Of a stretch of DNA of 64,000 nt, positions 1 to 64,000 are shown piece after piece. The notes under the pieces were generated by a model. It was not told the origin of the DNA. It ran no database searches and saw only the letters and a list, made by a program, of their open reading frames with translations. The stretch comes from Chitinophaga filiformis. Its GTDB lineage: Bacteria; Bacteroidota; Bacteroidia; Chitinophagales; Chitinophagaceae. Position 1 is the first letter of the stretch. Each line of letters begins with the position of its first letter. The stretch lies in the NCBI RefSeq assembly GCF_900102545.1, contig NZ_FNBN01000001.1:411633-475632 (forward strand). Direction: 5' to 3'. The translations under genes and the position numbers were made by a program.

Positions 1-63
1 TATACACGACGTATACACGACGTATACACGACGCATACACGACGCATCTCCGGGACATCCCGG
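1..63. repeat. 11-bp tandem repeat array ending in a palindrome
   Basis: Four head-to-tail copies of an 11-base unit (TATACACGACG, the last starting with C) fill positions 1-44 and run off the left edge, so the true copy number is unknown. A six-base-arm dyad (CCGGGA / TCCCGG, positions 50-63) follows directly. The array lies just beyond the stop of the minus-strand gene at 95-289. Two other arrays with the same 11-base period occur in the window. Confidence 0.85.
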
Positions 64-94
64 TCGAAAAATACAGAATGGTTGAATTACAAGA

Positions 95-289
95 TCAAGA
101 TGGCCTATCCCTCGTAGCCCTGATCAACCCGATCCCCGCAAAAAAGAAGATAGCCCCCAATATGGAATAGATGAGAATTTCCTTAACACTCCTGGTAGCA
201 CCAGTACTGCCCATAAAACGTATAGCGCCCAGTATCAGGCCCGCTATACCCAGGAATGTCAGTATAATACCAATAATCCGTTTTTCCAT
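95..289 (-). CDS. small two-helix membrane protein
   Basis: A 64-residue protein with two hydrophobic stretches (about residues 5-26 and 38-57) separated by a short polar loop containing basic residues. I expect a small inner-membrane protein, but I do not recognise the family well enough to give a function. It is divergent from the ABC exporter gene that starts at 398. The short C-terminal tail is charged (RATRDRPS). No plus-strand alternative in the same place looks protein-like. Confidence 0.6.
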   Translation of the reverse strand: MEKRIIGIILTFLGIAGLILGAIRFMGSTGATRSVKEILIYSILGAIFFFAGIGLIRATRDRPS

Positions 290-397
290 AGCAAGTTTTA
301 CAATAGCTGATACAAATTACATGCCTTGCCAGCGCCCTCATCCCTGCCAAATAGACGTTAAAACACCCAATGGTGTAATTTTTGTGCTCACCCCGGC

Positions 398-2239
398 ATG
401 AAGATCTTTTGGAATTATATGCGGCCCCACCGCTGGATGATAGTCCTGTCCCTCGTACTGGCCGGCATAGGACAGGTGGCCATGATGACTGACCCCATGA
501 TCTTCGGGAAGATCATAGACAAATATGCATTACATCCCGGCAACAGAACGGAAAGTGAACTGGTAAGAGGTGTTGTGTTCTGGCTGGCAGTAGCTATCGG
601 CGTAGCGATGATTGCCAGGTTGGCCAGGTCCTTCCAGGACTTTGTAATGCGGTTGATTATACAGCGTTTCGGTATGCAGGTGTTCAACGACGGACTGAAA
701 CAAACCCTCCGCCTCTCCTTCCAGGAATTTGAAGAACAACGCAGCGGGGAAACAGTAGCACTGTTACAGAAAGTCCGCAATGACACGGAACGTTTCTTCA
801 ATGCATTCATCAATATCCTCTTTTCCTCCCTCGTCGGGATATGTTTCCTGATATGGTATGCCATTACCAAACACTGGGCGCTGGTGCCTATCTTCTTTTT
901 CGGTGTGCTGGTGCTGGGAACACTCACCGGCTTACTCAGCCGGAAAATAAAGAAGATACAACGGGCCATCAACAAGGAAACACTGAAAATGTCGGGCTCT
1001 ATTACGGAATCACTCCGCAATATTGAACTGGTCAAAAGCCTGGGACTCACCTTCCCTGAAATAAGGCGCCTGCGCACCTTTACCAAAAACATCTATGACC
1101 TCGAGATCAAAAAAGTAAAACAGGTCAGGATGCTGTCATTCATACAGGGTACTACCCTGAACCTCTTAAGGCAGTCGATACTCTTTGTCCTGCTCTGGCT
1201 CATCTTCCATAAAGTACTTAGTCCGGGAGAACTGATCGCTATGCAGTTCATCGCCACAGCGATCTTCGGCCCCTTACAGGAACTGGGCAGCATCATCCTG
1301 GCTTACAGGGAAGCTGAAAGCTCACTGCTGCTGTTTGATCAGCTGATGCACAAACCAGTGGAAGAGCGCCCTGCAAGTCCGGTGGAACTGGGCTCGCTGG
1401 AAAACATCCGCTTTTCAGATATCGTATTCCGCCATCAGACGGCTACACAGAATGCCCTGGATGGTATCAGCTTCAACGCAGCACTGGGAGATACGATTGC
1501 CTTTGTTGGGCCCTCAGGTTCGGGCAAATCCACACTGGTAAAACTGCTGCTGGGACTGTACCAGCCTGTTTCCGGCGAAATCCTGTTCAACGACATCCCC
1601 TCAGGCGATATCCGGTATAACCAGATGCGCCGGCAGATCGGTTTCGTATCACAGGATACCCAGCTCTTTGCAGGTACCATCAAAGACAATCTGCTGTTTG
1701 TAAAACCAGATGCTACCGATGAAGAGATGCTGTCAGCACTCCATAAAGCATCCTGTACCCAGTTACTCACCCGTTCTCCCCATGGTCTGGATACCGTACT
1801 CGGAGAAGGAGGACTGAAGCTTTCCGGTGGAGAAAAACAGCGTGTCTCCATTGCCAGAGCGCTGATACGTAATCCCCGCCTGATGATCTTTGATGAGGCA
1901 ACATCTGCACTGGACTCTCTTACGGAAGAGGCCATCACAGATACCGTGCGCAATATTTCCGCCAGAAGGGAACAACTCAATATCCTCATAGCACACAGGT
2001 TGTCCACCATTATGCACGCCGATACCATTTATGTACTGGAAAAAGGCAGGATCGTGGAAACAGGGACACATCTGGAACTGCTGGAGCAGAAGGGCCTGTA
2101 TTACGCCATGTGGCGTCAGCAGATAGGCGAACGCCGCAGCACGTCATCTTCTGTATCAGAAGATATCACACAGATCGGGACTTCGATATCCGGCACTACT
2201 TCGCTGCCTGACGTGAAATCTGTTCCCGAGGTAGAGTAA
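398..2239 (+). CDS. ABC exporter, fused permease and ATPase
   Basis: A 613-residue half-transporter. The N-terminal ~310 residues are a type I exporter membrane domain with about six hydrophobic helices. The ATPase half has Walker A GPSGSGKST near residue 370, a signature LSGGEKQRVSIARAL, Walker B LMIFDEATSALDS and the switch histidine in IAHRLSTI. This is the MsbA/multidrug-lipid exporter class and probably works as a homodimer in the inner membrane. Substrate cannot be read from sequence. The last ~35 residues are a Ser/Thr-rich tail beyond the usual family end. The gene stands alone; the next gene starts about 70 bases downstream on the same strand and could be cotranscribed. Confidence 0.9.
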   Translation: MKIFWNYMRPHRWMIVLSLVLAGIGQVAMMTDPMIFGKIIDKYALHPGNRTESELVRGVVFWLAVAIGVAMIARLARSFQDFVMRLIIQRFGMQVFNDGLKQTLRLSFQEFEEQRSGETVALLQKVRNDTERFFNAFINILFSSLVGICFLIWYAITKHWALVPIFFFGVLVLGTLTGLLSRKIKKIQRAINKETLKMSGSITESLRNIELVKSLGLTFPEIRRLRTFTKNIYDLEIKKVKQVRMLSFIQGTTLNLLRQSILFVLLWLIFHKVLSPGELIAMQFIATAIFGPLQELGSIILAYREAESSLLLFDQLMHKPVEERPASPVELGSLENIRFSDIVFRHQTATQNALDGISFNAALGDTIAFVGPSGSGKSTLVKLLLGLYQPVSGEILFNDIPSGDIRYNQMRRQIGFVSQDTQLFAGTIKDNLLFVKPDATDEEMLSALHKASCTQLLTRSPHGLDTVLGEGGLKLSGGEKQRVSIARALIRNPRLMIFDEATSALDSLTEEAITDTVRNISARREQLNILIAHRLSTIMHADTIYVLEKGRIVETGTHLELLEQKGLYYAMWRQQIGERRSTSSSVSEDITQIGTSISGTTSLPDVKSVPEVE

Positions 2240-2309
2240 GACCGGCGCACCCGGCTCTGGCGGGGGCATGGTTTTTGGGCCGCATTTGGCACATATAAAT
2301 CATTGCTTT

Positions 2310-3653
2310 ATGGAACAAATGAGGCAGCTCACCCTGAATATACCCCCCACTACCAAACCCCGTGTAGTGATTGTAGGCGCCGGCTTTGGTGGATTGAATG
2401 CAGCGAAGACCCTTCCTGATGATAAGTTTCAGGTAGTACTCTTCGACAAACACAATTACCACACTTTTCAGCCACTGCTTTACCAGGTAGCCTCTGCAGC
2501 TTTACAGCCCGACGCCATTGCCGGGCCACTGCGCAACCTGTTCCACAATACAAAGGATTTTCACTTCAGAATGCTACGGGTGCTCTCTGTTGATCCGCTC
2601 ACCAATACCGTCAATACCTCTGCCGGCACATTGCAATACGATTACCTGATCATATCCAGTGGCGCCAGAACAAACTATTTTGGTAATGAGAACATGCAAC
2701 GTTTTGCACTACCGCTGAAGACTATCCCCGATGCGCTGAATATGCGCAGTCACCTGATGCAGATCTTCGAATGGGCCAGTCTCAATGCCAATCCCGAACT
2801 GAAAGAACATATGCTCAATATAGTGCTGGTGGGCGCCGGCCCTACCGGCGTAGAAATGGCAGGTGCATTTTCTGAACTCCGCAGATATGTGCTACCTAAA
2901 GATTACCCCATCCTTGATTTCAGCAAGATGAAGATCTACCTGCTGGAAGGCCTGGACAGAGTATTGCCGCCCATGCATCCTAAGTCGAGCGCCCGCGCCC
3001 AGCGCTACCTGGAAAAGATGGGCGTTATCATTAAGCTGAACGCCATGGTGCAGGACTATGACGGCGAAACCATCACACTGAAAAGCGGGGAACAGATCAA
3101 GTCTTTCTTCGTAGTATGGAGCGCCGGCGTAATGGGAGAAGTATTGGCAGGCATTCCTAAGGAATGGACTGAACGTGGCCGTATCCTTACAGATCCTTTC
3201 TGCCGCGCCATCGGCAGCACGAACATCTTCGCCATCGGCGATATCGCTACCATGAAGCTGGAAGACTACCCCAGAGGACATCCGGGCGTTGCACAACCAG
3301 CTATCCAGATGGGGAAATACCTCGGGAAAAACCTGTTTGCACTGCACAGAGATGAGACGGTAAAACCTTTCAAATACTTCGATAAAGGCTCTCTCGCTAC
3401 CGTAGGTAGAGGCAAAGCAGTAGCTGATCTTCCCGGAGATATTCACCTGGGAGGACGCCTGGCATGGTACATCTGGCTGTTTGTACACGTGAACTTCCTG
3501 GTGAGCTTCCGTAACAAACTACTGGTGATGACCAACTGGATCTGGAACCTGTTCACCTTCGATAAAGGTAACCGCCTTATCATCCGGCCTTATATCCGTA
3601 AGGGTGATGAAAGAAGTAAGGCCGTCTTTGCCGAAAATCAGGTAGGCAGTTAA
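2310..3653 (+). CDS. ndh: type II NADH:quinone dehydrogenase (NDH-2-like)
   Basis: A two-dinucleotide-binding-domain flavoprotein. The FAD-binding GAGFGG motif lies about 20 residues in, a second Rossmann motif GAGPTGVEMAG binds NAD(P)H, and IFAIGD near the C-terminus is the typical FAD-contact motif. The C-terminal region is hydrophobic and basic (around WYIWLFVHVNFLVSF), as in NDH-2 enzymes that attach to the inner membrane face. It should pass electrons from NADH to menaquinone without pumping protons. I prefer the ATG at 2310 to an upstream in-frame ATG at 2268, whose 14 extra residues fall in an untypical leader; a further ATG at 2319 is possible. Confidence 0.9.
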   Translation: MEQMRQLTLNIPPTTKPRVVIVGAGFGGLNAAKTLPDDKFQVVLFDKHNYHTFQPLLYQVASAALQPDAIAGPLRNLFHNTKDFHFRMLRVLSVDPLTNTVNTSAGTLQYDYLIISSGARTNYFGNENMQRFALPLKTIPDALNMRSHLMQIFEWASLNANPELKEHMLNIVLVGAGPTGVEMAGAFSELRRYVLPKDYPILDFSKMKIYLLEGLDRVLPPMHPKSSARAQRYLEKMGVIIKLNAMVQDYDGETITLKSGEQIKSFFVVWSAGVMGEVLAGIPKEWTERGRILTDPFCRAIGSTNIFAIGDIATMKLEDYPRGHPGVAQPAIQMGKYLGKNLFALHRDETVKPFKYFDKGSLATVGRGKAVADLPGDIHLGGRLAWYIWLFVHVNFLVSFRNKLLVMTNWIWNLFTFDKGNRLIIRPYIRKGDERSKAVFAENQVGS

Positions 3654-3692
3654 CGCCCGCAACACCTACTGCCTTTCCGGGCGGCCCTTTTT
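3654..3692 (+). terminator. probable intrinsic terminator after the NDH-2 gene
   Basis: Inverted arms CGCCCG (3654-3659) and CGGGCG (3678-3683) with an 18-base loop, followed by a T run at 3688-3692. It starts at the stop codon and ends only a few bases before the xseA promoter box. Confidence 0.6.
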
Positions 3693-3695
3693 ATG

Positions 3696-3703
3696 TACCT
3701 TTG
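3696..3703 (+). promoter_or_regulatory. Bacteroidota -7 box at the xseA start
   Basis: TACCTTTG is an exact match to the TAnnTTTG -7 consensus of Bacteroidota housekeeping sigma. Its last base is the G of the GTG taken as the xseA start. Transcription would then begin around 3709, inside the assigned coding region, so either the start codon is further downstream or this box is not used. Confidence 0.5.
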
Positions 3704-5151
3704 TGCCTGCTTTGGATACAAGAAACTACATAACATTATCACAGCTGGCCGCCGGCATACAGGGTACTATCAGGAACGCCTTTTCGGGCCAGAGCTATTG
3801 GGTGGTGGCAGATATCACCAGCCACTCCTACTACCCCGCTAAAGGATATCACTACTTCGACCTCGTCGAAAAAGATGCCCGCAGTCACCAGCTTACCGCA
3901 AAGATCTCTGCCAGCGCCTGGGGTAATGGCAGCAACCGCATCAAGGAATTTGAGAGTGTCACCGGCCAGCGCTTCAGCAACGATATGCATGTGCTGGTGA
4001 GGGTGGCTGTAGAGTACCATCCGGTATACGGATTGAAGCTCTCCCTCCTGGATATTGATACCAGCTTCACCATCGGATTACTGGAACAACAAAAGCAGGC
4101 TACCTTACAGCGGCTCCTGACCGAATGCAGCGACATTGTACGCAAGACACCGGAAGGATATATGACGCGGAACAAAGCGCTTAAACTTAGTCCGGTCATA
4201 CAACGCATTGCAGTCGTCTCTTCTGCCTCTTCCGCAGGTTACCAGGACTTCATGCATACACTACAATCCAACGCATACGGTTATATCTTCCACATAGAAA
4301 ATTATTTTACTGCCGTGCAGGGAGAAGCGAATGCTGCACAGGTGTGTATGCAATTGGAAGCAATTGTAGACTCAAAGAAACAATTTGATACAGTCGTGAT
4401 CATACGTGGTGGTGGTGCGCAGACGGACCTGTTGTTATTCGATCAGTTTCCGTTGGGGAAAGCCGTAGCGGGATTTCCGGTGCCGGTCATTACCGGTATT
4501 GGTCACCATAAGAATGAAACGATCACAGACATGCTGGCGCATACAGCCACCAAGACACCTACACGCGCAGCAGAACTGATCATTGCACACAACCGCAGCT
4601 TTGAGGAAGCCCTGCTCACACAACAGCAACATATCATCATCCGTATGCAACAGATGATGAAAGACAAACAACAGCAATTATCTTCATTGCATACAGGTAT
4701 TATCAACAGATCGCGGGACCTGCTGGCAGACTATAAAGAGGGACTGGCCCGCAACAGGCAAAGTATACCACAAAGCGCCCGGCACCTGTTGCTGAAACAG
4801 CGCTCTTCTATGGCCCAGTTATCAGGACAACTGCTGGCTAAACCCGGACAAGTGACCGCCAGCCGCTTGCAGGAACTATCGCACATCCGGAAAGATATAC
4901 AGGTATACGCCCGTAAATTGTTACAACAACAGCAGCAGCAATTACTGCATCATGAAACAGTTGTTCGTATTATGAGCCCTGCTTCTTTACTACAGAAAGG
5001 CTTTGCCATGGTGCAACATCAGGGGAGGATCATTACCAGCGCTGCACAGCTTTCGCCGGGAGATGAGATCACCGTTCAGATGATCGATGCAGGTGTACAC
5101 GCTACAGTCACTTCAAAAACAACAAACGATGGACACGAATCTAACATATGA
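3703..5151 (+). CDS. xseA: exodeoxyribonuclease VII large subunit
   Basis: A 482-residue XseA. The N-terminus is an OB-fold (ITLSQLAAGIQGTIRNAF... YHYFDLVEKD), followed by the catalytic domain with VVSSASSAGYQDF, RGGGAQTDLLLFDQ and GIGHHKNETITD ... TPTRAAEL motifs. A long Gln-rich coiled-coil arm follows at about residues 300-420, then a short beta-rich C-terminal segment. With XseB it degrades single-stranded DNA to oligonucleotides in repair. The start is uncertain: GTG at 3703 gives the usual family N-terminus, there is no nearby ATG, and a TTG lies at 3712. The 3' end overlaps xseB by 23 bases, which suggests translational coupling. Confidence 0.93.
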   Translation: MPALDTRNYITLSQLAAGIQGTIRNAFSGQSYWVVADITSHSYYPAKGYHYFDLVEKDARSHQLTAKISASAWGNGSNRIKEFESVTGQRFSNDMHVLVRVAVEYHPVYGLKLSLLDIDTSFTIGLLEQQKQATLQRLLTECSDIVRKTPEGYMTRNKALKLSPVIQRIAVVSSASSAGYQDFMHTLQSNAYGYIFHIENYFTAVQGEANAAQVCMQLEAIVDSKKQFDTVVIIRGGGAQTDLLLFDQFPLGKAVAGFPVPVITGIGHHKNETITDMLAHTATKTPTRAAELIIAHNRSFEEALLTQQQHIIIRMQQMMKDKQQQLSSLHTGIINRSRDLLADYKEGLARNRQSIPQSARHLLLKQRSSMAQLSGQLLAKPGQVTASRLQELSHIRKDIQVYARKLLQQQQQQLLHHETVVRIMSPASLLQKGFAMVQHQGRIITSAAQLSPGDEITVQMIDAGVHATVTSKTTNDGHESNI

Positions 5152-5335
5152 AGCAGCCTACCAGGAACTGCAACAGATAGCCAGGGAGATAGAAACAGAG
5201 TCTGTTTCCGTCGATGTACTGGCCGCAAAAGTGAAACGCGCTTCTGAACTGATCACCTTCTGTCAGGCCCGTTTAAGGGCAACAGAAGCCGAAGTGGAGA
5301 ACATTATCCAGCAAATGGAAGCCAGACCGCTTTAA
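5129..5335 (+). CDS. xseB: exodeoxyribonuclease VII small subunit
   Basis: A 68-residue all-helical protein beginning MDTNLTYEAAYQELQQIA, with the typical XseB pattern of a first helix, a 'VSVDVLAAKVKRA' segment and a second helix ending in the Glu-rich EAEVENIIQQME. The ATG at 5129 is chosen over an upstream in-frame ATG at 5087 because the family starts at the 'LTYEAAYQEL' helix. It binds along the XseA coiled coil. The reading frame overlaps the end of xseA. Confidence 0.93.
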   Translation: MDTNLTYEAAYQELQQIAREIETESVSVDVLAAKVKRASELITFCQARLRATEAEVENIIQQMEARPL

Positions 5336-5354
5336 GCTTTTTAAGCTGCGGTCT
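5324..5354 (+). terminator. nested hairpin over the xseB stop
   Basis: Outer arms AGACCGC (5324-5330) and GCGGTCT (5348-5354) enclose an inner AGCTT / AAGCT stem with a T-only loop. The xseB stop codon lies in the left side. There is no T run after it, so termination efficiency is uncertain. Confidence 0.45.
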
Positions 5355-5451
5355 CATGTTATCTCAATACAGGGCCGCAGCCAATCCCCTTCCCCGCCTT
5401 TATTACAGCCCCATTTATGCCTTTTTAAGCCAGGTTAAAGGTTTTAATATT

Positions 5452-5476
5452 TTGATTAAAAACGGGTTAAAATCAA
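5452..5476. promoter_or_regulatory. dyad upstream of the RND efflux operon
   Basis: TTGATT (5452-5457) and AATCAA (5471-5476) form an inverted repeat with a 13-base spacer, in an A/T-rich stretch. It is about 33 bases upstream of a -7-like box (GACCTTTG, 5509-5516, 7 of 8 consensus bases) and about 70 bases before the first efflux gene. This is a plausible operator for a metal-responsive regulator, but no regulator gene is next to it. Confidence 0.4.
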
Positions 5477-5508
5477 CGCCCATGGTTTCATGAGCCAATG
5501 CCATTCTT

Positions 5509-5516
5509 GACCTTTG
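5509..5516 (+). promoter_or_regulatory. -7 box for the RND efflux operon
   Basis: GACCTTTG matches TAnnTTTG at all but the first base and lies 33 bases before the ATG at 5549. It falls inside an alternative longer reading frame starting at 5498, which supports the shorter start. Confidence 0.45.
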
Positions 5517-5548
5517 TCCTGAATTCCTTAGTGGACAAACAGTATCTC

Positions 5549-6805
5549 ATGAAACGAGCGATCGTCCTGGCTGTAGCAATAATGGCAATATCCTGTATCG
5601 GGAACCTTGCTACTGCCCAAACCAGCTACTCATTACAGGCGGCTTTGGATACCGCCAGAATCAACAGTCCTGTGCTGAAAGCAAGGTACATGAACATAGG
5701 CGCCGCACAAGCCGATGTTACCACCGCAAAGCTGCGCCCCAATCCTACGCTGAATAATCAGACCATGCAACTGGTCAGTTCAGATCATTTCGCGCCAGGT
5801 ACCAGGTGGTCATCCAATCAGAACAGACAGGTGTGGTACCAGGTCACAAAGCCAATCCAATGGCCAAACCAGCGCAAATACAAGATCGAAACCGCCAACA
5901 AGGATGTCACAGTAGCCAACAACACCTACCAGGAAGATGTACGCAACCTCTCCCTCAATGTAGGCAACAGCTGGATCAATTGCTGGGTACTGAAGAAAAG
6001 ACTGGCCCTGCTCAACGACAGCAAAAAGAACCTGGACACACTGGTGCAGATCAATGAACTGCGTTACAAGAACCAGGTCATCACACAAACAGATCTGATG
6101 CGTACGAAAGTATTGCTGGATCAATACAACCTGCAGCTGAGTACATTCAACCAGGATTATCAGAACGAACTGCAAACCCTGGCACTGCTCACAGGCAACA
6201 CCACTCCCATGGACATTGATACTTCCGGCGAGATCCTCATCATCACTCCTTCAGAAACACTGGACAGCCTGATTGCACAAACCATGGAGAACCGTTCCGA
6301 TGTAGTACTTGTTAAAAGCACGATTGATGAACGCAACAGCAATGTAAAGTATCAACAGTCCTTAGCTGTACCACAACCTGAATTAGGGTTTATCTACAAC
6401 CCACAGAACTCGGTACCTTATATCGGATTCTATGGTACTATAGACCTGCCCTTCTTTAACAGGAACCAGGGTGAGATCAAAAAGGCACATATACTGCAGC
6501 AACAGGCGCAACAGGAATTATCTGCCACACAACGGCAGCTGCAAACAGAGGTAGTGACTGCATACAATACCTACCAGCTCCAGAAACAAAATATGGAAAA
6601 ATACAGCGGTATCCTGCATCAGTCGCAACAGATCCTCGACAACGTTAAGTATGCTTACCTGCGTGGTGGTACTACCATCATCGACTTCCTCGATGCACAA
6701 CATAACTGGTATGACACCCGCCTGCTGTATTACGATTCTCTGCAGGCATACTATCAGAGTTATATACAACTATTATTCGCTACCGGCCTTATAAACCAAT
6801 TGTAA
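5549..6805 (+). CDS. TolC/CusC-type outer membrane efflux protein
   Basis: About 418 residues from the ATG at 5549. It begins with a Sec signal peptide (MKRAIVLAVAIMAISCIGNL, cleavage expected after ATAQ). The rest is the outer membrane efflux fold: two repeats of long amphipathic helices (ALDTARINSPVLKARY ... and the late TEVVTAYNTYQLQKQNMEKY) and the conserved late segment GGTTIIDFLDAQHNWYD. It should form the trimeric outer-membrane channel of the tripartite pump encoded next to it. There are two bases between its stop and the adaptor gene, so they form one operon. The upstream start at 5498 is rejected because it adds 17 residues before a complete signal peptide. Confidence 0.9.
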   Translation: MKRAIVLAVAIMAISCIGNLATAQTSYSLQAALDTARINSPVLKARYMNIGAAQADVTTAKLRPNPTLNNQTMQLVSSDHFAPGTRWSSNQNRQVWYQVTKPIQWPNQRKYKIETANKDVTVANNTYQEDVRNLSLNVGNSWINCWVLKKRLALLNDSKKNLDTLVQINELRYKNQVITQTDLMRTKVLLDQYNLQLSTFNQDYQNELQTLALLTGNTTPMDIDTSGEILIITPSETLDSLIAQTMENRSDVVLVKSTIDERNSNVKYQQSLAVPQPELGFIYNPQNSVPYIGFYGTIDLPFFNRNQGEIKKAHILQQQAQQELSATQRQLQTEVVTAYNTYQLQKQNMEKYSGILHQSQQILDNVKYAYLRGGTTIIDFLDAQHNWYDTRLLYYDSLQAYYQSYIQLLFATGLINQL

Positions 6806-6807
6806 TT

Positions 6808-7818
6808 ATGCAACGCATTACCGGATATTTCTTAGCCGCCTCCCTCCTCCTTGCAGGATGCAGGCATAAAACACAGGACCCAGTTGCTGCCGGAGATCCG
6901 TCTCCCGTTATTACCGGCAACGGGCAACAGATCTCATTCCCTGATACTGCCTCCTCCAATTTCTTTGCGGTGGAGCCTGTAGGCGATTCTACACTCAGCG
7001 GTACACTGCACGCACCGGGCAAGGTAGCAGCTACTGTACTGCGCTCAGATGTAGGCGGACAAAACATCGTACTGTTCGATGATCCCCAGCTTACCAGCGA
7101 CTATTCACAACTCATCCAGCACCAGATCAATATCAATCATATCCAGGAGGTGAATATCAAACAGAAGAAAGTGGAACTGGACCGCACACAGGATCTCTTC
7201 GACCATGGCGCTGCCAGCGGAAAAGACATTCTCGAGGCGAGATCAGAACTATCTATCGAACAGACTAATCTGGCCAATGAGAAAACACAGCTGATTGAAC
7301 ATGAATCAGGACTGAAAGCGGCAGGGTTCAATCCCGAAGCCCTGCATGCAGCCACACCCGGCACTGCTTACATCATCTGTGATATTCCGGAAAATCAGAT
7401 CACCAATGTAAAAAAAGGTGCTCCCTGTTCCATCGTACTGTCTTCATTCCCCGACAATACTTACAACGGCAAGGTAGAAGATATTGCTGATGTGATAGAC
7501 GATGTTACACGCATGATCAAACTGCGTATACGGTTGAACACTCCTGACAATGATATCCGCGCGGGCATGTTTGCTAACATCACTTTCCAGGTACATGGCG
7601 ATAGCAACGGCATCAACATCAGCAGGGATGCACTGGTCACTGCCGACGGACAGAACTATGTATTCGTCAGAACAGCACCCAATACTTTTACGAGGAGAGA
7701 GATACGCACAGGGCAGCAGATAGGTGACCGTGTTGCAGTATACAGCGGTTTGAAGAACGGAGAGAATGTAGTAGTGAAAGGCGTGATGCAACTGAAAGGG
7801 CTGAGTTTCGGATATTGA
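6808..7818 (+). CDS. RND efflux periplasmic adaptor lipoprotein
   Basis: A 336-residue membrane-fusion protein. Lipobox LLAGC near residue 18 indicates a lipid-anchored periplasmic protein. A helical hairpin (about residues 95-155, rich in Gln/Glu/Lys) is flanked by split lipoyl/barrel segments; the C-terminal domain contains the VADVIDDVTRMIKLRIRLNTP and IRAGMFANITFQ motifs of the CusB/CzcB group. It bridges the outer-membrane channel and the inner-membrane pump. It lacks a recognisable Met-rich or His-rich N-terminal metal-binding stretch, so the metal cannot be named. Second gene of the operon. Confidence 0.88.
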   Translation: MQRITGYFLAASLLLAGCRHKTQDPVAAGDPSPVITGNGQQISFPDTASSNFFAVEPVGDSTLSGTLHAPGKVAATVLRSDVGGQNIVLFDDPQLTSDYSQLIQHQININHIQEVNIKQKKVELDRTQDLFDHGAASGKDILEARSELSIEQTNLANEKTQLIEHESGLKAAGFNPEALHAATPGTAYIICDIPENQITNVKKGAPCSIVLSSFPDNTYNGKVEDIADVIDDVTRMIKLRIRLNTPDNDIRAGMFANITFQVHGDSNGINISRDALVTADGQNYVFVRTAPNTFTRREIRTGQQIGDRVAVYSGLKNGENVVVKGVMQLKGLSFGY

Positions 7819-7861
7819 TCATTATTGTTCAACCAATCATTAACACCAACAATATTGCCCC

Positions 7862-8167
7862 ATGTTACAGGCACAGATATTCATAGATAAAGACGAAGTA
7901 TTCGGTTCACAGCCGTTATATGAATTTATCATACAGTTCTTACTAAAACAGCACATTGCCGGCGCTACGGCCTTCCGCGGTGTGACAGGCTTTGGAGAAC
8001 ATCATCAGCTGAAAAGACCCGACAGCCTTTTCAGTTTTGACGAACCACCTATGCTGATCACCTTCATCGATGAGGATGAAAAAGTAATGAAGACACTCGC
8101 TGCTTTACGTAAGCAGGTAAGCAGTGGGTTCATCGTCACCAGCAAGGTAGAAAGGTTTGAGGTATAA
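7862..8167 (+). CDS. DUF190 family PII-like protein
   Basis: A 101-residue soluble protein with the DUF190 pattern: LYEFIIQFLLKQHIAGATAF, GVTGFGEHH, PMLITFIDEDEKV. The family is predicted to have a PII-like ferredoxin fold. It is commonly found near fluoride channel genes and, in Bacteroidota, in metal efflux clusters. Here it lies between adaptor and pump genes (43 bases after one, 31 before the other), so it probably acts on this pump as a cytoplasmic ligand sensor or regulatory subunit. That role is inference from position only. Confidence 0.85.
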   Translation: MLQAQIFIDKDEVFGSQPLYEFIIQFLLKQHIAGATAFRGVTGFGEHHQLKRPDSLFSFDEPPMLITFIDEDEKVMKTLAALRKQVSSGFIVTSKVERFEV

Positions 8168-8198
8168 CATTTCAGGACTTGATTGAAATTCACTTGTA

Positions 8199-11100
8199 AT
8201 GATTCGCAATCTTTTAATATTCTCTCTTAAAAACAGATGGGTGATCATCCTGATGGCGCTTGGCCTGATGGGCATTGGTTACTGGTGCTTCACCCAACTG
8301 AAAATAGAAGCATACCCCGATATTGCCGATACCAATGTGATCATTGTAGCGCAATATCCCGGTCGTGCAGCAGAAGAGGTAGAGCAGCAGGTTACTATTC
8401 CGATAGAAAGAGCACTGCAGAATACACCCAATGTACTGGACCGCAGAAGTCGCACCATCTTTGGCCTGAGCGTAGTACAGCTCACTTTTACAGATGGTAC
8501 GGACGACTATTTTGCCCGTCAGCAGGTCAATGAAAGACTAGCCGGTGCAGAACTCCCGGATGGTGTATCACCTGAACTGGCGCCGCTTACAACGGCCGTT
8601 GGAGAAATCCTCCGCTATGTGGTAGAAGCGCCGCCTACTTATACGCCTACCGAGATCCGAGACCTGCAGGACTGGGTCATCAAACCCGCTCTTTTACAGG
8701 TACCCGGCATTGCAGATATCACGACCTTCGGTGGCCCGCTCAAACAGTTTCACATATTGACAGCGCCCGACAAACTGCGCAAGTATGATCTGACTTTACA
8801 GGATGTTATTGATGCTGTGCAGAAGAACAATCAGAACACAGGCGGTAATATCATCAATCGCGGTGAGCAGGGATTTGCTGTGCGTGGATTGGGAGCGGTG
8901 AAAACAGAACAGGATATCCGCAACATCGTGCTGAAAGCAGCCAACGGTATGCCTGTCTACCTGGGAGATGTAGCCACAGTGGAAGTAGCGCCACCACCAC
9001 CCAGCGGTGTAATGGGTTATACCATCAATGCTACTAAAACAAACGTCAGCAATGGCGTAGAAGGTATTGTGCTGCTCCGCAGATATGAGAATCCCAGTGA
9101 GGTGTTAAAACTACTGAAAGACCGTATACAGGACCTGGAGCAGAATGAACTCCCTAAAGGTGTACGCCTGCATACACTCTATGATCGCAGCTTCCTGATA
9201 GATCATTCACTGGAAACAGTGGGTCATACCTTACTGGAAGGTGTCTCTATCGTGGTGATCATCCTGATCTTCTTCCTGGGCAGTCTGCGTAGTGCATTGG
9301 TCGTAGCGCTCACCATTCCGTTCTCGCTCCTGTTTGCATTTATACTGATGCGCCTCACCGGCATACCGGCCAACCTCTTGTCGCTCGGCGCTATTGACTT
9401 CGGTATCATTGTAGACGGCGCCTGTGTGATGGCGGAACATCTCATACGCACTTACCGAACGGCATCGCCTGAAGAGAAAAAGAAAGGTATTATTGCACTC
9501 ACATTGCGTTCCTCACAGGAAGTGGGCCGCGAGATCTTTTTCTCCGTTACCATCATCATCCTGGCGTACATGCCTATCCTGCTGATGACACGTGTGGAAG
9601 GAAAGCTGTTCTCTCCAATGGCACTGACACTGGCATTCGCTGTAATTGGTTCCATGCTGGCAGCGTTGACACTCATACCAGTGCTGATCTCTTTTGCCTT
9701 TAAGAAAGCATTTGGCAATACCGATAAACCAATGAAGGAGCACAGGAACGTTGTGCTGGACTTCCTTTCAAAAAAATATGCTCAGGTGCTGGCCCGTGTC
9801 ATGAAATGGCCTAAAGCGACTGTAATAGGCGGATTCGCAGTTGTGATGCTACTTGTGCTATTGGGCGGCAGCCTGGGTTCTGAATTCCTGCCGGAACTGG
9901 ACGAAGGCTCTATCTTCCTCCGTGGCAACTTCCCTGCAGGTATTACCATCCAGGAAAATGCAAAGTATTCTCCGGAGATCAGGAAGGTGATTGCGAAATA
10001 CCCACAGATCTCATTTGTAATCACACAGGCAGGCCGTAATGACGATGGTACGGATCCATTCCCATCCAACCGTAATGAGATACTGGTGGGCTTGAAAGAC
10101 TATAAACTGTGGAGTGATACCATCTCTAAAAAAGAACTGGTCACCAACATACGACAGGACCTGGAAAAGGCCATGCCGGCAGTGAAGTTCTCTTCCGGCC
10201 AGCCTATTATTGACCAGGTGATGGAGATTGTAACCGGTAGTGCGGCAGATCTGGCCATCTCCATTGTGGGAGACGACCTTACCATGATGCGCGCCAAGGC
10301 AGATACGATCGCCAATCTTGTAAAACAGACAAAGGGATCGGAATCTGTTAATATCGAACAGGAAGGTCCGTCAGAGCAGATCGCTATCAACATCAACCGC
10401 GGGAATGCAGCCCGTTTTGGTATCAATGTAGCAGATATTCAAAGTATGATAGAAGCAGCCATCGGCGGTAAGGCTATTTCTACCCTGTATGACGGCACCA
10501 AACGCTATGACCTCGTCATTCGTTACCTGCCGGGAGAACGCAGCACCATTGAGTCTGTAAAGAACCTGCAGGTACCTTCTGCCACCGGGGCACTCATCCC
10601 GATGAACCAGCTGGCTGATATCTCTTACGTACAGGGTCAGACGAATATCTACAGGTATAACAGCAAACGTATGGTGACTGTCCGTACCAATATCCGCGGA
10701 CGTGACCAGGGAGGTTTTGTGAGTGAGATCGGACAAAAGATCAACAGGCAATTACATATTCCTAAAGGGTACAACATCATCTATGGCGGGCAGTATGAGA
10801 ACCTGCAGCGTGCAGGTAAACAGCTGTCCGTCACTATCCCGCTTACCATCATCATGGTATTCCTGGTGCTGTTCATCCTGTTCCGCAACATGCCGCAGAC
10901 ATTTGTGACCGTAAGCTGTATCTTCTTTGCACTCGCAGGAGGTATAGTAGCGCTGTTCATCCGCGGGTATCACTTCAACGTATCAGCAGGGGTAGGTTTT
11001 GTAAGCATCTTCGGGATCTCGGTAATGGCAGGGGTGCTACTGGTATCTGCATTCAACCGTTTACGCACAAGGCCTGACCAGACCTTACTGCAAAGTGTAT

Positions 11101-11345
11101 TAACAGGCTCCAGGGAGCAACTGAGCGCCCTCTTGTCCATCCTCATCGTTGCAATAGCGGGCCTGATTCCGGCAGCTACATCTTCTGGTATCGGCTCTGA
11201 TGTGCAACGCCCATTAGCTACAGTTATCATAGGCGGATTGACCAGTACACTGCTCTTCGCCCCTTTATTGATACCTCCCCTGTATTGGTGGATAGAAAGG
11301 AACAGGGTTGCCAAACAGGTAGTAAAGAATGAAGAATTAGAATAG
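8199..11345 (+). CDS. CzcA/CusA-type heavy-metal RND pump
   Basis: A 1048-residue inner-membrane proton-driven transporter of the heavy-metal efflux RND class. It has one N-terminal helix, two large periplasmic loops and two groups of transmembrane helices. TM4 carries the diagnostic DFGIIVDGACVMAE, which gives the D-x5-D-x6-E pattern of proton-relay residues known in CzcA. GLKDYKLWSDTISKKELV resembles the CzcA/CusA second-loop region. I cannot tell divalent (Co/Zn/Cd) from monovalent (Cu/Ag) specificity without the substrate-site alignment. It is the last gene of the four-gene operon and ends just before a bidirectional hairpin. Confidence 0.93.
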   Translation: MIRNLLIFSLKNRWVIILMALGLMGIGYWCFTQLKIEAYPDIADTNVIIVAQYPGRAAEEVEQQVTIPIERALQNTPNVLDRRSRTIFGLSVVQLTFTDGTDDYFARQQVNERLAGAELPDGVSPELAPLTTAVGEILRYVVEAPPTYTPTEIRDLQDWVIKPALLQVPGIADITTFGGPLKQFHILTAPDKLRKYDLTLQDVIDAVQKNNQNTGGNIINRGEQGFAVRGLGAVKTEQDIRNIVLKAANGMPVYLGDVATVEVAPPPPSGVMGYTINATKTNVSNGVEGIVLLRRYENPSEVLKLLKDRIQDLEQNELPKGVRLHTLYDRSFLIDHSLETVGHTLLEGVSIVVIILIFFLGSLRSALVVALTIPFSLLFAFILMRLTGIPANLLSLGAIDFGIIVDGACVMAEHLIRTYRTASPEEKKKGIIALTLRSSQEVGREIFFSVTIIILAYMPILLMTRVEGKLFSPMALTLAFAVIGSMLAALTLIPVLISFAFKKAFGNTDKPMKEHRNVVLDFLSKKYAQVLARVMKWPKATVIGGFAVVMLLVLLGGSLGSEFLPELDEGSIFLRGNFPAGITIQENAKYSPEIRKVIAKYPQISFVITQAGRNDDGTDPFPSNRNEILVGLKDYKLWSDTISKKELVTNIRQDLEKAMPAVKFSSGQPIIDQVMEIVTGSAADLAISIVGDDLTMMRAKADTIANLVKQTKGSESVNIEQEGPSEQIAININRGNAARFGINVADIQSMIEAAIGGKAISTLYDGTKRYDLVIRYLPGERSTIESVKNLQVPSATGALIPMNQLADISYVQGQTNIYRYNSKRMVTVRTNIRGRDQGGFVSEIGQKINRQLHIPKGYNIIYGGQYENLQRAGKQLSVTIPLTIIMVFLVLFILFRNMPQTFVTVSCIFFALAGGIVALFIRGYHFNVSAGVGFVSIFGISVMAGVLLVSAFNRLRTRPDQTLLQSVLTGSREQLSALLSILIVAIAGLIPAATSSGIGSDVQRPLATVIIGGLTSTLLFAPLLIPPLYWWIERNRVAKQVVKNEELE

Positions 11346-11375
11346 AACAGTGAACAATTAACGGACAGGGTGATT

Positions 11376-11420
11376 AAAAAAAGGGCTGCCGATCTGCTTG
11401 ATCGTGCAGCCCTTACATTT
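11376..11420 (-). terminator. strong convergent terminator
   Basis: Arms AAGGGCTGC (11381-11389) and GCAGCCCTT (11406-11414) extend inward through CGATC / GATCG with one bulged base. On the minus strand the stem is followed by a T run (plus-strand A run 11376-11382), so it best fits termination of the CsgG-like gene. It also closes the efflux operon from the other side. Confidence 0.85.
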
Positions 11421-11441
11421 ATCTTTAAAAACGGTGAAACG

Positions 11442-12257
11442 CTATTCAGTAATGATCTCACATTTGATCTTAGCACCCGCTTCCACTTTCTTTGCGATAT
11501 CAGCCCCACCTTCTTTTACCAGGCATACAGAGAAGTTCTCATCTTCTACCTTTGCCACAGCAATCTTACCTAAAGTTTTCTTTCTGTGCATTTTCTTACC
11601 ATCTACGGTCAGCTCAGTCAATTCATATACCCTGAACTCGTCCTGCTCTTTCAGCCCGGCTAAGCTGCCCGCAACGATCAATACCCTGATAGCATCCCCG
11701 TTGCTGCTCTTCTGCTCTATCTGTGCGATGGAAACAGCAGATTTCATATTATCACGAACGAATTTGTCAATTTCCGGCTCCAGTCCTTTCAGGGCATCTT
11801 CAAAAGCAGCTTTGCCTCTGCCAGCGCCTGTGAACCTGCTGGATGCCACTTCTTCTCCGGTGTTCACATCCACAACGGCCAGGTCAAATAACACTTCGGA
11901 TACATTGGTATTGGTGATACCTAAAGGAAGATTGGATGGTTTTGTTTCTACACTGGCTTTCAATATGTTACCGGTAATGATATATTGTGCGCCTAATGAT
12001 TTTGCCTGTGCAAGCGCTCCCGCATCGGGATTAGCCTGTCCTACTCCTGTTTTGATCTGATCCAGCTTATTTTTATCCATCAAAGAAAAACCTCTCAGCT
12101 TCAGGGTAGCGTCGTATACAGCATCCTGTATAGCAGTTACATATTCAGTTCTACCAGCACTTTTAAAAGGTGCTACACCGATCAGATTTTTGTTTTGTGC
12201 GAAAGCAGATGAGAAAGCAACAATGCCGCATAAAACGGATAATACTCTTTTTGTCAT
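11442..12257 (-). CDS. CsgG-like exported protein
   Basis: A 271-residue protein with an N-terminal signal peptide (MTKRVLSVLCGIVAFSSAFA, then QNKN). The body resembles the CsgG/lipoprotein-sensing fold: an IGVAPFKSAGRTEY start, AQAKSLGAQYIITGNILKA, and EVLFDLAVVDVNTGEEVASS. The signal region has no lipobox, unlike classical CsgG. No curli genes are nearby. The C-terminal ~80 residues (VLIVAGSLAGLKEQDEFRVYE ... ) look like a separate small beta domain. Function is unknown; secretion pore or envelope-stress protein are possible. Confidence 0.65.
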   Translation of the reverse strand: MTKRVLSVLCGIVAFSSAFAQNKNLIGVAPFKSAGRTEYVTAIQDAVYDATLKLRGFSLMDKNKLDQIKTGVGQANPDAGALAQAKSLGAQYIITGNILKASVETKPSNLPLGITNTNVSEVLFDLAVVDVNTGEEVASSRFTGAGRGKAAFEDALKGLEPEIDKFVRDNMKSAVSIAQIEQKSSNGDAIRVLIVAGSLAGLKEQDEFRVYELTELTVDGKKMHRKKTLGKIAVAKVEDENFSVCLVKEGGADIAKKVEAGAKIKCEIITE

Positions 12258-12285
12258 GGCTAGGTATTAATTTGAAATAGCGCTC

Positions 12286-12293
12286 CAAAAGTA
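12286..12293 (-). promoter_or_regulatory. -7 box for the CsgG-like gene
   Basis: On the minus strand this reads TACTTTTG, an exact TAnnTTTG match, 28 bases before the ATG at 12257. No convincing -33 TTG is present at the right distance. Confidence 0.5.
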
Positions 12294-12336
12294 AGGACTA
12301 TTCCCTTATATATATACTTTTTATTGATAAATAACC

Positions 12337-15300
12337 CTAACCGGCTGGCTGGTCCTGTTTCACAGGAAGGATAATCGTAAACGTTGCGCCTTCTTTATCA
12401 CGACTATGTGCAGTGATCAGGCCATTGTGTTTATCAATGATCTTGCGGGTAACTGCCAGGCCGATACCGGTACCTTCGTATTGGTCTTTCGTATGCAAAC
12501 GTTGAAAGAGCACAAATATTTTATCCAGGTACTTTTCATCAAAACCTATCCCATTGTCTGTGATAGAGATGCATACAAACGGGCCTTCGGGGTCAGCCTC
12601 GCCATCAAACCTTTTCTCTTTGATGCGGGTGGCGGTCATACTGATAATAGGTTGTACGTTCTTACGGGAAAACTTAAACGCATTGCTCAACAGGTTCTGG
12701 AACACCTGTCTTAACTGTCCAGGTACTGCTTCTATAACCGGCATAGGGCTGACAGAGACCTTTGCGTCCTTTTCCTGTATAAGTACTTCAAGATCAGAGA
12801 GTATTTCCTTTATGATAACGTTGAGGTCAACTATTTCAAAGAAATTCACCTGCGACAGGCGGGAGAACCGCAGCAGGTCATTGATCAGGTTTGTCATGCG
12901 GGAAGAGGAATTGATAATGCGATTCAGGTAGTCTACCGCCTTATCTTCCATATTATCCTGGTGACGTTCCTTTAGCATATTCCCGAACATATGGATCTTT
13001 CGGAGAGGTTCTTTCAGATCATGTGATGCAACAAATGCATATTGCTGTAATTCAGCGTTGCTGCTTTCCAGTTCCTGGTTAGCCCTTTGCAGCGCAAGGG
13101 TACGTTCCTGTATACGCCGCTCCATAATCTCGGCAGCCATCTTCTGCTCGTTGATGTCGGTGCTGGTACCTACCAGTACACTGGAGCCGCCATCTATATC
13201 TTTTTGTACCCGTGTTCTGTGCAGGAACCAGTCATACCTTCCCTCCTGGTGCCTGATACGCAGCTCCATGGAGAAATCTTCCCTGTTTTTAACCGCTTGC
13301 CGCCATTTTTCCTGCCAGGCCACTAAATCATCCCGGTGAATCACATTTGTCCATCCTTCTTCCTGCAGTTGTTGCAGAGACTTGCCTGTATAGCTGATAA
13401 ACTGCTCGTTCACAAAATCAACTACTCCGCGCGAATCGGCTGTCCAGAGTATCAGCGGCATTGATTCTGCCAGGAAAAGTTTCTCCTCTCTGTTCACCGC
13501 CGCGAGTGTCTCCGCATTGCGCAGGGTAGTTACATCCATCATAGACCCCAGCATACGGTAGGGCTTTCCATTTTCATCCATCATCAGGTAACCACGGTCC
13601 AGTACGTGTGCATAGCTACCATCAGTACGGCGTAGCCTGTAACCTTCTGACCACTGGCTTTGCCTGCTGCTCACAGCTCTCAATATACTGTTCTTCACAC
13701 GCATCCGGTCTTCCGGATGTATATTTTCCAACCAGAAGGACCGACTGTTCGTACCACCCTTAGCGTAACCATATATAGCATAGAAATTATCACTCCACCA
13801 TACCGTATCGCTGATCATATTCCAGTCCCACACCGTGTCATTGGTCGCCTTTGATACCAGGCGGAAACGCTCTTCACTCACGGTCAGCTCACGCGTTCTT
13901 TCCAACACTTTATACTCCAGGTCAGCGTTCAGATTACGCAGGCTTTCTCTGGTCTGTATCAGCTCCTCATAGTTCTGACGCAGCTGGTTTTCAGCTTCTT
14001 TAACAGCGGTAATATCTACAAAAGTGATCACCACACCATCAGTCTGTTTATCCTGCCGGACGTAAGGAAGGATCTTCATCAGGTACATATGCCCATTGCT
14101 CAATACCATTTCTTTCTCCACGACCTTCTTATGTTTGATCACTGTATGAATGTCTTCGACCAGGCTGTCCTCCCGGATATTGGTGGAAATATGATGGATA
14201 GGCCGACCTATATCAGAAGGTATCAGGTTGATCATTTTTATGACAGCCTGGTTGAACTTCCGGATCCGCAGATTAGCATCAACAAATACCTGCCCGATGT
14301 CGGTACTGCGGAAATAATTATCCATGTCGTCATTCAGCTCCAGCAGTTCCTTTATCTTCAGCTGATGTTCTGTATTCAGGGTATGCAGTTCCTCATTCAG
14401 TGATTGCAGCTCTTCATTACTGGATTGCAGCTCTTCGTTTGCGGAAAGCAATTCCTGGTTACTGGACAATAATTCTTCATTGGAGGTTTCTAGTCCTTCA
14501 ATAGCCATCTGCAGATTGGTGCGGGTCTCATTCAGCTCTGCTTCCAGCGCGAGAACATGCTCATCTACATCTGTCGGATGATGATGTGTATCGGGAATTT
14601 CTCCGGGTGCACTTACGCGCTCCCTTTCATCATCTTCATTGAATACGATCAGCGTATATGGTCCGCTGCCATTTCCGCTATCAGGTTTGATCAGCAGGTT
14701 CACGTACCGCAGGCCTTCCGGTGTACTCATTTTCACCCCTTTCACGACCACTTTCTGCCCGGTAGACCATACTTGCCTGAGTTTGATATTCAATACCATA
14801 GCCAGGTCGCCCGGTACCATCTTCAGGAGGTTCAGATGTATTTTCTTTTCCGGCAGGGAGAGATACTTTTTATAGTTTCCTACCGCCTCCTGTATTTCAT
14901 ATGCCTTGTCGATGTATACAGCAGCGAAGCCAAATTCTTCTGTCATCACCTCCCGGAATTCCTCCAGCAGACTATTCATTTTCTTGTCTGCCATTGCCGG
15001 ATGACCATTGCCGTTAGTACGCATTCCGCGCGTCTGACGGATATATTCCAGGGGACTGTAAAGATTGTCAGGCAGTGTACTACGTGTGTCATCCGTTTTC
15101 CGATAGATCTTCCATTTCCGGTGTACTTCTTCCAGTCCTCCGCGTATCATGGAGGCAGATTCACTGGGCCCTAAAAACAGGTACCCTCCCGTATTGAGTG
15201 CGAAATGGAGGGAAGACAGCACCTGCCGTTGCAACACATTCTCCATATAAATGAGCATGTTGCGGCAGGTAACCAGGTCATTCTTTATAAAGGGTGGATC

Positions 15301-16485
15301 TTTTAAAATATTATGGCGGGCAAATACGATCTGCTTCCGCAGGCGCGGAGCAATCCGGTATCTCTTCTCTTCTTTTATGAAATATTTCTTCAGCAGTGCA
15401 GGCTCTATATCTTTCGCAATGGTAAGAGGAAAGACGCCCTTTGCCGCATGTTCAATGGCATTAGTGTTTATATCTGTAGCAAAGATCTTTATATCCAGCC
15501 ATTTATTCTTCTCAAGCAGACACTGGTCGAGCAATATTGCCAGCGTATATGCTTCTTCACCGCTACTGCAGGCAGTGACCCATATTTTCAATACAGCGCC
15601 TTCTTCCTTCTCTTCTACCAGCTTACTGAGTATCTGTTCCTTCAGATACTTAAAGGCTGATTTATCCCGGAAAAAACTGGTAACGCCGATCAGGAACTCC
15701 CTGGCCAGCGCTTTACATTCTTCCTCATTTTGCCGCAGTGTTTGCAGGTATTCCTCCAGCTCCTTTATGTTGGACTGAGCCATCCGTTTGGCTATACGCC
15801 GTGTAATGGTTGGAGGTTTATAGTGATGGAAATCCTGTCCGCTATGCTGTTTGACCAGCTGGAAGACTTCCGTAAGCTGGTGTTCTTCAATCCTTCCACT
15901 GAAGATCTCCGCCGGTATGTCCTGGATATAATTGTATATCTCTGACGGCATAAATTCCGGAGCCAGTATATAATCCACATTTTCTGAGCCGATCACACTG
16001 CGCGGCATACCATCAAATTTGGCGGTATCCGGGTCCTGAGCCATGACCATTCCCCCTGCCCTCTTGATAGCGGCAGCACCCTTCGTACCGTCAGTGCCGG
16101 TACCGGAAAGTATGATACAAATGGCACTGCTGCCCTTGTCTTTTGCGAGAGAAAAAAGAAATGTATCAATAGCAGTATTAGGCGCTTTCTCGGCCGGTTT
16201 CTGCACCAGCTGGAGACGCCCCTGCTCTATAATGATTTGTTTATTATTGGGAATAACGTATACGCAATCATTCTCCAATAACATATCCTCCTCCACTTCC
16301 CTGACCCGCATTTTCGTATGCTTGGAGACAAGCTCCACCAGCAGGCTCTTGTAATCGGGGGACAGATGCTGAATAATAACGAACGAGAGATTGCCGTACT
16401 CCGGCATATTGTCGAAGAATTCATGAATGGCTTCCAGTCCACCGGCAGAGGCACCTATTGCTATTATGTAATTCGCTTTCTTCAT
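12337..16485 (-). CDS. CheB-CheR-PAS hybrid sensor histidine kinase
   Basis: A 1382-residue fusion. Residues 1-190 are a CheB methylesterase domain with the catalytic set Ser13 (GASAGG), His40 (QHLSPD) and Asp132 (SGTGTDG). Residues ~195-470 are a CheR methyltransferase with the SAM-site motif TACSSGEEAYTLA at about 304-316. A long coiled coil follows (~645-720, repeated SNEELLSSNQELLSANEEL). At least three PAS segments lead to a HisKA domain with H1155 (SHDLKEPLRK) and an HATPase domain (N1268 region, DNGIGF, GTGIGL). There is no receiver domain and no transmembrane helix, so it is a cytoplasmic sensor that probably signals to the separate response regulator at 17367. No MCP receptors are nearby. 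Confidence 0.92.
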   Translation of the reverse strand: MKKANYIIAIGASAGGLEAIHEFFDNMPEYGNLSFVIIQHLSPDYKSLLVELVSKHTKMRVREVEEDMLLENDCVYVIPNNKQIIIEQGRLQLVQKPAEKAPNTAIDTFLFSLAKDKGSSAICIILSGTGTDGTKGAAAIKRAGGMVMAQDPDTAKFDGMPRSVIGSENVDYILAPEFMPSEIYNYIQDIPAEIFSGRIEEHQLTEVFQLVKQHSGQDFHHYKPPTITRRIAKRMAQSNIKELEEYLQTLRQNEEECKALAREFLIGVTSFFRDKSAFKYLKEQILSKLVEEKEEGAVLKIWVTACSSGEEAYTLAILLDQCLLEKNKWLDIKIFATDINTNAIEHAAKGVFPLTIAKDIEPALLKKYFIKEEKRYRIAPRLRKQIVFARHNILKDPPFIKNDLVTCRNMLIYMENVLQRQVLSSLHFALNTGGYLFLGPSESASMIRGGLEEVHRKWKIYRKTDDTRSTLPDNLYSPLEYIRQTRGMRTNGNGHPAMADKKMNSLLEEFREVMTEEFGFAAVYIDKAYEIQEAVGNYKKYLSLPEKKIHLNLLKMVPGDLAMVLNIKLRQVWSTGQKVVVKGVKMSTPEGLRYVNLLIKPDSGNGSGPYTLIVFNEDDERERVSAPGEIPDTHHHPTDVDEHVLALEAELNETRTNLQMAIEGLETSNEELLSSNQELLSANEELQSSNEELQSLNEELHTLNTEHQLKIKELLELNDDMDNYFRSTDIGQVFVDANLRIRKFNQAVIKMINLIPSDIGRPIHHISTNIREDSLVEDIHTVIKHKKVVEKEMVLSNGHMYLMKILPYVRQDKQTDGVVITFVDITAVKEAENQLRQNYEELIQTRESLRNLNADLEYKVLERTRELTVSEERFRLVSKATNDTVWDWNMISDTVWWSDNFYAIYGYAKGGTNSRSFWLENIHPEDRMRVKNSILRAVSSRQSQWSEGYRLRRTDGSYAHVLDRGYLMMDENGKPYRMLGSMMDVTTLRNAETLAAVNREEKLFLAESMPLILWTADSRGVVDFVNEQFISYTGKSLQQLQEEGWTNVIHRDDLVAWQEKWRQAVKNREDFSMELRIRHQEGRYDWFLHRTRVQKDIDGGSSVLVGTSTDINEQKMAAEIMERRIQERTLALQRANQELESSNAELQQYAFVASHDLKEPLRKIHMFGNMLKERHQDNMEDKAVDYLNRIINSSSRMTNLINDLLRFSRLSQVNFFEIVDLNVIIKEILSDLEVLIQEKDAKVSVSPMPVIEAVPGQLRQVFQNLLSNAFKFSRKNVQPIISMTATRIKEKRFDGEADPEGPFVCISITDNGIGFDEKYLDKIFVLFQRLHTKDQYEGTGIGLAVTRKIIDKHNGLITAHSRDKEGATFTIILPVKQDQPAG

Positions 16486-16714
16486 TCAAATAATTAACAA
16501 ATAACCATTTTCATACCAATTTGTACAGTTGAGGATTCACCTGTTCCACTATAATATATGCATGGATAAAGCACCGGAAATGTGCAGCAATTGGTGTTCT
16601 GATCAGTTTCCGGGGGAAGGTAACTGATTGTTGCAGGTATAATCCCACACAAATGGTAACGTCAAATTTAACTTTTACTTAAAAGCAGTAAACAAGAGAG
16701 AGAAATCAGGTTAT

Positions 16715-17287
16715 TCAATCCAGCCCCCCTGAGGCCCATGTTATAAATTTCCGGAAGGTTGCGTTCGCAGCATCCAGTACTCTTTGTTGCTGCTCTTCCG
16801 TACCATGATACCCTTGCACATAGTGTACAAATGTGTCCCAGTAAGACAGCGTATCATTTCCATACCCCTGGAAGAAGGTCATGGCCCTGGACAGCTCAGG
16901 CGCCTGCAGCTTACGTACCAGGATGTGACTGAATAATTGTCCGCTTAATGTCAGGTTTTCCAATACATACATCGCGCCCAGCGCCTGCGCATTGTCTATT
17001 ATCTCAGGCAGATCGGTAGTCAGGGGAGGCTCGGCCGCTGGCTCACCGCTGATAGCAGCCATATCATCCAGCAAAAGGGAGGCCTTTCTTCTCCGATCGA
17101 ACCCTCCCGGAAAGGAAATGTCCGTATGCGCAGCAATATGTTGTTCCAACGGATAGTAGTATCCGTAGAACAGCGCTAACAACCTGGTATATTTTTCAGG
17201 CGTATCTACTTCCTTTATCATGGGGATCAGTACACGTTCCAGCTCCTGTTGCTGTTTAGCCGTACTTTCCCTTAACAATTCAATCAT
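16715..17287 (-). CDS. heme-oxygenase-fold protein lacking the heme-ligand histidine
   Basis: A 190-residue all-helical protein matching the BphO-type heme oxygenase layout: an N-terminal LRESTAKQQQELE helix, YYYPLEQHI, GAMYVLENLTLSG distal-helix motif and FFQGYGNDTLSYWDTF. In heme oxygenases of this group the first helix reads LR-x-[AS]T-x3-H-x2-LE; here the H position is Gln, and the distal glycine motif EGSTLGG reads ENLTLSG. It probably does not degrade heme by the usual mechanism. It sits between a response regulator and the CheB-CheR kinase on one strand. I infer a sensory or scaffold role; it might still bind a tetrapyrrole. Confidence 0.75.
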   Translation of the reverse strand: MIELLRESTAKQQQELERVLIPMIKEVDTPEKYTRLLALFYGYYYPLEQHIAAHTDISFPGGFDRRRKASLLLDDMAAISGEPAAEPPLTTDLPEIIDNAQALGAMYVLENLTLSGQLFSHILVRKLQAPELSRAMTFFQGYGNDTLSYWDTFVHYVQGYHGTEEQQQRVLDAANATFRKFITWASGGLD

Positions 17288-17366
17288 TGTAAAATGCAGT
17301 TATAAGTTGTTAAGAGCAGTAATTAAAAGTACGGTGAATAAATGTCCGGGCCGTGTGGAAAGATTT

Positions 17367-17816
17367 CTACGGTAGTTGTACGACGGTAAACCAGTAGGTA
17401 TGCAGCATGTGGGTAAAGGTAACCAGGTCTGAAAAATTGGCCGGTTTAATGGTGTAACTGTTCACGCCCAGCTCATAACATTTTGAGATGTCCTTTGCTT
17501 CTGTGGAAGTGGTCAGGATAACAATAGGCAACGATTTCAGGTCGGCATGTTCTTTTATTTCCCGTAAAGCTTCACGCCCGTCTTTACGGGGCATATTCAG
17601 GTCAAGCAATATGATGCTCGGGAAAGGGTATTTTTCTTCATCTGCATATTTTCCCTGTCTGCTCAGATAAAACATTAGCTCCTCTCCATTCTCCACAAAA
17701 AGCAATTCTGCATCAGCGCCACTTTCTTCAAATGCCACCTTAATAAGCTCCCTGTCGTCTGCGTCATCATCTGCCACAAGTATACATTTCCTGTTACGTA
17801 GCACCTTTTTGATCAT
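17367..17816 (-). CDS. single-domain response regulator (Rcp1-like)
   Basis: A 149-residue receiver domain with acidic pocket ADDDADD (residues 15-21), phospho-acceptor Asp72 (LLDLNMPRKDG), the conserved Thr in LTTSTEAKD and Lys in TIKPANF. There is no output domain. The C-terminal MLHTYWFTVVQLP tail is the pattern of regulators paired with phytochrome-type and multi-PAS kinases in Bacteroidota and cyanobacteria. It is first in a minus-strand row with the heme-oxygenase-fold gene (79-base gap) and the large kinase (229-base gap), and is probably that kinase's partner. Confidence 0.92.
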   Translation of the reverse strand: MIKKVLRNRKCILVADDDADDRELIKVAFEESGADAELLFVENGEELMFYLSRQGKYADEEKYPFPSIILLDLNMPRKDGREALREIKEHADLKSLPIVILTTSTEAKDISKCYELGVNSYTIKPANFSDLVTFTHMLHTYWFTVVQLP

Positions 17817-17893
17817 CCAGTTTCTAGATTTAACGGCTAAAATTAAATTACTTCAATAAACTTGCAAAATGTTACGGAGGGGAATTGTGCCTT

Positions 17894-17922
17894 GGGTCCC
17901 ATCATCTGTGATAATGGGACCC
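17894..17922. other. isolated hairpin between S41 protease and response regulator genes
   Basis: Perfect nine-base arms GGGTCCCAT / ATGGGACCC around an 11-base loop. It lies 164 bases past the S41 stop and 78 bases upstream of the response-regulator ATG. No T run follows on the minus strand, so it may be a weak terminator or a regulatory dyad. Confidence 0.45.
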
Positions 17923-18085
17923 TTTAAGGACTTATAAACTTTTAAAGAGACTTTATTGTTACGACTGAAAGTCGGATTTGGGCTTAACAAACTGCACTTT
18001 CAATTAGGAAGCTGTTACAAAGGTAGCAGCAGTATTCCTATATGGCTGATCAAATCGGGAAAAAACATTACGAAATAAGGAAATA

Positions 18086-19570
18086 TCAGCGCAGTTTCAA
18101 CCTTGTTTCGATCATACCGTTAAAAGACACTGGTCCCATGTGCACCACCGGTATTACCCGTCCAACCTTTCCGGCCGGATGGCCTTCTATATAGTTCAGT
18201 GCCGACATCACACCGGTTTCTTCCGGATCGCCAAAATCATGTCTCACATCATCTTCAGCAGGAATATCCACGTCCATTCCATGGAAATAATCACCATTTC
18301 CGTTAGCGTTCTGCATGTAGAAATTGGACATGTATACAGTGTACTTATCGATCTTAATACCAAAGAAGCCTACCGGTTTTCCATAAGTAGTTGCTCCTAC
18401 GAGTTTGACCGGCATATAAGGCTTCAGGCTGTTAATTACCAGTTCGCTGGCAGAAGCAGTATTACCACTCACAATGAATACTACCTGCTTTACTGAATTA
18501 AGGGAACCATCGCTGGTAAACTTAAATGTGTTACCGCTAACACTGTAGTCCAGGTCAGCATAGGTAGCCAGGTGACCATTCCACATCACCGTCTCTCCTG
18601 CGGCGTTGCGGTACAGCTGCTCTTTCAGGATTGGTGCCTGTCCTTTCTGCAGCAGGTCATTAAAGTATTCTACATACATCACTTTACCATCCAGTGAATT
18701 AGGTGCGATCTGGTTCACCAGGTATTCAGCTGATTCTGTATAGCCTCCTCCGTTATAACGCAGATCCACTATCAATGAGGTCACGCCATCTGTTACAAAT
18801 TTGGCAAATGCCTGGTCTATAGCAGCTTTAGTTACACTGAACAGAGAGAAACGGCCATACGCGATATATCCTACTTTCTGTGTTCCCGCATTGAGTGTCG
18901 CTGTTTTGAGTACCGCTGAGGAAGTATATTTTGCCTTTGTCAGGCTGACCTGTTGAGGTACCCCGGCAGTCTTTTCCACCGTCATTGTTACATTAGATCC
19001 GTTCAGGGCGTTCTCTATAAAAGCGCCGGATGATGAATTAACCGTTGTACCATTGATGGCGTTCACCTTCATCCCCCTGGTCAAACCGGCATTCGCAGCA
19101 GGAGATGCCGGATACACAATACGGATACGGACCTCATTTCCGGAGGCAGAAAGCCCTAATCCCAGGTCCTCGCCTTTATCACTGAGGTCAATAGCCCCCT
19201 GCCTGCCGCCGCTGAGACTTTCTTCTGTTATGAAGGAATATTTTGGATGACCGGGAATGCCTGAATACTCATAAGCCTCGCCGGTAGTAGGGTTGGTCTT
19301 GAATTGCGTAATAGCGTAAAGTTCCCTTTGATAATTGGACAACACATTGCCGCCAGTGGCATATTGCCGGGGTTTAAAGACGTCTATTGCGGGGATTGCG
19401 TCATACCAGAGGTAGATCTGTTTGGCATAAAGATACAGGGAATCCGTTGTCAGCTGCTCCCGGGTACCTTCAGCAGGCGGGGTAGGCGGGTCTGTCTGTT
19501 TATCTTTTTTGCAGGCAAACCATAACAAGGATAAAAACAAGAGTTGGACTAGGGAATTGTTCTTTTTCAC
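18086..19570 (-). CDS. S41 family C-terminal processing protease, lipoprotein
   Basis: A 494-residue protein. The N-terminus is a lipoprotein signal (hydrophobic LVQLLFLSLLWFAC followed by KKDKQ). A PDZ-like domain (about residues 130-210, IRIVYPASPAANAGLTRGMK) precedes the S41 catalytic domain: IVDLRYNGGGY, the nucleophile Ser in SGNTASASEL and the general-base Lys in TYGKPVG. This predicts a surface- or periplasm-facing, membrane-anchored serine protease. The long N-terminal module before the PDZ and the C-terminal 'GMDVDIPAEDDVRHDFGDP' are typical of the Bacteroidota members. Monocistronic. Confidence 0.9.
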   Translation of the reverse strand: MKKNNSLVQLLFLSLLWFACKKDKQTDPPTPPAEGTREQLTTDSLYLYAKQIYLWYDAIPAIDVFKPRQYATGGNVLSNYQRELYAITQFKTNPTTGEAYEYSGIPGHPKYSFITEESLSGGRQGAIDLSDKGEDLGLGLSASGNEVRIRIVYPASPAANAGLTRGMKVNAINGTTVNSSSGAFIENALNGSNVTMTVEKTAGVPQQVSLTKAKYTSSAVLKTATLNAGTQKVGYIAYGRFSLFSVTKAAIDQAFAKFVTDGVTSLIVDLRYNGGGYTESAEYLVNQIAPNSLDGKVMYVEYFNDLLQKGQAPILKEQLYRNAAGETVMWNGHLATYADLDYSVSGNTFKFTSDGSLNSVKQVVFIVSGNTASASELVINSLKPYMPVKLVGATTYGKPVGFFGIKIDKYTVYMSNFYMQNANGNGDYFHGMDVDIPAEDDVRHDFGDPEETGVMSALNYIEGHPAGKVGRVIPVVHMGPVSFNGMIETRLKLR

Positions 19571-19954
19571 CGGGAAGGTTTTAAGATGACTGTAGAATAG
19601 TACAATCCCATGAAATTACGAAAAAACGCAGACTCCATTGACATCCAGGGGACTCGTCATTAGAAATAACAATTAAGTACTGATAATCAATCCCTAAGAC
19701 ATTAACGCCTCAATGAGGGCCTCTGGTGGTATCTGATGCTACCACTGGCGAAAAACAGAGCCCGTCCCGGCGCTTGTGTGTCTATAACCCGGGAAACTCA
19801 CCTTTGGCATATTTTTGAATATTTTACGGACCTGGTAGCCAGTTTTGAGCCCAATTACCTCAAACTATAAACATGTAAAAAATAATAATATCATGGAAAA
19901 GAAGGGATTTTCGCTATCACTCAGACGCCTAATAAACTGTTTATCAATTATTTA
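19571..19954. other. 384-base non-coding stretch before the glutamine synthetase control region
   Basis: No credible gene. One imperfect dyad is visible (GTGGTA at 19726-19731 and TACCAC at 19740-19745). The rest should hold the S41 promoter on the minus strand, but no exact consensus box was found. Confidence 0.4.
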
Positions 19955-19976
19955 ATATCCCCACTTTTGGGGATAT
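19955..19976. promoter_or_regulatory. perfect 9-4-9 palindrome upstream of glutamine synthetase
   Basis: ATATCCCCA, a CTTT spacer, then TGGGGATAT. The dyad ends 19 bases before the -33 TTG at 19996. Perfect symmetry and position suggest an operator for a dimeric nitrogen-responsive regulator; it could instead form a stable RNA or DNA hairpin. No T run follows it. Confidence 0.6.
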
Positions 19977-19995
19977 CTAATTCTTATGCCGGGGA

Positions 19996-20026
19996 TTGAC
20001 AAACACAACATTTATAACTTTCTTTG
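19996..20026 (+). promoter_or_regulatory. promoter of the glutamine synthetase gene
   Basis: A -33 TTG (19996-19998) is separated by 20 bases from TTTCTTTG (20019-20026), which fits TAnnTTTG except at the second base. Expected transcription start is near 20033, giving a leader of about 125 bases before the ATG. Confidence 0.6.
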
Positions 20027-20158
20027 CATTTCGAATATTTGCCAGCTTTTATACACCACATTAGGGGAAACGGGATAAAAATACAGGAGGGATTGTTTAC
20101 AATCTCCCACCAACCAATTACCATAAGTGAACATAAATCTTTAAATATCAACTAATCA

Positions 20159-21166
20159 ATGGTTAAATTAGAGTACATCTGGCTGGATGGTTATCAGCCA
20201 ACCCAAAGCCTTAGAAGTAAAACCAAAATCGAAAGGAATTTCAGTGGTAAACTGGAAGATCTCCCAATGTGGAGCTTTGATGGATCCTCTACACGGCAGG
20301 CTCCGGGCGGTTCTTCTGACTGCCTGTTAAAACCTGTTTTCATGGTGAAAGATCCACAGAGAAAGGATGCGTACCTGGTAATGTGCGAAGTACTGGAAGC
20401 TTCCGGTAAACCACACCCTTCCAATGGACGCGCTACTATTGAAGACGACGATAACGATTTCTGGTTCGGTTTCGAGCAGGAATATTTCTTATGGAGTCCT
20501 GACAACAACAAGCCGCTGGGTTTCCCTGATGGTGGATATCCTAATCCACAGGGACAGTACTACTGCTCTGTTGGTACTAACAACGCTTTCGGACGCGAGA
20601 TCGTTGAAGAGCACCTGGACGTGTGCCTGGAAGCAGGACTGAACGTAGAAGGTATCAATGCTGAAGTAGCTGCCGGCCAGTGGGAATTCCAGATCTTCGC
20701 TAAAGGTGCGAAAGAAGCTGGTGACCAGATCTGGATCGCACGCTATTTACTGGAAAGAATTGGTGAGAAATATGGTGTTTCCATCAACTGGCATTGTAAA
20801 CCATTAGGTACACTGGACTGGAATGGTTCCGGTATGCACGCTAACTTCTCCAACACACTGCTGAGAACTGCAGGCGACAAAGTTGTATACGATAAAGTTT
20901 GCGAAGCTTTCCGCCCTGTTGTTAAAGAACATATCGACGTATACGGTGCTGACAACCATCTGCGTCTGACTGGTCTGCACGAAACTGCATCCATTCATGA
21001 CTTCAGCTATGGCGTTTCTGACCGTGGCGCATCTATCCGTATACCTGTAGCTACTGTAGAAAGAGGCTGGAAAGGTTACCTGGAAGACAGACGTCCAAAT
21101 TCTGCAGCAGATCCATATAAAGTGGCTGCGAGAATCATCAAAACAGTAAAATCAGTAGCCGTATAA
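20159..21166 (+). CDS. type II glutamine synthetase
   Basis: A 335-residue GSII (eukaryote-type) enzyme, much shorter than GSI (~470) or GSIII (~730). The N-terminal beta-grasp half has EYIWLDG and LPMWSFDGSSTRQA; the catalytic half has FGFEQEYFL (metal-binding Glu), GVNAEV-type GINAEVAAGQWEFQI, GSGMHANFS (His/Asn site), and the ATP-contact RGASIRIP. It makes glutamine from glutamate and ammonia in the cytoplasm. The start ATG follows a long leader with its own promoter and palindrome, so expression is probably controlled by nitrogen status. Monocistronic, closed by a terminator. Confidence 0.95.
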   Translation: MVKLEYIWLDGYQPTQSLRSKTKIERNFSGKLEDLPMWSFDGSSTRQAPGGSSDCLLKPVFMVKDPQRKDAYLVMCEVLEASGKPHPSNGRATIEDDDNDFWFGFEQEYFLWSPDNNKPLGFPDGGYPNPQGQYYCSVGTNNAFGREIVEEHLDVCLEAGLNVEGINAEVAAGQWEFQIFAKGAKEAGDQIWIARYLLERIGEKYGVSINWHCKPLGTLDWNGSGMHANFSNTLLRTAGDKVVYDKVCEAFRPVVKEHIDVYGADNHLRLTGLHETASIHDFSYGVSDRGASIRIPVATVERGWKGYLEDRRPNSAADPYKVAARIIKTVKSVAV

Positions 21167-21195
21167 GCGCTACTATGCATGTAAATAATTAATTG

Positions 21196-21237
21196 AAAAA
21201 GGGTGCGTCATTTCCATGATGCACCCCTTTCTTTTTT
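21196..21237 (+). terminator. intrinsic terminator of glutamine synthetase
   Basis: Arms GGGTGCGTCA (21201-21210) and TGATGCACCC (21217-21226) with one G-T pair, followed by a T-rich run CTTTCTTTTTT. An A run precedes it, so it can also serve the convergent lipoprotein gene. Confidence 0.88.
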
Positions 21238-21262
21238 GTCAGGCGGCTACCCTGTATACAGA

Positions 21263-22024
21263 CTAGTTAAGTCTCTTGTAACGGAATTTGAAGAACGGAA
21301 AGTTATTAGCCTGTACAGTACTGTTTGGCGTACCGTTGGAATACAGGTCCTGCAACTGTACCTTGTATTTCACACCTGCATCGGTAGTTACGATCAGGGT
21401 TACTTCTACACCCCATTCAGCAATTGGATATACAATGTGATTTACCACATCATAGTTATACCATCCGGGATGTGCAGTGTTGATAGTTGTATTGCCGGTA
21501 GGAGGCGCAAGCAGGATACGGTTGTAACCAAATACAGATACAGTAGTACCTACGGTGCTGGCAGTCACATTGGCAAAGGAGGTTGAAGCGGTATATTGTA
21601 AAGTATAACCGGATGGCACGCTGATGTCAGCATTGGCAGTACCATTGAAGATCAGATCATAACCATCACATCCGCCATCATTGTCAGCAAGGCTGTAGTA
21701 GTAAGTAGAGTGGGCAACATGCGGCGGGTTGCCGGTTGTACCCTGTACTCCCTGGAAGAAGTTGGCCACATTATATACACCGCTGGCATCCAGCGTTACA
21801 GTACCATAAGTACTGTCGCAGTTGAAAGCAACCGTCTGACCGGAGCCAGGATTAGTAGCAGCAATAGTATTGTCAGCACCTGGCAGAGAAGGTACTGCCT
21901 GATTGCCTTCCTTCTGGCAGGAAGAGAAGACGGCTACTGATACCAGCGCCATTGCAACCAGTGAACGAGCAATATTTTTTGTAGTTTTGACTACTGATTT
22001 GGGGGCAGTGTCTAAGATTTTCAT
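21263..22024 (-). CDS. exported lipoprotein, possibly HmuY-related
   Basis: A 253-residue protein with a long basic N-terminus, a hydrophobic signal and lipobox VFSSC at about residue 36. The mature part is beta-rich, contains STYYYSLADNDGGCDGYDLIFNG, and ends KVQLQDLYSNGTPNS...FFKFRYKRLN. This end resembles the 'WDIAF ... YKLKF ... FRY' architecture of HmuY-type heme-binding lipoproteins, but the match is weak. It is 121 bases downstream of the heme-locus lipoproteins and separated from them by two hairpins, so it is probably a separate or partly coupled transcript. Confidence 0.55.
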   Translation of the reverse strand: MKILDTAPKSVVKTTKNIARSLVAMALVSVAVFSSCQKEGNQAVPSLPGADNTIAATNPGSGQTVAFNCDSTYGTVTLDASGVYNVANFFQGVQGTTGNPPHVAHSTYYYSLADNDGGCDGYDLIFNGTANADISVPSGYTLQYTASTSFANVTASTVGTTVSVFGYNRILLAPPTGNTTINTAHPGWYNYDVVNHIVYPIAEWGVEVTLIVTTDAGVKYKVQLQDLYSNGTPNSTVQANNFPFFKFRYKRLN

Positions 22025-22061
22025 TTTTAGTGTTTTAAAATGTTAAGGATAAGATATTTGT

Positions 22062-22103
22062 TCCCGGATCTTCCGGGAGCCGGACAATTCCAGTGTCTGG
22101 CTC
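22062..22103 (-). terminator. two adjacent hairpins ending the heme-receptor operon
   Basis: TCCCGGA / TCCGGGA with a three-base loop (22062-22078), overlapping by two bases GAGCCGGACA / TGTCTGGCTC with one G-T pair (22077-22103). They begin 43 bases past the stop of the minus-strand gene at 22146. No T run is present, so this is a likely but unproven transcript end. Confidence 0.5.
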
Positions 22104-22145
22104 TCTTCATTTCCAGGACGGCAGCCGCCGTAAACAATGCTCTTT

Positions 22146-23105
22146 TTATTCTGTAATGATCAGAACCGGGTTAATTGTTCCTGCACGCAGGTATACTGTC
22201 GTTCCCAGATAGTTCCGGAACGCCGCATGTAAAAGATTATAATTTCCCAGCGGGAAATCAGCAGGTATACGATAGGTTACACTGGTCAGATTAAAGGTCA
22301 CCAGCTCCAGGTTGTAATATGTCTGGCCTCCCGTCAGTCTGGCCCTTCCGGCTACCATCCCTCTCATATTAGTGCCACTGAGTGTAAATGTTTCCCCTCT
22401 CTTAAGTGTGAACGCCGTTGCTACGCCATTCACTGTTGGAAAAGGATAAATGATCTTTACATAATCCCTTTCACTGGTAAGGGTTTGTACACCGCTCACT
22501 ATCTTCAGCTTATAACTGCCCGTATCCACCGCAGGCGTGGCTATATTCACAGAATATTCATTGGCGCCCAGTTCAGTAAAACTATTGATCACACACCTCG
22601 TCTCCGCACCTGATGCAGTTACCAGGTAAACAGCTGTGAAAGCACTATCAGGTATCACATAAGTAATGCCGCCGATGTCTGTCGTAGCTTCCAGCCTTCC
22701 CACTACATCTGTTCCGTCATTGATCAATAAGTCCGGCTGATTGACAATCACACGCAGCTTATAGGTGGCTTTAGCGCCTGTTTCCGCTGTTACTACATAA
22801 GACACACTGTCTTTCAAAAATACCCGCGTCCCCGATGCAGGAGACACCGTAGCATGCTCGGAAATACTGATCAATGGTGCAATAGAGTCAGGCAGCGGAT
22901 GATCAAAAGGCCAGTACAGTATAATACTGCCGTTACTGATCGCAGCAGGGATAGTGTCTCCTGCACTGGCAACTACCTGGAAGGTTTTTAGTTCGTTATA
23001 AGGATAGGGCGCCTGCACTGTTTCCTTACTACAGGCGCCTATGGTCAGCCATAGCAGTAAAGCTGCGGCTGTTAGTTGCATGGTAGATATATTAGAAAGT
23101 TTCAT
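22146..23105 (-). CDS. DUF5018-like surface lipoprotein with C-terminal TIG-like domain
   Basis: A 319-residue lipoprotein; the signal ends at lipobox TIGAC followed by SKE. Residues ~35-120 form an Ig-like domain with the phrase 'ISEHATVSPASGTRVFLKDSVSYVVTAETGAKATYKL', shared with the next upstream gene. The C-terminal half contains IYPFPTVNGVATAFTLKRGETFTLSGTNM, an IPT/TIG-like fold. It lies 33 bases after its paralogue in the heme-receptor operon. The role is unknown; an accessory surface protein for ligand capture is my inference. Confidence 0.7.
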   Translation of the reverse strand: MKLSNISTMQLTAAALLLWLTIGACSKETVQAPYPYNELKTFQVVASAGDTIPAAISNGSIILYWPFDHPLPDSIAPLISISEHATVSPASGTRVFLKDSVSYVVTAETGAKATYKLRVIVNQPDLLINDGTDVVGRLEATTDIGGITYVIPDSAFTAVYLVTASGAETRCVINSFTELGANEYSVNIATPAVDTGSYKLKIVSGVQTLTSERDYVKIIYPFPTVNGVATAFTLKRGETFTLSGTNMRGMVAGRARLTGGQTYYNLELVTFNLTSVTYRIPADFPLGNYNLLHAAFRNYLGTTVYLRAGTINPVLIITE

Positions 23106-23138
23106 GTACGCGTGTTGTTTTAGCTGTTAAAGGAGCGC

Positions 23139-23858
23139 TTAGAGCGATTGTATCTTTACCGGGTTCTTCATAGTAGCAGTACGGGTATATGATGTTACCC
23201 TGATCTGGTACAATCCTTCCGGTACCTGCTCGGCAGATGGTACGGTAGCACCTATCCTTGTGGTGTAGTTGTCACCGTTTACCGCAGTGTATACAACGTT
23301 TCCCTGTTCACTCACATAACTGATGGTAGAGAAGATACCCAGCAGTTCCTGCTGCGGTATAAAATTCTTACCCGTGATATCAAAGAAGTTGAATTCAAAA
23401 GTTGCCGGCTTACTGTGGTACAATACCGTTGGATTAGCCGGGTCGGGCGACAACTCATCCAGTGTGATATCCGGCTGCTGTGTAGTGAGCAGTAATTTAT
23501 AGGTGGCTTTACTGCCATCTTTTCCTGTCACTACGTATTCAATGTTGGCGCCTTCCGTCAGTTTCTTTGTAATACTGTCTATCAATACTCCGCTGGCCGG
23601 ACTTACTGTTGCACCTTCAGAAACGGCAATTTCAGGCTGTATAGTGGTCAGATAGTAATAGTATGGAAGAATGACGGTGATTGTCCCTTTCTCGTCATTT
23701 ACAGCCCCATAAACAGGTTCTTCCGGCACATTGGTGATCTTGTAGGAAAGTATCCTGTTGGAGGCCTGTGTTGGTACTTCTATTGTTTCCGTTTTCTTAC
23801 AGGCGGCCGCCAGCATTATTGCCGGTAGTGCCAGCAGTAGCAGGTGTTTGATCTTCAT
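23139..23858 (-). CDS. DUF5018-like surface lipoprotein
   Basis: A 239-residue lipoprotein with lipobox LAAAC at about residue 20. It has the same Ig-like unit as its downstream neighbour ('AVSEGATVSPASGVLIDS ... EYVVTGKDGSKATYKL') and a shorter C-terminal domain (ITGKNFIPQQELLGIF...). The two genes are tandem paralogues from duplication within the operon. It follows the HmuY-type gene by 22 bases. Function is inferred only from its place in a heme-acquisition operon. Confidence 0.7.
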   Translation of the reverse strand: MKIKHLLLLALPAIMLAAACKKTETIEVPTQASNRILSYKITNVPEEPVYGAVNDEKGTITVILPYYYYLTTIQPEIAVSEGATVSPASGVLIDSITKKLTEGANIEYVVTGKDGSKATYKLLLTTQQPDITLDELSPDPANPTVLYHSKPATFEFNFFDITGKNFIPQQELLGIFSTISYVSEQGNVVYTAVNGDNYTTRIGATVPSAEQVPEGLYQIRVTSYTRTATMKNPVKIQSL

Positions 23859-23880
23859 TGCGGGTATATATTGAGAATGA

Positions 23881-24666
23881 TTATTTCAGGTCCAGCTGTT
23901 TGCTGCCATCTTTCTGAATAGCGTATTTAAAAGTGACAAAGCCCGGTTTATTCGAGCGTGTAGGTAATTCCGGCGCTCCCTTATAAATACTGTAGATCAC
24001 CATCTTGGCATAATGCCCCTTCGCTGTTTTGATGATCAGCGTACGCGGCATACTGTAACAGATATGCGCTACGCTATCCGGATTGGCATCCGGGAACTGT
24101 AAACCATAGAAGTCATAAAAAGCCCATCCATCTGTGCTGGGACCGAAGTAATCCAGCCCGATACCATCATTGGTAAGCAACTGATCATCACTGACAGGAA
24201 CTGTTTTCACATGTGCAAAAGCACTGTCAAACAGGCGACGGGCAGGAATCGTTTTGAATGGTTTCTGCGGACCAACATAATATTCCGCATCAATAGCGGC
24301 GTCTTTTACCAGGTAGATACCACCCAGCCCTGGGCCACCATAGCCAGGAGAATACTTGGCCTTACCGTTGTTGATGAGAATAGTGCTGTTATATGTACCG
24401 GTGAAGGCAATATCCCAGTTAGCTGTCTGCACCTGAGATGCAGGAATGGTCTTCTGATCTTCCAGGCTATAGTAAAATGCTTTTGCAGCAGCACCGGAAG
24501 TAGCGGTAGTATCAGCAGCAAGATTCACCAGGGTGTATACACCTGTCTTCACATCTACAGTAGTTGTATCTTCCGGAGGATTGACAACCGGTGTATCAGT
24601 ATCACTTTTAGAGCAGGCGATGGCAAACATGGCCAGGGCCATGCATAAGAGATTGGTCTTTTGCAT
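23881..24666 (-). CDS. hmuY: HmuY family heme-binding lipoprotein
   Basis: A 261-residue lipoprotein; lipobox FAIAC then SKSDTD at about residue 18. It has the HmuY signature NWDIAFTGTYNSTILINNG, the GYGGPGLGGIYL motif shared with the next upstream gene, and the closing segment MVIYSIYKGAPELPTRSNK ... FVTFKYAIQKDGSKQL. HmuY proteins sit on the outer surface, take heme from host or environmental hemoproteins and hand it to the HmuR receptor. The residues that ligate heme iron cannot be assigned by eye. Third gene after the receptor at 25405. Confidence 0.85.
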   Translation of the reverse strand: MQKTNLLCMALAMFAIACSKSDTDTPVVNPPEDTTTVDVKTGVYTLVNLAADTTATSGAAAKAFYYSLEDQKTIPASQVQTANWDIAFTGTYNSTILINNGKAKYSPGYGGPGLGGIYLVKDAAIDAEYYVGPQKPFKTIPARRLFDSAFAHVKTVPVSDDQLLTNDGIGLDYFGPSTDGWAFYDFYGLQFPDANPDSVAHICYSMPRTLIIKTAKGHYAKMVIYSIYKGAPELPTRSNKPGFVTFKYAIQKDGSKQLDLK

Positions 24667-24697
24667 AGAAGTTAATGTGCTTAATCAGTAATTACGC

Positions 24698-25396
24698 TCA
24701 GGGCGTTTTCAGGTTACGACTTCCATCCTCCTGTACATAATAGCGGAAGGTGAAGTAAGGCGCGGGCCAGTACAGATCTGTTACTGCCGGCGGATTGCCC
24801 TGGTATACATTGATCAGTTCCAGTTTGGCATATTTACCTTCTGCCGTCATGATGACGAAGGTTCTGTTTTTAATGGGTATTGCAAGATGCGTGGTCAGCG
24901 AATAAAAGTACCAACCTGTATTATACACCTGCGGATAACCATCCCATCCTGTGAATTGCAGGTTATTCTCTTTCATGTCCTCCATTGCAGGAGCTACAGT
25001 CACTTTGGAATAAGGTGAGTCTACTGCTACGATCAGTCCCTTTCCAGGCCCACCATATCCGGGACCATTGGGATTGCTGCCATCATTTACATAGACGAGT
25101 GCATTGTACACATCCGTAAAAGCAATGTCCCAGCTGGCGCTTTGCCTGTTGGCAGCAGAGCTGTCCCACGATTGCAGTTTCCCTTTCAGTTTGAAATAAA
25201 AAGGTTTGAACGGTCGCCGCTCTTTTCCTTCTACGCCATCAGCAACAGAGGCTTCCGTATCGCCAGCGAGATCATAGATCACGGTGCTGACGCCATCTTC
25301 ATAGCTCGTCTTTGTGTCGTTATTCTCATCCTTCTTACAGGATACTATGGTTAACAGTGCAGTTGTTAACAGACAAATATGGATTGTATATCGCAT
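24698..25396 (-). CDS. hmuY: HmuY family heme-binding lipoprotein
   Basis: A 232-residue lipoprotein with lipobox LTIVSC near residue 20. It is clearly paralogous to the neighbour at 23881: SWDIAFTDVYNALVYVNDG, GPGYGGPGKGLIVAV and a C-terminal ELINVYQGNPPA ... FTFRYYVQEDGSRNLK. It lies only 8 bases after the receptor gene at 25405, the tightest link in the operon, so it is the most likely direct partner of that receptor. It has an acidic N-terminal linker. Heme-ligand residues not assigned. Confidence 0.85.
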   Translation of the reverse strand: MRYTIHICLLTTALLTIVSCKKDENNDTKTSYEDGVSTVIYDLAGDTEASVADGVEGKERRPFKPFYFKLKGKLQSWDSSAANRQSASWDIAFTDVYNALVYVNDGSNPNGPGYGGPGKGLIVAVDSPYSKVTVAPAMEDMKENNLQFTGWDGYPQVYNTGWYFYSLTTHLAIPIKNRTFVIMTAEGKYAKLELINVYQGNPPAVTDLYWPAPYFTFRYYVQEDGSRNLKTP

Positions 25397-25404
25397 GGTA
25401 CGCT

Positions 25405-27531
25405 TTATTTAAACATCCGCCATTTCAATCCGGCCATCAATATCCGTCCCGGTTGTCCTGGCATGAGCATATCAGTATAATTCATCAGGTTATCCGCTGT
25501 TAGCTGTACGGATAAATGATCCTTGCAAAATTTCTTTTCGAGCGATGCATACAGCATCCCATATCCCGCTATGAATGTATCATACCTGTCCAGGAAACGG
25601 TTGTTGTTGGCATCATCATATCCGGCCTTACTTCTGTAGGTAACACGGAAACTGGCATTGATGGCCCAGGGTGCATACTCATAGAATATCCGCACATTCG
25701 CCATATGCCTGGACCGGTTTTCAAGACCGATGTAGTCACTTACCTTAGACGTCAGCGTTTCTCCGGTATTACTATTCCTCACTTTATTGTAAGGATATCC
25801 TCCTGCACGAATGGAGTCCATTATACCCCGGTCTTTGGCATACAGCAGCTGGTAGCCGGCAGAAATATCAAGGCCCTTCAAAGGGTTTACAGATACACCT
25901 GCTTCTATACCGGCAGTATACGACCTGTCAAGATTGATATAGGAATAAACAGGCTGATAGTTGGTTCTCGTCGCCACCTGTACCGTATTGATAAAGTTGT
26001 GAAGGTTATTATAGAAAACATTCACGTCCAGTTTCACAGCAGTATGTGGTTGTACACTGATCCCAACATTGTACGACACTGACGTTTCCGGCTTCAGCGC
26101 CGCACTGATATTCTTAGCTATGGGTCTTACTTCACTGATCAACCCTGCCGCCTGCATTTCTGCTAAAGTAGTAGCTACTTCCTCTACTCCCAGTACCGTG
26201 TACCCCGCCTGCGGATTAGTAAAGACCTGGTAACGTTTCTTAAAGTCAGGTGTTTTATATCCAGTGCCCACAGCAGCTTTTAATACCATTCTGTCAGTAA
26301 TGCTATAGCTAATACCCACACTGGGATTCAATCTTCCACCATAGTAATTATGACGATCATAACGTACACCGGCGCGTGTGTTCAGTTTACTGAATATCTT
26401 CCAGTCCCCCTGTAAGTAAGCATACTCACTATGCATGTCATTACCGCCATGAAACTCCGTATCATCCATACGTTCCAGGTTGATGCCTGCTCCGCCCGTA
26501 AAGGATAACTTATCTGCAGGCGTGTACAACACCTGTTCTTCAAAGCGATGAAAGTATTGTGTAAACTCATTCTCTTTCAAGGCCACCTGTTTACCTGTGC
26601 TTACATCCTGGCTGGAACTGTAGCGGGTAAGATAATACTGACTGTTCAGCCGGAACCTGCTGTTAAAAGCCGATTGCAACACAACTGATGCATTGACATC
26701 ACTCTCGCTCAGCACATCCTTTGTACTGTTTTGTGTCTGACCAGTGCCGTACACTGATTCATTGAGTGAATTACGCAAAGCCCATCTGCCGGAGAGGAAC
26801 AACTGCTGACTATTACTGAGGCGATAGCGCAGGCGTGACTGCATACTATAGCTGTCAAATGGCGGAGCAGTCGCTCCTTTGCGCAGATAGCTATTTACAT
26901 TATATCCATCTGTATGATAGTAGTTGCCGGACAATGAAAGGGAGGCCTTCTCTTTCGCAAAAGGCATCTCGCCTTCCAATGTGGCATCCTGTGTATGCTG
27001 CGAACCGTAGCGCACAATAGCCTGTGCCTGCGGCGCTGTGATCTTCTGACGGGTAATGATATTCACCACTCCTCCCAGGGCTTCACTGCCAAATAAACTG
27101 GAAGAAGCCCCCTTCACGATCTCTATCCGTTCAATGTCTGACACGGTGATACGTGAGAGGTCAAAGTTGCCGGCATTCCTTCCTATCATAGGCTGTCCAT
27201 CTATCAGGATCAGAATGTAATCGGAACTGAATCCCTGCATCTGCATCCCGATAGCGCGTGAACCGGCAGCAATATCATTGACGATGTTTACACCGGTCTG
27301 TTCCCGCATTACCTCATCCAGCCTGCGGCTACCCATCATATCCAGCGTTTTCCTGCTGATGACCGTTACCGGCATGGCAGCCTTACTGGTAAGCGTTTCC
27401 AGGCGCACGGCTTTCACCTCTACGCCACGCAGGGCTTTCGCCTTAGTGGCAGTATCAGTTTGTGCCGAGGCCCATTGAGCGCCAACACATGATAGTATGA
27501 TAGTAATGCACAGTTCCTTTCCGGTATACAT
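25405..27531 (-). CDS. hmuR: TonB-dependent heme receptor, HmuR-like
   Basis: A 708-residue outer-membrane receptor. Signal peptide (about 23 residues, ending QWASA), a TonB-box-like LRGVEVKAVRLETLTSKAAM, a plug domain with VMREQTGVNIVNDIAAGSRAIG and IERIEIVKGASSSLFGSEAL, then a ~22-strand barrel ending MAGLKWRMFK. It belongs to the vitamin B12/heme (BtuB/HmuR) branch: no STN or carboxypeptidase-like N-terminal domain. The gene is followed at 8 bases by a HmuY gene. A second, divergent receptor of the same branch is upstream at 28629. Confidence 0.88.
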   Translation of the reverse strand: MYTGKELCITIILSCVGAQWASAQTDTATKAKALRGVEVKAVRLETLTSKAAMPVTVISRKTLDMMGSRRLDEVMREQTGVNIVNDIAAGSRAIGMQMQGFSSDYILILIDGQPMIGRNAGNFDLSRITVSDIERIEIVKGASSSLFGSEALGGVVNIITRQKITAPQAQAIVRYGSQHTQDATLEGEMPFAKEKASLSLSGNYYHTDGYNVNSYLRKGATAPPFDSYSMQSRLRYRLSNSQQLFLSGRWALRNSLNESVYGTGQTQNSTKDVLSESDVNASVVLQSAFNSRFRLNSQYYLTRYSSSQDVSTGKQVALKENEFTQYFHRFEEQVLYTPADKLSFTGGAGINLERMDDTEFHGGNDMHSEYAYLQGDWKIFSKLNTRAGVRYDRHNYYGGRLNPSVGISYSITDRMVLKAAVGTGYKTPDFKKRYQVFTNPQAGYTVLGVEEVATTLAEMQAAGLISEVRPIAKNISAALKPETSVSYNVGISVQPHTAVKLDVNVFYNNLHNFINTVQVATRTNYQPVYSYINLDRSYTAGIEAGVSVNPLKGLDISAGYQLLYAKDRGIMDSIRAGGYPYNKVRNSNTGETLTSKVSDYIGLENRSRHMANVRIFYEYAPWAINASFRVTYRSKAGYDDANNNRFLDRYDTFIAGYGMLYASLEKKFCKDHLSVQLTADNLMNYTDMLMPGQPGRILMAGLKWRMFK

Positions 27532-27565
27532 GGGTTAAAATGCTGGTACGAATATTTGTTTCTTC

Positions 27566-28594
27566 TTAGCTGGCCGACTTTACCAGTTTGTACTCAATTA
27601 CAGGGTATCCTCTTGTACCACCATCATTCAGGCCCATGCTCACAAATTTCAGTTTGTAGTAATTGCCATTGGCATCTTTCACGATGTAGTAGAAGTTCTT
27701 ATAGATACCATTACCGGTAGTAGCTCTCCAGCTGCTGCCGATGGCATCGCGGGTGGATACAAAGGTCTGTGCTGCGATGTTGGTTGCTGTGAAATTGTTA
27801 TAGCTGACTGTATTGCTGTCTACTTTCGCAGCGGTCACACCTGCATACTGGTTAATCACTACAAAGTCGGAAAAGAAATAAGGAAGGGTAGCCGTGTAAT
27901 AAGCAGCGTAAGACCAGGCAATATCCCATTCCGTTTTCTTAGGCTCCACGTTTACAGTACTGCCATTATCCAGTGAGAAGAAGGTAAAGTTGTATTTATT
28001 GTCCTTGCTGATATTGACTGTTTTTATAGTCGTTTCTTTCAGCTTTGCATACTGTAAAGTATAACCATCTCCATTGCGTGTAACAAGGATCTTGTACCAG
28101 GTAGCAGGATCTGCGGCAGAAGCATTCTCCGGTTTTACCAGGTAAACATGATTGCTGGATGCCGTAGCAGATACTTCAGCGATCACAGTTTTAGTGAGAT
28201 CACCAAATACATCATCGATCATACTCAGCGTACCTGCTCCCTGACCAATAGCCAGGCTCACACCTGCAGTATCGTCAATATTCACAGTACTGATATCTGT
28301 TTTACTCAGGGCAACAGCGCTCGTAGCCGTAAAGCCATTGAGTATAACACGGTATGATGAACCGCTATAAAAGCCGAGCGACCAGCTGGCGCGTGCTCTT
28401 GTAGCAGTAGAGTCTGAACTGAAGTCTACGTAAACGGTATTAGGGGAACCAGTACCACCGCCTCCATTCAGCGTCAGTTGAGAACCATCTGAAGGTGGTA
28501 TCACCACGGCGGTATCCTCGTCCTTACTACATGCACTGAATAATCCTGTTCCTATAGCAAGTACGAGAAAGAGTCTGCTTAATTTCATAGTCAT
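27566..28594 (-). CDS. double HmuY-like lipoprotein
   Basis: A 342-residue lipoprotein; lipobox LFSAC followed by SKDEDT. It appears to hold two HmuY-like units in a row. The first half has ARASWSLGFYSGSSYRVILNG in place of the usual W-DIAF...N-G, and closes with WYKILVTRNGDGYTLQYAKL. The second half restarts with YNFTFFSLDNGSTVNVEPKK, TEWDIAWSYAAYY, and ends YYKLKFVSMGLNDGGTRGY ... IEYKLV. It lies 34 bases from each of the receptors flanking it. I infer a tandem heme-binding surface protein serving the receptor at 28629; only the second unit keeps the WDIA motif. Confidence 0.75.
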   Translation of the reverse strand: MTMKLSRLFLVLAIGTGLFSACSKDEDTAVVIPPSDGSQLTLNGGGGTGSPNTVYVDFSSDSTATRARASWSLGFYSGSSYRVILNGFTATSAVALSKTDISTVNIDDTAGVSLAIGQGAGTLSMIDDVFGDLTKTVIAEVSATASSNHVYLVKPENASAADPATWYKILVTRNGDGYTLQYAKLKETTIKTVNISKDNKYNFTFFSLDNGSTVNVEPKKTEWDIAWSYAAYYTATLPYFFSDFVVINQYAGVTAAKVDSNTVSYNNFTATNIAAQTFVSTRDAIGSSWRATTGNGIYKNFYYIVKDANGNYYKLKFVSMGLNDGGTRGYPVIEYKLVKSAS

Positions 28595-28628
28595 CTTTTG
28601 TTTTGAATTGTATTTATTTAATCAATAA

Positions 28629-30713
28629 TTATTTTCTGCTGTTCCAGTTAAAGCTTAATCCGGCGAAGTAAGACCGGCCATACCACATAGGTAAAATGCC
28701 TCCTGCTGTATGTGCCTGTCCGCTGGTCAGTGTAGAATTGCTGATGTTCGTATTATCAAACAGGTTCCTGACACCGGCATTGATGCTTACATACTTTGTA
28801 ATATTCTTTGTTGCTGTAAAATCGGCCTGGTGGAAAGCATCTGTCCTTACCTCATGGATGAAGGCAGGAGCATTCGTGGCAGTCACTTCTTCATATGCCG
28901 GGCGCTCGCCATTGAACTTGTAAGAGAGATTCAATGCCGCACCTATCTTGCTGAAACGATAAGTGATGTTTGCATTCACTTCAGGCGTCCAGGTAAACTG
29001 CGGACTGGGATAGGTTTTATTATACGTCTCATCATCGGAAAACTGGTTATACCTGCCTATGTAAGCAACGCCAGCATTCACCTGCAGCGCTTTCCAGTTC
29101 AGCACTCCACTCAGTGTACCTCCAGTAGTTTTGAACTTGCTGATGTTTACATAGGTGGAAGTATCCGAACCATTGATCGTAGCAATGTCTATCCTGTTAT
29201 TGAAGTCGTTGTAAAATCCGGTCGCTGTTACCCCCACACGTACAGGCCCGTCCTGTATCGCCTGCCAGCTCGCTGATCCTGTAATGCTGTTTGAGTACTC
29301 TGCTTTCAGATCACTATTCCCTTTTATAGAATGGCTGGCATCAAAGAAATAGAAATACAGTTCTCTCAATGCAGGCGCTCTGAAACCACGGGCATACGAC
29401 AAACGCAGGTCGAGGTTACTCCGTAGTGCAAACTTTGTATTAATGGAAGGGATCACCGGTGGTGCGTCGTAAACAGAATTCTTACTCAACCTTACACCCG
29501 GACGTACATTCAGCCAGTGTATGGGTTTGATCTCTGCAGATAAGAACAGCGAATAGTCACTGATATCCGGAGTTCCCAATATCCGCTCACCGGAAGAACC
29601 ATCCCTGCGGTATTCAATACCTGGCTGAAAAGACCATACCGGCGATAGTGTATACTGTGCTGTTCCTCTGAAGAAGACGGTATTGAATTTGGAAACATCC
29701 TGCGCACCTGCATCAGGAGAAAGAACCTCCGTGTTATTTGCGAAATCTCTGATGGTAGTGCGGGTCACTCGTTTGTATTGCTGATACGAAGCCGTGCCAT
29801 TCACACTCAGGTCTTTATTCACCTGCCATACCGCCTGCGCCTGGTGCGTATAGCGATCTGTGAGATAATGCTGGTCGGTAGCCTTACCGTTATCAAAATT
29901 GATATCGCCTTTACTGATGATATCTTCATCCAGGTAATCCAACCGGTACCATACCTTCAGATGATCATTACTATAACCAAAGGAGCCATTGGCAATCAGC
30001 TGGTCTTTGGGCTTCCAGGCTTTTCTTCTGCCAGTGAGGGTATCACTCCATCCGCCAAAATCGTTGCGGGTAATACCACCTCCGGCAAAGACGCCATTGC
30101 GTCCCCACTGAATACCCAGGTTTTCATTATGTATTCCTTTACCACTAAATGCAGCATATTCCTTCCCCACTGTCTCTTCCTGCACTCTTGCTGTTACCGA
30201 CAACTGCTTGCCGCCATGATACTTCTTCGTGATAATATTGATCACCCCAGCCAGTGCATCTGTACCATATACAACAGACATAGGGCCTTCTACTATTTCA
30301 ATTCTCTCTATTGTATTAATGTCTATCTGTGTAAGACTTTGCCGGGTGCTGCCCCTGTCAACCAATGGCACGCCATCCAATAATATCTTCACATTCGCAC
30401 CAGACATTCCCATGATCTCCACATCTGTTTCACCCAATGTAGCATCATTAGAGAAACGTACACCCAGTTCATTATCCAACACCCCAAGAACATTGGTAGC
30501 GCCGCGCAGTTTCATATACTCACCGGAGATAGTCCGTACCTGGTAAACGGATTGCTTTAATGACTGCGGAGCATATTGCCCTGTTACCACTACGTCGTGC
30601 AAACGTACTGAATCAGCTATAACTGTAGCCGCAACGGCAGGCCTGACGGACTGCGCCCATGCGTCGTTACACAATGCAAAAGAAAGTCCCAGCACAATAA
30701 GATGTGACCTCAT
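28629..30713 (-). CDS. hmuR: TonB-dependent heme receptor, HmuR-like
   Basis: A 694-residue receptor with signal peptide ending NDAWA, plug segment LRGATNVLGVLDNELGVRFS and IERIEIVEGPMSVVYGTDAL, and a barrel containing SYARGFRAPALRELYFY, matching the FRAP motif of HmuR/HemR-type heme receptors, with His in the following DASHSIKGN loop. First gene of the long minus-strand operon and the best candidate for the heme importer proper. The upstream intergenic region carries two TTGT-type dyads. It differs enough from the second receptor to suggest separate ligands. Confidence 0.9.
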   Translation of the reverse strand: MRSHLIVLGLSFALCNDAWAQSVRPAVAATVIADSVRLHDVVVTGQYAPQSLKQSVYQVRTISGEYMKLRGATNVLGVLDNELGVRFSNDATLGETDVEIMGMSGANVKILLDGVPLVDRGSTRQSLTQIDINTIERIEIVEGPMSVVYGTDALAGVINIITKKYHGGKQLSVTARVQEETVGKEYAAFSGKGIHNENLGIQWGRNGVFAGGGITRNDFGGWSDTLTGRRKAWKPKDQLIANGSFGYSNDHLKVWYRLDYLDEDIISKGDINFDNGKATDQHYLTDRYTHQAQAVWQVNKDLSVNGTASYQQYKRVTRTTIRDFANNTEVLSPDAGAQDVSKFNTVFFRGTAQYTLSPVWSFQPGIEYRRDGSSGERILGTPDISDYSLFLSAEIKPIHWLNVRPGVRLSKNSVYDAPPVIPSINTKFALRSNLDLRLSYARGFRAPALRELYFYFFDASHSIKGNSDLKAEYSNSITGSASWQAIQDGPVRVGVTATGFYNDFNNRIDIATINGSDTSTYVNISKFKTTGGTLSGVLNWKALQVNAGVAYIGRYNQFSDDETYNKTYPSPQFTWTPEVNANITYRFSKIGAALNLSYKFNGERPAYEEVTATNAPAFIHEVRTDAFHQADFTATKNITKYVSINAGVRNLFDNTNISNSTLTSGQAHTAGGILPMWYGRSYFAGLSFNWNSRK

Positions 30714-30743
30714 AAAGTATAGTAGCGTTAACCCTTTAAGAGT

Positions 30744-30790
30744 TTGTTAGAACAATAGCTTCCCTGCCGCAATATTGTTATAAGACAATA
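30744..30790. promoter_or_regulatory. two TTGT-type dyads upstream of the heme operon
   Basis: TTGTT-AG-AACAA (30744-30755) and TATTGT-N6-ACAATA (30773-30790), both ending in TTGT/ACAA half-sites, lie 30-80 bases upstream of the first receptor ATG. They are candidate operators for iron- or heme-responsive control. They do not match a classical Fur box closely. Confidence 0.4.
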
Positions 30791-30972
30791 CGGTGACCTA
30801 TGCGGATGCATTACCAGTATTAAATGAAATATGCTTACGGTACTACACGAACTACAGCGGAGATTGTAGTTATGGTGTAATATTGGCGGAGTAATAATAC
30901 ATGCAAAGAAAGCATGCAGCGGACAAATAAGTTTATCTATTCAGGAAAATGATTTACGCGAAAGGGAAAAAT

Positions 30973-31290
30973 CTACCGAATCAATTCATATACCTGTTGG
31001 AGTAATATGGCTTCACTCATGGCGTCTTTCACATTCCGCCATTCCTGTTGGGTGAATGTGAAACTGATATCCCTGCAGGGGGAATGCACTACGACACGCT
31101 CTTCTCCGTCGGGAAACGTCATACAGCAATCATGAAAGTTCTGGTGTTCCAATGTTTCATAGAATAGCTGAAAATCCTGTGGTGTGAAATTCAGGACCAG
31201 GTTATTATGCCAGATATATACGGTCTGACAATTCGTACAATGGCTGATGTGGGCCTGGTCCTTCTTACACAATGTTCTGATATCGCACAT
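30973..31290 (-). CDS. Cys-rich small cytoplasmic protein of the heme locus
   Basis: A 105-residue protein without signal peptide. The N-terminal 22 residues contain Cys2, Cys8, Cys18 and Cys21 with His14 and His17 (a zinc- or heme-binding-like cluster), followed by VYIWHNNLVLNFTPQDF and a second CC pair at about residues 52-53. It may belong to the DUF6686 group seen in Bacteroidota, but I am not certain. It stands between hmuS and the receptor operon on the same strand, with a 259-base gap to the receptor. A role as heme/iron sensor or chaperone is inference from position. Confidence 0.6.
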   Translation of the reverse strand: MCDIRTLCKKDQAHISHCTNCQTVYIWHNNLVLNFTPQDFQLFYETLEHQNFHDCCMTFPDGEERVVVHSPCRDISFTFTQQEWRNVKDAMSEAILLQQVYELIR

Positions 31291-31300
31291 AATATTTTAG

Positions 31301-31330
31301 TTACAAACACGGAGCTCCTGGCGGAGTGTT
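31301..31330. repeat. REP-like hairpin element, copy 1
   Basis: Contains TTACAAACAC then a CTCC...GGAG hairpin (CTCCTGGCGGAG). The same TACAAACAC-n3-5-CTCC-loop-GGAG layout recurs at 31710-31738 and 34998-35024. It lies 10 bases upstream of the Cys-rich gene's start. Confidence 0.6.
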
Positions 31331-31574
31331 GTGTCACATTAAAAATGTTTGGGTATATCTCAGTAAGCGCTGCATGCCTGACTGGCAGAGGCAGCTTTCA
31401 CTGAGCCGTTTTCTGAGGATAGTAAAATATTTTGGAGCTGACAAACAATGGATGCCTGCAGCATGATATATCAATCACTCTTTACGCAATTCAAAAATAG
31501 TAAGTAGTAGTAAGGAAGGATGCTCAAATGAGGAAAACGATTTGTCAATTAGGGAAAATATCGCTGCAGGGTAA

Positions 31575-31738
31575 TGGGTTGCATCGCGGTGGTACGCAAT
31601 CCGGGTGTCGTGTACACGGGGTATTACGTTCCCCGGGTATCACGCTGTCCCCGGGGTTGCACGCCGTCCGCGGGGTTGCACCCCTATCCCCGGGGTTATC
31701 ACCCCGCGCTACAAACACAAAGGCTCCTGACGGAGCCT
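31575..31738. repeat. GC-rich degenerate array with REP-like hairpin, copy 2
   Basis: Several imperfect ~17-19-base units with the theme CCCCGGGGTTGCACGCCGT (e.g. 31653-31689) end in a CGGGGT/ACCCCG dyad (31691-31706), the core CTACAAACAC (31709-31718), and AGGCTCC / GGAGCCT arms (31721-31727, 31732-31738). Read on the minus strand, the hairpin is followed by TTTGTGTTTGTAG, so it can act as a terminator for hmuS, whose stop is about 57 bases upstream. I see no gene in 31331-31795. Confidence 0.75.
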
Positions 31739-31795
31739 ATTGATGTTTTGTTGGATGTACGGTTGTAATATTAATTATTAGTTGTTCAGTAATTA

Positions 31796-32833
31796 TTAGT
31801 TGCTCAGCGCTGCTGCCAGTGCGCGCCATTCTTCCAGCTCAGGGTTTCCTGGTTTACGTTTGCCAAAGAATTGTGCGATCATCTCTCCTGTTGCGTCAAA
31901 CACTTCTACAGAGGTTACAATGCCATCAACGGAAGGTTTTTCTACAACCCAGCATTGTGCAATGGCATCTGTTCTCAAATGCAGATTAAAATCTTCATCC
32001 ATTACATTGATCCAGTTAGGAATACCAACTATCTTTTGCACAGGACCTGTATGGATTTCAATGTTGCCCGGATTACCTACGAATACCATGATCTCCAATC
32101 CTGTAGCTGCAGCCTTTTCCAACAGTGTTTTTACACAGTCATTATTGGTGCGACGTGCATACTTACCTTCTGCCAGTTCTAATGCACGTACCCTGGAAAG
32201 TTTATGTTTCATCAGCAAAGGGAAGAAATCATGTGTATCCTGTAATGCAGCCCAGCCCTGCAGAAATGCTTCTTTATCTGCATCTTTATCATTGTATACA
32301 TGCGCAGGCGGCGGCGGTGCAACTGTAATAGCAGTTGATTGTTCAGCTGCTGTGAAGTCGGCTACAACCTTATCCCATGCAGCCAGATTGGTTTGTTCAA
32401 CAGCATAGATCTTCATGATAGCGACACCCTGCGCATCAAATATCTGCAGGGATTTTTTGAAACCAATGCTATCGTCTGTTTCTACAGCAAAACCATATTT
32501 CCAACGGGAGAAGAACATGCGGAGATCAATGTCTTTTCCCAATACAGTACCTACGTGTTTGTTTTCTGTATTTACTATTTCAAAAACACCTTTGCGTTCT
32601 ATTACGCAGTTTTCATTACGTGTCAGCACCATTACCTTACCTAAGGCAGGCATTGCCTGTATCAGCGCAGGAAATTCATTCTTCAGATGTTTTAAAGTAC
32701 TACCGGTACAAGCAGCTACCAGCTCTCCTTCACTGACCTGTAACTGGCTGGCGGCATCACGGATCCTTGTTTTCGGATGTTGCTCACGAAAAGCCTGCCA
32801 TTGTTCTTTTAATGTTGTCACAGTTGCGTTCAT
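31796..32833 (-). CDS. hmuS: HemS/HmuS-type heme-degrading or heme-carrier protein
   Basis: A 345-residue two-repeat protein. Each half has a similar pattern: 'GKVMVLTRNENCVIERKGVFE' with 'DLRMFFSRWKYGFAVE' in the first, and 'GLEIMVFVGNPGNIEIHTGPV' with 'FNLHLRTDAIAQCWVVEKP' in the second. This is the hemin-degrading factor family that accepts heme from the HmuTUV transporter and releases iron. The second half's heme-ligand His is probably in NIEIHTGPV by family comparison. It begins 3 bases after hmuV and is last in the hmuTUVS unit. Cytoplasmic, no signal peptide. Confidence 0.92.
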   Translation of the reverse strand: MNATVTTLKEQWQAFREQHPKTRIRDAASQLQVSEGELVAACTGSTLKHLKNEFPALIQAMPALGKVMVLTRNENCVIERKGVFEIVNTENKHVGTVLGKDIDLRMFFSRWKYGFAVETDDSIGFKKSLQIFDAQGVAIMKIYAVEQTNLAAWDKVVADFTAAEQSTAITVAPPPPAHVYNDKDADKEAFLQGWAALQDTHDFFPLLMKHKLSRVRALELAEGKYARRTNNDCVKTLLEKAAATGLEIMVFVGNPGNIEIHTGPVQKIVGIPNWINVMDEDFNLHLRTDAIAQCWVVEKPSVDGIVTSVEVFDATGEMIAQFFGKRKPGNPELEEWRALAAALSN

Positions 32834-32836
32834 GTT

Positions 32837-33685
32837 TTACATTACTTTTAATGCCTTTTGGGCAGGTGATTGAAATAAACCACCGGCAGCGGCGGTAACC
32901 ACCAGCGGATAATGACAGTGAGGATGTTCCAGCACGGATACATCCACACCAAAACAGTTTTTGATATGAGCGGATGTGAAGATCTCCTCCACAGTTCCCT
33001 GTGCATATACCCGGCCATCTTTCAACATTAACAGCCTGCTGGCATAGGCAGCGGCCAGCTGAAAGTCGTGCAATACAGCTACAACCAATACTCCACTGGC
33101 GGCCAGTGTGGAAGCCAGTTGTAAAGACAATTGCTGATGAAGGATATCCATCCCTGTTACCGGTTCATCCAGCAGCAACATTTTCCTGCCGGTATAGTCT
33201 GTTGCCTGTAAGTCGGGCGCTTCCAGCAATTGCGCGAGTACACGCGCCATCTGTACTCGTTGTTTTTGTCCTCCTGATAATGTCAGGTATGTTCTGTCAC
33301 GCAGGTTTTGTATCTGCATTACTTTTAAGGCATAGGTAATGATCTCCTTATCTGTGGCAGAAAGATGGGCGTTATAAATGTAACGGCCCATACTTACGAC
33401 TTCTGTCACAGTGAATGGCTGGTTTAATGTCAGTTGCTGCGACAGCACCGCCCTTGTGCGGGCCTGTGCTGCTACGGGCAATGTCTTTAATTCCTTTTCT
33501 CCTATCATTACACTACCCTGGTATTGCATATATTCTCCTGCTATTACTTTCAGCAGCGTAGATTTTCCTGCACCATTGGCGCCCATGATCACACACAACT
33601 CTCCGGCTGCGGCCTCCAGGCTAACGCCCTGCAGGATCTTTATTTTACCCAGTGAGAGTGAAATATCTTTTACATACAGCATCAT
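32837..33685 (-). CDS. hmuV: heme ABC transporter ATPase
   Basis: Starting at 33685 (MMLYVKDISLSLGKIKILQG) the protein is 282 residues; upstream in-frame codons give an unrelated Cys/Tyr-rich leader, and the chosen ATG overlaps the hmuU stop as ATGA. Walker A GANGAGKSTLLK, signature LSGGQKQRVQMARVLAQ, Walker B KMLLLDEPVTGMD, and switch His in VAVLHDFQLA. FecE/HmuV family: powers heme import through the permease HmuU. Confidence 0.95.
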   Translation of the reverse strand: MMLYVKDISLSLGKIKILQGVSLEAAAGELCVIMGANGAGKSTLLKVIAGEYMQYQGSVMIGEKELKTLPVAAQARTRAVLSQQLTLNQPFTVTEVVSMGRYIYNAHLSATDKEIITYALKVMQIQNLRDRTYLTLSGGQKQRVQMARVLAQLLEAPDLQATDYTGRKMLLLDEPVTGMDILHQQLSLQLASTLAASGVLVVAVLHDFQLAAAYASRLLMLKDGRVYAQGTVEEIFTSAHIKNCFGVDVSVLEHPHCHYPLVVTAAAGGLFQSPAQKALKVM

Positions 33686-34740
33686 GCGAGTATAGTCCTT
33701 TTTTCCTTGATAATAAGCCAGAGAAAGAATGGTGCGCCTAATACAGCAGTAATAATGCCTACCGGCAATTCCGCAGGCGCTACGATGGTACGGCACAGGA
33801 GATCGGCAACCGTCAGCAGCACTGCGCCAGATAAAGCGGCACCAGGTATCAGTATCCTGTAGTCGGGACCGGTGAACTGACGCACGATATGCGGTACGAT
33901 CAAACCAATAAAACCGATGACACCAGCCACCGCCACGCCTGCTGCCACCGCCATTGTTGCAAAGATGACGAGCAGCGACTTCAACCTGGGTACTCTCACC
34001 CCGCTATGCATCGCTTCCCGTTCTCCCAGGGCCAGCAGGTTCAGTGCAGGCGCCAGGCGGGGCAGCATGATCAGCGGAATGATAATGAAGGGCGCTACAC
34101 CAGATACTGTCTGCCAGCTGGCGCCTCCCAGGCTGCCCAGCGACCAGAAAGTGATACTGCGCAACTGTTCATTGTTGGCCAGGTAAGTCATCAGCCCCGT
34201 AACAGATTCACATAATGCCCTCACCGCAATACCGGCCAGTAACATAGTAGAAATGGCTGCCTGTCCGCCGGTACGGGCAATGCGGAAAATGAATAAGGTG
34301 GTGATAATCGCTCCTCCAAAAGCCGCCAGGTTCAATGCATAAAAATTCAATGCCGGGGCCTGTTCAAAAACTGGTAAGGCGTTTTGTACAATGATCATCA
34401 CTACAGCTGCCATGGAAGCGCCGGAGCTGATACCTATTAAGCCCGGATCTGCCAGCGGATTTCTGAACAATCCCTGCAACGATGCTCCTGCCACACCCAA
34501 TCCCGCGCCTATTAATGCACCCAGCATCACTCTCGGCAGTCGGATCATCCATAGTACGCCGGGCATATTCTCCTCATAGGCAACAGGCAGATGAATGCCT
34601 GCCTTATCCAGCAGAATGGCGAGTACCTGTAAGGGCGACATATGCATAGCGCCTGTACCGGTTGCCAGCAGTATTGCAATGATGAGTAATACACTCAGTA
34701 TGGTGATACTGCTGACGCATTTTATGTTTGCTATATTCAT
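33682..34740 (-). CDS. hmuU: heme ABC transporter permease, FecCD family
   Basis: A 352-residue inner-membrane protein with about ten helices. FecCD landmarks include RLPRVMLGALIGAGLGVAGASLQGLFRNPLADPGLIGISSGA near residues 70-110, GVAVAGVIGFIGLIVPHIVRQF and the C-terminal LPVGIITAVLGAPFFLWLI. It forms a dimeric channel for heme or a siderophore-like ligand; hmuT, hmuV and hmuS around it favour heme. A 342-base gap with a GC-rich repeat separates it from hmuT upstream, while it overlaps hmuV by four bases downstream. Confidence 0.94.
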   Translation of the reverse strand: MNIANIKCVSSITILSVLLIIAILLATGTGAMHMSPLQVLAILLDKAGIHLPVAYEENMPGVLWMIRLPRVMLGALIGAGLGVAGASLQGLFRNPLADPGLIGISSGASMAAVVMIIVQNALPVFEQAPALNFYALNLAAFGGAIITTLFIFRIARTGGQAAISTMLLAGIAVRALCESVTGLMTYLANNEQLRSITFWSLGSLGGASWQTVSGVAPFIIIPLIMLPRLAPALNLLALGEREAMHSGVRVPRLKSLLVIFATMAVAAGVAVAGVIGFIGLIVPHIVRQFTGPDYRILIPGAALSGAVLLTVADLLCRTIVAPAELPVGIITAVLGAPFFLWLIIKEKRTILA

Positions 34741-34770
34741 TATTATTTATTCATCGAAATATGTGTTATA

Positions 34771-35024
34771 CGTCGGGTTACGGCTGCGTCCCCGGTTGTG
34801 TCCCGGTTTCGGATGCGTCCCCCGGTTGTGGATGCGTCCCCCGGTTACGGATGCGTCCCGATTGTGGACGTCCCGATTGTGGATGCCCCCGATTGCGGAT
34901 ACGTCCCGGTTGTCGATGCGTCCGATCGCGGATGCGCCCCCCGGTTGTGGATGCGTCCCCGGTTGTGGACGTCCCCCCGGGTTTGCAACCCGGGGCTACA
35001 AACACACCGACTCCTACGGAGTCG
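34771..35024. repeat. GC-rich degenerate tandem array with REP-like hairpins, copy 3, inside the hmu operon
   Basis: About ten imperfect 15-19-base units with the theme GGATGCGTCCCCCGGTTGT fill 34782-34970. The array ends in a perfect nine-base hairpin CCCCGGGTT / AACCCGGGG (34975-34995), the core GGGGCTACAAACAC, and CGACTCC / GGAGTCG (35008-35024). All lies between hmuT and hmuU. Five of six frames are open across it, an effect of the repeat, not of coding. Confidence 0.85.
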
Positions 35025-35082
35025 ATTGACGGAGAAGAATTGCATTTGTTATAAACCTGTGTTTATAAAACCGATGCAGTAT

Positions 35083-35928
35083 TTATGAATTCAATTTCCC
35101 CGCCAGCTCCTGTACAGCCTGTATCACACGCGGTCCGAACCCTGTCAGCAGCTGACCATCCATTACAATCACCTTCTTTTGTTTACCTGCTGTCGTCTGT
35201 TCAATACCCTGTACTTTCAGCAGGCCATCCACACCGCCCATGCTTTTTAAGCCATCATCAAACATGAGGATGACGTCAGGATTGGCAGCTACCAATGCTT
35301 CAGGCGTCAGTGGTTTGAAATCATTGAATCCGGTAGCCGCATTCTGTGCACCGGCCAGCACGATGATCTTATCGAGAGGTGTTTCTTTACCCGCCACCAT
35401 CATAGTACCGGCGCCGCGGGCATAGATGAACAATACTTTTTTAGGTTGTGGTTTTACGTGTAATGCCTGCTGCTCTTTGTCCAGTTGTTTTACCAGTGCA
35501 GCACCTTTTTCCGGCACTTTCAGCGCAGCAGCAACTGCTGTGATCAGTTTTTTGGTTCCTGCTACGGAGAATTCCTGTTTCATCAACACGGTCTTTACGC
35601 CCACACTTTTAAACTGTTCGATCACAGCCGGTTGTATGAAGTTATCAGTAGCCAGGATCAGATCAGGCTGTAATGCCAGTACCGGTTCGGCAGAAATATT
35701 CCGGTTATGTCCCACTTTCGCCACCTGCTTCATGCTGGCTGGATAAGTACTTGTGACGTCCACACCTACCAGCGCGCTCTCAAATCCCAGTGCACATACA
35801 ATCTCGGTAACCGCCCCGTTCAGCGACACAATACGCTTAAAGCCCTGTTGCGCGCTAACATTCATCGCTGCCAACAGGCAGACAGCCAATGACACGATCA
35901 GTGATCGTATCCTTATATGATTCATCAT
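35083..35928 (-). CDS. hmuT: heme ABC transporter substrate-binding protein
   Basis: From 35928 (MMNHIRIRSLIVSLAVC) the protein is 281 residues with a signal peptide ending NVSAQQ; the longer in-frame start at 36009 gives an odd leader and is rejected. The mature part is a two-lobe TroA-like fold: IVSLNGAVTEIVCALGFESALVGVD, DLILATDNFIQPAVIEQFK, and the C-lobe VIVMDGQLLTGFGPRVIQAV. Delivers heme to HmuUV in the periplasm. It is first of the hmuTUVS unit, but is cut off from hmuU by the repeat element at 34771. Confidence 0.9.
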   Translation of the reverse strand: MMNHIRIRSLIVSLAVCLLAAMNVSAQQGFKRIVSLNGAVTEIVCALGFESALVGVDVTSTYPASMKQVAKVGHNRNISAEPVLALQPDLILATDNFIQPAVIEQFKSVGVKTVLMKQEFSVAGTKKLITAVAAALKVPEKGAALVKQLDKEQQALHVKPQPKKVLFIYARGAGTMMVAGKETPLDKIIVLAGAQNAATGFNDFKPLTPEALVAANPDVILMFDDGLKSMGGVDGLLKVQGIEQTTAGKQKKVIVMDGQLLTGFGPRVIQAVQELAGKLNS

Positions 35929-36433
35929 AATCTGATTAAAGTAAGAATGACAATAAATAATGTTGAAAAGAAGAAATAAATGGTTGACCCTACCCGGGGT
36001 TTGGGCCAACCATCGCTTACCATGAGCATTTTTACTCCGCCATGCTCCGGCAAGAACTTGAATAAGTTATCGCATACAGGATGCTTTGAAGTCAGGTATG
36101 GACATACAGCGAGCCATTACGGAACTTCACAGTGATCCGGTACAGTTTACCAGTAATTAAATTTTAAAAAGTATGGCTATCAGTCATGATATGATATATA
36201 GGGATATATCAGAATTGGACTGACAGGTGCGGCGGAGTAATTGAGTGATGCAAATCTATGTCATAGAAATGTAACCAACTAATCGAATCGGGAAATTTTT
36301 ATGACAATCTTTACGCAAAAGGAAATATCTACATCTTTCAATATTTCATGGGGAAGTTCGCCACGGGGTTAAACTAAATGCTTTGTGCTATTGTTAAATA
36401 TACATTACCTATCACCGGAAAAAATTTAAACCC
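35929..36433. promoter_or_regulatory. hmuT upstream region with two dyads
   Basis: No credible gene in this 505-base stretch apart from the plus-strand small gene that follows. Two clear dyads: TGGTTG-A-CCC ... GGG-C-CAACCA (35981-36012, one mismatch pair, around a 12-base loop) and TGATATAT-AGGG-ATATATCA (36192-36211, perfect). The first would lie in or just above the hmuT leader. Candidate operator or leader-RNA hairpin for heme/iron control. Confidence 0.45.
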
Positions 36434-36685
36434 ATGGATTGGGATGAAATACTGAATCCACTATCGCCATACTATCAGAGTGCGATGCAGGAACAACAAC
36501 AACTTGTAAATCTGCAGGACGGGCTCATATCAGCTGCCAGAGAACTGATGTCTTCCGTTTACCCGCAGATCTATCATCTTGAATCGGCCGGATACACAGA
36601 ACTTGAAAACACCATTATTTCGGAATGTGTGAAACTGTCGTGTAAACTGAACGATATTATACTGAAGTACCAGATAGAAAAATAG
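36434..36685 (+). CDS. small hypothetical protein
   Basis: An 83-residue, mostly helical, acidic protein with no signal or membrane segment. A short A-rich stretch precedes the ATG. It converges with the DUF4249 gene, their ends 9 bases apart. I do not recognise a family. Composition looks protein-like (amphipathic helices, Gln-rich QEQQQ near residue 20), so I keep it at moderate confidence. Confidence 0.5.
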   Translation: MDWDEILNPLSPYYQSAMQEQQQLVNLQDGLISAARELMSSVYPQIYHLESAGYTELENTIISECVKLSCKLNDIILKYQIEK

Positions 36686-36693
36686 CCACTGTA

Positions 36694-37572
36694 CTACTCT
36701 ACTGAGAATGAAAGCCTTCTGGCATTCACCCCTCCCAAGATGCCATATCCGTTTTCCACATTGGAATAGACGTTTACAGGATCCACTGAGAAATCCATCC
36801 GATCCTCCAATCGCTGCGAATATGTTCCATCAAGGTACTTGTAGGCTCCTCTGGTCAACCCGCTGACTTCCACGATCATGTGAGAAGCTGTTATTTCTTT
36901 GCTTGTTTGCAACACAAAGAAGACATCTTTTCCATTGATACGTTCATCAGTCAGCAGCACTTCGCTGTAATATGTATTGCCGATAATGTCAATGAAATTA
37001 TTGTTGAACGAAGGGTCAAGACGAAACTTCACCGTATCCTGCTTCTGGGGTACAATCTCTCCATTTACAACATCCGCATTGTATACGCGGATCCTGTAAT
37101 AGTTCCTTTCTGCGATATTATCTTTCAGGAAGAATTTTACCCTGTTGGATGTCTTTTGTGCAGATGCCTCCCTGATGTCTGGTGCGCCCGGTGTGCTATC
37201 TGTTGCTGCCACACTGGCCAGGCCGGTATAACTCACGCTCACTGTATACGCTTTTCTTACTCCTGCTACCGCCTGCGATACATAATATCCTTTTCCATTG
37301 ATCACCCGCCACTCCGGTGCCGGCAGTGTTTGTCCGTTTTCCCGTATGACTACAGTAGCGCCCTGCAATTCCGGGAACCGCAGGTTGCCATATTCCTTCA
37401 CCGGTTTGCTTTTGGTGACACGTATATATATGAGACTGTCTGGTTGAATCAGGCTGTTCAGCACCACTTTATCCCCATCGTAAGGAATCGGGATCCGTGA
37501 TTCTTTTTCACAGGCTGTCATCACAATGACAAGCAATATTGCATAAAAAGAAAATGGACGCATACGTTTCAT
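36694..37572 (-). CDS. DUF4249 lipoprotein
   Basis: A 292-residue lipoprotein; signal peptide ending MTAC then EKESR. The family feature is the beta-rich body with KVVLNSLIQPDSLIYIRVTKSK, RVFFLKDNIAERNYYRIRV-type stretch (here VKFFLKDNIAERNYYRIRV) and a C-terminal GGVNARRLSF. DUF4249 proteins accompany STN-domain TonB-dependent receptors in Bacteroidota. It starts at the base directly before the stop of its receptor gene at 37573, so the pair is cotranscribed. It is probably the surface partner (lid or binding subunit) of that receptor. Ligand unknown. Confidence 0.88.
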   Translation of the reverse strand: MKRMRPFSFYAILLVIVMTACEKESRIPIPYDGDKVVLNSLIQPDSLIYIRVTKSKPVKEYGNLRFPELQGATVVIRENGQTLPAPEWRVINGKGYYVSQAVAGVRKAYTVSVSYTGLASVAATDSTPGAPDIREASAQKTSNRVKFFLKDNIAERNYYRIRVYNADVVNGEIVPQKQDTVKFRLDPSFNNNFIDIIGNTYYSEVLLTDERINGKDVFFVLQTSKEITASHMIVEVSGLTRGAYKYLDGTYSQRLEDRMDFSVDPVNVYSNVENGYGILGGVNARRLSFSVE

Positions 37573-40212
37573 TTAAAATTTAATTGCATAGGTTACACTT
37601 GGCAGGATTGGCAGAATGCTGATCTGTGCCAGGTAACGTTCCTGTTTTTCCGTATCAGTGACGATATAATATGAGAACGGATTCGGTTGATTATAAGCAT
37701 TATACAGACTGAATGTCCAGCTCTTTGTCCACAGCTTTTTCTTTTTACTGTAGGTAGCGCTGAGATCCAGCCGGTGCATGGATGAAGTACGGTATTGATT
37801 CCTGTTGCCAATATGATCCAGGATAGGCTCTTTTCCCGGTGGATCAAATGGAGAGGCATCTCCTATTCCTTCATAACTCGCAGTCGGCAGGGTCAGTGGT
37901 AGTCCTGTTGTGTATTCCCAGGTGGCAGACAATTCCCAGCGTTTGCCCAGGCGCTGTGTCAGCACTACTTCAATATCATGCCGGCGGTCATACTTATAAG
38001 GGAAAGACTTGCCTCCGTTTACAGTCGGAAATGTTCTGTCAGACCAGGCCAGTGTATAACCAATCCATCCTCGCGTTGTACCTTTTTTCTTTTCCAGTAA
38101 GATCTCTCCCCCATAACTACGGCCCTTGCCAACAGCTACCTCGTCATCCCAGTTCTTGCCGGCGCCGTCGAACGGTGATACATACTCACTGTATTCTATT
38201 ACATGGTCCATGGTTTTATAATAGACTTCTGCAGACATGGTATACATCCGGTGGCGACTGGTCTTTACAATACCAAGGGATCCCTGACGGGAGAACATCG
38301 GCTGCACCTTGCCTGTAGATGGCACCCAGAGGTCAGTAGGCAGGCTTGTACCACTGTTGGTTAGCAGGTGCAGATATTGGGTCATATGTGTGTATGAGGC
38401 CTTGATCGTCCACCTGTGCGGCAACTGATATCTAATCCCCAATCTTGGCTGTATCGAATGATAGAAACGGCCATCTACCAGGAAGCCGGAAGCATGTATA
38501 CCTGCATTGATGCGAAGCGCCTGTGTTGCACTCCACTCATCTTCCGCATACAACAGTAGCTCCTGCCCTACGGAAGCGCCATTATCATAAGTTGTATCCA
38601 GCGAAGGCTCCACACCTCCTTCATCTTCAAACAATGATACTCCCGGATTAAAGATGTGAGTAATAGCTCCCATTCCAAACTTGATAGTATGATTGGGTTT
38701 CGGCCTGTATTCAAAATCAGCCTTTGCAACAATATCCTGTATACTGGAGTAATATTTTCCGTACAATGTGCTCGTGTCAATGGTATTTAGCCCTTTATAA
38801 TTATACTTGTACTCAGTAGAAAAATAATACTGTGAATAATTGGTGGTGAGGTTGGCAAACAACTTCGGACTGAAAACATGGTTCCAGCGAAGTGTACCGG
38901 TATAATTTCCCCATAAGAACTTAGAGCGGCTATCGCCAAAATAGGCATTGGGATTGGCGGTATCCCGCGGACTTTCCTTCCATGTTAAATTCAGCCGGTC
39001 CTGGCCTACATAACCACTCAGGTACAAACGGTCCTTTTCGGAAAAGATGTGATTCACCTTCAGATTAGCGTCATAAAAATACACGTACCCTTTACTATCC
39101 GGCCCATCATCGTCCCTGGTCTGTATCAGGTCATTCAACAACAGATCGGTATGTGAACGGCGGCCAGACACAACAAACGAGGTCTTGCCTTTTTTAATAG
39201 GCCCTTCTACCATCGCCTTTGCAGCAATCAGCCCGATAGCGGCTTCTCCGTGAAACTGCTGCATGTCGCCGTCTTTCAGTGAGATGTCTACAATAGACGA
39301 TAAACGTCCTCCGTAACGGGCTGGGAATGCACCTTTATAGAACTCTGCACTCTTCACAATATCAGGATTGAACACAGAGAATATCCCGAATAAATGCGAT
39401 ACACTGAAGATCGGTGTACCATCCAGCAGTACCAGGTTCTGATCGGGGCTTCCTCCTCTTACATTCAATCCGCCGCCACCATCTATACCTCCTGATACAC
39501 CCGGCAGCGCCCCGATGGCACGCATCATATCCGCTTCTCCTAACAGGCGTGGCATTGATTTCATTTCTGCGGGCGACAGATTCAATTTACTCAGTGGTAC
39601 CTGATCCTGTTGACGGAGCGTGTCTGTCACTACCACTACTTCAGGCAGGCTGTTTTGCGATTGCAATGGCACGATCACAGGTTCACTCTGAGATTTCCTT
39701 ATTGGTAATCTGCCGGGTTTATAACCGATGTAGGAGACCTGTAAGCTAACTGTATCCCGGGGTAAGGTGAGACTAAAAAAGCCAAACTGATTGGTCGTAG
39801 TACCCACTCGTTGTACGGGCGAATAAACAGTTGCACCGATCAGTTTTTCACCGGTGGCATTATCCTGTACGTATCCACTGATGGTCTGCGAAGGATGCTT
39901 TTTAAAAGTGAGCACAATCTGATCACCGATACGGGCGAATTGAATATCGAAGGGTTTAAAAACATCTTCCAGTGCTTTTTTCAGGGGCTTGTTATGTATG
40001 TTCACTGTTACCAGCGGGGACAGGTCAACAACATTTTTGCTGTAAGAGAAATGGATGCCATATTGTTTCTCCAGTAGAATACATATTGTTTCAAGCGGCT
40101 GGTCCTTCACTGCCACACTGACCCTGGTACGCCAGTCCCATCCCGGGGATGCATATACAGGAATACAGATCAGCAATGTTCCTAATAACATCCTACCAAA
40201 CAGCGACATCAT
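37573..40212 (-). CDS. TonB-dependent transducer receptor with STN and carboxypeptidase-like domains
   Basis: An 879-residue receptor. After a signal peptide comes an STN domain (residues ~30-105, VAVKDQPLETICILLEKQY ... VTVNIHNKPLKKALEDVF), a carboxypeptidase-regulatory-like domain (TISGYVQDNATGEKLIGATVY), a plug with GGGGLNVRGGSPDQNLVLLDG, and the barrel. The STN domain signals to FecR and the ECF sigma encoded upstream. FecA-like pattern. It differs from the heme receptors, which have no STN domain. Order: sigma 41670, FecR 40233, receptor, DUF4249. Confidence 0.92.
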   Translation of the reverse strand: MMSLFGRMLLGTLLICIPVYASPGWDWRTRVSVAVKDQPLETICILLEKQYGIHFSYSKNVVDLSPLVTVNIHNKPLKKALEDVFKPFDIQFARIGDQIVLTFKKHPSQTISGYVQDNATGEKLIGATVYSPVQRVGTTTNQFGFFSLTLPRDTVSLQVSYIGYKPGRLPIRKSQSEPVIVPLQSQNSLPEVVVVTDTLRQQDQVPLSKLNLSPAEMKSMPRLLGEADMMRAIGALPGVSGGIDGGGGLNVRGGSPDQNLVLLDGTPIFSVSHLFGIFSVFNPDIVKSAEFYKGAFPARYGGRLSSIVDISLKDGDMQQFHGEAAIGLIAAKAMVEGPIKKGKTSFVVSGRRSHTDLLLNDLIQTRDDDGPDSKGYVYFYDANLKVNHIFSEKDRLYLSGYVGQDRLNLTWKESPRDTANPNAYFGDSRSKFLWGNYTGTLRWNHVFSPKLFANLTTNYSQYYFSTEYKYNYKGLNTIDTSTLYGKYYSSIQDIVAKADFEYRPKPNHTIKFGMGAITHIFNPGVSLFEDEGGVEPSLDTTYDNGASVGQELLLYAEDEWSATQALRINAGIHASGFLVDGRFYHSIQPRLGIRYQLPHRWTIKASYTHMTQYLHLLTNSGTSLPTDLWVPSTGKVQPMFSRQGSLGIVKTSRHRMYTMSAEVYYKTMDHVIEYSEYVSPFDGAGKNWDDEVAVGKGRSYGGEILLEKKKGTTRGWIGYTLAWSDRTFPTVNGGKSFPYKYDRRHDIEVVLTQRLGKRWELSATWEYTTGLPLTLPTASYEGIGDASPFDPPGKEPILDHIGNRNQYRTSSMHRLDLSATYSKKKKLWTKSWTFSLYNAYNQPNPFSYYIVTDTEKQERYLAQISILPILPSVTYAIKF

Positions 40213-40232
40213 TCTTTTTAATGTTGTAAAAA

Positions 40233-41189
40233 TTATTCTTCATGCTTCTTTAATATTACGACGGTATCTTTTTTCTCTACATCTGCATTGGTCATGAAAG
40301 CGATAGACGCCAGTACATTCTCTGCCGTTTCGCCTGTAAAAGTAGCCGTTACCGGCAATTGCAGCAAGGCCGCATCTGCAGTAACTTTTACATGATAAAT
40401 TACTTCAATGGTCTGCAATACTTCCGATAAAGGGATATCAGTAAATACCAGCTGCTGACGGGCGGCATCCGCTACATGTGCAGCGATCCTGAAGGGGACT
40501 TTTTCCTCCTGCTGCTCCAGTAGCATACCAGCCGACAATACCACACTATCCCGGCTGCTCCTGTCTGTTACCATGATCTGTCCTGTGTCAACATGTACAC
40601 GCAGCGCACCTTTCTTACCAGCCGCAAAATCTACCATAAAACGGGTGCCCAGTACTTTAATACTCCTCTTCCCCAGTTTTATTATAAACGGGCGAGCAGC
40701 ATCCGGCGTTACATTGAAGGTGGCTTTTCCTTCCAGGGACACTTCACGCTGTCTGCCGCCAAATCCTGCCAGTACCTGCAGCTGCGCCTTATCTTCCAGC
40801 TGAACGGTAGTACCGTCTTTCAGCTGTGCCACTACTGGTCCGGTAAACCGTTGCGTACGGCTATTACGGACTGTCAGCCATAACAGGCCCGTGCCGGCAG
40901 CAATCAGGATAACGGCAGCAGCCGTCCACCACTTACGCCATTTGTAGGTGACCACCTTTCCGCCCATTTTGGCGCTAAGGGACTGCCAGGCACGTTCTGT
41001 GTCAGCAGGTGTCACTACCATATGAGGCTGTTCCTGCAGCAACTTTTCAAGCGCCGACAACAGCCCGGGGTGATCAGGATCACTTTTCAGCCAGTCGTCT
41101 ACCCACTGGCGCTCAGCAACATCGGCCTCCCCCAGCAAATATTTACATAGCAAGGCATATAATGCCTCATCAGCATACAGTTTAGTCAT
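40233..41189 (-). CDS. fecR: FecR family anti-sigma factor
   Basis: From the ATG at 41189 (MTKLYADEALYALLCKYLLG) 318 residues. N-terminal ~80 residues bind sigma; a single helix near residues 90-110 (WWTAAAVILIAAGTGLLWLTV) crosses the inner membrane; the periplasmic part has the FecR domain (LKDGTTVQLEDKAQLQVLAGF, VLGTRFMVDFA) and ends in a secretin/TonB-short-N-like domain (VADAARQQLVFTDIPLSEVL). A longer frame to 41237 adds an untypical Cys-rich leader. It transmits the receptor's signal to the ECF sigma at 41670. Confidence 0.92.
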   Translation of the reverse strand: MTKLYADEALYALLCKYLLGEADVAERQWVDDWLKSDPDHPGLLSALEKLLQEQPHMVVTPADTERAWQSLSAKMGGKVVTYKWRKWWTAAAVILIAAGTGLLWLTVRNSRTQRFTGPVVAQLKDGTTVQLEDKAQLQVLAGFGGRQREVSLEGKATFNVTPDAARPFIIKLGKRSIKVLGTRFMVDFAAGKKGALRVHVDTGQIMVTDRSSRDSVVLSAGMLLEQQEEKVPFRIAAHVADAARQQLVFTDIPLSEVLQTIEVIYHVKVTADAALLQLPVTATFTGETAENVLASIAFMTNADVEKKDTVVILKKHEE

Positions 41190-41669
41190 CGAACAGTTTG
41201 TAGTGTTTAGAACAGATGAAAGCAGGCAAAAGCACAACGAGGCTTTCTTACGGTAACAGACGCAGGCTATGGTAGTATTCCCCTATCGGGGATGCAAATA
41301 TTCGTAAAAATTATAAAAGATAATTCCGGGAAACAAAAGGCAGTAGGACTCCGCCGGAAGTCCCCTTGCCCAATGACGCCCAAACGTCATTAACAAAACA
41401 TAATACTACTCCGGCAGGAGCCTAAGAGAAAACCTCTTTCATTTTCCGGGAGGAGCGGCATCTCTGATGTCTTCTATACAAAACTGACATCATCGCTTGT
41501 TCTCTGCCTCTTCTCTGCTAGTTCTATGCTTCTTCTCTGCTTGTTCTCTCGCCGCTTTTTGGTCAAAATAATATCAGTAGTCTATTACTTCCGGCACACA
41601 TGCATTCAGCGCCAACGCCGGTACTCCGGCTCAGATCTTCCCCGAAGGGGTAAAATCATCCTGCACAGA
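41190..41669. other. intergenic palindrome cluster between FecR and ECF sigma genes
   Basis: No gene. The stretch holds several short dyads: GGACT...AGTCC (41347-41364), AATGACG / CGTCATT, CTCC-GGCA-GGAG near 41408-41420, GATGTC...GACATC, GCCGG-TACT-CCGGC (41617-41630) and CCCC-GAA-GGGG (41640-41650). The 11-bp array at 41498-41552 lies inside. It separates the sigma gene from the rest of its own signalling cassette. Confidence 0.5.
41498..41552. repeat. 11-bp tandem repeat array, five units
   Basis: Five consecutive 11-base units (TGTTCTCTGCC, TCTTCTCTGCT, AGTTCTATGCT, TCTTCTCTGCT, TGTTCTCTCGC). The theme T[G/C]TTCnnnGCT also fits the array at 57795. Non-coding. Confidence 0.8.
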
Positions 41670-42179
41670 TCAGAATAACAGCACATGCAGGTATTCCTTC
41701 AGTTCTTTATGCATGATTTTCAATGCCTTCCCCATCTGATTTTCCACGGTTTTCACAGAAATGTCCATCACTTCAGCTATTTCGGCATATTTTAATTGTT
41801 GCTGCCGGCTGAGTATAAATACTTCACGACAACGGTCGGGCAGCACTTCCAATGCCCGCTGATACATCCGTTCCAGCTCCCAGGCAGGAGATTGAACCTG
41901 TCCGTCGGCTGCATGCAGATCGCCCGCTACCTGCTCTTTTTCCTGCCTTACCGTTTCCTTTCGCCAGTTGCTGATAGCGGTATTCCGGATGGCGGCAAAC
42001 AGGTAAGACCTTACAGCGCCCGCAATATCAATGGTTTCCCGCTTCTCCCACAACCGCAGGAACACCTGCTGCACTACCTCCTCCGCCTCATGGGCGTCAC
42101 CGGTGTAATGCACAGCAAATGCCAGGCAAGCGGCATGATGTTCTCTAAAGGTATTTTCAAATGTACGACGGTCCAGCAT
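41670..42179 (-). CDS. ECF RNA polymerase sigma factor (FecI-like)
   Basis: 169 residues from the ATG at 42179. Region 2 core: FREHHAACLAFAVHYTGDAHEAEEVVQQVFLRLWE; region 4 helix-turn-helix: PDRCREVFILSRQQQLKYAEIAEVMDISVKTVENQMGKALKIM. It should drive the FecR-receptor-DUF4249 genes. A -7-like box (TATCTTTA on the minus strand at 42197-42204) would put transcription start near 42190, which favours 42179 over the ATG at 42194. A 480-base repeat-rich region separates it from its FecR gene. Confidence 0.9.
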   Translation of the reverse strand: MLDRRTFENTFREHHAACLAFAVHYTGDAHEAEEVVQQVFLRLWEKRETIDIAGAVRSYLFAAIRNTAISNWRKETVRQEKEQVAGDLHAADGQVQSPAWELERMYQRALEVLPDRCREVFILSRQQQLKYAEIAEVMDISVKTVENQMGKALKIMHKELKEYLHVLLF

Positions 42180-42347
42180 TGGTATGTAACGCACCGTAAA
42201 GATATAATATATACCCGGTTTTGTTGTGTTATCTCCTGACTATCATTCTTTCCGTGTATTCGGACGTGAAGGAATGACTATAAGCAGGAGATGCCCAGCC
42301 ATTAAATTTGTGAAACTACTGTTATCCAAAATTGTAGGTACTTTCAT

Positions 42348-42355
42348 TAACTTTG
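42348..42355 (+). promoter_or_regulatory. -7 box for pyrD
   Basis: TAACTTTG, an exact TAnnTTTG match, ends 7 bases before the pyrD ATG at 42362. Either transcription starts at or just before the ATG with a very short leader, or this box is used with a downstream start. No clear -33 TTG at the expected distance. Confidence 0.45.
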
Positions 42356-42361
42356 GCCCGC

Positions 42362-43384
42362 ATGTATAATCTTATTAAAAATATACTCTTCCGCTTCCCG
42401 CCGGAGAGCATTCACTACAAGGTGATGAAAGGCCTGCAGGTGATACATAATATCCCCCTGGGCAAAAATATCGTACGTTCTTTCTGTCAGCCGAAACGCA
42501 AAGGCCTGGAAAGACAATTATGGGGACTGACCTTTAAGAATCCCGTAGGACTGGCAGCCGGCTTTGACAAAGATGCCCGCTTCACAGACGAACTGGCCAG
42601 CCTGGGATTCGGATTTGTGGAAATCGGTACCGTAACACCGGTAGCACAACCCGGTAATGATCAGCCCCGCCTGTTCCGCCTTCCTGCCGATCAGGCCCTT
42701 ATTAACCGTATGGGTTTCAATAACGGGGGCGCTATTGCCGCTGCCAAACGTCTGCAGAAACGGAAATCAAATATTATCATCGGTGGTAATATCGGCAAGA
42801 ACAAGATCACGCCGAATGAGCAGGCCATTAACGATTATGAGAAATGTTTCCATGCCTTGTTCGATGTGGTGGATTATTTCGTTGTGAACGTCAGCTCTCC
42901 CAACACACCTAATCTGCGTGCACTACAGGAGAAAGAGCCCTTAAAACAGCTGCTGCATCACTTGCAGATGCTGAATGCACAAAAGCCAAAGCAAAAACCT
43001 ATTCTGCTGAAAATAGCGCCAGACCTGACTACCAGTCAGCTGGACGACATTATCGAGATCGTACAGGATACCAAACTGGCCGGTATTGTTGCTACTAATA
43101 CGACGATCGACAGGGATAACTTACAGACACCCGCAGAAGAAGTAGCCGCTATCGGCTCCGGAGGTCTGAGTGGTCTGCCGGTGAAGCAGAAGGCCACAGA
43201 AGTAATCCGGTATATCCATCAGCACACCAATGGCGCTGTGCCTATCATTGCAGTAGGAGGTATCTTCACCGCTGCTGATGCACAGGAGAAACTGGATGCA
43301 GGTGCATCGCTGGTACAGGTGTATACAGGGTTTGTTTATGAAGGACCGGCGATTGTGAAGAAGATCTGTGAAGGATTAAAATAA
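42362..43384 (+). CDS. pyrD: quinone-dependent dihydroorotate dehydrogenase
   Basis: A 340-residue class 2 DHODH. The N-terminal helical hydrophobic extension ([20 protein letters not shown]) is the membrane/quinone-contact region of class 2 enzymes. The FMN barrel has [13 protein letters not shown], the active-site Ser in [18 protein letters not shown] and NTTIDR, then [18 protein letters not shown]. It oxidises dihydroorotate to orotate in pyrimidine synthesis at the inner membrane. A TTG nine bases upstream is not used because the ATG gives the usual N-terminus. Convergent with the GH127 gene. Confidence 0.96.
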
Positions 43385-43399
43385 TTATACGCTTACACA

Positions 43400-43443
43400 C
43401 TACAGGCGTCATATGTAACTACTGTTACACGTGACGCCTGTAG
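43400..43443. terminator. long nested hairpin between pyrD and the GH127 gene
   Basis: Perfect 12-base arms CTACAGGCGTCA / TGACGCCTGTAG (43400-43411, 43432-43443) enclose a second stem TGTAAC / GTTACA with a TACT tetraloop. There is no T run on either side. It serves both convergent genes and is unusually regular for a simple terminator. Confidence 0.6.
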
Positions 43444-43498
43444 TATTTAGCACCAGAGCTATGCAAATACACAGCTCCTTTGGGATGTTGCTGATGGA

Positions 43499-45499
43499 TT
43501 ACTTAGCCAGTATTTCCACGTCCACTATTTTTTCCGGGAACCATACATTCATTTCGCCCTCTCCCCTGTTTGCCCATGCATAATATGGGATCAGTGTTAC
43601 CTGCTTCGGTACTGTATTAACCTGTTGCTGCTGCTCATTTACATTAATACTTTTACCTTCACCTTTCAATACAACCACACCATTCAGCAGGTCCTTCCTT
43701 ACTTCAGGCTGAAATACATCAGGCAATAAGAGATTACTGGTACGGCCGTCGTTATCCTTCCACTCTGCACAATACATCAATGGGCCGCGCTGAATAGCTA
43801 CTTTGCCATTGTCATCTTTTACCTGCTGATCAGCCAATACTTCATGTGTCGCCATTGGCAATTTCACTTCCACCACATCCTTCTTGTTCCACTTCCTGTT
43901 GATCACCGCATATCCCTGTTCCAGCTGATAGCTTACCGGCTGACCATTTACTTTGATCAGCACACTGTCTGCCTTACCAGCCTTAAAATAATAGATCCCT
44001 CCGGGAATAGCTTCCTGCCTGGCCCAACCGGGTATGCGCACTTTTAATGTGAATTCAGTGGCAGCGGATGGATCGATATTGAATCGCAGATCTCCCTCCC
44101 ATGGATAGTTATTCGACTGTACAATCCTGACCTTCTGCTTTTCTACCTGTAATGAGGCAGTACTGTTCATAAACAGGTTGACATACACTTCACGTCCCTT
44201 CTGTGCATAGATATAACCCGGCAGAGAAGGCAGGAAGCGTGTCATATTTGTCGGGCAGCAGGAGCATTCAAACCATCCGGAGCGTGTTTCCTCCAGGCTG
44301 TGATAATGCATCCCTCTGCGCACCTGCATAGCATTCGTGTAGAAGAAAGACTTACCATCCAGCCCTACACCTGATATCAATCCATTGTACAGGATCTTCT
44401 CCAGCATATCTACATACTTAGCATCGCCATGCAACTGGAACATACGCTGATTCCAATAGACGTTACCAATAGCTGCACAGGTTTCATTATAAGCGGTAGC
44501 ATTAGGCAGGTCATAGTTCTCTCCAAAGCGCTCCCCATCAGGTATAGCACCGATGCCACCCTGTACGTAGATCTTTTTGGTAGCCATATTATTCCAGATC
44601 CTGTCAATGGCATGCAGATAAGCGGTATCGTTTTCCAGCGCTGCTATATCAGCCATTGCCGAATACAGGTACATTGCTCTTACAGCGTGTCCTACTGCTT
44701 CGGATTGTTCTACAACCGGCTCCTGATCCTGCCAGTATTTACCATTCTCCCATGGATTACGGCTCTTGGAATTATACTGCCGTTTACCTCTTTCGTCAAT
44801 GAAGAACTTTGCCAGCTGCAGGTATTCTTTCTTTCCGGTAACGCGGTATAAACGTACCAGTCCCATCTCCACTATTTCATGCCCGGGAGCAACGCCACGT
44901 TTGCCGGGACCAAAGGTCTGTACCAGCAGGTCTGCATTCTTCAGCGCAATGTCGAAGAAATTGCGTTTGCCTGTAGCCAGGTAATGCGCACAGGCCGCTT
45001 CAAACATATGTCCGGAGTTATATAATTCATGGCTGCCATCGTGTTCCTTCACCCATCGTTCCGGTCCCGACCAGTCGTGTGGATGCAATGGATCAATTGT
45101 TCTCGCTGTATACAGGTATCCATCCGGTTCCTGCGCTTTGGCCACAATAGCGATCAGCGAATCGACATAGGCATCCATCTTCTTATCAGGAGTAACGGCC
45201 ATAGAATAAGAAGCACCTTCGATAGTCTTATAGATATCCGTATCATCGAAGGGGAACTTCGTACAGAACTTCCCTTCTTTCGCTGCGGCCATCTCAAAGT
45301 TCTTCACGCGGCCTGTACTTTCACATCTTGCAAATGATGCAGGAATCGTCACGTTATGATTCGTGCGTACACGCGGCAGCCAGAAGCTGTCCGTCAACTG
45401 TACGGCAGTGAAATTCACCGGCCTCACAGGATAGTCTGCCTGCTGTGCGCAGAGCGGAACTGCATACAGCAATGCAAGCGATAACAATTGTTTTTTCAT
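43499..45499 (-). CDS. GH127 family beta-L-arabinofuranosidase
   Basis: From 45499 (MKKQLLSLALLYAVPLCAQQ) 666 residues with a Sec signal peptide. The family (GH127, formerly DUF1680) has an (alpha/alpha)6 barrel and a zinc-bound cysteine nucleophile; the sequence shows ECSCCPTNMTRFLPSL with the Cys cluster and GERFGENYDLPNATAYNETC with the acidic residue. It should remove beta-L-arabinofuranose from arabinoglycans or arabinosylated glycoproteins. Last gene of the PUL, 13 bases after susD. The longer frame to 45595 is rejected because it precedes a complete signal peptide. Confidence 0.9.
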   Translation of the reverse strand: MKKQLLSLALLYAVPLCAQQADYPVRPVNFTAVQLTDSFWLPRVRTNHNVTIPASFARCESTGRVKNFEMAAAKEGKFCTKFPFDDTDIYKTIEGASYSMAVTPDKKMDAYVDSLIAIVAKAQEPDGYLYTARTIDPLHPHDWSGPERWVKEHDGSHELYNSGHMFEAACAHYLATGKRNFFDIALKNADLLVQTFGPGKRGVAPGHEIVEMGLVRLYRVTGKKEYLQLAKFFIDERGKRQYNSKSRNPWENGKYWQDQEPVVEQSEAVGHAVRAMYLYSAMADIAALENDTAYLHAIDRIWNNMATKKIYVQGGIGAIPDGERFGENYDLPNATAYNETCAAIGNVYWNQRMFQLHGDAKYVDMLEKILYNGLISGVGLDGKSFFYTNAMQVRRGMHYHSLEETRSGWFECSCCPTNMTRFLPSLPGYIYAQKGREVYVNLFMNSTASLQVEKQKVRIVQSNNYPWEGDLRFNIDPSAATEFTLKVRIPGWARQEAIPGGIYYFKAGKADSVLIKVNGQPVSYQLEQGYAVINRKWNKKDVVEVKLPMATHEVLADQQVKDDNGKVAIQRGPLMYCAEWKDNDGRTSNLLLPDVFQPEVRKDLLNGVVVLKGEGKSINVNEQQQQVNTVPKQVTLIPYYAWANRGEGEMNVWFPEKIVDVEILAK

Positions 45500-45512
45500 A
45501 ACCCTATATAAA

Positions 45513-47129
45513 TTAATAACCATCATTTTGTTTAAGGTTGCCGTTCTTATTGATCTCAGTACGAGGAATAGGGAATAGTGTCCGGTAGTCTCCATTAGAC
45601 GTATGCGAGAACCATGACTTCTTAGTAAACACTTTGAAGCGGATCAGGTCCTGCCTGCGACGGTCTTCCTGTGTAAACTCCCAGCCCAGTTCATCCAGGA
45701 AGCGGCCATACTGGATATCAGCACCTCCCTGTTCTGTATGATTCAGGTGATCGCGCAAACCATAATCATACACACTTCCTTTTAACAGGTCAGCACCTGT
45801 AACGAGGGCTTTCTCCGGATGCTCCGTGAAATTCCTTTGTCTTACCTGTGTTACCAGCGTGGCTGCATCGTCGGCCTTACCTTTCCTTAACAGGCTTTCC
45901 GCTTTCATCATGAGGATGTCTGCATAGCGGAATAAAGGCCAGTCATTACTCAGCTGTACGTTGGCTTTCTGTTTGATTTCAAATTTACCCAAACGGAAAC
46001 CATGTATTTCTTCTGATTGATCAATACCCGGTACCTCGTTGATAAAGGCCAGTGGCTTTCCTGTGTAAGCGCCCATCGTACAATTCAGTTCGGCGCCGGC
46101 AGCGCTGTACTGTTGTCCCTTGATCCAGTTGTCGCGATAACGTGCATCGTCAGTATCAAAGGTATTGATGAACTGCGGGATAGCACAGATACCGCCCCAA
46201 GGAGTTGACTTGAGATTGTAGGTAGCCTGACAGGCAGGTTGTAATGTCTGCATATGAATGTCAAAGGCATTCCAGTCCGTCACATATGTTTCATCAAATG
46301 GCAAAGCGAAAATGATCTCTTTGGAATTCTCATTGTCTGTTACAAATACACTGCGTTGTACAGGTTCCAGTATAAAGCCTTTGCCTGAATTGATGATAGC
46401 ATCACAGGTGGCAATACATTCATCCCAGGCGGGAGTGCCAGCATATACCTCCGCATTCAGGTACATCTTTGCCAATAAAGCATAGGCCGCCCACTGATTG
46501 AACTTACCATAAGTTGTTTTATCATTCTTATCGCTCAATAAGGGGAGGTTATCTTTGATTTCCTTAACGATGAATTCATATACCTCTTTACGGGTACTCT
46601 GTTCCGGCAGAAATCCGTCTGGCACGTCAAACCTGGTCACGATGGGCACATTGCCATATACATCACACAGCACATAATAGTAGGATGCACGTAATACCTT
46701 CAGCTCTGCCAGTGTTTCTTCTTTGCCACTACTGACAGGAATGCTTCCTGATTCCAACTGATATATCACACGGTTACAATTGGTAATCCCGGCATAAGTA
46801 CGGTTCCAGGTATTGATAGTCACATCATCATCAGCGGTCCACTTATGCTCGTGTAAACGGCGATAGATGCCACCATCCACCCAGCCATTCGGACGTGCAG
46901 GAATTACCGCTTCATCAGAGGTAGCTTCCTGTATGCGGGCATAACCATTCCAGTCATTCAGCACAAAACGCCAGTTTACATAAGCAGCGCCTACCAGCGA
47001 AGCCAGGTCTTCTGCAGAAGGATCGAATTGTCCGGCGATGATCTGGTTATAGCTTGTATCTTTTAACTTGGTGCAGGCAGACACCAGTAACAGCGTTGCC
47101 AGTAATATTGTCTTGATAGATTGTTTCAT
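45513..47129 (-). CDS. susD: SusD/RagB glycan-binding lipoprotein
   Basis: A 538-residue outer-membrane lipoprotein with lipobox LLVSAC followed by TKLKD. TPR-like helices and the SusD core: LAELKVLRASYYYVLCDVYGNVPIV, EFIVKEIKDNLPLL, AYALLAKMYLNAEVY; C-terminal RRQDLIRFKVF and FPIPRTEINKNGNLKQNDGY are typical. It binds the glycan over the SusC channel. Lies 19 bases after susC. Sequence-specific ligand cannot be predicted; the GH127 neighbour suggests an arabinose-containing glycan. Confidence 0.95.
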   Translation of the reverse strand: MKQSIKTILLATLLLVSACTKLKDTSYNQIIAGQFDPSAEDLASLVGAAYVNWRFVLNDWNGYARIQEATSDEAVIPARPNGWVDGGIYRRLHEHKWTADDDVTINTWNRTYAGITNCNRVIYQLESGSIPVSSGKEETLAELKVLRASYYYVLCDVYGNVPIVTRFDVPDGFLPEQSTRKEVYEFIVKEIKDNLPLLSDKNDKTTYGKFNQWAAYALLAKMYLNAEVYAGTPAWDECIATCDAIINSGKGFILEPVQRSVFVTDNENSKEIIFALPFDETYVTDWNAFDIHMQTLQPACQATYNLKSTPWGGICAIPQFINTFDTDDARYRDNWIKGQQYSAAGAELNCTMGAYTGKPLAFINEVPGIDQSEEIHGFRLGKFEIKQKANVQLSNDWPLFRYADILMMKAESLLRKGKADDAATLVTQVRQRNFTEHPEKALVTGADLLKGSVYDYGLRDHLNHTEQGGADIQYGRFLDELGWEFTQEDRRRQDLIRFKVFTKKSWFSHTSNGDYRTLFPIPRTEINKNGNLKQNDGY

Positions 47130-47148
47130 AACGGCAGAAATTAACGGA

Positions 47149-50100
47149 TCAGAAATTCATGTTTACACCCACAGTAAATGTCCTAACAGAAGGATACTTA
47201 TCCCTGTCATCATTGCCAGGCGCCAGTCCCAGCCTGTTCACCTCAGGGTCTATACCCTTATACCCGGTGATGGTAAAAGTATTCAGCGTAGAAACATAGA
47301 CACGTGCGGAATGCATGTATTTTAGTTTCAGGTTCCGGAAATTGTATCCCAGTGTGATATTATCCACTTTCCAGAAATCGCCATTCTCCACATAGTAGCT
47401 GTTAAACTCCAGCGGCATGTCTTTACTTAATACCGCCTTACCGAATACCTTATCGTAAGCTGATTTTAAACGATTGTACTGCTGCAGGCCTGTGTTCTCA
47501 TAATACATGCGCTGAAAGTTCAGTATCTGATAGTCGAAAGCGCCACGCATAGTAATATTCAGATCAAACTGTTTATAGCGGAAAGTGTTGTTCCATCCGG
47601 CATAATACTTCGGAAGGCCATTCCCCAGTACTCGTTTGTCTTCGAACGCATGCTGGTAGCTGTCATAAGGCACGGGCTTTCCATCACGTCCTTCATAGAT
47701 CCATTTACCATCTTCAGAAATATCTACCACCTTGAAGCCATAGAAATCACCGATATGATCACCGATGTTCACGATATGTGTAAAGGTCTGGATCGGCTCA
47801 CCGGTACCACCGGTAGTAAAGTAGTTGTTGGTAGTTTTGTAGAGATTATTAGAAAGGCTGACCAGTTTATTGGTGTTGGTAGAGAAATTCACGCTGGAGG
47901 TCCATTCGAAATTCTTTGTCTTCACCGGAATAAAGTTCACCAATACTTCCAGGCCTTTATTTTCCATCTTACCTACGTTCGCACGGGTGGTAGGATACAG
48001 GTTTGGAGGACTAGGCACCTGGTAGTCATACAGCAATCCATTGATACGGCGGATGTAGTAATCCACGCTACCGCTGATCCTGCCGCTATGCATGGAAAAG
48101 TCTAATCCTGCATTGGTTTCATGCTTCTCTTCCCAGCGCAAGTCGGCATTAGGGTTCTGAGAAGGGCCCAGTGTCTGGATCCATACGCCATTTACATATA
48201 CATAGCTGCCGTAGTTCAGGATAGCCACACCGAGGAAAAGATCAGTAGGCTGTGTACCTGTAACGCCATAACCTACACGTAATTTCAGATCATCGAACAA
48301 TGTCTGACTTTTCATAAACGCCTCATTGCTGATACGCCATCCGGCAGAGATAGCCGGGAAGTTACCCCATGGTTGCTTCGTACCATACAACTGGCTGGCG
48401 GCTTCATGACGCAAACTGGCCATTAACAGGTAACGGTCATCATAACTATAAGTAGCCCTGCCGAAGAAACCAATGAGGTTTGTTTCTGTCTTATCACTGT
48501 ATTCCGGTGCCAGTCCTTCTTTTAATGCCTGTCCTATACCGATGTTGTTATAAGTAAAACGGTCTGTCGGGAAGTCCCAGTTCTGCATCCAGTGACTGTT
48601 GTACTCCCGCTCCTGGTAGCTGTATCCTGCCAGGGCTGTGAATTTATGTCGTCTGACATTAGCGGTGTATTGTGCGGTCAGCTCCATCAGCCTGTCCATG
48701 CTTTGCGTTGAGCCAACAGAGGCATAACCGTTCCTGCTGTCTCTCAAATTGGAGATATGCTTTTTGGTTTCCGAGTATCCTCTGTCTTCATTGTAGTGCG
48801 TATAAGAGAATAAGGCAGACAGCTTCAGTCCCTGTACTGGCAGCAAGGTCAGTGAACCATTCAGACGTGTATTCTGGGAAGTGTTCCGGCCATCGCTTTC
48901 CATAAGTCTTGACACCGGATTTTCGTAGTTAAACAGGCCTGTCTGTTCATACCAGTTCCCCAGTGAATCACGGAGCGGAGAAGTTGGATTACGGATGAGG
49001 GCCTGTCTGTAGGTATAACCATTAAAACTGAAACCATCGCCGGTAGTGGTATACCTGTTGTTGGCACTCAGCATACCCAGGTTTATGCGCAGTTTATCAT
49101 CCAGCATACTGTGGTTGATATCGATGCGACCGGTGAAGGTCCTATTGTCTGATTTCTTCATGATACCTTCCAGGGAGCGGTAGTTCGCATTCGCGAGATA
49201 ATTTGTCTTCGCATTACCACCCCTCATTGTCAGGTTATGTACATGTGTTAATGGCGTCTGTGATATTTCTTTTAACCAGTCAGTATTGGCGCCCTGGTCC
49301 CAGGAAGCGTCTCTGGTACCATCTGCGATCTGTTTCCGGTAATCTGCAGCTGTCAGCATATCTGGCTTGCGGGCAATGGTCTGTGTGCTGACATAGCCGC
49401 TATATTCCACAGAGTTGTTATAGGTTCCACTGGCCCTGCGGGTAGTGATAATGATCACACCATTGGTACCACGGGTACCATAGATAGCAGCGGCAGAACC
49501 GTCTTTTAATACATCCACGGATTCAATATCTTCGGGCGCGACGGTCTTCAGATCACCGGGGATACCGTCTATCAGTACTAAGGGGTTAGCGTTGGCTCCT
49601 AACAGGGTGGTATTGCCGCGCAACAGGATCTGTGAGCCGCTGGTAGGATCTCCACTGGGTGTACCGATGGAAAGTCCGGCTACTTTACCTTGCAGCAGCT
49701 GGCCGGCATCCAGCACATTCCCTTTTACGAAGCTTTCTGATTTTACTGTAGCAACAGCGCTGGTCAGGTCTCCTTTCCGCAGGCTGCCATAGCCTATTAC
49801 AACAACATCCGCCAGGGAGTTATCGCTCAAGGCCATCTGGATATTCAGCTGGCTACGGCCTCTCACGGCTATTTCCTGGGTGCGGTAACCGATATAGCTG
49901 ATCAGCAGTGTATCGGCCTCACTCCTTGCTTCGAGTGAGAAGGCGCCTTTCTCGTTGGTGATGGTACCGGCCCTTGACGATTTCACCACAATGCTCACCC
50001 CGGGTAATGGCTGGCCTTTTTCGTCGGTCACCATGCCTGTGATCACCTTGTCCATACCTACAGGCACGGGCACGCCTTTCGCCGCAGCCTGCATAGCGGC

Positions 50101-50505
50101 AGACATTGGCATTCTTTTAATAATGATATATTTTCCCTCCTGTACATAGAACAGGTCATGCGGAAGCAGTAACGCGTCCAGCACCTCTTTCAGTGAGCGT
50201 TCCTTGTTTTCCAGCGCAGGCACGGACGTATTGCCGGCCAGCGCGCCATCTACAACAAAGAGGAAAGGCGCCTGTGTTTCTATGCGTTTTAATACTTTAT
50301 CAAGTTTTCCTTCCCTGATATTCAGCTGCAACATCACGGTGTTCAGGTCCTGTCCGCTGGTATTACGGGCAATGAGCAACAACGTTGTTGTACACAGCAC
50401 TATCATGATCATGATCACTGTTCGCATTAGCTTAAACAAAAGGTCTGGTAAATAATGGTGGGTGATGCCCATAGGCTTCCCTGTCAAAATACCGTAGTAT
50501 TTCAT
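47149..50505 (-). CDS. susC: SusC/RagA TonB-linked outer membrane protein with STN domain
   Basis: 1118 residues from the ATG at 50505 (MKYYGILTGKPM). The frame extends 20 codons upstream, but the codons at 50505 fit the long basic leader of Chitinophaga-type SusC; the signal helix is MRTVIMIMIVLCTTTLLLIA. An STN domain (NIREGKLDKVLKRIETQA) is followed by a carboxypeptidase-like domain (ITGMVTDEKGQPLPGVSIVV) and a plug with VLKDGSAAAIYGTRG. It imports oligosaccharide with SusD, and its STN domain signals to the FecR/sigma pair encoded just upstream. Confidence 0.93.
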   Translation of the reverse strand: MKYYGILTGKPMGITHHYLPDLLFKLMRTVIMIMIVLCTTTLLLIARNTSGQDLNTVMLQLNIREGKLDKVLKRIETQAPFLFVVDGALAGNTSVPALENKERSLKEVLDALLLPHDLFYVQEGKYIIIKRMPMSAAMQAAAKGVPVPVGMDKVITGMVTDEKGQPLPGVSIVVKSSRAGTITNEKGAFSLEARSEADTLLISYIGYRTQEIAVRGRSQLNIQMALSDNSLADVVVIGYGSLRKGDLTSAVATVKSESFVKGNVLDAGQLLQGKVAGLSIGTPSGDPTSGSQILLRGNTTLLGANANPLVLIDGIPGDLKTVAPEDIESVDVLKDGSAAAIYGTRGTNGVIIITTRRASGTYNNSVEYSGYVSTQTIARKPDMLTAADYRKQIADGTRDASWDQGANTDWLKEISQTPLTHVHNLTMRGGNAKTNYLANANYRSLEGIMKKSDNRTFTGRIDINHSMLDDKLRINLGMLSANNRYTTTGDGFSFNGYTYRQALIRNPTSPLRDSLGNWYEQTGLFNYENPVSRLMESDGRNTSQNTRLNGSLTLLPVQGLKLSALFSYTHYNEDRGYSETKKHISNLRDSRNGYASVGSTQSMDRLMELTAQYTANVRRHKFTALAGYSYQEREYNSHWMQNWDFPTDRFTYNNIGIGQALKEGLAPEYSDKTETNLIGFFGRATYSYDDRYLLMASLRHEAASQLYGTKQPWGNFPAISAGWRISNEAFMKSQTLFDDLKLRVGYGVTGTQPTDLFLGVAILNYGSYVYVNGVWIQTLGPSQNPNADLRWEEKHETNAGLDFSMHSGRISGSVDYYIRRINGLLYDYQVPSPPNLYPTTRANVGKMENKGLEVLVNFIPVKTKNFEWTSSVNFSTNTNKLVSLSNNLYKTTNNYFTTGGTGEPIQTFTHIVNIGDHIGDFYGFKVVDISEDGKWIYEGRDGKPVPYDSYQHAFEDKRVLGNGLPKYYAGWNNTFRYKQFDLNITMRGAFDYQILNFQRMYYENTGLQQYNRLKSAYDKVFGKAVLSKDMPLEFNSYYVENGDFWKVDNITLGYNFRNLKLKYMHSARVYVSTLNTFTITGYKGIDPEVNRLGLAPGNDDRDKYPSVRTFTVGVNMNF

Positions 50506-50518
50506 ATCTTTAATTGCA

Positions 50519-50631
50519 TTTTGTATGATGTAATAGAATACAAAGCCGTAGCGCCTGCGTTGCATGTATGGTTTGCAGACTCTTATGCAGACAGCGCTAT
50601 GTTATCCTTTCCTTTCAGGAAAGGATTTTTT
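50519..50631 (+). ncRNA. candidate plus-strand antisense RNA between fecR and susC
   Basis: On the plus strand (opposite to the genes) a large stem (TAGCGC-CTGC / GCAG-ACA-GCGCTA, 50549-50599) is followed by ATCCTTTCC / GGAAAGGAT (50604-50612, 50618-50626) and a T run at 50626-50631: a clean intrinsic terminator with no plus-strand gene to end. A -7-like TATCTTTA (50505-50512) would give a transcript of about 110 bases. Known precedent: Bacteroides PULs carry short antisense RNAs at this exact place. The 5' end is an estimate. Confidence 0.5.
50604..50631 (+). terminator. orphan plus-strand intrinsic terminator
   Basis: Nine-base perfect arms, five-base loop TTTCA, and six T's directly after the stem. 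All annotated genes here are on the minus strand, where the hairpin would be preceded, not followed, by the T/A run. Confidence 0.8.
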
Positions 50632-50696
50632 ATGTGGTATTGCCGGGAAATGCTGTTGTTTGTTTCATAACGGGATTGCTTGATTTTTGTGAAATA

Positions 50697-51566
50697 TTAT
50701 TGGCACCCTTCTCCGCTGATATATACTTCTTTTTTATCCTGACTGATGCGGAACGTGGAATTGTTGATCTTACACAATAGTTCCAGTATTCTATCCATAG
50801 GTGTGTGTTCGTCAAAGCTGGCAATGAATGTGCACTTCTTCAGTGCATCGTTCTCAAAATGGAAAGCTACATTGTACTTCCTGCTTAGCATGTTTGCAAC
50901 GGATTCAAATGTTTCATTGTTCACTTCAAAACCTCCTTGTATCCAGGCGTGGTAGACAGTTGCATTGACCGTTCTTTCGGCGGTACTGTCTGTTGTTTCT
51001 TTCAGCGTGATCTGTTTATTGGCTGTCAGTATTGTAATATGTTTTCTTTCATCTTCCACCCGTATCTTTCCGGAAGCGACGGTAATAGCAGTTGGCTCGC
51101 CGCTATAGGCTTTAATATTGAACCTCGTACCCAGTACAGTTGTAGTGCTGCCGCCCGCTTTTACGACAAATGGCCGGGCAGCCTTTTTCACGTCGAAAAA
51201 CGCTTCACCACTGAGTGTAACTTCCCTGCTTTGTGGTCCGTCATTATATTGCAGCTTGCTGTCAGCATTCAGCCAAACGATGCTACTGTCGGGCAGTACG
51301 ATCTTGTTCTGCTGTTCCCTGGGTACGTATACGACAAGTTTCTTTTCCGCCTTCTTCGGATACAAAGCCCAGATCCCCGCGGCTATCATAACAGCTGCTG
51401 CCATCCACCATACGGAGGACAGACGTCGCCTCCTGGGATTGTCTTCATTCCTGACCAGATCCATTTCTTCCTTTCCGTACCATTGCATCAGGATGTTGAT
51501 CTCTTCGGCTGTGGCGGTGCCTGCCAGCCATTTGCGGGCAAGTTCGTGGATGTAATCGTCAGGCAT
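50697..51566 (-). CDS. FecR family anti-sigma factor of the GH127 PUL
   Basis: A 289-residue protein. N-terminal ~55-residue sigma-binding part (MPDDYIHELARKWLAGTATAEEI), a membrane helix (WWMAAAVMIAAGIWALY), and the periplasmic FecR domain (KIVLPDSSIVWLNADSKLQY, TLSGEAFFDV, TVLGTRFNIKAYSG). It ends with the short DUF4974-type segment FEVNNETFESVANMLSRKYNV ... CTFIASFDEHTPMDRILELL. It receives the signal from the SusC STN domain and controls the sigma encoded 70 bases upstream. Confidence 0.93.
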   Translation of the reverse strand: MPDDYIHELARKWLAGTATAEEINILMQWYGKEEMDLVRNEDNPRRRRLSSVWWMAAAVMIAAGIWALYPKKAEKKLVVYVPREQQNKIVLPDSSIVWLNADSKLQYNDGPQSREVTLSGEAFFDVKKAARPFVVKAGGSTTTVLGTRFNIKAYSGEPTAITVASGKIRVEDERKHITILTANKQITLKETTDSTAERTVNATVYHAWIQGGFEVNNETFESVANMLSRKYNVAFHFENDALKKCTFIASFDEHTPMDRILELLCKINNSTFRISQDKKEVYISGEGCQ

Positions 51567-51636
51567 TATTTCCGAGTTATACTAATTAAGAGTGTATAAC
51601 TGACAATTTACCCTTGCCCGGAAGAAAGATTTTTTT

Positions 51637-52224
51637 TCAGAAGAGGAAAGTGTGTAGTGCGCTTAGTTTCAGGCGTAATATTTTCAGGGCTTTGGTGAGG
51701 TGGCCTTCGGCAGTTTTGGGTGATATATTAAAAGTTTCAGCTGCCTGTGTGATGGAGTAGTCGAGCAGTTTATTATAATAGAATACCTGCCGGCTTTTTT
51801 CCGGCAGTTCATTGGCTACGGTTTCTATTAGTTGCAGGAGCAGCCTGTCATTTACCAGTGATTCCACATCTCCCTCTTTACTGCCGGCTGTTTCAGCCAT
51901 CTGAGATAAAGTCTTCATCCTGGAGGCAATGGTCTGCCTGCTGGCCAGGTAATGAAATACGGCGTAACGGGTGATGGCGAAGAGGTAGGGTTTCAGGGCG
52001 GAGATCTCTATGTCGTGTCTTTTTTCCCATAGAATGATGAAGGTATCCTGTACGATCTCCTCTGCGATCTCTTTGGCGTGGAGGCGCTTCATGGTGACAT
52101 GGAATAACAGGTCCCAATACCGGTTGTACACTTCGTTAAAAGCGTCAACGGAATCAGCCCTGATCATGTCCCACAGGTAATTATCCGTGCAAGTGGAATC
52201 CGGATGAATGTGCGCGTTCTTCAC
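51637..52224 (-). CDS. ECF sigma factor of the GH127 PUL
   Basis: A 195-residue ECF sigma. Region 2: DAFNEVYNRYWDLLFHVTMKRL and AEEIVQDTFIILWEKRHDI; region 4: LPEKSRQVFYYNKLLDYSITQAAETFNISPKTAEGHLTKALKIL. With FecR and SusC it makes the usual Bacteroidota trans-envelope switch for glycan sensing. The first ~15 residues are polar and variable. The ATG at 52224 is the only start before region 2. Confidence 0.93.
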   Translation of the reverse strand: MKNAHIHPDSTCTDNYLWDMIRADSVDAFNEVYNRYWDLLFHVTMKRLHAKEIAEEIVQDTFIILWEKRHDIEISALKPYLFAITRYAVFHYLASRQTIASRMKTLSQMAETAGSKEGDVESLVNDRLLLQLIETVANELPEKSRQVFYYNKLLDYSITQAAETFNISPKTAEGHLTKALKILRLKLSALHTFLF

Positions 52225-52343
52225 GTGAAAAGTATAAAGCCCTTATAAGTGTGTAATCTACAATTAAATCTTCACTTTTCCAATATGGGATTACTTATCA
52301 GGAAAACGCTTGTTCTGATATTTTTTCTTTATGTGTTAGGGAA

Positions 52344-53051
52344 TTATAAGGCAGTGGCATTAACTGCGTTCATCGTGGTACAACCTACTATTCCGGCGGT
52401 CTCCGTGCGCAGGCGGGTATCTCCCAGGGAGACGGGCTGGAATCCTTTCTCGAGTGCCAGTTTGATCTCTTCGGGGGTGAAGTCGCCTTCGGGGCCGATC
52501 AGCAGCAGGCTATCCTTACCTGGCTGCATGGCTTGCCAGAGGTGTTGTTTCTGTTCCGGCAGGCAATGCGCGATAAACAGCTGGTCAGCAGGTGGCTGCT
52601 GCACCAGGGCTTCAAAAGTGGCGGGGGCGGTTAGTTCCGGGAGGTAATATTGCTGCGATTGCAGCATGGCGGAGACCAAAATATTCTCAAAACGGTCGGC
52701 ACGGAACTTTTCCTTTTCGGTACGTTGGCTCACCAGGGGGATGATGGTCTGCATACCGATTTCGGTCGCTTTTTCCAGGAACCATTCTATACGGGAGGTA
52801 TTTTTAGTAAAGGAAATGGCAATGCGGACAGGCGCTTTTACGGGCGGCATCAGTTCATAGTTTTTCACCTGCACCACACACTTTTTACGGTTGTCGTCCG
52901 TGATAACGCCGGTATATCTGCCACCACGACCGTCGGCCAGCAGCACTTCGTCGCCAGCCTCATGGCGAAGCACCTGGATGCAGTATTTGGAAGTAGGTTC
53001 GTCCATGGTGTAATGTCCGGCGCCGGAGGTGATGTCTTTTGCGTAAAACAT
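52344..53051 (-). CDS. rsmE: 16S rRNA m3U1498 methyltransferase
   Basis: From the ATG at 53051 (MFYAKDITSGAGHYTMDEP), 235 residues. N-terminal PUA-like part (SKYCIQVLRHEAGDEVLLADG) and a C-terminal SPOUT knot with LLLIGPEGDFTPEEI and SLGDTRLRTETA. It methylates U1498 of 16S rRNA. A longer frame to 53117 is rejected. A box reading GATATTTG on the minus strand lies about 25 bases upstream of the ATG (7 of 8 consensus bases). Confidence 0.95.
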   Translation of the reverse strand: MFYAKDITSGAGHYTMDEPTSKYCIQVLRHEAGDEVLLADGRGGRYTGVITDDNRKKCVVQVKNYELMPPVKAPVRIAISFTKNTSRIEWFLEKATEIGMQTIIPLVSQRTEKEKFRADRFENILVSAMLQSQQYYLPELTAPATFEALVQQPPADQLFIAHCLPEQKQHLWQAMQPGKDSLLLIGPEGDFTPEEIKLALEKGFQPVSLGDTRLRTETAGIVGCTTMNAVNATAL

Positions 53052-53153
53052 GATTGCCTGTTGAAATTTTTGCAAATATCGGTTACTTGGTGAATATGGG
53101 GAGCATATGAATTGCATATGAGTTGTATCCTGGGTATATGCTGGAAATAAATG

Positions 53154-53184
53154 AAAAAACGCCTCATTGGCTAGTGAAAAGGCG
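53154..53184 (-). terminator. intrinsic terminator of the unrecognised gene pair
   Basis: CGCCT / AGGCG arms (53160-53164, 53180-53184) with an inner CATT/AGTG extension; on the minus strand a run of T's follows (plus-strand AAAAAA 53154-53159). It starts about 17 bases past the stop of the gene at 53201. Confidence 0.75.
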
Positions 53185-53200
53185 GTACAGAAGATATCTT

Positions 53201-53626
53201 TTATACTTCGACTTCTTCAACAAAGTTTTTCTTAATGCTGTGTTCTACCAACAAGCCCGCGCGTAACTCTTCTTTATAGTCCAATATCATCTGTTTCTCT
53301 TCTGCCTTACTTATATCCGGTTTCCCATATTTACCAACCTTTGGATAAAACCCAAGTAGCGTAACACATTCCTTCTCCCGATCAACATAATAATATAACC
53401 TATAGCCACAGCTCTTTCCCTTACCATTATTGGAGTTGTCGAGCCGGGATTTTAAGTACCGGAAATCACCATTATCATATAGAATCTGAGGCAGACTAAA
53501 TATATCGTCTATTGACTTGTTCAGGAAAAACGAACATAAATCGTTACAACAATTGCTATAACTGTTGTTTTTCTTATAACGGGACAAATCACTTCTTACA
53601 GAAGAGATTGTATAAAAAACAGGCAA
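53201..53626 (-). CDS. RelE/ParE-like small protein, possible toxin
   Basis: A 141-residue basic-to-neutral protein, no signal. The central stretch FRYLKSRLDNSNNGKGKSCGYRLYYYV then VTLLGFYPKVGKYGKPDIS, and a Glu-rich helix KAEEKQMILDYKEEL, resembles the GYR-Y-YYV...I-LL-IY-K order of RelE/ParE-fold ribonuclease toxins; the match is distant. It lies 11 bases after a gene of similar size on the same strand and has its own terminator, as for toxin-antitoxin pairs (the partner upstream). Composition is AT-richer than neighbours. I cannot assign catalytic residues. Confidence 0.45.
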   Translation of the reverse strand: MPVFYTISSVRSDLSRYKKNNSYSNCCNDLCSFFLNKSIDDIFSLPQILYDNGDFRYLKSRLDNSNNGKGKSCGYRLYYYVDREKECVTLLGFYPKVGKYGKPDISKAEEKQMILDYKEELRAGLLVEHSIKKNFVEEVEV

Positions 53627-53637
53627 TGGAGTTGGGA

Positions 53638-54048
53638 TTAATCGTTGAACAATGAGTTATAATCTTCATTTCTGTTTACCTTATAACGCGAAAGATCGTT
53701 AGTGATCTCGCGCAGGTCATTTACTTCATTGTTAAACATTTCCAGCTGTGTGCGAACTTCGTTCTGTAAGCCAGCATTTATAATTGAAGTATTGATTTTT
53801 TCCGATCCGCTGAAAATCAGGAAGGCCTTGTCCACTATGTCTTTTGCCTTTTCTGATGTATAGCTATTGAAGTTCTTTTCAATATCATCTACGATTCCCC
53901 TGGTTAACTCCGCAATGTTAGAAAATCCTTTCTGGACATCCAGTATAAGGTCCAAATGTTCGTCTGAGCCATGCAGAATAAACTGCTCAGTATCTTCAAT
54001 TGAAGATACTGTTTGCTCAATCATTTTAATTTCAGTACGATAAGACAT
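53638..54048 (-). CDS. helical hypothetical protein, possible antitoxin or partner
   Basis: A 136-residue, acidic, largely alpha-helical protein with coiled-coil-like heptads (MIEQTVSSIEDTEQFILHGS ... NEVNDLREITNDLSRYKV). There is no DNA-binding motif that I recognise. It is directly upstream of the RelE-like gene, separated by 11 bases, and probably cotranscribed with it. No family name can be given. It may neutralise, scaffold or be unrelated to its neighbour. Confidence 0.5.
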   Translation of the reverse strand: MSYRTEIKMIEQTVSSIEDTEQFILHGSDEHLDLILDVQKGFSNIAELTRGIVDDIEKNFNSYTSEKAKDIVDKAFLIFSGSEKINTSIINAGLQNEVRTQLEMFNNEVNDLREITNDLSRYKVNRNEDYNSLFND

Positions 54049-54143
54049 TCACTTATTTTTTCAAGGTAACAAATCAGTATATTATTCAGATAAATATAAC
54101 TCGTAGTCAAATATAATATTGTGATATAACCTGGCCAAAGATT

Positions 54144-54332
54144 TTAACACAAATGCAGTAACTGGTGCTTCACTTCTGTTATACTTTTATGCTTGTTTTC
54201 CAGAACAAACGCTATCTGGTTCGGATACATCTTCTCCACAGCTTTAATTCCCTTTTCGCTAAAGAGCACAAAAGCCAAAAGCATTTCACTAATTGCGAGC
54301 TTTTTTCTATATGATTCGAGATTATCCATCAT
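54144..54332 (-). CDS. small hypothetical protein
   Basis: A 62-residue protein starting MMDNLESYRKKLAISEMLLAF, with a helical, slightly hydrophobic first half and ending KSITEVKHQLLHLC. I do not recognise it. An exact -7 box on the minus strand (TAGATTTG, 54335-54342) lies 3 bases before the first ATG, so transcription would start near 54329 and the true start might be an internal ATG (54284). It belongs to the AT-richer islet 53.2-54.4 kb, between MATE and rsmE. Confidence 0.45.
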   Translation of the reverse strand: MMDNLESYRKKLAISEMLLAFVLFSEKGIKAVEKMYPNQIAFVLENKHKSITEVKHQLLHLC

Positions 54333-54334
54333 TA

Positions 54335-54342
54335 CAAATCTA
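54335..54342 (-). promoter_or_regulatory. -7 box in the accessory islet
   Basis: Minus-strand TAGATTTG, exact TAnnTTTG. Position overlaps the start of the 62-residue gene by a few bases. Confidence 0.45.
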
Positions 54343-54358
54343 CCGAAAGTGATTCTAT

Positions 54359-55702
54359 TTACACATCCGCCACTACGCCCCTCGTCTTATGCTGAAATCT
54401 GAAAAACAACAATACCGACGCCACCAGCAGTCCTATCAGCAATCCCCACCAGATTCCCTGTACACCATACCCCAGATAAATCCCGAGGAAGTAACCCACA
54501 GGCAATCCCAGCACCCAATATGCCAGCAACGTAATCACAGTCGGCATCCGTACATCTCCCAATCCACGAAGGATACCCAATCCTACTACCTGCGTACCAT
54601 CAAACAACTGGAAGAACGCAGCAATGATGAGCAGATTAGCAGCAATATCAATAACAGCAGGATCATTAATATACATCAATGGCAGCAGCCTGCAACCCAA
54701 CATGAAGATCAGCGCCGCTATCCCCATCATCACCAGTACCATATGATAACTTGCAATGGCGGAAAACCGCAGCTCCCGCCACTGTTTTGCACCAAAATGA
54801 TTCCCGCTTTTGATACCTGCGGCAGCAGAGATACCGCTGGCCATCATATAAGTAATAGACGCCAGGTTGATCGCAATCTGATGGGCCGCCTGTTCCCTGG
54901 CCCCTATCCAGCCTGCCATTACGATAGCACTACTGAAGGCGCTCACTTCAAATATATACTGCAGGGCAACAGGCGTACCGATACCCAGGATCTGCTTAAT
55001 GGCCGCCATGGACAAATAACGCTGCCGGAAGTTCACCAGATAGGCCTTGAAACGGGGAGATGACAACACATACCAGGTCATGGCAACCGCCATCAGTACC
55101 CTGTCTGTCAGCGTACCAATCCCCACACCAATCACACCCAGCCTGGGCGCTCCAAACAATCCATACACCAGTGTGATCCCTATGATTATATTCAATGCGT
55201 TGCCGATGATACTGATGTTCATGGCCTGCCGGGTGAATCCCAGCCCTTCCGCAAACTGTTTAAACGTCAGGAAGATCATCAGCGGGAAATAAGAAATGCC
55301 CAGCAACTGTAAGAATGGTCTTGCCAGTACGCGTACGTCTTCCTCCTGCCCCAACAGATGCAGGTAATTACTGCCGGTTATGATGGCGGTAGACAATAAC
55401 ACCCCAAGCACGATGTTAATGACGAGGCTATGGCGCAACAGGAAACCACATTGGGCAATATTCTTACGACCATGTTCCTGGGCAATCAGCGGGGTAAGGC
55501 CGTAAGACATACCAATTCCTACCACCATGAATATGGAAAATAAACTGCTTCCCAGCGCTACTGCCGCCAGGGGTACATCACCTGTATGGCCGATAATGAT
55601 CGTGTCAGAAAAGGCCACTAAAACGTGTCCTAATTGGGAAATAACAACAGGGTATGCCAACCGGAAATTGTCTTTGTAGTACAGCCGATATTTAGTCCAC
55701 AT
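54359..55702 (-). CDS. MATE family multidrug efflux transporter
   Basis: A 447-residue integral membrane protein with about twelve helices. Typical MATE stretches: RLAYPVVISQLGHVLVAFSDTIIIGHTGD, VGIGMSYGLTPLIAQEHG, FKQFAEGLGFTRQAM, and the second-half repeat FSSAIVMAGWIGAREQAAHQIAIN and GDVRMPTVITLLAYWVLGLPVGYFLG. It exports cationic compounds using Na+ or H+ gradient. Substrate unknown. The stop lies 26 bases from the small hypothetical gene; the gene has its own transcript from 55702. Confidence 0.93.
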   Translation of the reverse strand: MWTKYRLYYKDNFRLAYPVVISQLGHVLVAFSDTIIIGHTGDVPLAAVALGSSLFSIFMVVGIGMSYGLTPLIAQEHGRKNIAQCGFLLRHSLVINIVLGVLLSTAIITGSNYLHLLGQEEDVRVLARPFLQLLGISYFPLMIFLTFKQFAEGLGFTRQAMNISIIGNALNIIIGITLVYGLFGAPRLGVIGVGIGTLTDRVLMAVAMTWYVLSSPRFKAYLVNFRQRYLSMAAIKQILGIGTPVALQYIFEVSAFSSAIVMAGWIGAREQAAHQIAINLASITYMMASGISAAAGIKSGNHFGAKQWRELRFSAIASYHMVLVMMGIAALIFMLGCRLLPLMYINDPAVIDIAANLLIIAAFFQLFDGTQVVGLGILRGLGDVRMPTVITLLAYWVLGLPVGYFLGIYLGYGVQGIWWGLLIGLLVASVLLFFRFQHKTRGVVADV

Positions 55703-55722
55703 AGTATTATTAGGGGGAAATT

Positions 55723-55755
55723 AAAAAAGGCGCTCCGTGGTGAAGGAGCGCCTTT
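55723..55755 (-). terminator. dnaB terminator
   Basis: AAAGGCGCTCC (55726-55736) and GGAGCGCCTTT (55745-55755) with an 8-base loop. The plus-strand A run at 55723-55728 gives the T run on the minus strand, after the dnaB stop at 55781. Confidence 0.85.
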
Positions 55756-55780
55756 CAGTATTATTACTAATTCTGTTTAC

Positions 55781-57352
55781 TTAAAAAGGAGCATCTTCAA
55801 ATCCGTCATCGAAATTCATGTCGTTCATCTTGGAACCCTTCTGGATATACAGCTTCGCTTCATCGTTGCCACCGCCGTCATTACCACCACGCATTCCTGC
55901 AAATGCGTTACTGCTTCCACCACCAGGGTTCTCCAGGCTTCCATCATCCTCAAAACGCTGGAATTCGAGTACCGCACGCAACTTGATGGTATCCAGCTGA
56001 CCGTTACGGTGTTTAGCTATACGCACGTGGGTTTCACCTTTGTTGGATTCGCCCATCTCGTTGGTGTTGATCTCATAGTATTCAGGACGGTACAGGAACA
56101 TTACCATGTCAGCATCCTGCTCGATCGCTCCGGATTCACGGAGGTCACTCAACTGCGGCATCTTGTTACCATCTTTACGCTTTTCCACATCACGGCTCAA
56201 CTGGGAGAGGGCCAGGATCGGCACGTGCAACTCTTTCGCAAGTCCTTTCAGGTCCCTGGAGATCTTACTGATCTCCTGCTCACGGTTGGTGCCCTTTCCA
56301 TCGGCGCTACCACTCATCAGCTGCAGGTAGTCGATGATGATCACCCCTACCCCGTGATTGTGTACCAGCCTTCTGGCTTTCGCACGTAACTCAAAGATGT
56401 TCAGTGCCGGGGTATCATCTATGAAGATAGGCGCTTTTGCCAGGCGTTCAATACCATGGGTCATCAGCTTCTTCATTTCATACTCTTCCAGTTTACCCCT
56501 GGTGATCTTTTCCAGTTTTATTTCAGACTCCGCGGACAGGATACGTTGTACGATCTGTCCGGAGGACATTTCCAAAGAGAACACCGCGGCTCCTTTTGGG
56601 AATCTCGGGTGAAGGGCGGCATTTCTGGCCAGGTTCAGTGCGAAAGCCGTCTTACCCACCGCAGGACGTGCCGCGATGATGATAAGATCCGTCGACTGCC
56701 AGCCATAAGTTACCTTGTCCAGTGAAGGGAACCCGGAAGGTACCCCGGTAATATCATCCCCACGGTTACGCAGATCTTCAATACGCTTCATGGTATTCAC
56801 CAATACGCGGTCGATACTGTCGTAGTTCTTACGTAAGTGGTTGTTGGTCACCTCGAAAAGTTTACTTTCCGCGGAGTCCAGCAGGTCAAATACGTCTGCC
56901 GTGTCTTCGTAAGATTCACTCAGAATTTCTCCGGATATGCGAATCAGTTCCCGCTGGATAAATTTCTGCAGGATAATACGGGCATGCGCCTCAATGTTGG
57001 CGGAAGAAACCACCATGTTGGTTAACCTGGTAATATAATATGGGCCGCCTACTATTTCCAGTTCGCCCATTGAACGCAGTTCCTCCACAACGGTCAGAAT
57101 GTCCACCGGCATGGATTTACCTGCCAGCCGGGTCATGGCCGTAAATATCTTCTGATGTGCTTCTACGTAAAAACATTCACCTTTCAATATCTCTACCACT
57201 GTGTCAAAAGCTCCTTTCTCCAGCATAATGGCTCCCAATACAGCCTCTTCCATCTCCTTTGCCTGCGGAGGAATTTTGCCGTACATCATGGTAGATACGT
57301 CAACGGACGACTTCCGACGTACGTTGCGGTCTTTCTTTAGATTGAGATCCAT
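55781..57352 (-). CDS. dnaB: replicative DNA helicase
   Basis: A 523-residue DnaB. N-terminal domain (PPQAKEMEEAVLGAIMLEKGAFDTV) and RecA-type motor domain with Walker A ARPAVGKTAFAL, Walker B IIIDYLQLM, and SQLSRDVEKR and DLRESGAIEQDADMV motifs. The N-terminus begins MDLNLKKDRNVRRKSSVDVS. The C-terminal ~40 residues are a Gly/Asn-rich stretch (NPGGGSSNAFAGMRGGNDGG) beyond the motor core, common in the phylum. It loads at the replication fork with DnaC-like or DnaA help. No intein seen. Its upstream region contains DnaA-box-like sites. Confidence 0.96.
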   Translation of the reverse strand: MDLNLKKDRNVRRKSSVDVSTMMYGKIPPQAKEMEEAVLGAIMLEKGAFDTVVEILKGECFYVEAHQKIFTAMTRLAGKSMPVDILTVVEELRSMGELEIVGGPYYITRLTNMVVSSANIEAHARIILQKFIQRELIRISGEILSESYEDTADVFDLLDSAESKLFEVTNNHLRKNYDSIDRVLVNTMKRIEDLRNRGDDITGVPSGFPSLDKVTYGWQSTDLIIIAARPAVGKTAFALNLARNAALHPRFPKGAAVFSLEMSSGQIVQRILSAESEIKLEKITRGKLEEYEMKKLMTHGIERLAKAPIFIDDTPALNIFELRAKARRLVHNHGVGVIIIDYLQLMSGSADGKGTNREQEISKISRDLKGLAKELHVPILALSQLSRDVEKRKDGNKMPQLSDLRESGAIEQDADMVMFLYRPEYYEINTNEMGESNKGETHVRIAKHRNGQLDTIKLRAVLEFQRFEDDGSLENPGGGSSNAFAGMRGGNDGGGNDEAKLYIQKGSKMNDMNFDDGFEDAPF

Positions 57353-57555
57353 CTATATGTTCGTGATTAGTCTGTTAATCAAAAAGTTAAGTGTCGTGGC
57401 TTCCTAGTTTGTCCTTTACAATTTATTGTACCATTTGAGCTCTTCTCATTTTATAAAATTGTGAACTTTTTTGGGCCTTACAAACTAAGGTAACCGCATT
57501 TTTCGATTTTCTAAAGTTTGCCAGGGTATATAATTTATAAGGTGACATGCACAGG

Positions 57556-57650
57556 TTATGCACCCGCAAAATGACAGTTATACACTGACTATCGTTTCGT
57601 TATCCACCAAACTCACACAATATCCCCACACAAAGGTCTGGATATTCACA
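57556..57650 (+). promoter_or_regulatory. phased DnaA-box-like sites
   Basis: TTATGCACC (57556), TTATACACT (57578) and TTATCCACC (57600) all match TTATNCACA except the last base, and are exactly 22 bases apart. A fourth, ATATTCACA (57642-57650), matches at all but the first base. The AT-rich stretch upstream could be an unwinding element. Possible origin or DnaA control of dnaB; unproven. Confidence 0.45.
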
Positions 57651-57794
57651 AACAATGTGTAAAAAAGTTTCACACATAGATTTTGTCGATTTGCACATTT
57701 CTCCACAGCCGGGTTTCGTATCCGGGTTACCGGTAATAATTTGGTGCGATTGTTGGGCGCGGCCCAGAAATGGGACAGGGAAAGCCCTTCTTCT

Positions 57795-57848
57795 TCGATG
57801 CTTGTTCGACGCTTCTTCGACGCTTGTTCGACGCTTGTTCGACGCTTA
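57795..57848. repeat. 11-bp tandem repeat array, five units
   Basis: Units TCGATGCTTGT, TCGACGCTTCT, TCGACGCTTGT, TCGACGCTTGT and TCGACGCTTA (last incomplete), exactly 11 bases apart. Read from another phase this is TGTTCGACGCT, sharing T[G/C]TTCnnnGCT with the array at 41498. Non-coding. Confidence 0.85.
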
Positions 57849-57978
57849 CCGTCTGCTAAAGGAAGATAAAGTCCCCCCGGGTTTACCGGCAACCAACAGA
57901 ACGGGGCCGCTATTCCATCCTGTATATAGGGACTATTCGTGATTTACACTAACTTTACGGACTTATATAAATTTACAA

Positions 57979-60411
57979 ATGACTATTTCGTACAATTGGC
58001 TGTGTGACTATTTGCCGGTTAAACCCACGCCGGAGGAACTATCTGTTATTCTGACGCGTATAGGCCTTGAGGTGGAAAGCCTGGAACAATTTGAGTCCGT
58101 AAAGGGCAGTCTTGAGGGACTGGTAATCGGCGAAGTACTGACCGTAGCACCCCATCCCAATGCCGATAAACTGAGATTAACAACAGTAAATACAGGTAGC
58201 GGCGAACCGCTGCACATTGTTTGCGGCGCACCCAACGTGGCTGTCGGACAAAAAGTAGTAATTGCACCTATCGGGGCCACTATCTACCCTGCCAGCGGCG
58301 AACCGCTGACCATGAAAAAAGCGAAGATCCGCGGAGAAGAGAGCCATGGAATGATCTGTGCGGAAGATGAGATCGGTATTGGAGAAAGCCATGCCGGTAT
58401 TATGGTGCTCGATCCATCCCTGCAACCCGGCACTCCTGCCAGGGAAGTATTTAAACCCGTTCAGGACTGGATCTATGAGATAGGATTGACCCCCAACAGG
58501 ATGGACGCTATGAGTCACCTGGGTGTGGCCAGAGATGTGTGCGCCTACCTGAACAACAGTGAAAACACACTGAAATACAAGGCATTAACGCCTGAACTCT
58601 CCACCCTGCCCAAGGCAGCTACTCCTTACCAGATTGGTGTTAGCATAGAAAATACGGAAGCTTGTCCGCGGTATAGTGGCATTTCCATCACAGGTGTGAA
58701 GATCGCTCCTTCCCCCGATTGGCTGAAGAATAAGCTGCTGGCCATCGGTGTAAGACCTATTAATAATATAGTAGATATTACCAACTTCATCCTGCATGAA
58801 ACCGGTCAGCCGCTGCATGCTTTTGATGCAGACGCCGTTGAAGGCCGCCAGGTTATCGTGAAGAACCTGCCGCAGAACACGGTTTTTGTAACGCTGGATG
58901 AAAAAGAACGTAAACTGGATGCCGCAGACCTCATGATCTGCAATGGCAAGGGTGAGCCGATGTGTATTGCCGGTGTTTTCGGCGGATTGCATTCCGGTGT
59001 GAAGGATACTACTACAAACATCTTCCTGGAAAGTGCCTGTTTCAGTGCAGCCAGCATCCGTCCAACCTCTTTCCGTCACGGACTCCGTACAGACGCTGCT
59101 GCCCGTTTCGAAAAAGGAACTGATATTTCGGCAACAGCATATGTACTACAGCGCGCTGCCGCATTGATCTGCGAACTGGCCGGCGGTCAGGCAGCTTCAG
59201 AAGTGATTGATGTATATCCTCATCCCAAGGTGCAGACAGAAGTGGAGACCAGCTGGAATTATATCTGTAAACTGAGCGGAAAAGCTTATCCTGAAGATAA
59301 GATAGTAAATATCCTGAGCAGCCTGGGCTTCGGCATTCTTAAAAAAGATGCTGAAAGGCTGCGCGTGAGCGTACCTTACAGCAAACCGGATATCAGCATC
59401 CCGGCAGATATCGTGGAAGAAGTAATGCGTATTGACGGCCTGGATAATATAGAGATCCCTGCGCAGGTGCTGATCACTCCTTCTGCCAATCCAAAACCGG
59501 ACAGGGAGAAAGTACGTGAAAAGGCTGCTAATTACCTGGCATCCAACGGCTTTAATGAGATTTTCACCAACTCTATCACAAATAGTAAGTATTTTACACC
59601 TGAAGTGCTGCAGCATACGGTAAAGATGATCAACAGTCTCAGCGCCGACCTGGATGTAATGCGTCCTTCCATGCTGGAAACCGGCCTGGAAAGCATCGCA
59701 CACAACCTGAACCGTCGCAATGACAACCTGTTGTTCTTCGAATTCGGTAACACTTATGCGGTTAGCGGAGAGGGTAAATATGAAGAAACTGCTCACCTGA
59801 GCCTCTATCTGACCGGTCAGAAAAGAACGGAAAGCTGGATGCATAAAGCCGAGCCGGTAGATTTCTACTTCCTGAAGGGCTACATACAGAACCTCTTCAA
59901 ACAGCTGGGTATCAGCGGCCTGCAGTGGGCAGAAGCCGAAAGCGATGCCCTGCAGAATGGCTGGCAGATCAGTGTGAAGAACAAGCCGGTAGTAGTGCTT
60001 GGCGCTGTTAACGCACAGAAACTGAAACAGTTCGATATTAAGCAAGCAGTGTGGTTTGCCGACTTCAACTGGAAAATTGTATTGGGATTACTGCAAAAAA
60101 GCGATAACTTTTATAAGGAAATACCGAAATTCCCGGCGGTGCGTCGTGACCTCGCCCTCGTACTGGATAAGCAGGTAAAATTTGCTGCTGTGGAAGCGGC
60201 CGCCAAAACGGTTAAATCTTCCCTGCTGCAGGAACTGAACCTGTTTGACGTTTTTGAGAGTGAGAAACTGGGCGCTAATAAAAAGTCATATGCCGTTAGC
60301 TTCACCTTCCAGGATGCGCAGAAGACCCTTACCGATAAAGAGATTGATGCGGTAATGGATAAACTGGTAAAAGCATTCGAAGGACAGTTACAGGCAGAAA
60401 TCAGAAAATAA
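57979..60411 (+). CDS. pheT: phenylalanine--tRNA ligase beta subunit
   Basis: An 810-residue PheT. N-terminal tRNA-binding/EMAP-like domain (residues ~40-150, VIGEVLTVAPHPNADKLRL, GAPNVAVGQKVVIA), B3/B4 editing domain, B5 domain, the catalytic-like core with RPSMLETGLESIAHNLNRR, and a C-terminal ferredoxin-fold anticodon-binding domain (FPAVRRDLALVLDKQVKFAAVE). The partner alpha subunit gene pheS is not next to it. First gene of a plus-strand run leading to zapA and rny. Confidence 0.96.
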   Translation: MTISYNWLCDYLPVKPTPEELSVILTRIGLEVESLEQFESVKGSLEGLVIGEVLTVAPHPNADKLRLTTVNTGSGEPLHIVCGAPNVAVGQKVVIAPIGATIYPASGEPLTMKKAKIRGEESHGMICAEDEIGIGESHAGIMVLDPSLQPGTPAREVFKPVQDWIYEIGLTPNRMDAMSHLGVARDVCAYLNNSENTLKYKALTPELSTLPKAATPYQIGVSIENTEACPRYSGISITGVKIAPSPDWLKNKLLAIGVRPINNIVDITNFILHETGQPLHAFDADAVEGRQVIVKNLPQNTVFVTLDEKERKLDAADLMICNGKGEPMCIAGVFGGLHSGVKDTTTNIFLESACFSAASIRPTSFRHGLRTDAAARFEKGTDISATAYVLQRAAALICELAGGQAASEVIDVYPHPKVQTEVETSWNYICKLSGKAYPEDKIVNILSSLGFGILKKDAERLRVSVPYSKPDISIPADIVEEVMRIDGLDNIEIPAQVLITPSANPKPDREKVREKAANYLASNGFNEIFTNSITNSKYFTPEVLQHTVKMINSLSADLDVMRPSMLETGLESIAHNLNRRNDNLLFFEFGNTYAVSGEGKYEETAHLSLYLTGQKRTESWMHKAEPVDFYFLKGYIQNLFKQLGISGLQWAEAESDALQNGWQISVKNKPVVVLGAVNAQKLKQFDIKQAVWFADFNWKIVLGLLQKSDNFYKEIPKFPAVRRDLALVLDKQVKFAAVEAAAKTVKSSLLQELNLFDVFESEKLGANKKSYAVSFTFQDAQKTLTDKEIDAVMDKLVKAFEGQLQAEIRK

Positions 60412-60479
60412 TCAGGGATTAGGAATTAAGAACGGGGTGATAGCCACGCTTCTTAATTCTTAATAATGAATTGAATTTT

Positions 60480-60788
60480 ATGGCTTTAGAGCAGTACATA
60501 CAAAGGATAGACGATAAGCTCCATTTGTTGTTGAAAAAGCTGCAGCAGGTGCAGGCTGAGAATGTATTGCTGAAAGAGCAATTGCAGGAACAGGAAGAAA
60601 CACTGGCAGCCCGGGATGAAACGATCGCCGCCCTGGAAAACAAGCTCCACCTGGCCAAAATGGCCGTAGCCACCCAGGGTACACCGTCCAGCCGGGAAGA
60701 CGATGAAGAATTCAGAAAGGAAATGCGAAGCAAGATCAATGATTATATAAAAGAGATCGATCGCTGTATCGCACTGTTAAACAGCTAG
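60480..60788 (+). CDS. coiled-coil protein upstream of zapA
   Basis: 102 residues from the ATG at 60480 (a TTG at 60471 gives three more). Residues ~8-65 are one continuous coiled coil (KLHLLLKKLQQVQAENVLLKEQ...), then a short linker and a C-terminal helix EEFRKEMRSKINDYIKEIDRC. It lies 20 bases before zapA and about 70 after pheT. Size and context are like ZapB-type division proteins or the 'hypothetical coiled-coil' found before zapA in Bacteroidota. I infer a divisome-associated role; no direct motif proves it. Confidence 0.7.
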   Translation: MALEQYIQRIDDKLHLLLKKLQQVQAENVLLKEQLQEQEETLAARDETIAALENKLHLAKMAVATQGTPSSREDDEEFRKEMRSKINDYIKEIDRCIALLNS

Positions 60789-60808
60789 TTAAAACCAAAT
60801 CTACCGAC

Positions 60809-61102
60809 ATGGAACAGCTGATTCCCATTAATATTGTGGTGGCCGACAGGTCTTACCGCATTAAGATAAGGCCGGAAGAGGAAGAGGAAGTACGCCGTAC
60901 CATGAAGGAAGTGAATGAGAAGATCATTGAATTCAAAACAGCGTACGCTGGTAAAGACCTGCAGGACTATATTGCCATGGTCCTTATCATGTACGCAACC
61001 CATCCGGTGACGAGCGGAGGAAAGATACAGGCTGGCCTTGCGCCATTCCTGGAAGAGAAGTTACAGCACCTTGAAGCGCTGCTGGACAGCTCACTGAAGT
61101 GA
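60809..61102 (+). CDS. zapA: cell division protein ZapA
   Basis: A 97-residue ZapA: N-terminal globular part PINIVVADRSYRIKIRPEEEEEVR and a long helix KEVNEKIIEFKTAYAGKDLQDYIAMVLIMYATHPV. It binds FtsZ and stabilises the Z ring. Located between the coiled-coil gene (20 bases) and rny (312 bases), the usual order in the phylum. Confidence 0.9.
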   Translation: MEQLIPINIVVADRSYRIKIRPEEEEEVRRTMKEVNEKIIEFKTAYAGKDLQDYIAMVLIMYATHPVTSGGKIQAGLAPFLEEKLQHLEALLDSSLK

Positions 61103-61414
61103 TGACCAGGAATGAGGGGAAAGATTGATTGACACAGATTTGTGATGCACTGAAATATTTTGAAAAAGTAGATTAGCAGCTAGTAACGTATTGCAATAAT
61201 ATTACAACATACTACTAAGATAATCAACGCTTTATCCACTTATCAAGTACAGGAATTTCCTGTAAGCTCCCACACATCTGCATATCAGCTCATTATCCCG
61301 TCGTTTCGCACGTTCTTTTTTGTATTTTCGCGAATCAAGTTCTAAACCCTCTACCTTTCCACGGAATGGGATATGGCCAGGAATGCAACATAAATCAAGT
61401 ATTAAAATTTTTGT
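61103..61414 (+). other. zapA-rny intergenic region with two strong inverted repeats
   Basis: No gene. 61171-61225 folds as a 55-base imperfect hairpin: GATTA, TAGTA, GTA and TTG pair with CAA, TAC, TACTA and TAATC around an A/T loop. 61248-61264 is the palindrome TACAGGAATTTCCTGTA. A TATTTTCG (near 61331) just before rny resembles a -7 box. The region could encode a small structured RNA; not recognised. Confidence 0.45.
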
Positions 61415-62980
61415 ATGGAAGTTACTTTAATGTCGACAATAGCTGCAGTGGTGGCATTGATCATAGGTATTTTGTTAGGTAAGGTGATTTTTGCCAAGAA
61501 CACGCAACATAAAATACAGGAGGCAGAATTACAGGCACAGAAAATAGTTTCAGAAGCACAGCTTACCGCAGAGAACCTTAAGAAAGACAGGCTGCTCGAA
61601 GCAAAAGAGAAATTCCTCCAGCTGAAAAGTGAGCACGAGAAAGAAGTTTTACAACGTAACCAGAAAATAGCAGATTCAGAGAACCGCATCAAACAGAAAG
61701 AGCAGACGCTGAACCAGAAGACGGAGAACTTACAGAAACAGATGCAGGAGAATGAGGCGATCAAGGAAAACCTCAACCGCCAGATGGAACTGGTTGCCAT
61801 CAAACGTACTGAACTGGAGAAACACCAGGAAGAGCATATCCGCCGCCTGGAAAAAGTAGCAGCCCTGACTGCAGAAGAAGCCCGCCACCAACTCATCGAG
61901 AGCCTGAAGGAAGAAGCCCGCTCACAGGCGCTGGCACACATCCAGGAGATTATCGAGGATGCCAAACTGAAGGCAAACAAAGAAGCTAAAAAGATCATCA
62001 TACAGTCCATCCAGCGTACTGCTGCCGAGCAGACCATCGAGAACGCTATCACTGTGTTCAACCTGGAAAGTGACGAGATCAAGGGTCAGATCATTGGTCG
62101 TGAAGGCCGTAACATCCGCGCTATTGAAGCGGCTACCGGTGTGGACCTGATCGTAGATGATACCCCTGAGGCTATCGTACTGTCTTCCTTCGACCCATTA
62201 CGTCGTGAGATCGCCCGTTTGTCCCTGCAACGCCTGGTACAGGACGGACGTATCCACCCTGCACGTATTGAAGAAGTAGTAGAAAAGACCAAGAAACAAC
62301 TGGAAGAGCAGGTAATGGATATCGGGGAAAGAACCGTGATCGAGCTGGGTATCCATGGCTTACATAAAGAACTGGTACGCCTGGTAGGTAAAATGCGTTT
62401 CCGTTCTTCTTACGGTCAGAACCTGCTGATGCACTCCAAAGAAACAGCTAACCTTTGTGCTGTAATGGCAGCTGAACTGGGTCTGAACCCTAAACTGGCA
62501 AAACGTGCTGGTCTGCTGCATGACATTGGTAAAGTACCTGATGAAGAAACTGAACTGAGCCACGCCCTGCTGGGTGCCAAACTGGCTGAGAAATACGGTG
62601 AGCATGCTGCGGTAGTAAACGCTATCGGCGCCCACCACGATGAGATGGAAATGCAATATGTGATCTCCCCTATCGTTCAGGCTTGTGACGCTATCAGCGG
62701 CGCCCGTCCTGGTGCACGTCGTGAGATCATGCAGAGCTATCTGCAACGTATCAAAGACCTGGAAAACCTGGCCCTCGCCCATGATGGTGTGGAAAAAGCT
62801 TACGCTATCCAGGCAGGCCGCGAGCTGCGCGTGATCGTTGAAAGTGATAAAGTAACCGATAATGACGCTGACCGTCTGTCTTTCGAGATCGCTAACAAGA
62901 TCCAGACTGAAATGCAGTACCCAGGTCAGATTAAAGTAACCGTGATCCGTGAGAAACGTGCTGTAAACGTAGCACGCTAA
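61415..62980 (+). CDS. rny: ribonuclease Y
   Basis: A 521-residue membrane-anchored endoribonuclease. An N-terminal transmembrane helix ([15 protein letters not shown]), a long coiled coil (residues ~30-190), a KH domain ([21 protein letters not shown]), and an HD phosphohydrolase domain with [10 protein letters not shown] and AHHDEM. It starts mRNA decay. The family length and order of domains are normal. Its own promoter region probably lies at about 61330. Terminated by a strong hairpin. Confidence 0.96.
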
Positions 62981-63008
62981 ACCGGCAACTGTATAAAACC
63001 TATTTTAG

Positions 63009-63045
63009 AAGGCGTCCTGAAAACAGGGCGCCTTTTTTATTTTTA
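63009..63045 (+). terminator. intrinsic terminator of rny
   Basis: Arms AAGGCGTCCTG / CAGGGCGCCTT with one G-T pair and an AAAA loop, followed directly by TTTTTTATTTTT. Confidence 0.92.
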
Positions 63046-63100
63046 GTTTCTTACATTTAAGTTCCACGTATTCTTATAGCTTATTAAACCGTTCTGAAAA

Positions 63101-63700
63101 ATGAAAAAACTCCTCTTGCTGGCTGCTATCCTGTTCACGGGCAGCCCACTCATCTTCGCACAGAAACAGTCCCTCTTCAATGGCAAAGACCTTGAAGGCT
63201 GGAAGATCTACGGCACCGAAAAATGGTACGTGGAAGACGGAACCCTGGTTTGTGAAAGCGGCCCCGATAAGGAATATGGCTACCTGGGTACCAACGAATC
63301 GTTCAAGAATTTTGAACTGACCCTGCAATTCAAACAGGAAGCTGATGGCAACAGTGGTGTATTCTTCCACTCTTCCATTGAAGGGACAAAGATCACCGGC
63401 TGGCAGGCGGAAGTTGCGCCTAAAGGCAAGCATACCGGTGGCATATACGAATCTTACGGCCGCGGATGGCTGATCCAGCCGGCAGCCGATAAAGAGCAGT
63501 ACTTAAAAGAGGGAGAATGGAACACCATGAAGGTGATCGTCAAAGGCAACAATGTTACCACCTTCCTGAATGGCCATGAAATGATACAGCTCACAGACGA
63601 CAAGATCGGCGGCGCCAATGGTCAGATCGCTCTCCAGATCCATTCCGGCGGAGGTATAAAAGTGAGATGGAAGAATATTTCCATTACGAATCTTGACTAG
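63101..63700 (+). CDS. DUF1080 family exported protein (3-keto-glycoside hydrolase-like)
   Basis: A 199-residue exported protein; signal peptide MKKLLLLAAILFTGSPLIFA followed by QKQS. The mature part is a LamG-like jelly roll with SLFNGKDLEGWKIYG, ELTLQFKQEADGNSGVFFHS, EWNTMKVIVKGNNVTTFLNG and GQIALQIHSGGGIKVRWKNI. DUF1080 proteins act on 3-keto-disaccharides or glycosides in Bacteroidota and Planctomycetota. Between rny and the purine phosphorylase gene it stands alone. Specific substrate unknown. Confidence 0.88.
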   Translation: MKKLLLLAAILFTGSPLIFAQKQSLFNGKDLEGWKIYGTEKWYVEDGTLVCESGPDKEYGYLGTNESFKNFELTLQFKQEADGNSGVFFHSSIEGTKITGWQAEVAPKGKHTGGIYESYGRGWLIQPAADKEQYLKEGEWNTMKVIVKGNNVTTFLNGHEMIQLTDDKIGGANGQIALQIHSGGGIKVRWKNISITNLD

Positions 63701-63714
63701 AAAATAAGGTACTG

Positions 63715-63758
63715 ACTGCGGTGGAGCACTCTCCGGGGGTGTTTCACCGCAGTTTTTA
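63715..63758 (+). terminator. intrinsic terminator after the DUF1080 gene
   Basis: ACTGCGGTG (63715-63723) and CACCGCAGT (63745-63753), followed by TTTTTATT. Confidence 0.85.
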
Positions 63759-63908
63759 TTTACTGCGGATACCTGTAAACGACTTCGATGCTCCGACAGG
63801 AGTTATGCCCTCCTCTACTATTTGACGAATATCAATCCTCAATCAAGAATTACCTGCTACCTTCGCTGCTGTCTAATCGTAAATTGATAATTCGTAACTG
63901 ATAAAGCC

Positions 63909-64000
63909 ATGCTTCAACAGCAAATAAAAGACGCAGCCGCCTTTCTGAAAGACCTCCAGCCTGCCCGTGTAGGCATTGTACTGGGAACAGGACTTGGTCA
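63909..64000 (+). CDS. purine nucleoside phosphorylase, N-terminal fragment
   Basis: Only the first ~30 residues are in the window: MLQQQIKDAAAFLKDL then VGIVLGTGLGQ, the family's N-terminal phosphate-loop motif. The gene is cut by the right edge. It should cleave purine nucleosides to base and ribose-1-phosphate. The ATG at 63909 gives the usual short first helix. Confidence 0.8.
   Translation, partial: MLQQQIKDAAAFLKDLQPARVGIVLGTGLG

What the first reader, a model, noticed from the sequence alone, without database searches (positions are those of the whole stretch)
50519..50631. Candidate antisense small RNA between the anti-sigma gene and susC
A textbook intrinsic terminator (nine-base perfect stem, six T's) is oriented on the plus strand, opposite to every gene nearby. 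A larger stem lies just before it, and a weak -7-like box about 115 bases before the end. Bacteroides PULs are known to carry short antisense RNAs (DonS-type) at this place that repress susC; I know of no described case in a Chitinophaga-type GH127 PUL. The orientation and position are seen; transcription is inferred. If real it would be transcribed from near the susC start and regulate the susC leader.
Basis: partly seen in the sequence, partly recalled or inferred. Interest (0 to 1): 0.7.

Follow-up and report, generated by a model that had tools for sequence, protein, structure and literature searches.

The report
Antisense RNA gene at susC start
Between the anti-sigma gene and the sugar-importer gene susC of a Chitinophaga bacterium, a terminator faces against the genes and a promoter-like box overlaps the susC start codon, which together predict a short antisense RNA that would likely hold the importer down; the same pair of signals recurs at many such junctions in this genome and in other Bacteroidota.

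Summary
A plus-strand intrinsic terminator (50604-50631) lies between fecR and susC of an ECF-sigma/FecR/SusC/SusD/GH127 locus, opposite to these genes; a larger hairpin precedes it (50549-50599). The predicted RNA is about 113 nt (50519-50631).

It is not isolated. In this genome 22 of 32 fecR-susC gaps of at least 80 bases carry an antisense-directed terminator and 3 a sense-directed one; control gaps give 18 and 22 of 79. At the 24 terminator junctions the strict box TAnnTTTG occurs 13 times antisense, always over an ATG at or near the susC start, and once sense. Similar excess appears in the same family, in C. pinensis and across Bacteroidota.

The layout matches DonS-type PUL antisense RNAs of Bacteroides. 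Transcription and repression are inferred. The terminator hairpin is degenerate or absent in 9 of 18 orthologs, where a slightly more T-rich tract follows the preceding hairpin. A conserved 12-codon sense-strand ORF is a separate feature.

The parts
50505..50512 (+). predicted -7 promoter element of the antisense RNA, TATCTTTA (7 of 8 to TAnnTTTG), overlapping the susC start codon (CAT on plus, 50503-50505)
   Evidence: invariant in 18 of 18 orthologs; the strict form sits at the like place at 13 of 24 terminator junctions of the genome, this one not among them
50486..50512 (+). conserved block AAAATACCGNAGTATTTCATATCTTTA up to and including the -7 box; it also encodes the susC start; no clear -33 element
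   Evidence: one variable column in 18 sequences
50519..50631 (+). predicted antisense RNA, about 113 nt; both ends inferred from box and terminator
50519..50545 (+). hairpin P2 near the predicted 5' end (TTTTGTA..TACAAAG)
50549..50599 (+). hairpin P3 (TAGCGC..TGCAT / ATGCA..GCGCTA) with invariant loop GTTTGCAGAC; possible alternative terminator in orthologs without P4
50604..50631 (+). intrinsic terminator P4, directed against the neighbouring genes
47149..50505 (-). susC (TonB-dependent transporter), presumed target; start taken at 50505 (the longest frame opens at 50565, but the orthologs differ by one base of frame upstream)
   Evidence: Pfam Plug and beta-barrel domains; shared MKY.GIL start
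50697..51566 (-). FecR anti-sigma gene
   Evidence: PF04773 and PF16344
51637..52224 (-). ECF sigma factor gene
   Evidence: PF04542 and PF08281
45513..47129 (-). susD
   Evidence: PF07980 and PF14322
43499..45595 (-). GH127 beta-L-arabinofuranosidase gene
   Evidence: PF07944

Best explanation
The sequence between fecR and susC carries a promoter-like box over the susC start codon and, about 120 bases on, a terminator facing against the genes, which together predict a DonS-type antisense RNA of about 113 nt that would likely repress susC. Shown by calls: the terminator and its direction, the box, their recurrence at other fecR-susC junctions, and the conservation of box and hairpin P3 in 18 of 18 orthologs. 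Inferred: RNA polymerase with the housekeeping sigma factor starts near 50519 on the plus strand and stops near 50631. Inferred: the RNA is complementary to the susC leader (14 to 126 bases before the ATG), so when the sugar is absent it pairs with, or is made in collision with, the little susC mRNA that is made and keeps it low. Inferred: because the antisense promoter lies on the susC start codon, strong ECF-driven transcription of susC would run through and silence it, so the two transcripts would tend to exclude each other and sharpen the switch.
For: Directed terminator and box present. Own genome, fecR-susC gaps of at least 80 bases: antisense terminators 22 of 32, sense 3 of 32; control tandem gaps 18 and 22 of 79 (Fisher 8.7e-6 for antisense). 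Relaxed start-codon box: 17 of 24 terminator junctions, 2 of 26 others, 2 of 147 controls; within gaps of at least 80 bases 16 of 22 against 1 of 10. Strict TAnnTTTG in the 24 terminator junctions: 13 antisense, each over an ATG, 1 sense; in 147 controls 22 antisense, 56 sense. Box-to-terminator distance 72-154 bases, median 99, in 17 junctions, near the 78-128 nt stated for the DonS family (passage of PMC7366714). Gaps of at least 80 bases elsewhere: same family 12 of 18 antisense, 1 sense; C. pinensis YS-16 12 of 17, 1 sense; named loci across Bacteroidota 21 of 37, 0 sense. Core identity to the own sequence is 82-98% in the orthologs while FecR identity falls to 57%. Plus strand folds 7.5 kcal/mol better than minus.
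Against: No transcript has been seen; the one C. pinensis RNA-seq paper that I opened states that its data were unstranded (passage of PMC11497827). The box here is 7 of 8 and no -33 element was recognised. The terminator hairpin is degenerate or absent in 9 of 18 orthologs. 6 of 22 long terminator junctions lack the box, and in the family sample 3 of 9 boxes lack a terminator. Covariation is uninformative. Weaker samples: best FecR loci of 23 further Chitinophaga genomes 6 antisense, 2 sense, 4 with a box, any gap; phylum sample 4 of 8 antisense, 1 sense; Bacteroides pyogenes 3 of 8 antisense, 1 sense, 1 box. The near-invariance of the core is more than a purely cis-pairing RNA needs.
Confidence: 0.72

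Rival explanations
1. The conserved element works in the sense strand: the susC leader has a 12-codon leader peptide (minus strand, 50668-50630) followed by hairpins, and translation of the peptide would control folding of the susC leader; the plus-strand terminator shape is a by-product.
For: ATG, length (12 codons) and a stop are kept in 18 of 18 orthologs, and 9 of 14 variable columns in the closer 12 are third codon positions (binomial 0.017). At the susC start the stem AAATAC/GTATTT closes a loop that reads U-N-C-G in the sense RNA in all 18, N being A, C or G.
Against: Over all 18 orthologs the codon-position bias is gone (third positions 11 of 27 variable columns). It does not explain why terminators point antisense at the other junctions, nor the antisense-only -7 boxes. 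The scan lists no sense-directed terminator in 50500-50700. The sense fold is weaker.
Confidence: 0.12
2. There is no dedicated small RNA: the terminator only stops stray antisense transcription coming out of susC, protecting fecR and the sigma gene.
For: Would also give antisense-directed terminators at this place; the box at this locus is imperfect, and some terminator junctions have no box (6 of 22 long gaps).
Against: Co-occurrence of terminator and start-codon box (16 of 22 against 1 of 10 in long gaps), all 13 strict boxes over an ATG, and the conservation of box and body between them.
Confidence: 0.1
3. The conserved block is DNA-level control of susC (ECF promoter or operator) and the hairpins matter only as DNA or mRNA structure.
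For: The core of about 118 bases is nearly invariant and the sense promoter of susC was not located.
Against: Direction and T tract of the terminator, and its recurrence with unrelated stem sequences at other junctions.
Confidence: 0.06

Closest known systems
DonS and the PUL-associated cis-antisense RNAs of Bacteroides (B. fragilis; ten, later 32, in B. thetaiotaomicron)
   Same: Place and direction (divergently encoded to a susC homolog), predicted size within 78-128 nt, expected repression of susC (passages of PMC7366714 and PMC10994844).
   Different: Another class of Bacteroidota, a locus with a GH127 gene, transcription not shown. Whether the DonS promoter also overlaps the susC start codon could not be compared: the DonS paper (Cao et al. 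2016) is not held.
FopS / GibS small RNAs of B. thetaiotaomicron
   Same: Small RNAs with a terminator hairpin; FopS acts on susC translation start regions (passages of PMC11697453).
   Different: Fourteen FopS paralogs with a shared seed, nine of them intergenic and four antisense; the present element occurs once in its genome and matches no Rfam family.
Leader-peptide attenuators (general class, recalled)
   Same: A short conserved ORF lies upstream in the susC leader.
   Different: No sense-directed terminator is listed after it.

Membership tests
DonS-type PUL antisense RNA | encoded on the strand opposite to a susC homolog, divergently from it | tested here: met
   terminator on plus, susC on minus; predicted 5' end beside the susC start
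DonS-type PUL antisense RNA | length 78-128 nt (passage of PMC7366714) | tested here: met
   predicted about 113 nt from box and terminator; both ends inferred
DonS-type PUL antisense RNA | PUL with ECF sigma and anti-sigma genes upstream of susC (that this is typical is recalled) | tested here: met
   Pfam
DonS-type PUL antisense RNA | transcribed | not testable with these tools
   no reads available; the RNA-seq paper opened is unstranded
DonS-type PUL antisense RNA | represses the cognate susC | not testable with these tools
   needs a deletion or promoter mutant
DonS-type PUL antisense RNA | housekeeping -7 box TAnnTTTG (motif recalled; the paper reports the canonical promoter at 52% of B. 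thetaiotaomicron cis-antisense RNAs) | tested here: inconclusive
   TATCTTTA here, 7 of 8; strict at 13 of 24 sister junctions
FopS | match to the Rfam covariance model | tested here: inconclusive
   no Rfam match at gathering score in the window and none to FopS at E up to 5 in 50400-50760; the paper says the family was deposited, I did not check that this release holds it

The most novel reading that the evidence does not exclude
Long fecR-susC junctions of Bacteroidota are by default a two-gene unit: an antisense RNA gene whose promoter is built into the susC start codon and whose terminator sits about 100 bases upstream. The susC start codon and the antisense -7 box share bases, so transcription of importer and antisense RNA exclude each other. 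This would be an ancient, phylum-wide layer of glycan-uptake control, so far described, as far as I found, only in Bacteroides.
Probability: 0.4. Interest if true: 0.78.

Novelty: new member of a known kind. Interest (0 to 1): 0.6.

Why it matters
Soil Chitinophaga carry dozens of ECF/FecR-linked sugar importers (63 FecR loci were examined in this genome). If most of the long junctions encode an antisense RNA, then RNA-level brakes on glycan uptake are not a gut Bacteroides speciality but a general device of the phylum. It gives a simple sequence rule (antisense terminator about 100 bases before susC plus TAnnTTTG over the start codon) by which such RNAs can be annotated and tested.

Tried and rejected
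Covariation as strand proof: three hairpins counted on 18 orthologs (17 distinct rows); stems hardly vary, and 4 of 5 measures are reached by 90-340 of 500 shuffles, the fifth (cells paired) by 8. U.G pairs on plus that would be C.A on minus are somewhat more frequent than the reverse, but by few events, and the degenerate P4 rows are partly misaligned; not used as proof.

Trans targets through the invariant loop: GGTTTGCAGACT occurs twice in the genome, once here; the second place was not followed. Shared sense-promoter motif upstream of the terminators: nothing convincing (GTTATG 3 of 24 against 2 of 79 controls). Rfam: nothing. First alignments of the junctions took the wrong strand or side and were redone.

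Survey details. One search lists 74 FecR_C matches; 11 lie in long SusC-like frames and were left out, 63 were used (L031-L093; one, L093, is below the Pfam cut-off; L042 is this locus). Of these 5 had no next gene and 1 a gap of 630; 57 had a next gene within 350 bases and 50 a gap of 20-350. A few next genes do not look like SusC. A looser scan gave 31 of 57 antisense and 12 sense, ten shuffles 9-20 and 2-8. Controls: 151 tandem gaps found by a crude ORF caller of my own in the window and 20 stretches of 20 kb; 4 followed by a TonB-like protein were dropped. The 13 strict boxes lie over the first predicted start in 9, over the first ATG of a frame that opens earlier with GTG or TTG in 3 (L032-L034), and over the tenth codon in L043; 25 of 29 fetched family loci given (L157-L160 left out, their strand was not listed), 5 without a next gene, one of the rest (L132) of the same genus; 27 phylum loci, 3 without a next gene; phylum result for gaps of at least 80 bases: 4 of 8 antisense, 1 sense, 2 with a box; 70 loci (L198-L267), 2 without a next gene; two are Chitinophaga; 30 loci of 61 matches, 5 without a next gene; L284 is the ortholog of this locus; 14 of 18 loci given, 3 without a next gene.

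Papers: PMC7366714, PMC10994844, PMC11697453 and PMC11497827 seen as passages; PMC9723704 as passages and section 18; Cao et al. 2016 only as a reference entry and as described by others; all other papers as search listings.

Full report
What is there. The window lies in an 8.6-Mb genome whose relatives at this locus are species of Chitinophaga (C. ginsengisoli, C. filiformis, C. pinensis YS-16, C. rhizophila, C. silvisoli and others; one is a metagenome bin labelled Flavihumibacter, one is labelled [Flexibacter]). On the minus strand stand an ECF sigma gene, a FecR anti-sigma gene, susC, susD and a GH127 beta-L-arabinofuranosidase gene. Between fecR and susC, on the plus strand, is a terminator with 9-10 perfect pairs and a T run (50604-50631), z -3.7, preceded by a longer hairpin at 50549-50599.

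The promoter. By comparison with sister junctions the likely -7 element is TATCTTTA at 50505-50512, whose first base is the last base of CAT, the susC start codon read on the plus strand. It is invariant in 18 of 18 orthologs. No clear -33 element was seen in the 17 aligned boxes. That TAnnTTTG is the housekeeping -7 motif of Bacteroidota is recalled.

Orthologs. A DNA search with 50480-50606 finds the element once each in 18 of 79 genomes of the genus, own genome included. The stretch with box, P2 and P3 is 82-98% identical to the own sequence, although FecR identity falls to 57%. The terminator hairpin P4 is less stable in evolution: strict in 8 of 18, borderline in L104, degenerate in L099, L100, L105 and L106, absent in L107-L111. 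In those nine the P3 hairpin (-21 to -23 kcal/mol) is followed by 5-6 T in 8 bases, against 4 (5 in L097) in the other nine, a small difference. That P3 takes over as terminator is inference. In the ten named orthologs P4 is strict in 5 and the box present in 10.

A genome-wide pattern. I scanned the junctions behind 63 FecR loci of this genome. With a strict hairpin-plus-T definition, 24 of 50 gaps of 20-350 bases have an antisense-directed terminator and 3 a sense-directed one; 147 control gaps between genes in tandem have 20 and 24. For gaps of at least 80 bases: 22 and 3 of 32 against 18 and 22 of 79 (Fisher 8.7e-6 for antisense). The relaxed box ([CT]AAANNTATG in sense) is found at 17 of the 24 terminator junctions, 2 of the 26 others and 2 of 147 controls; in long gaps 16 of 22 against 1 of 10. 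Strict TAnnTTTG occurs 13 times on the antisense strand of the 24 terminator junctions, each time over an ATG, and once on the sense strand; control gaps have 22 antisense and 56 sense. Of the 13, nine lie over the first predicted start, three over the first ATG of the frame and one over its tenth codon. This locus has the relaxed, not the strict, box. So at these junctions the housekeeping-type box is on the wrong strand for susC, as expected if susC has an ECF promoter and the antisense RNA a housekeeping one. Distance from box to terminator end: 72-154, median 99, in 17 junctions; 120 here.

Beyond the genome, for gaps of at least 80 bases. C. pinensis YS-16: 12, 1 of 17, 10 with the box. 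Named loci from many Bacteroidota groups (Pedobacter, Sphingobacterium, Algoriphagus, Emticicia, Aquimarina, Prolixibacteraceae and others): 21, 0 of 37, 15 with the box, 11 with both. Weaker: a phylum sample 4, 1 of 8, best FecR loci of 23 other Chitinophaga genomes 6, 2 of 23, any gap, Bacteroides pyogenes 3, 1 of 8. These samples overlap in kinship and are not independent trials.

Mechanism. The predicted RNA is complementary to about 113 bases of the susC leader, ending 14 bases before the ATG. In B. fragilis and B. thetaiotaomicron RNAs of this layout exist (passages); one was shown to repress its locus, while later data found both anticorrelated and correlated pairs (passage of PMC10994844). 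I infer repression by pairing with the leader or by collision, and mutual exclusion because the antisense promoter lies on the susC start.

Novelty. Searches of the held library for antisense RNAs at PULs outside Bacteroides listed nothing relevant (two searches listed 20 of 144 and 20 of 172 papers). A Flavobacterium paper mentions the Bacteroides case as a starting point for similar work (section 18 of PMC9723704). I file it as a new member of a known kind; that the box overlaps the start codon may be new, but I could not check the original DonS paper.

Noticed in passing
window 50630-50668, minus strand: A 12-codon ORF (MKQTTAFPGNTT*) between fecR and susC; start, length and a stop kept in 18 of 18 orthologs. 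In the closer 12, 9 of 14 variable columns are third codon positions; over all 18 only 11 of 27. Possibly a translated leader peptide.
   Followed up: partly
window 50487-50502, minus strand: Right after the susC ATG the sense mRNA can form AAAUAC-UNCG-GUAUUU, a C(UNCG)G tetraloop (class recalled); the N is A, C or G in different orthologs (changing the fourth amino acid) while the rest is invariant.
   Followed up: no
window 50549-50599: The loop sequence GTTTGCAGAC is invariant in 18 orthologs, more than pairing in cis needs; a 12-base form occurs at one other place in the genome, L317.
   Followed up: no
L031-L093 (own genome), L132-L156: Several antisense terminators share a stem and loop of the kind GCCGGAAGTGTTGC..GCTTCCGGTTTTT, also in other genera, as if paralogous.
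   Followed up: no
window about 40254-40451, minus strand: A second FecR_C match lies in the window with a gap of only 20 bases to its next gene and no antisense terminator in the strict scan (L084).
   Followed up: no
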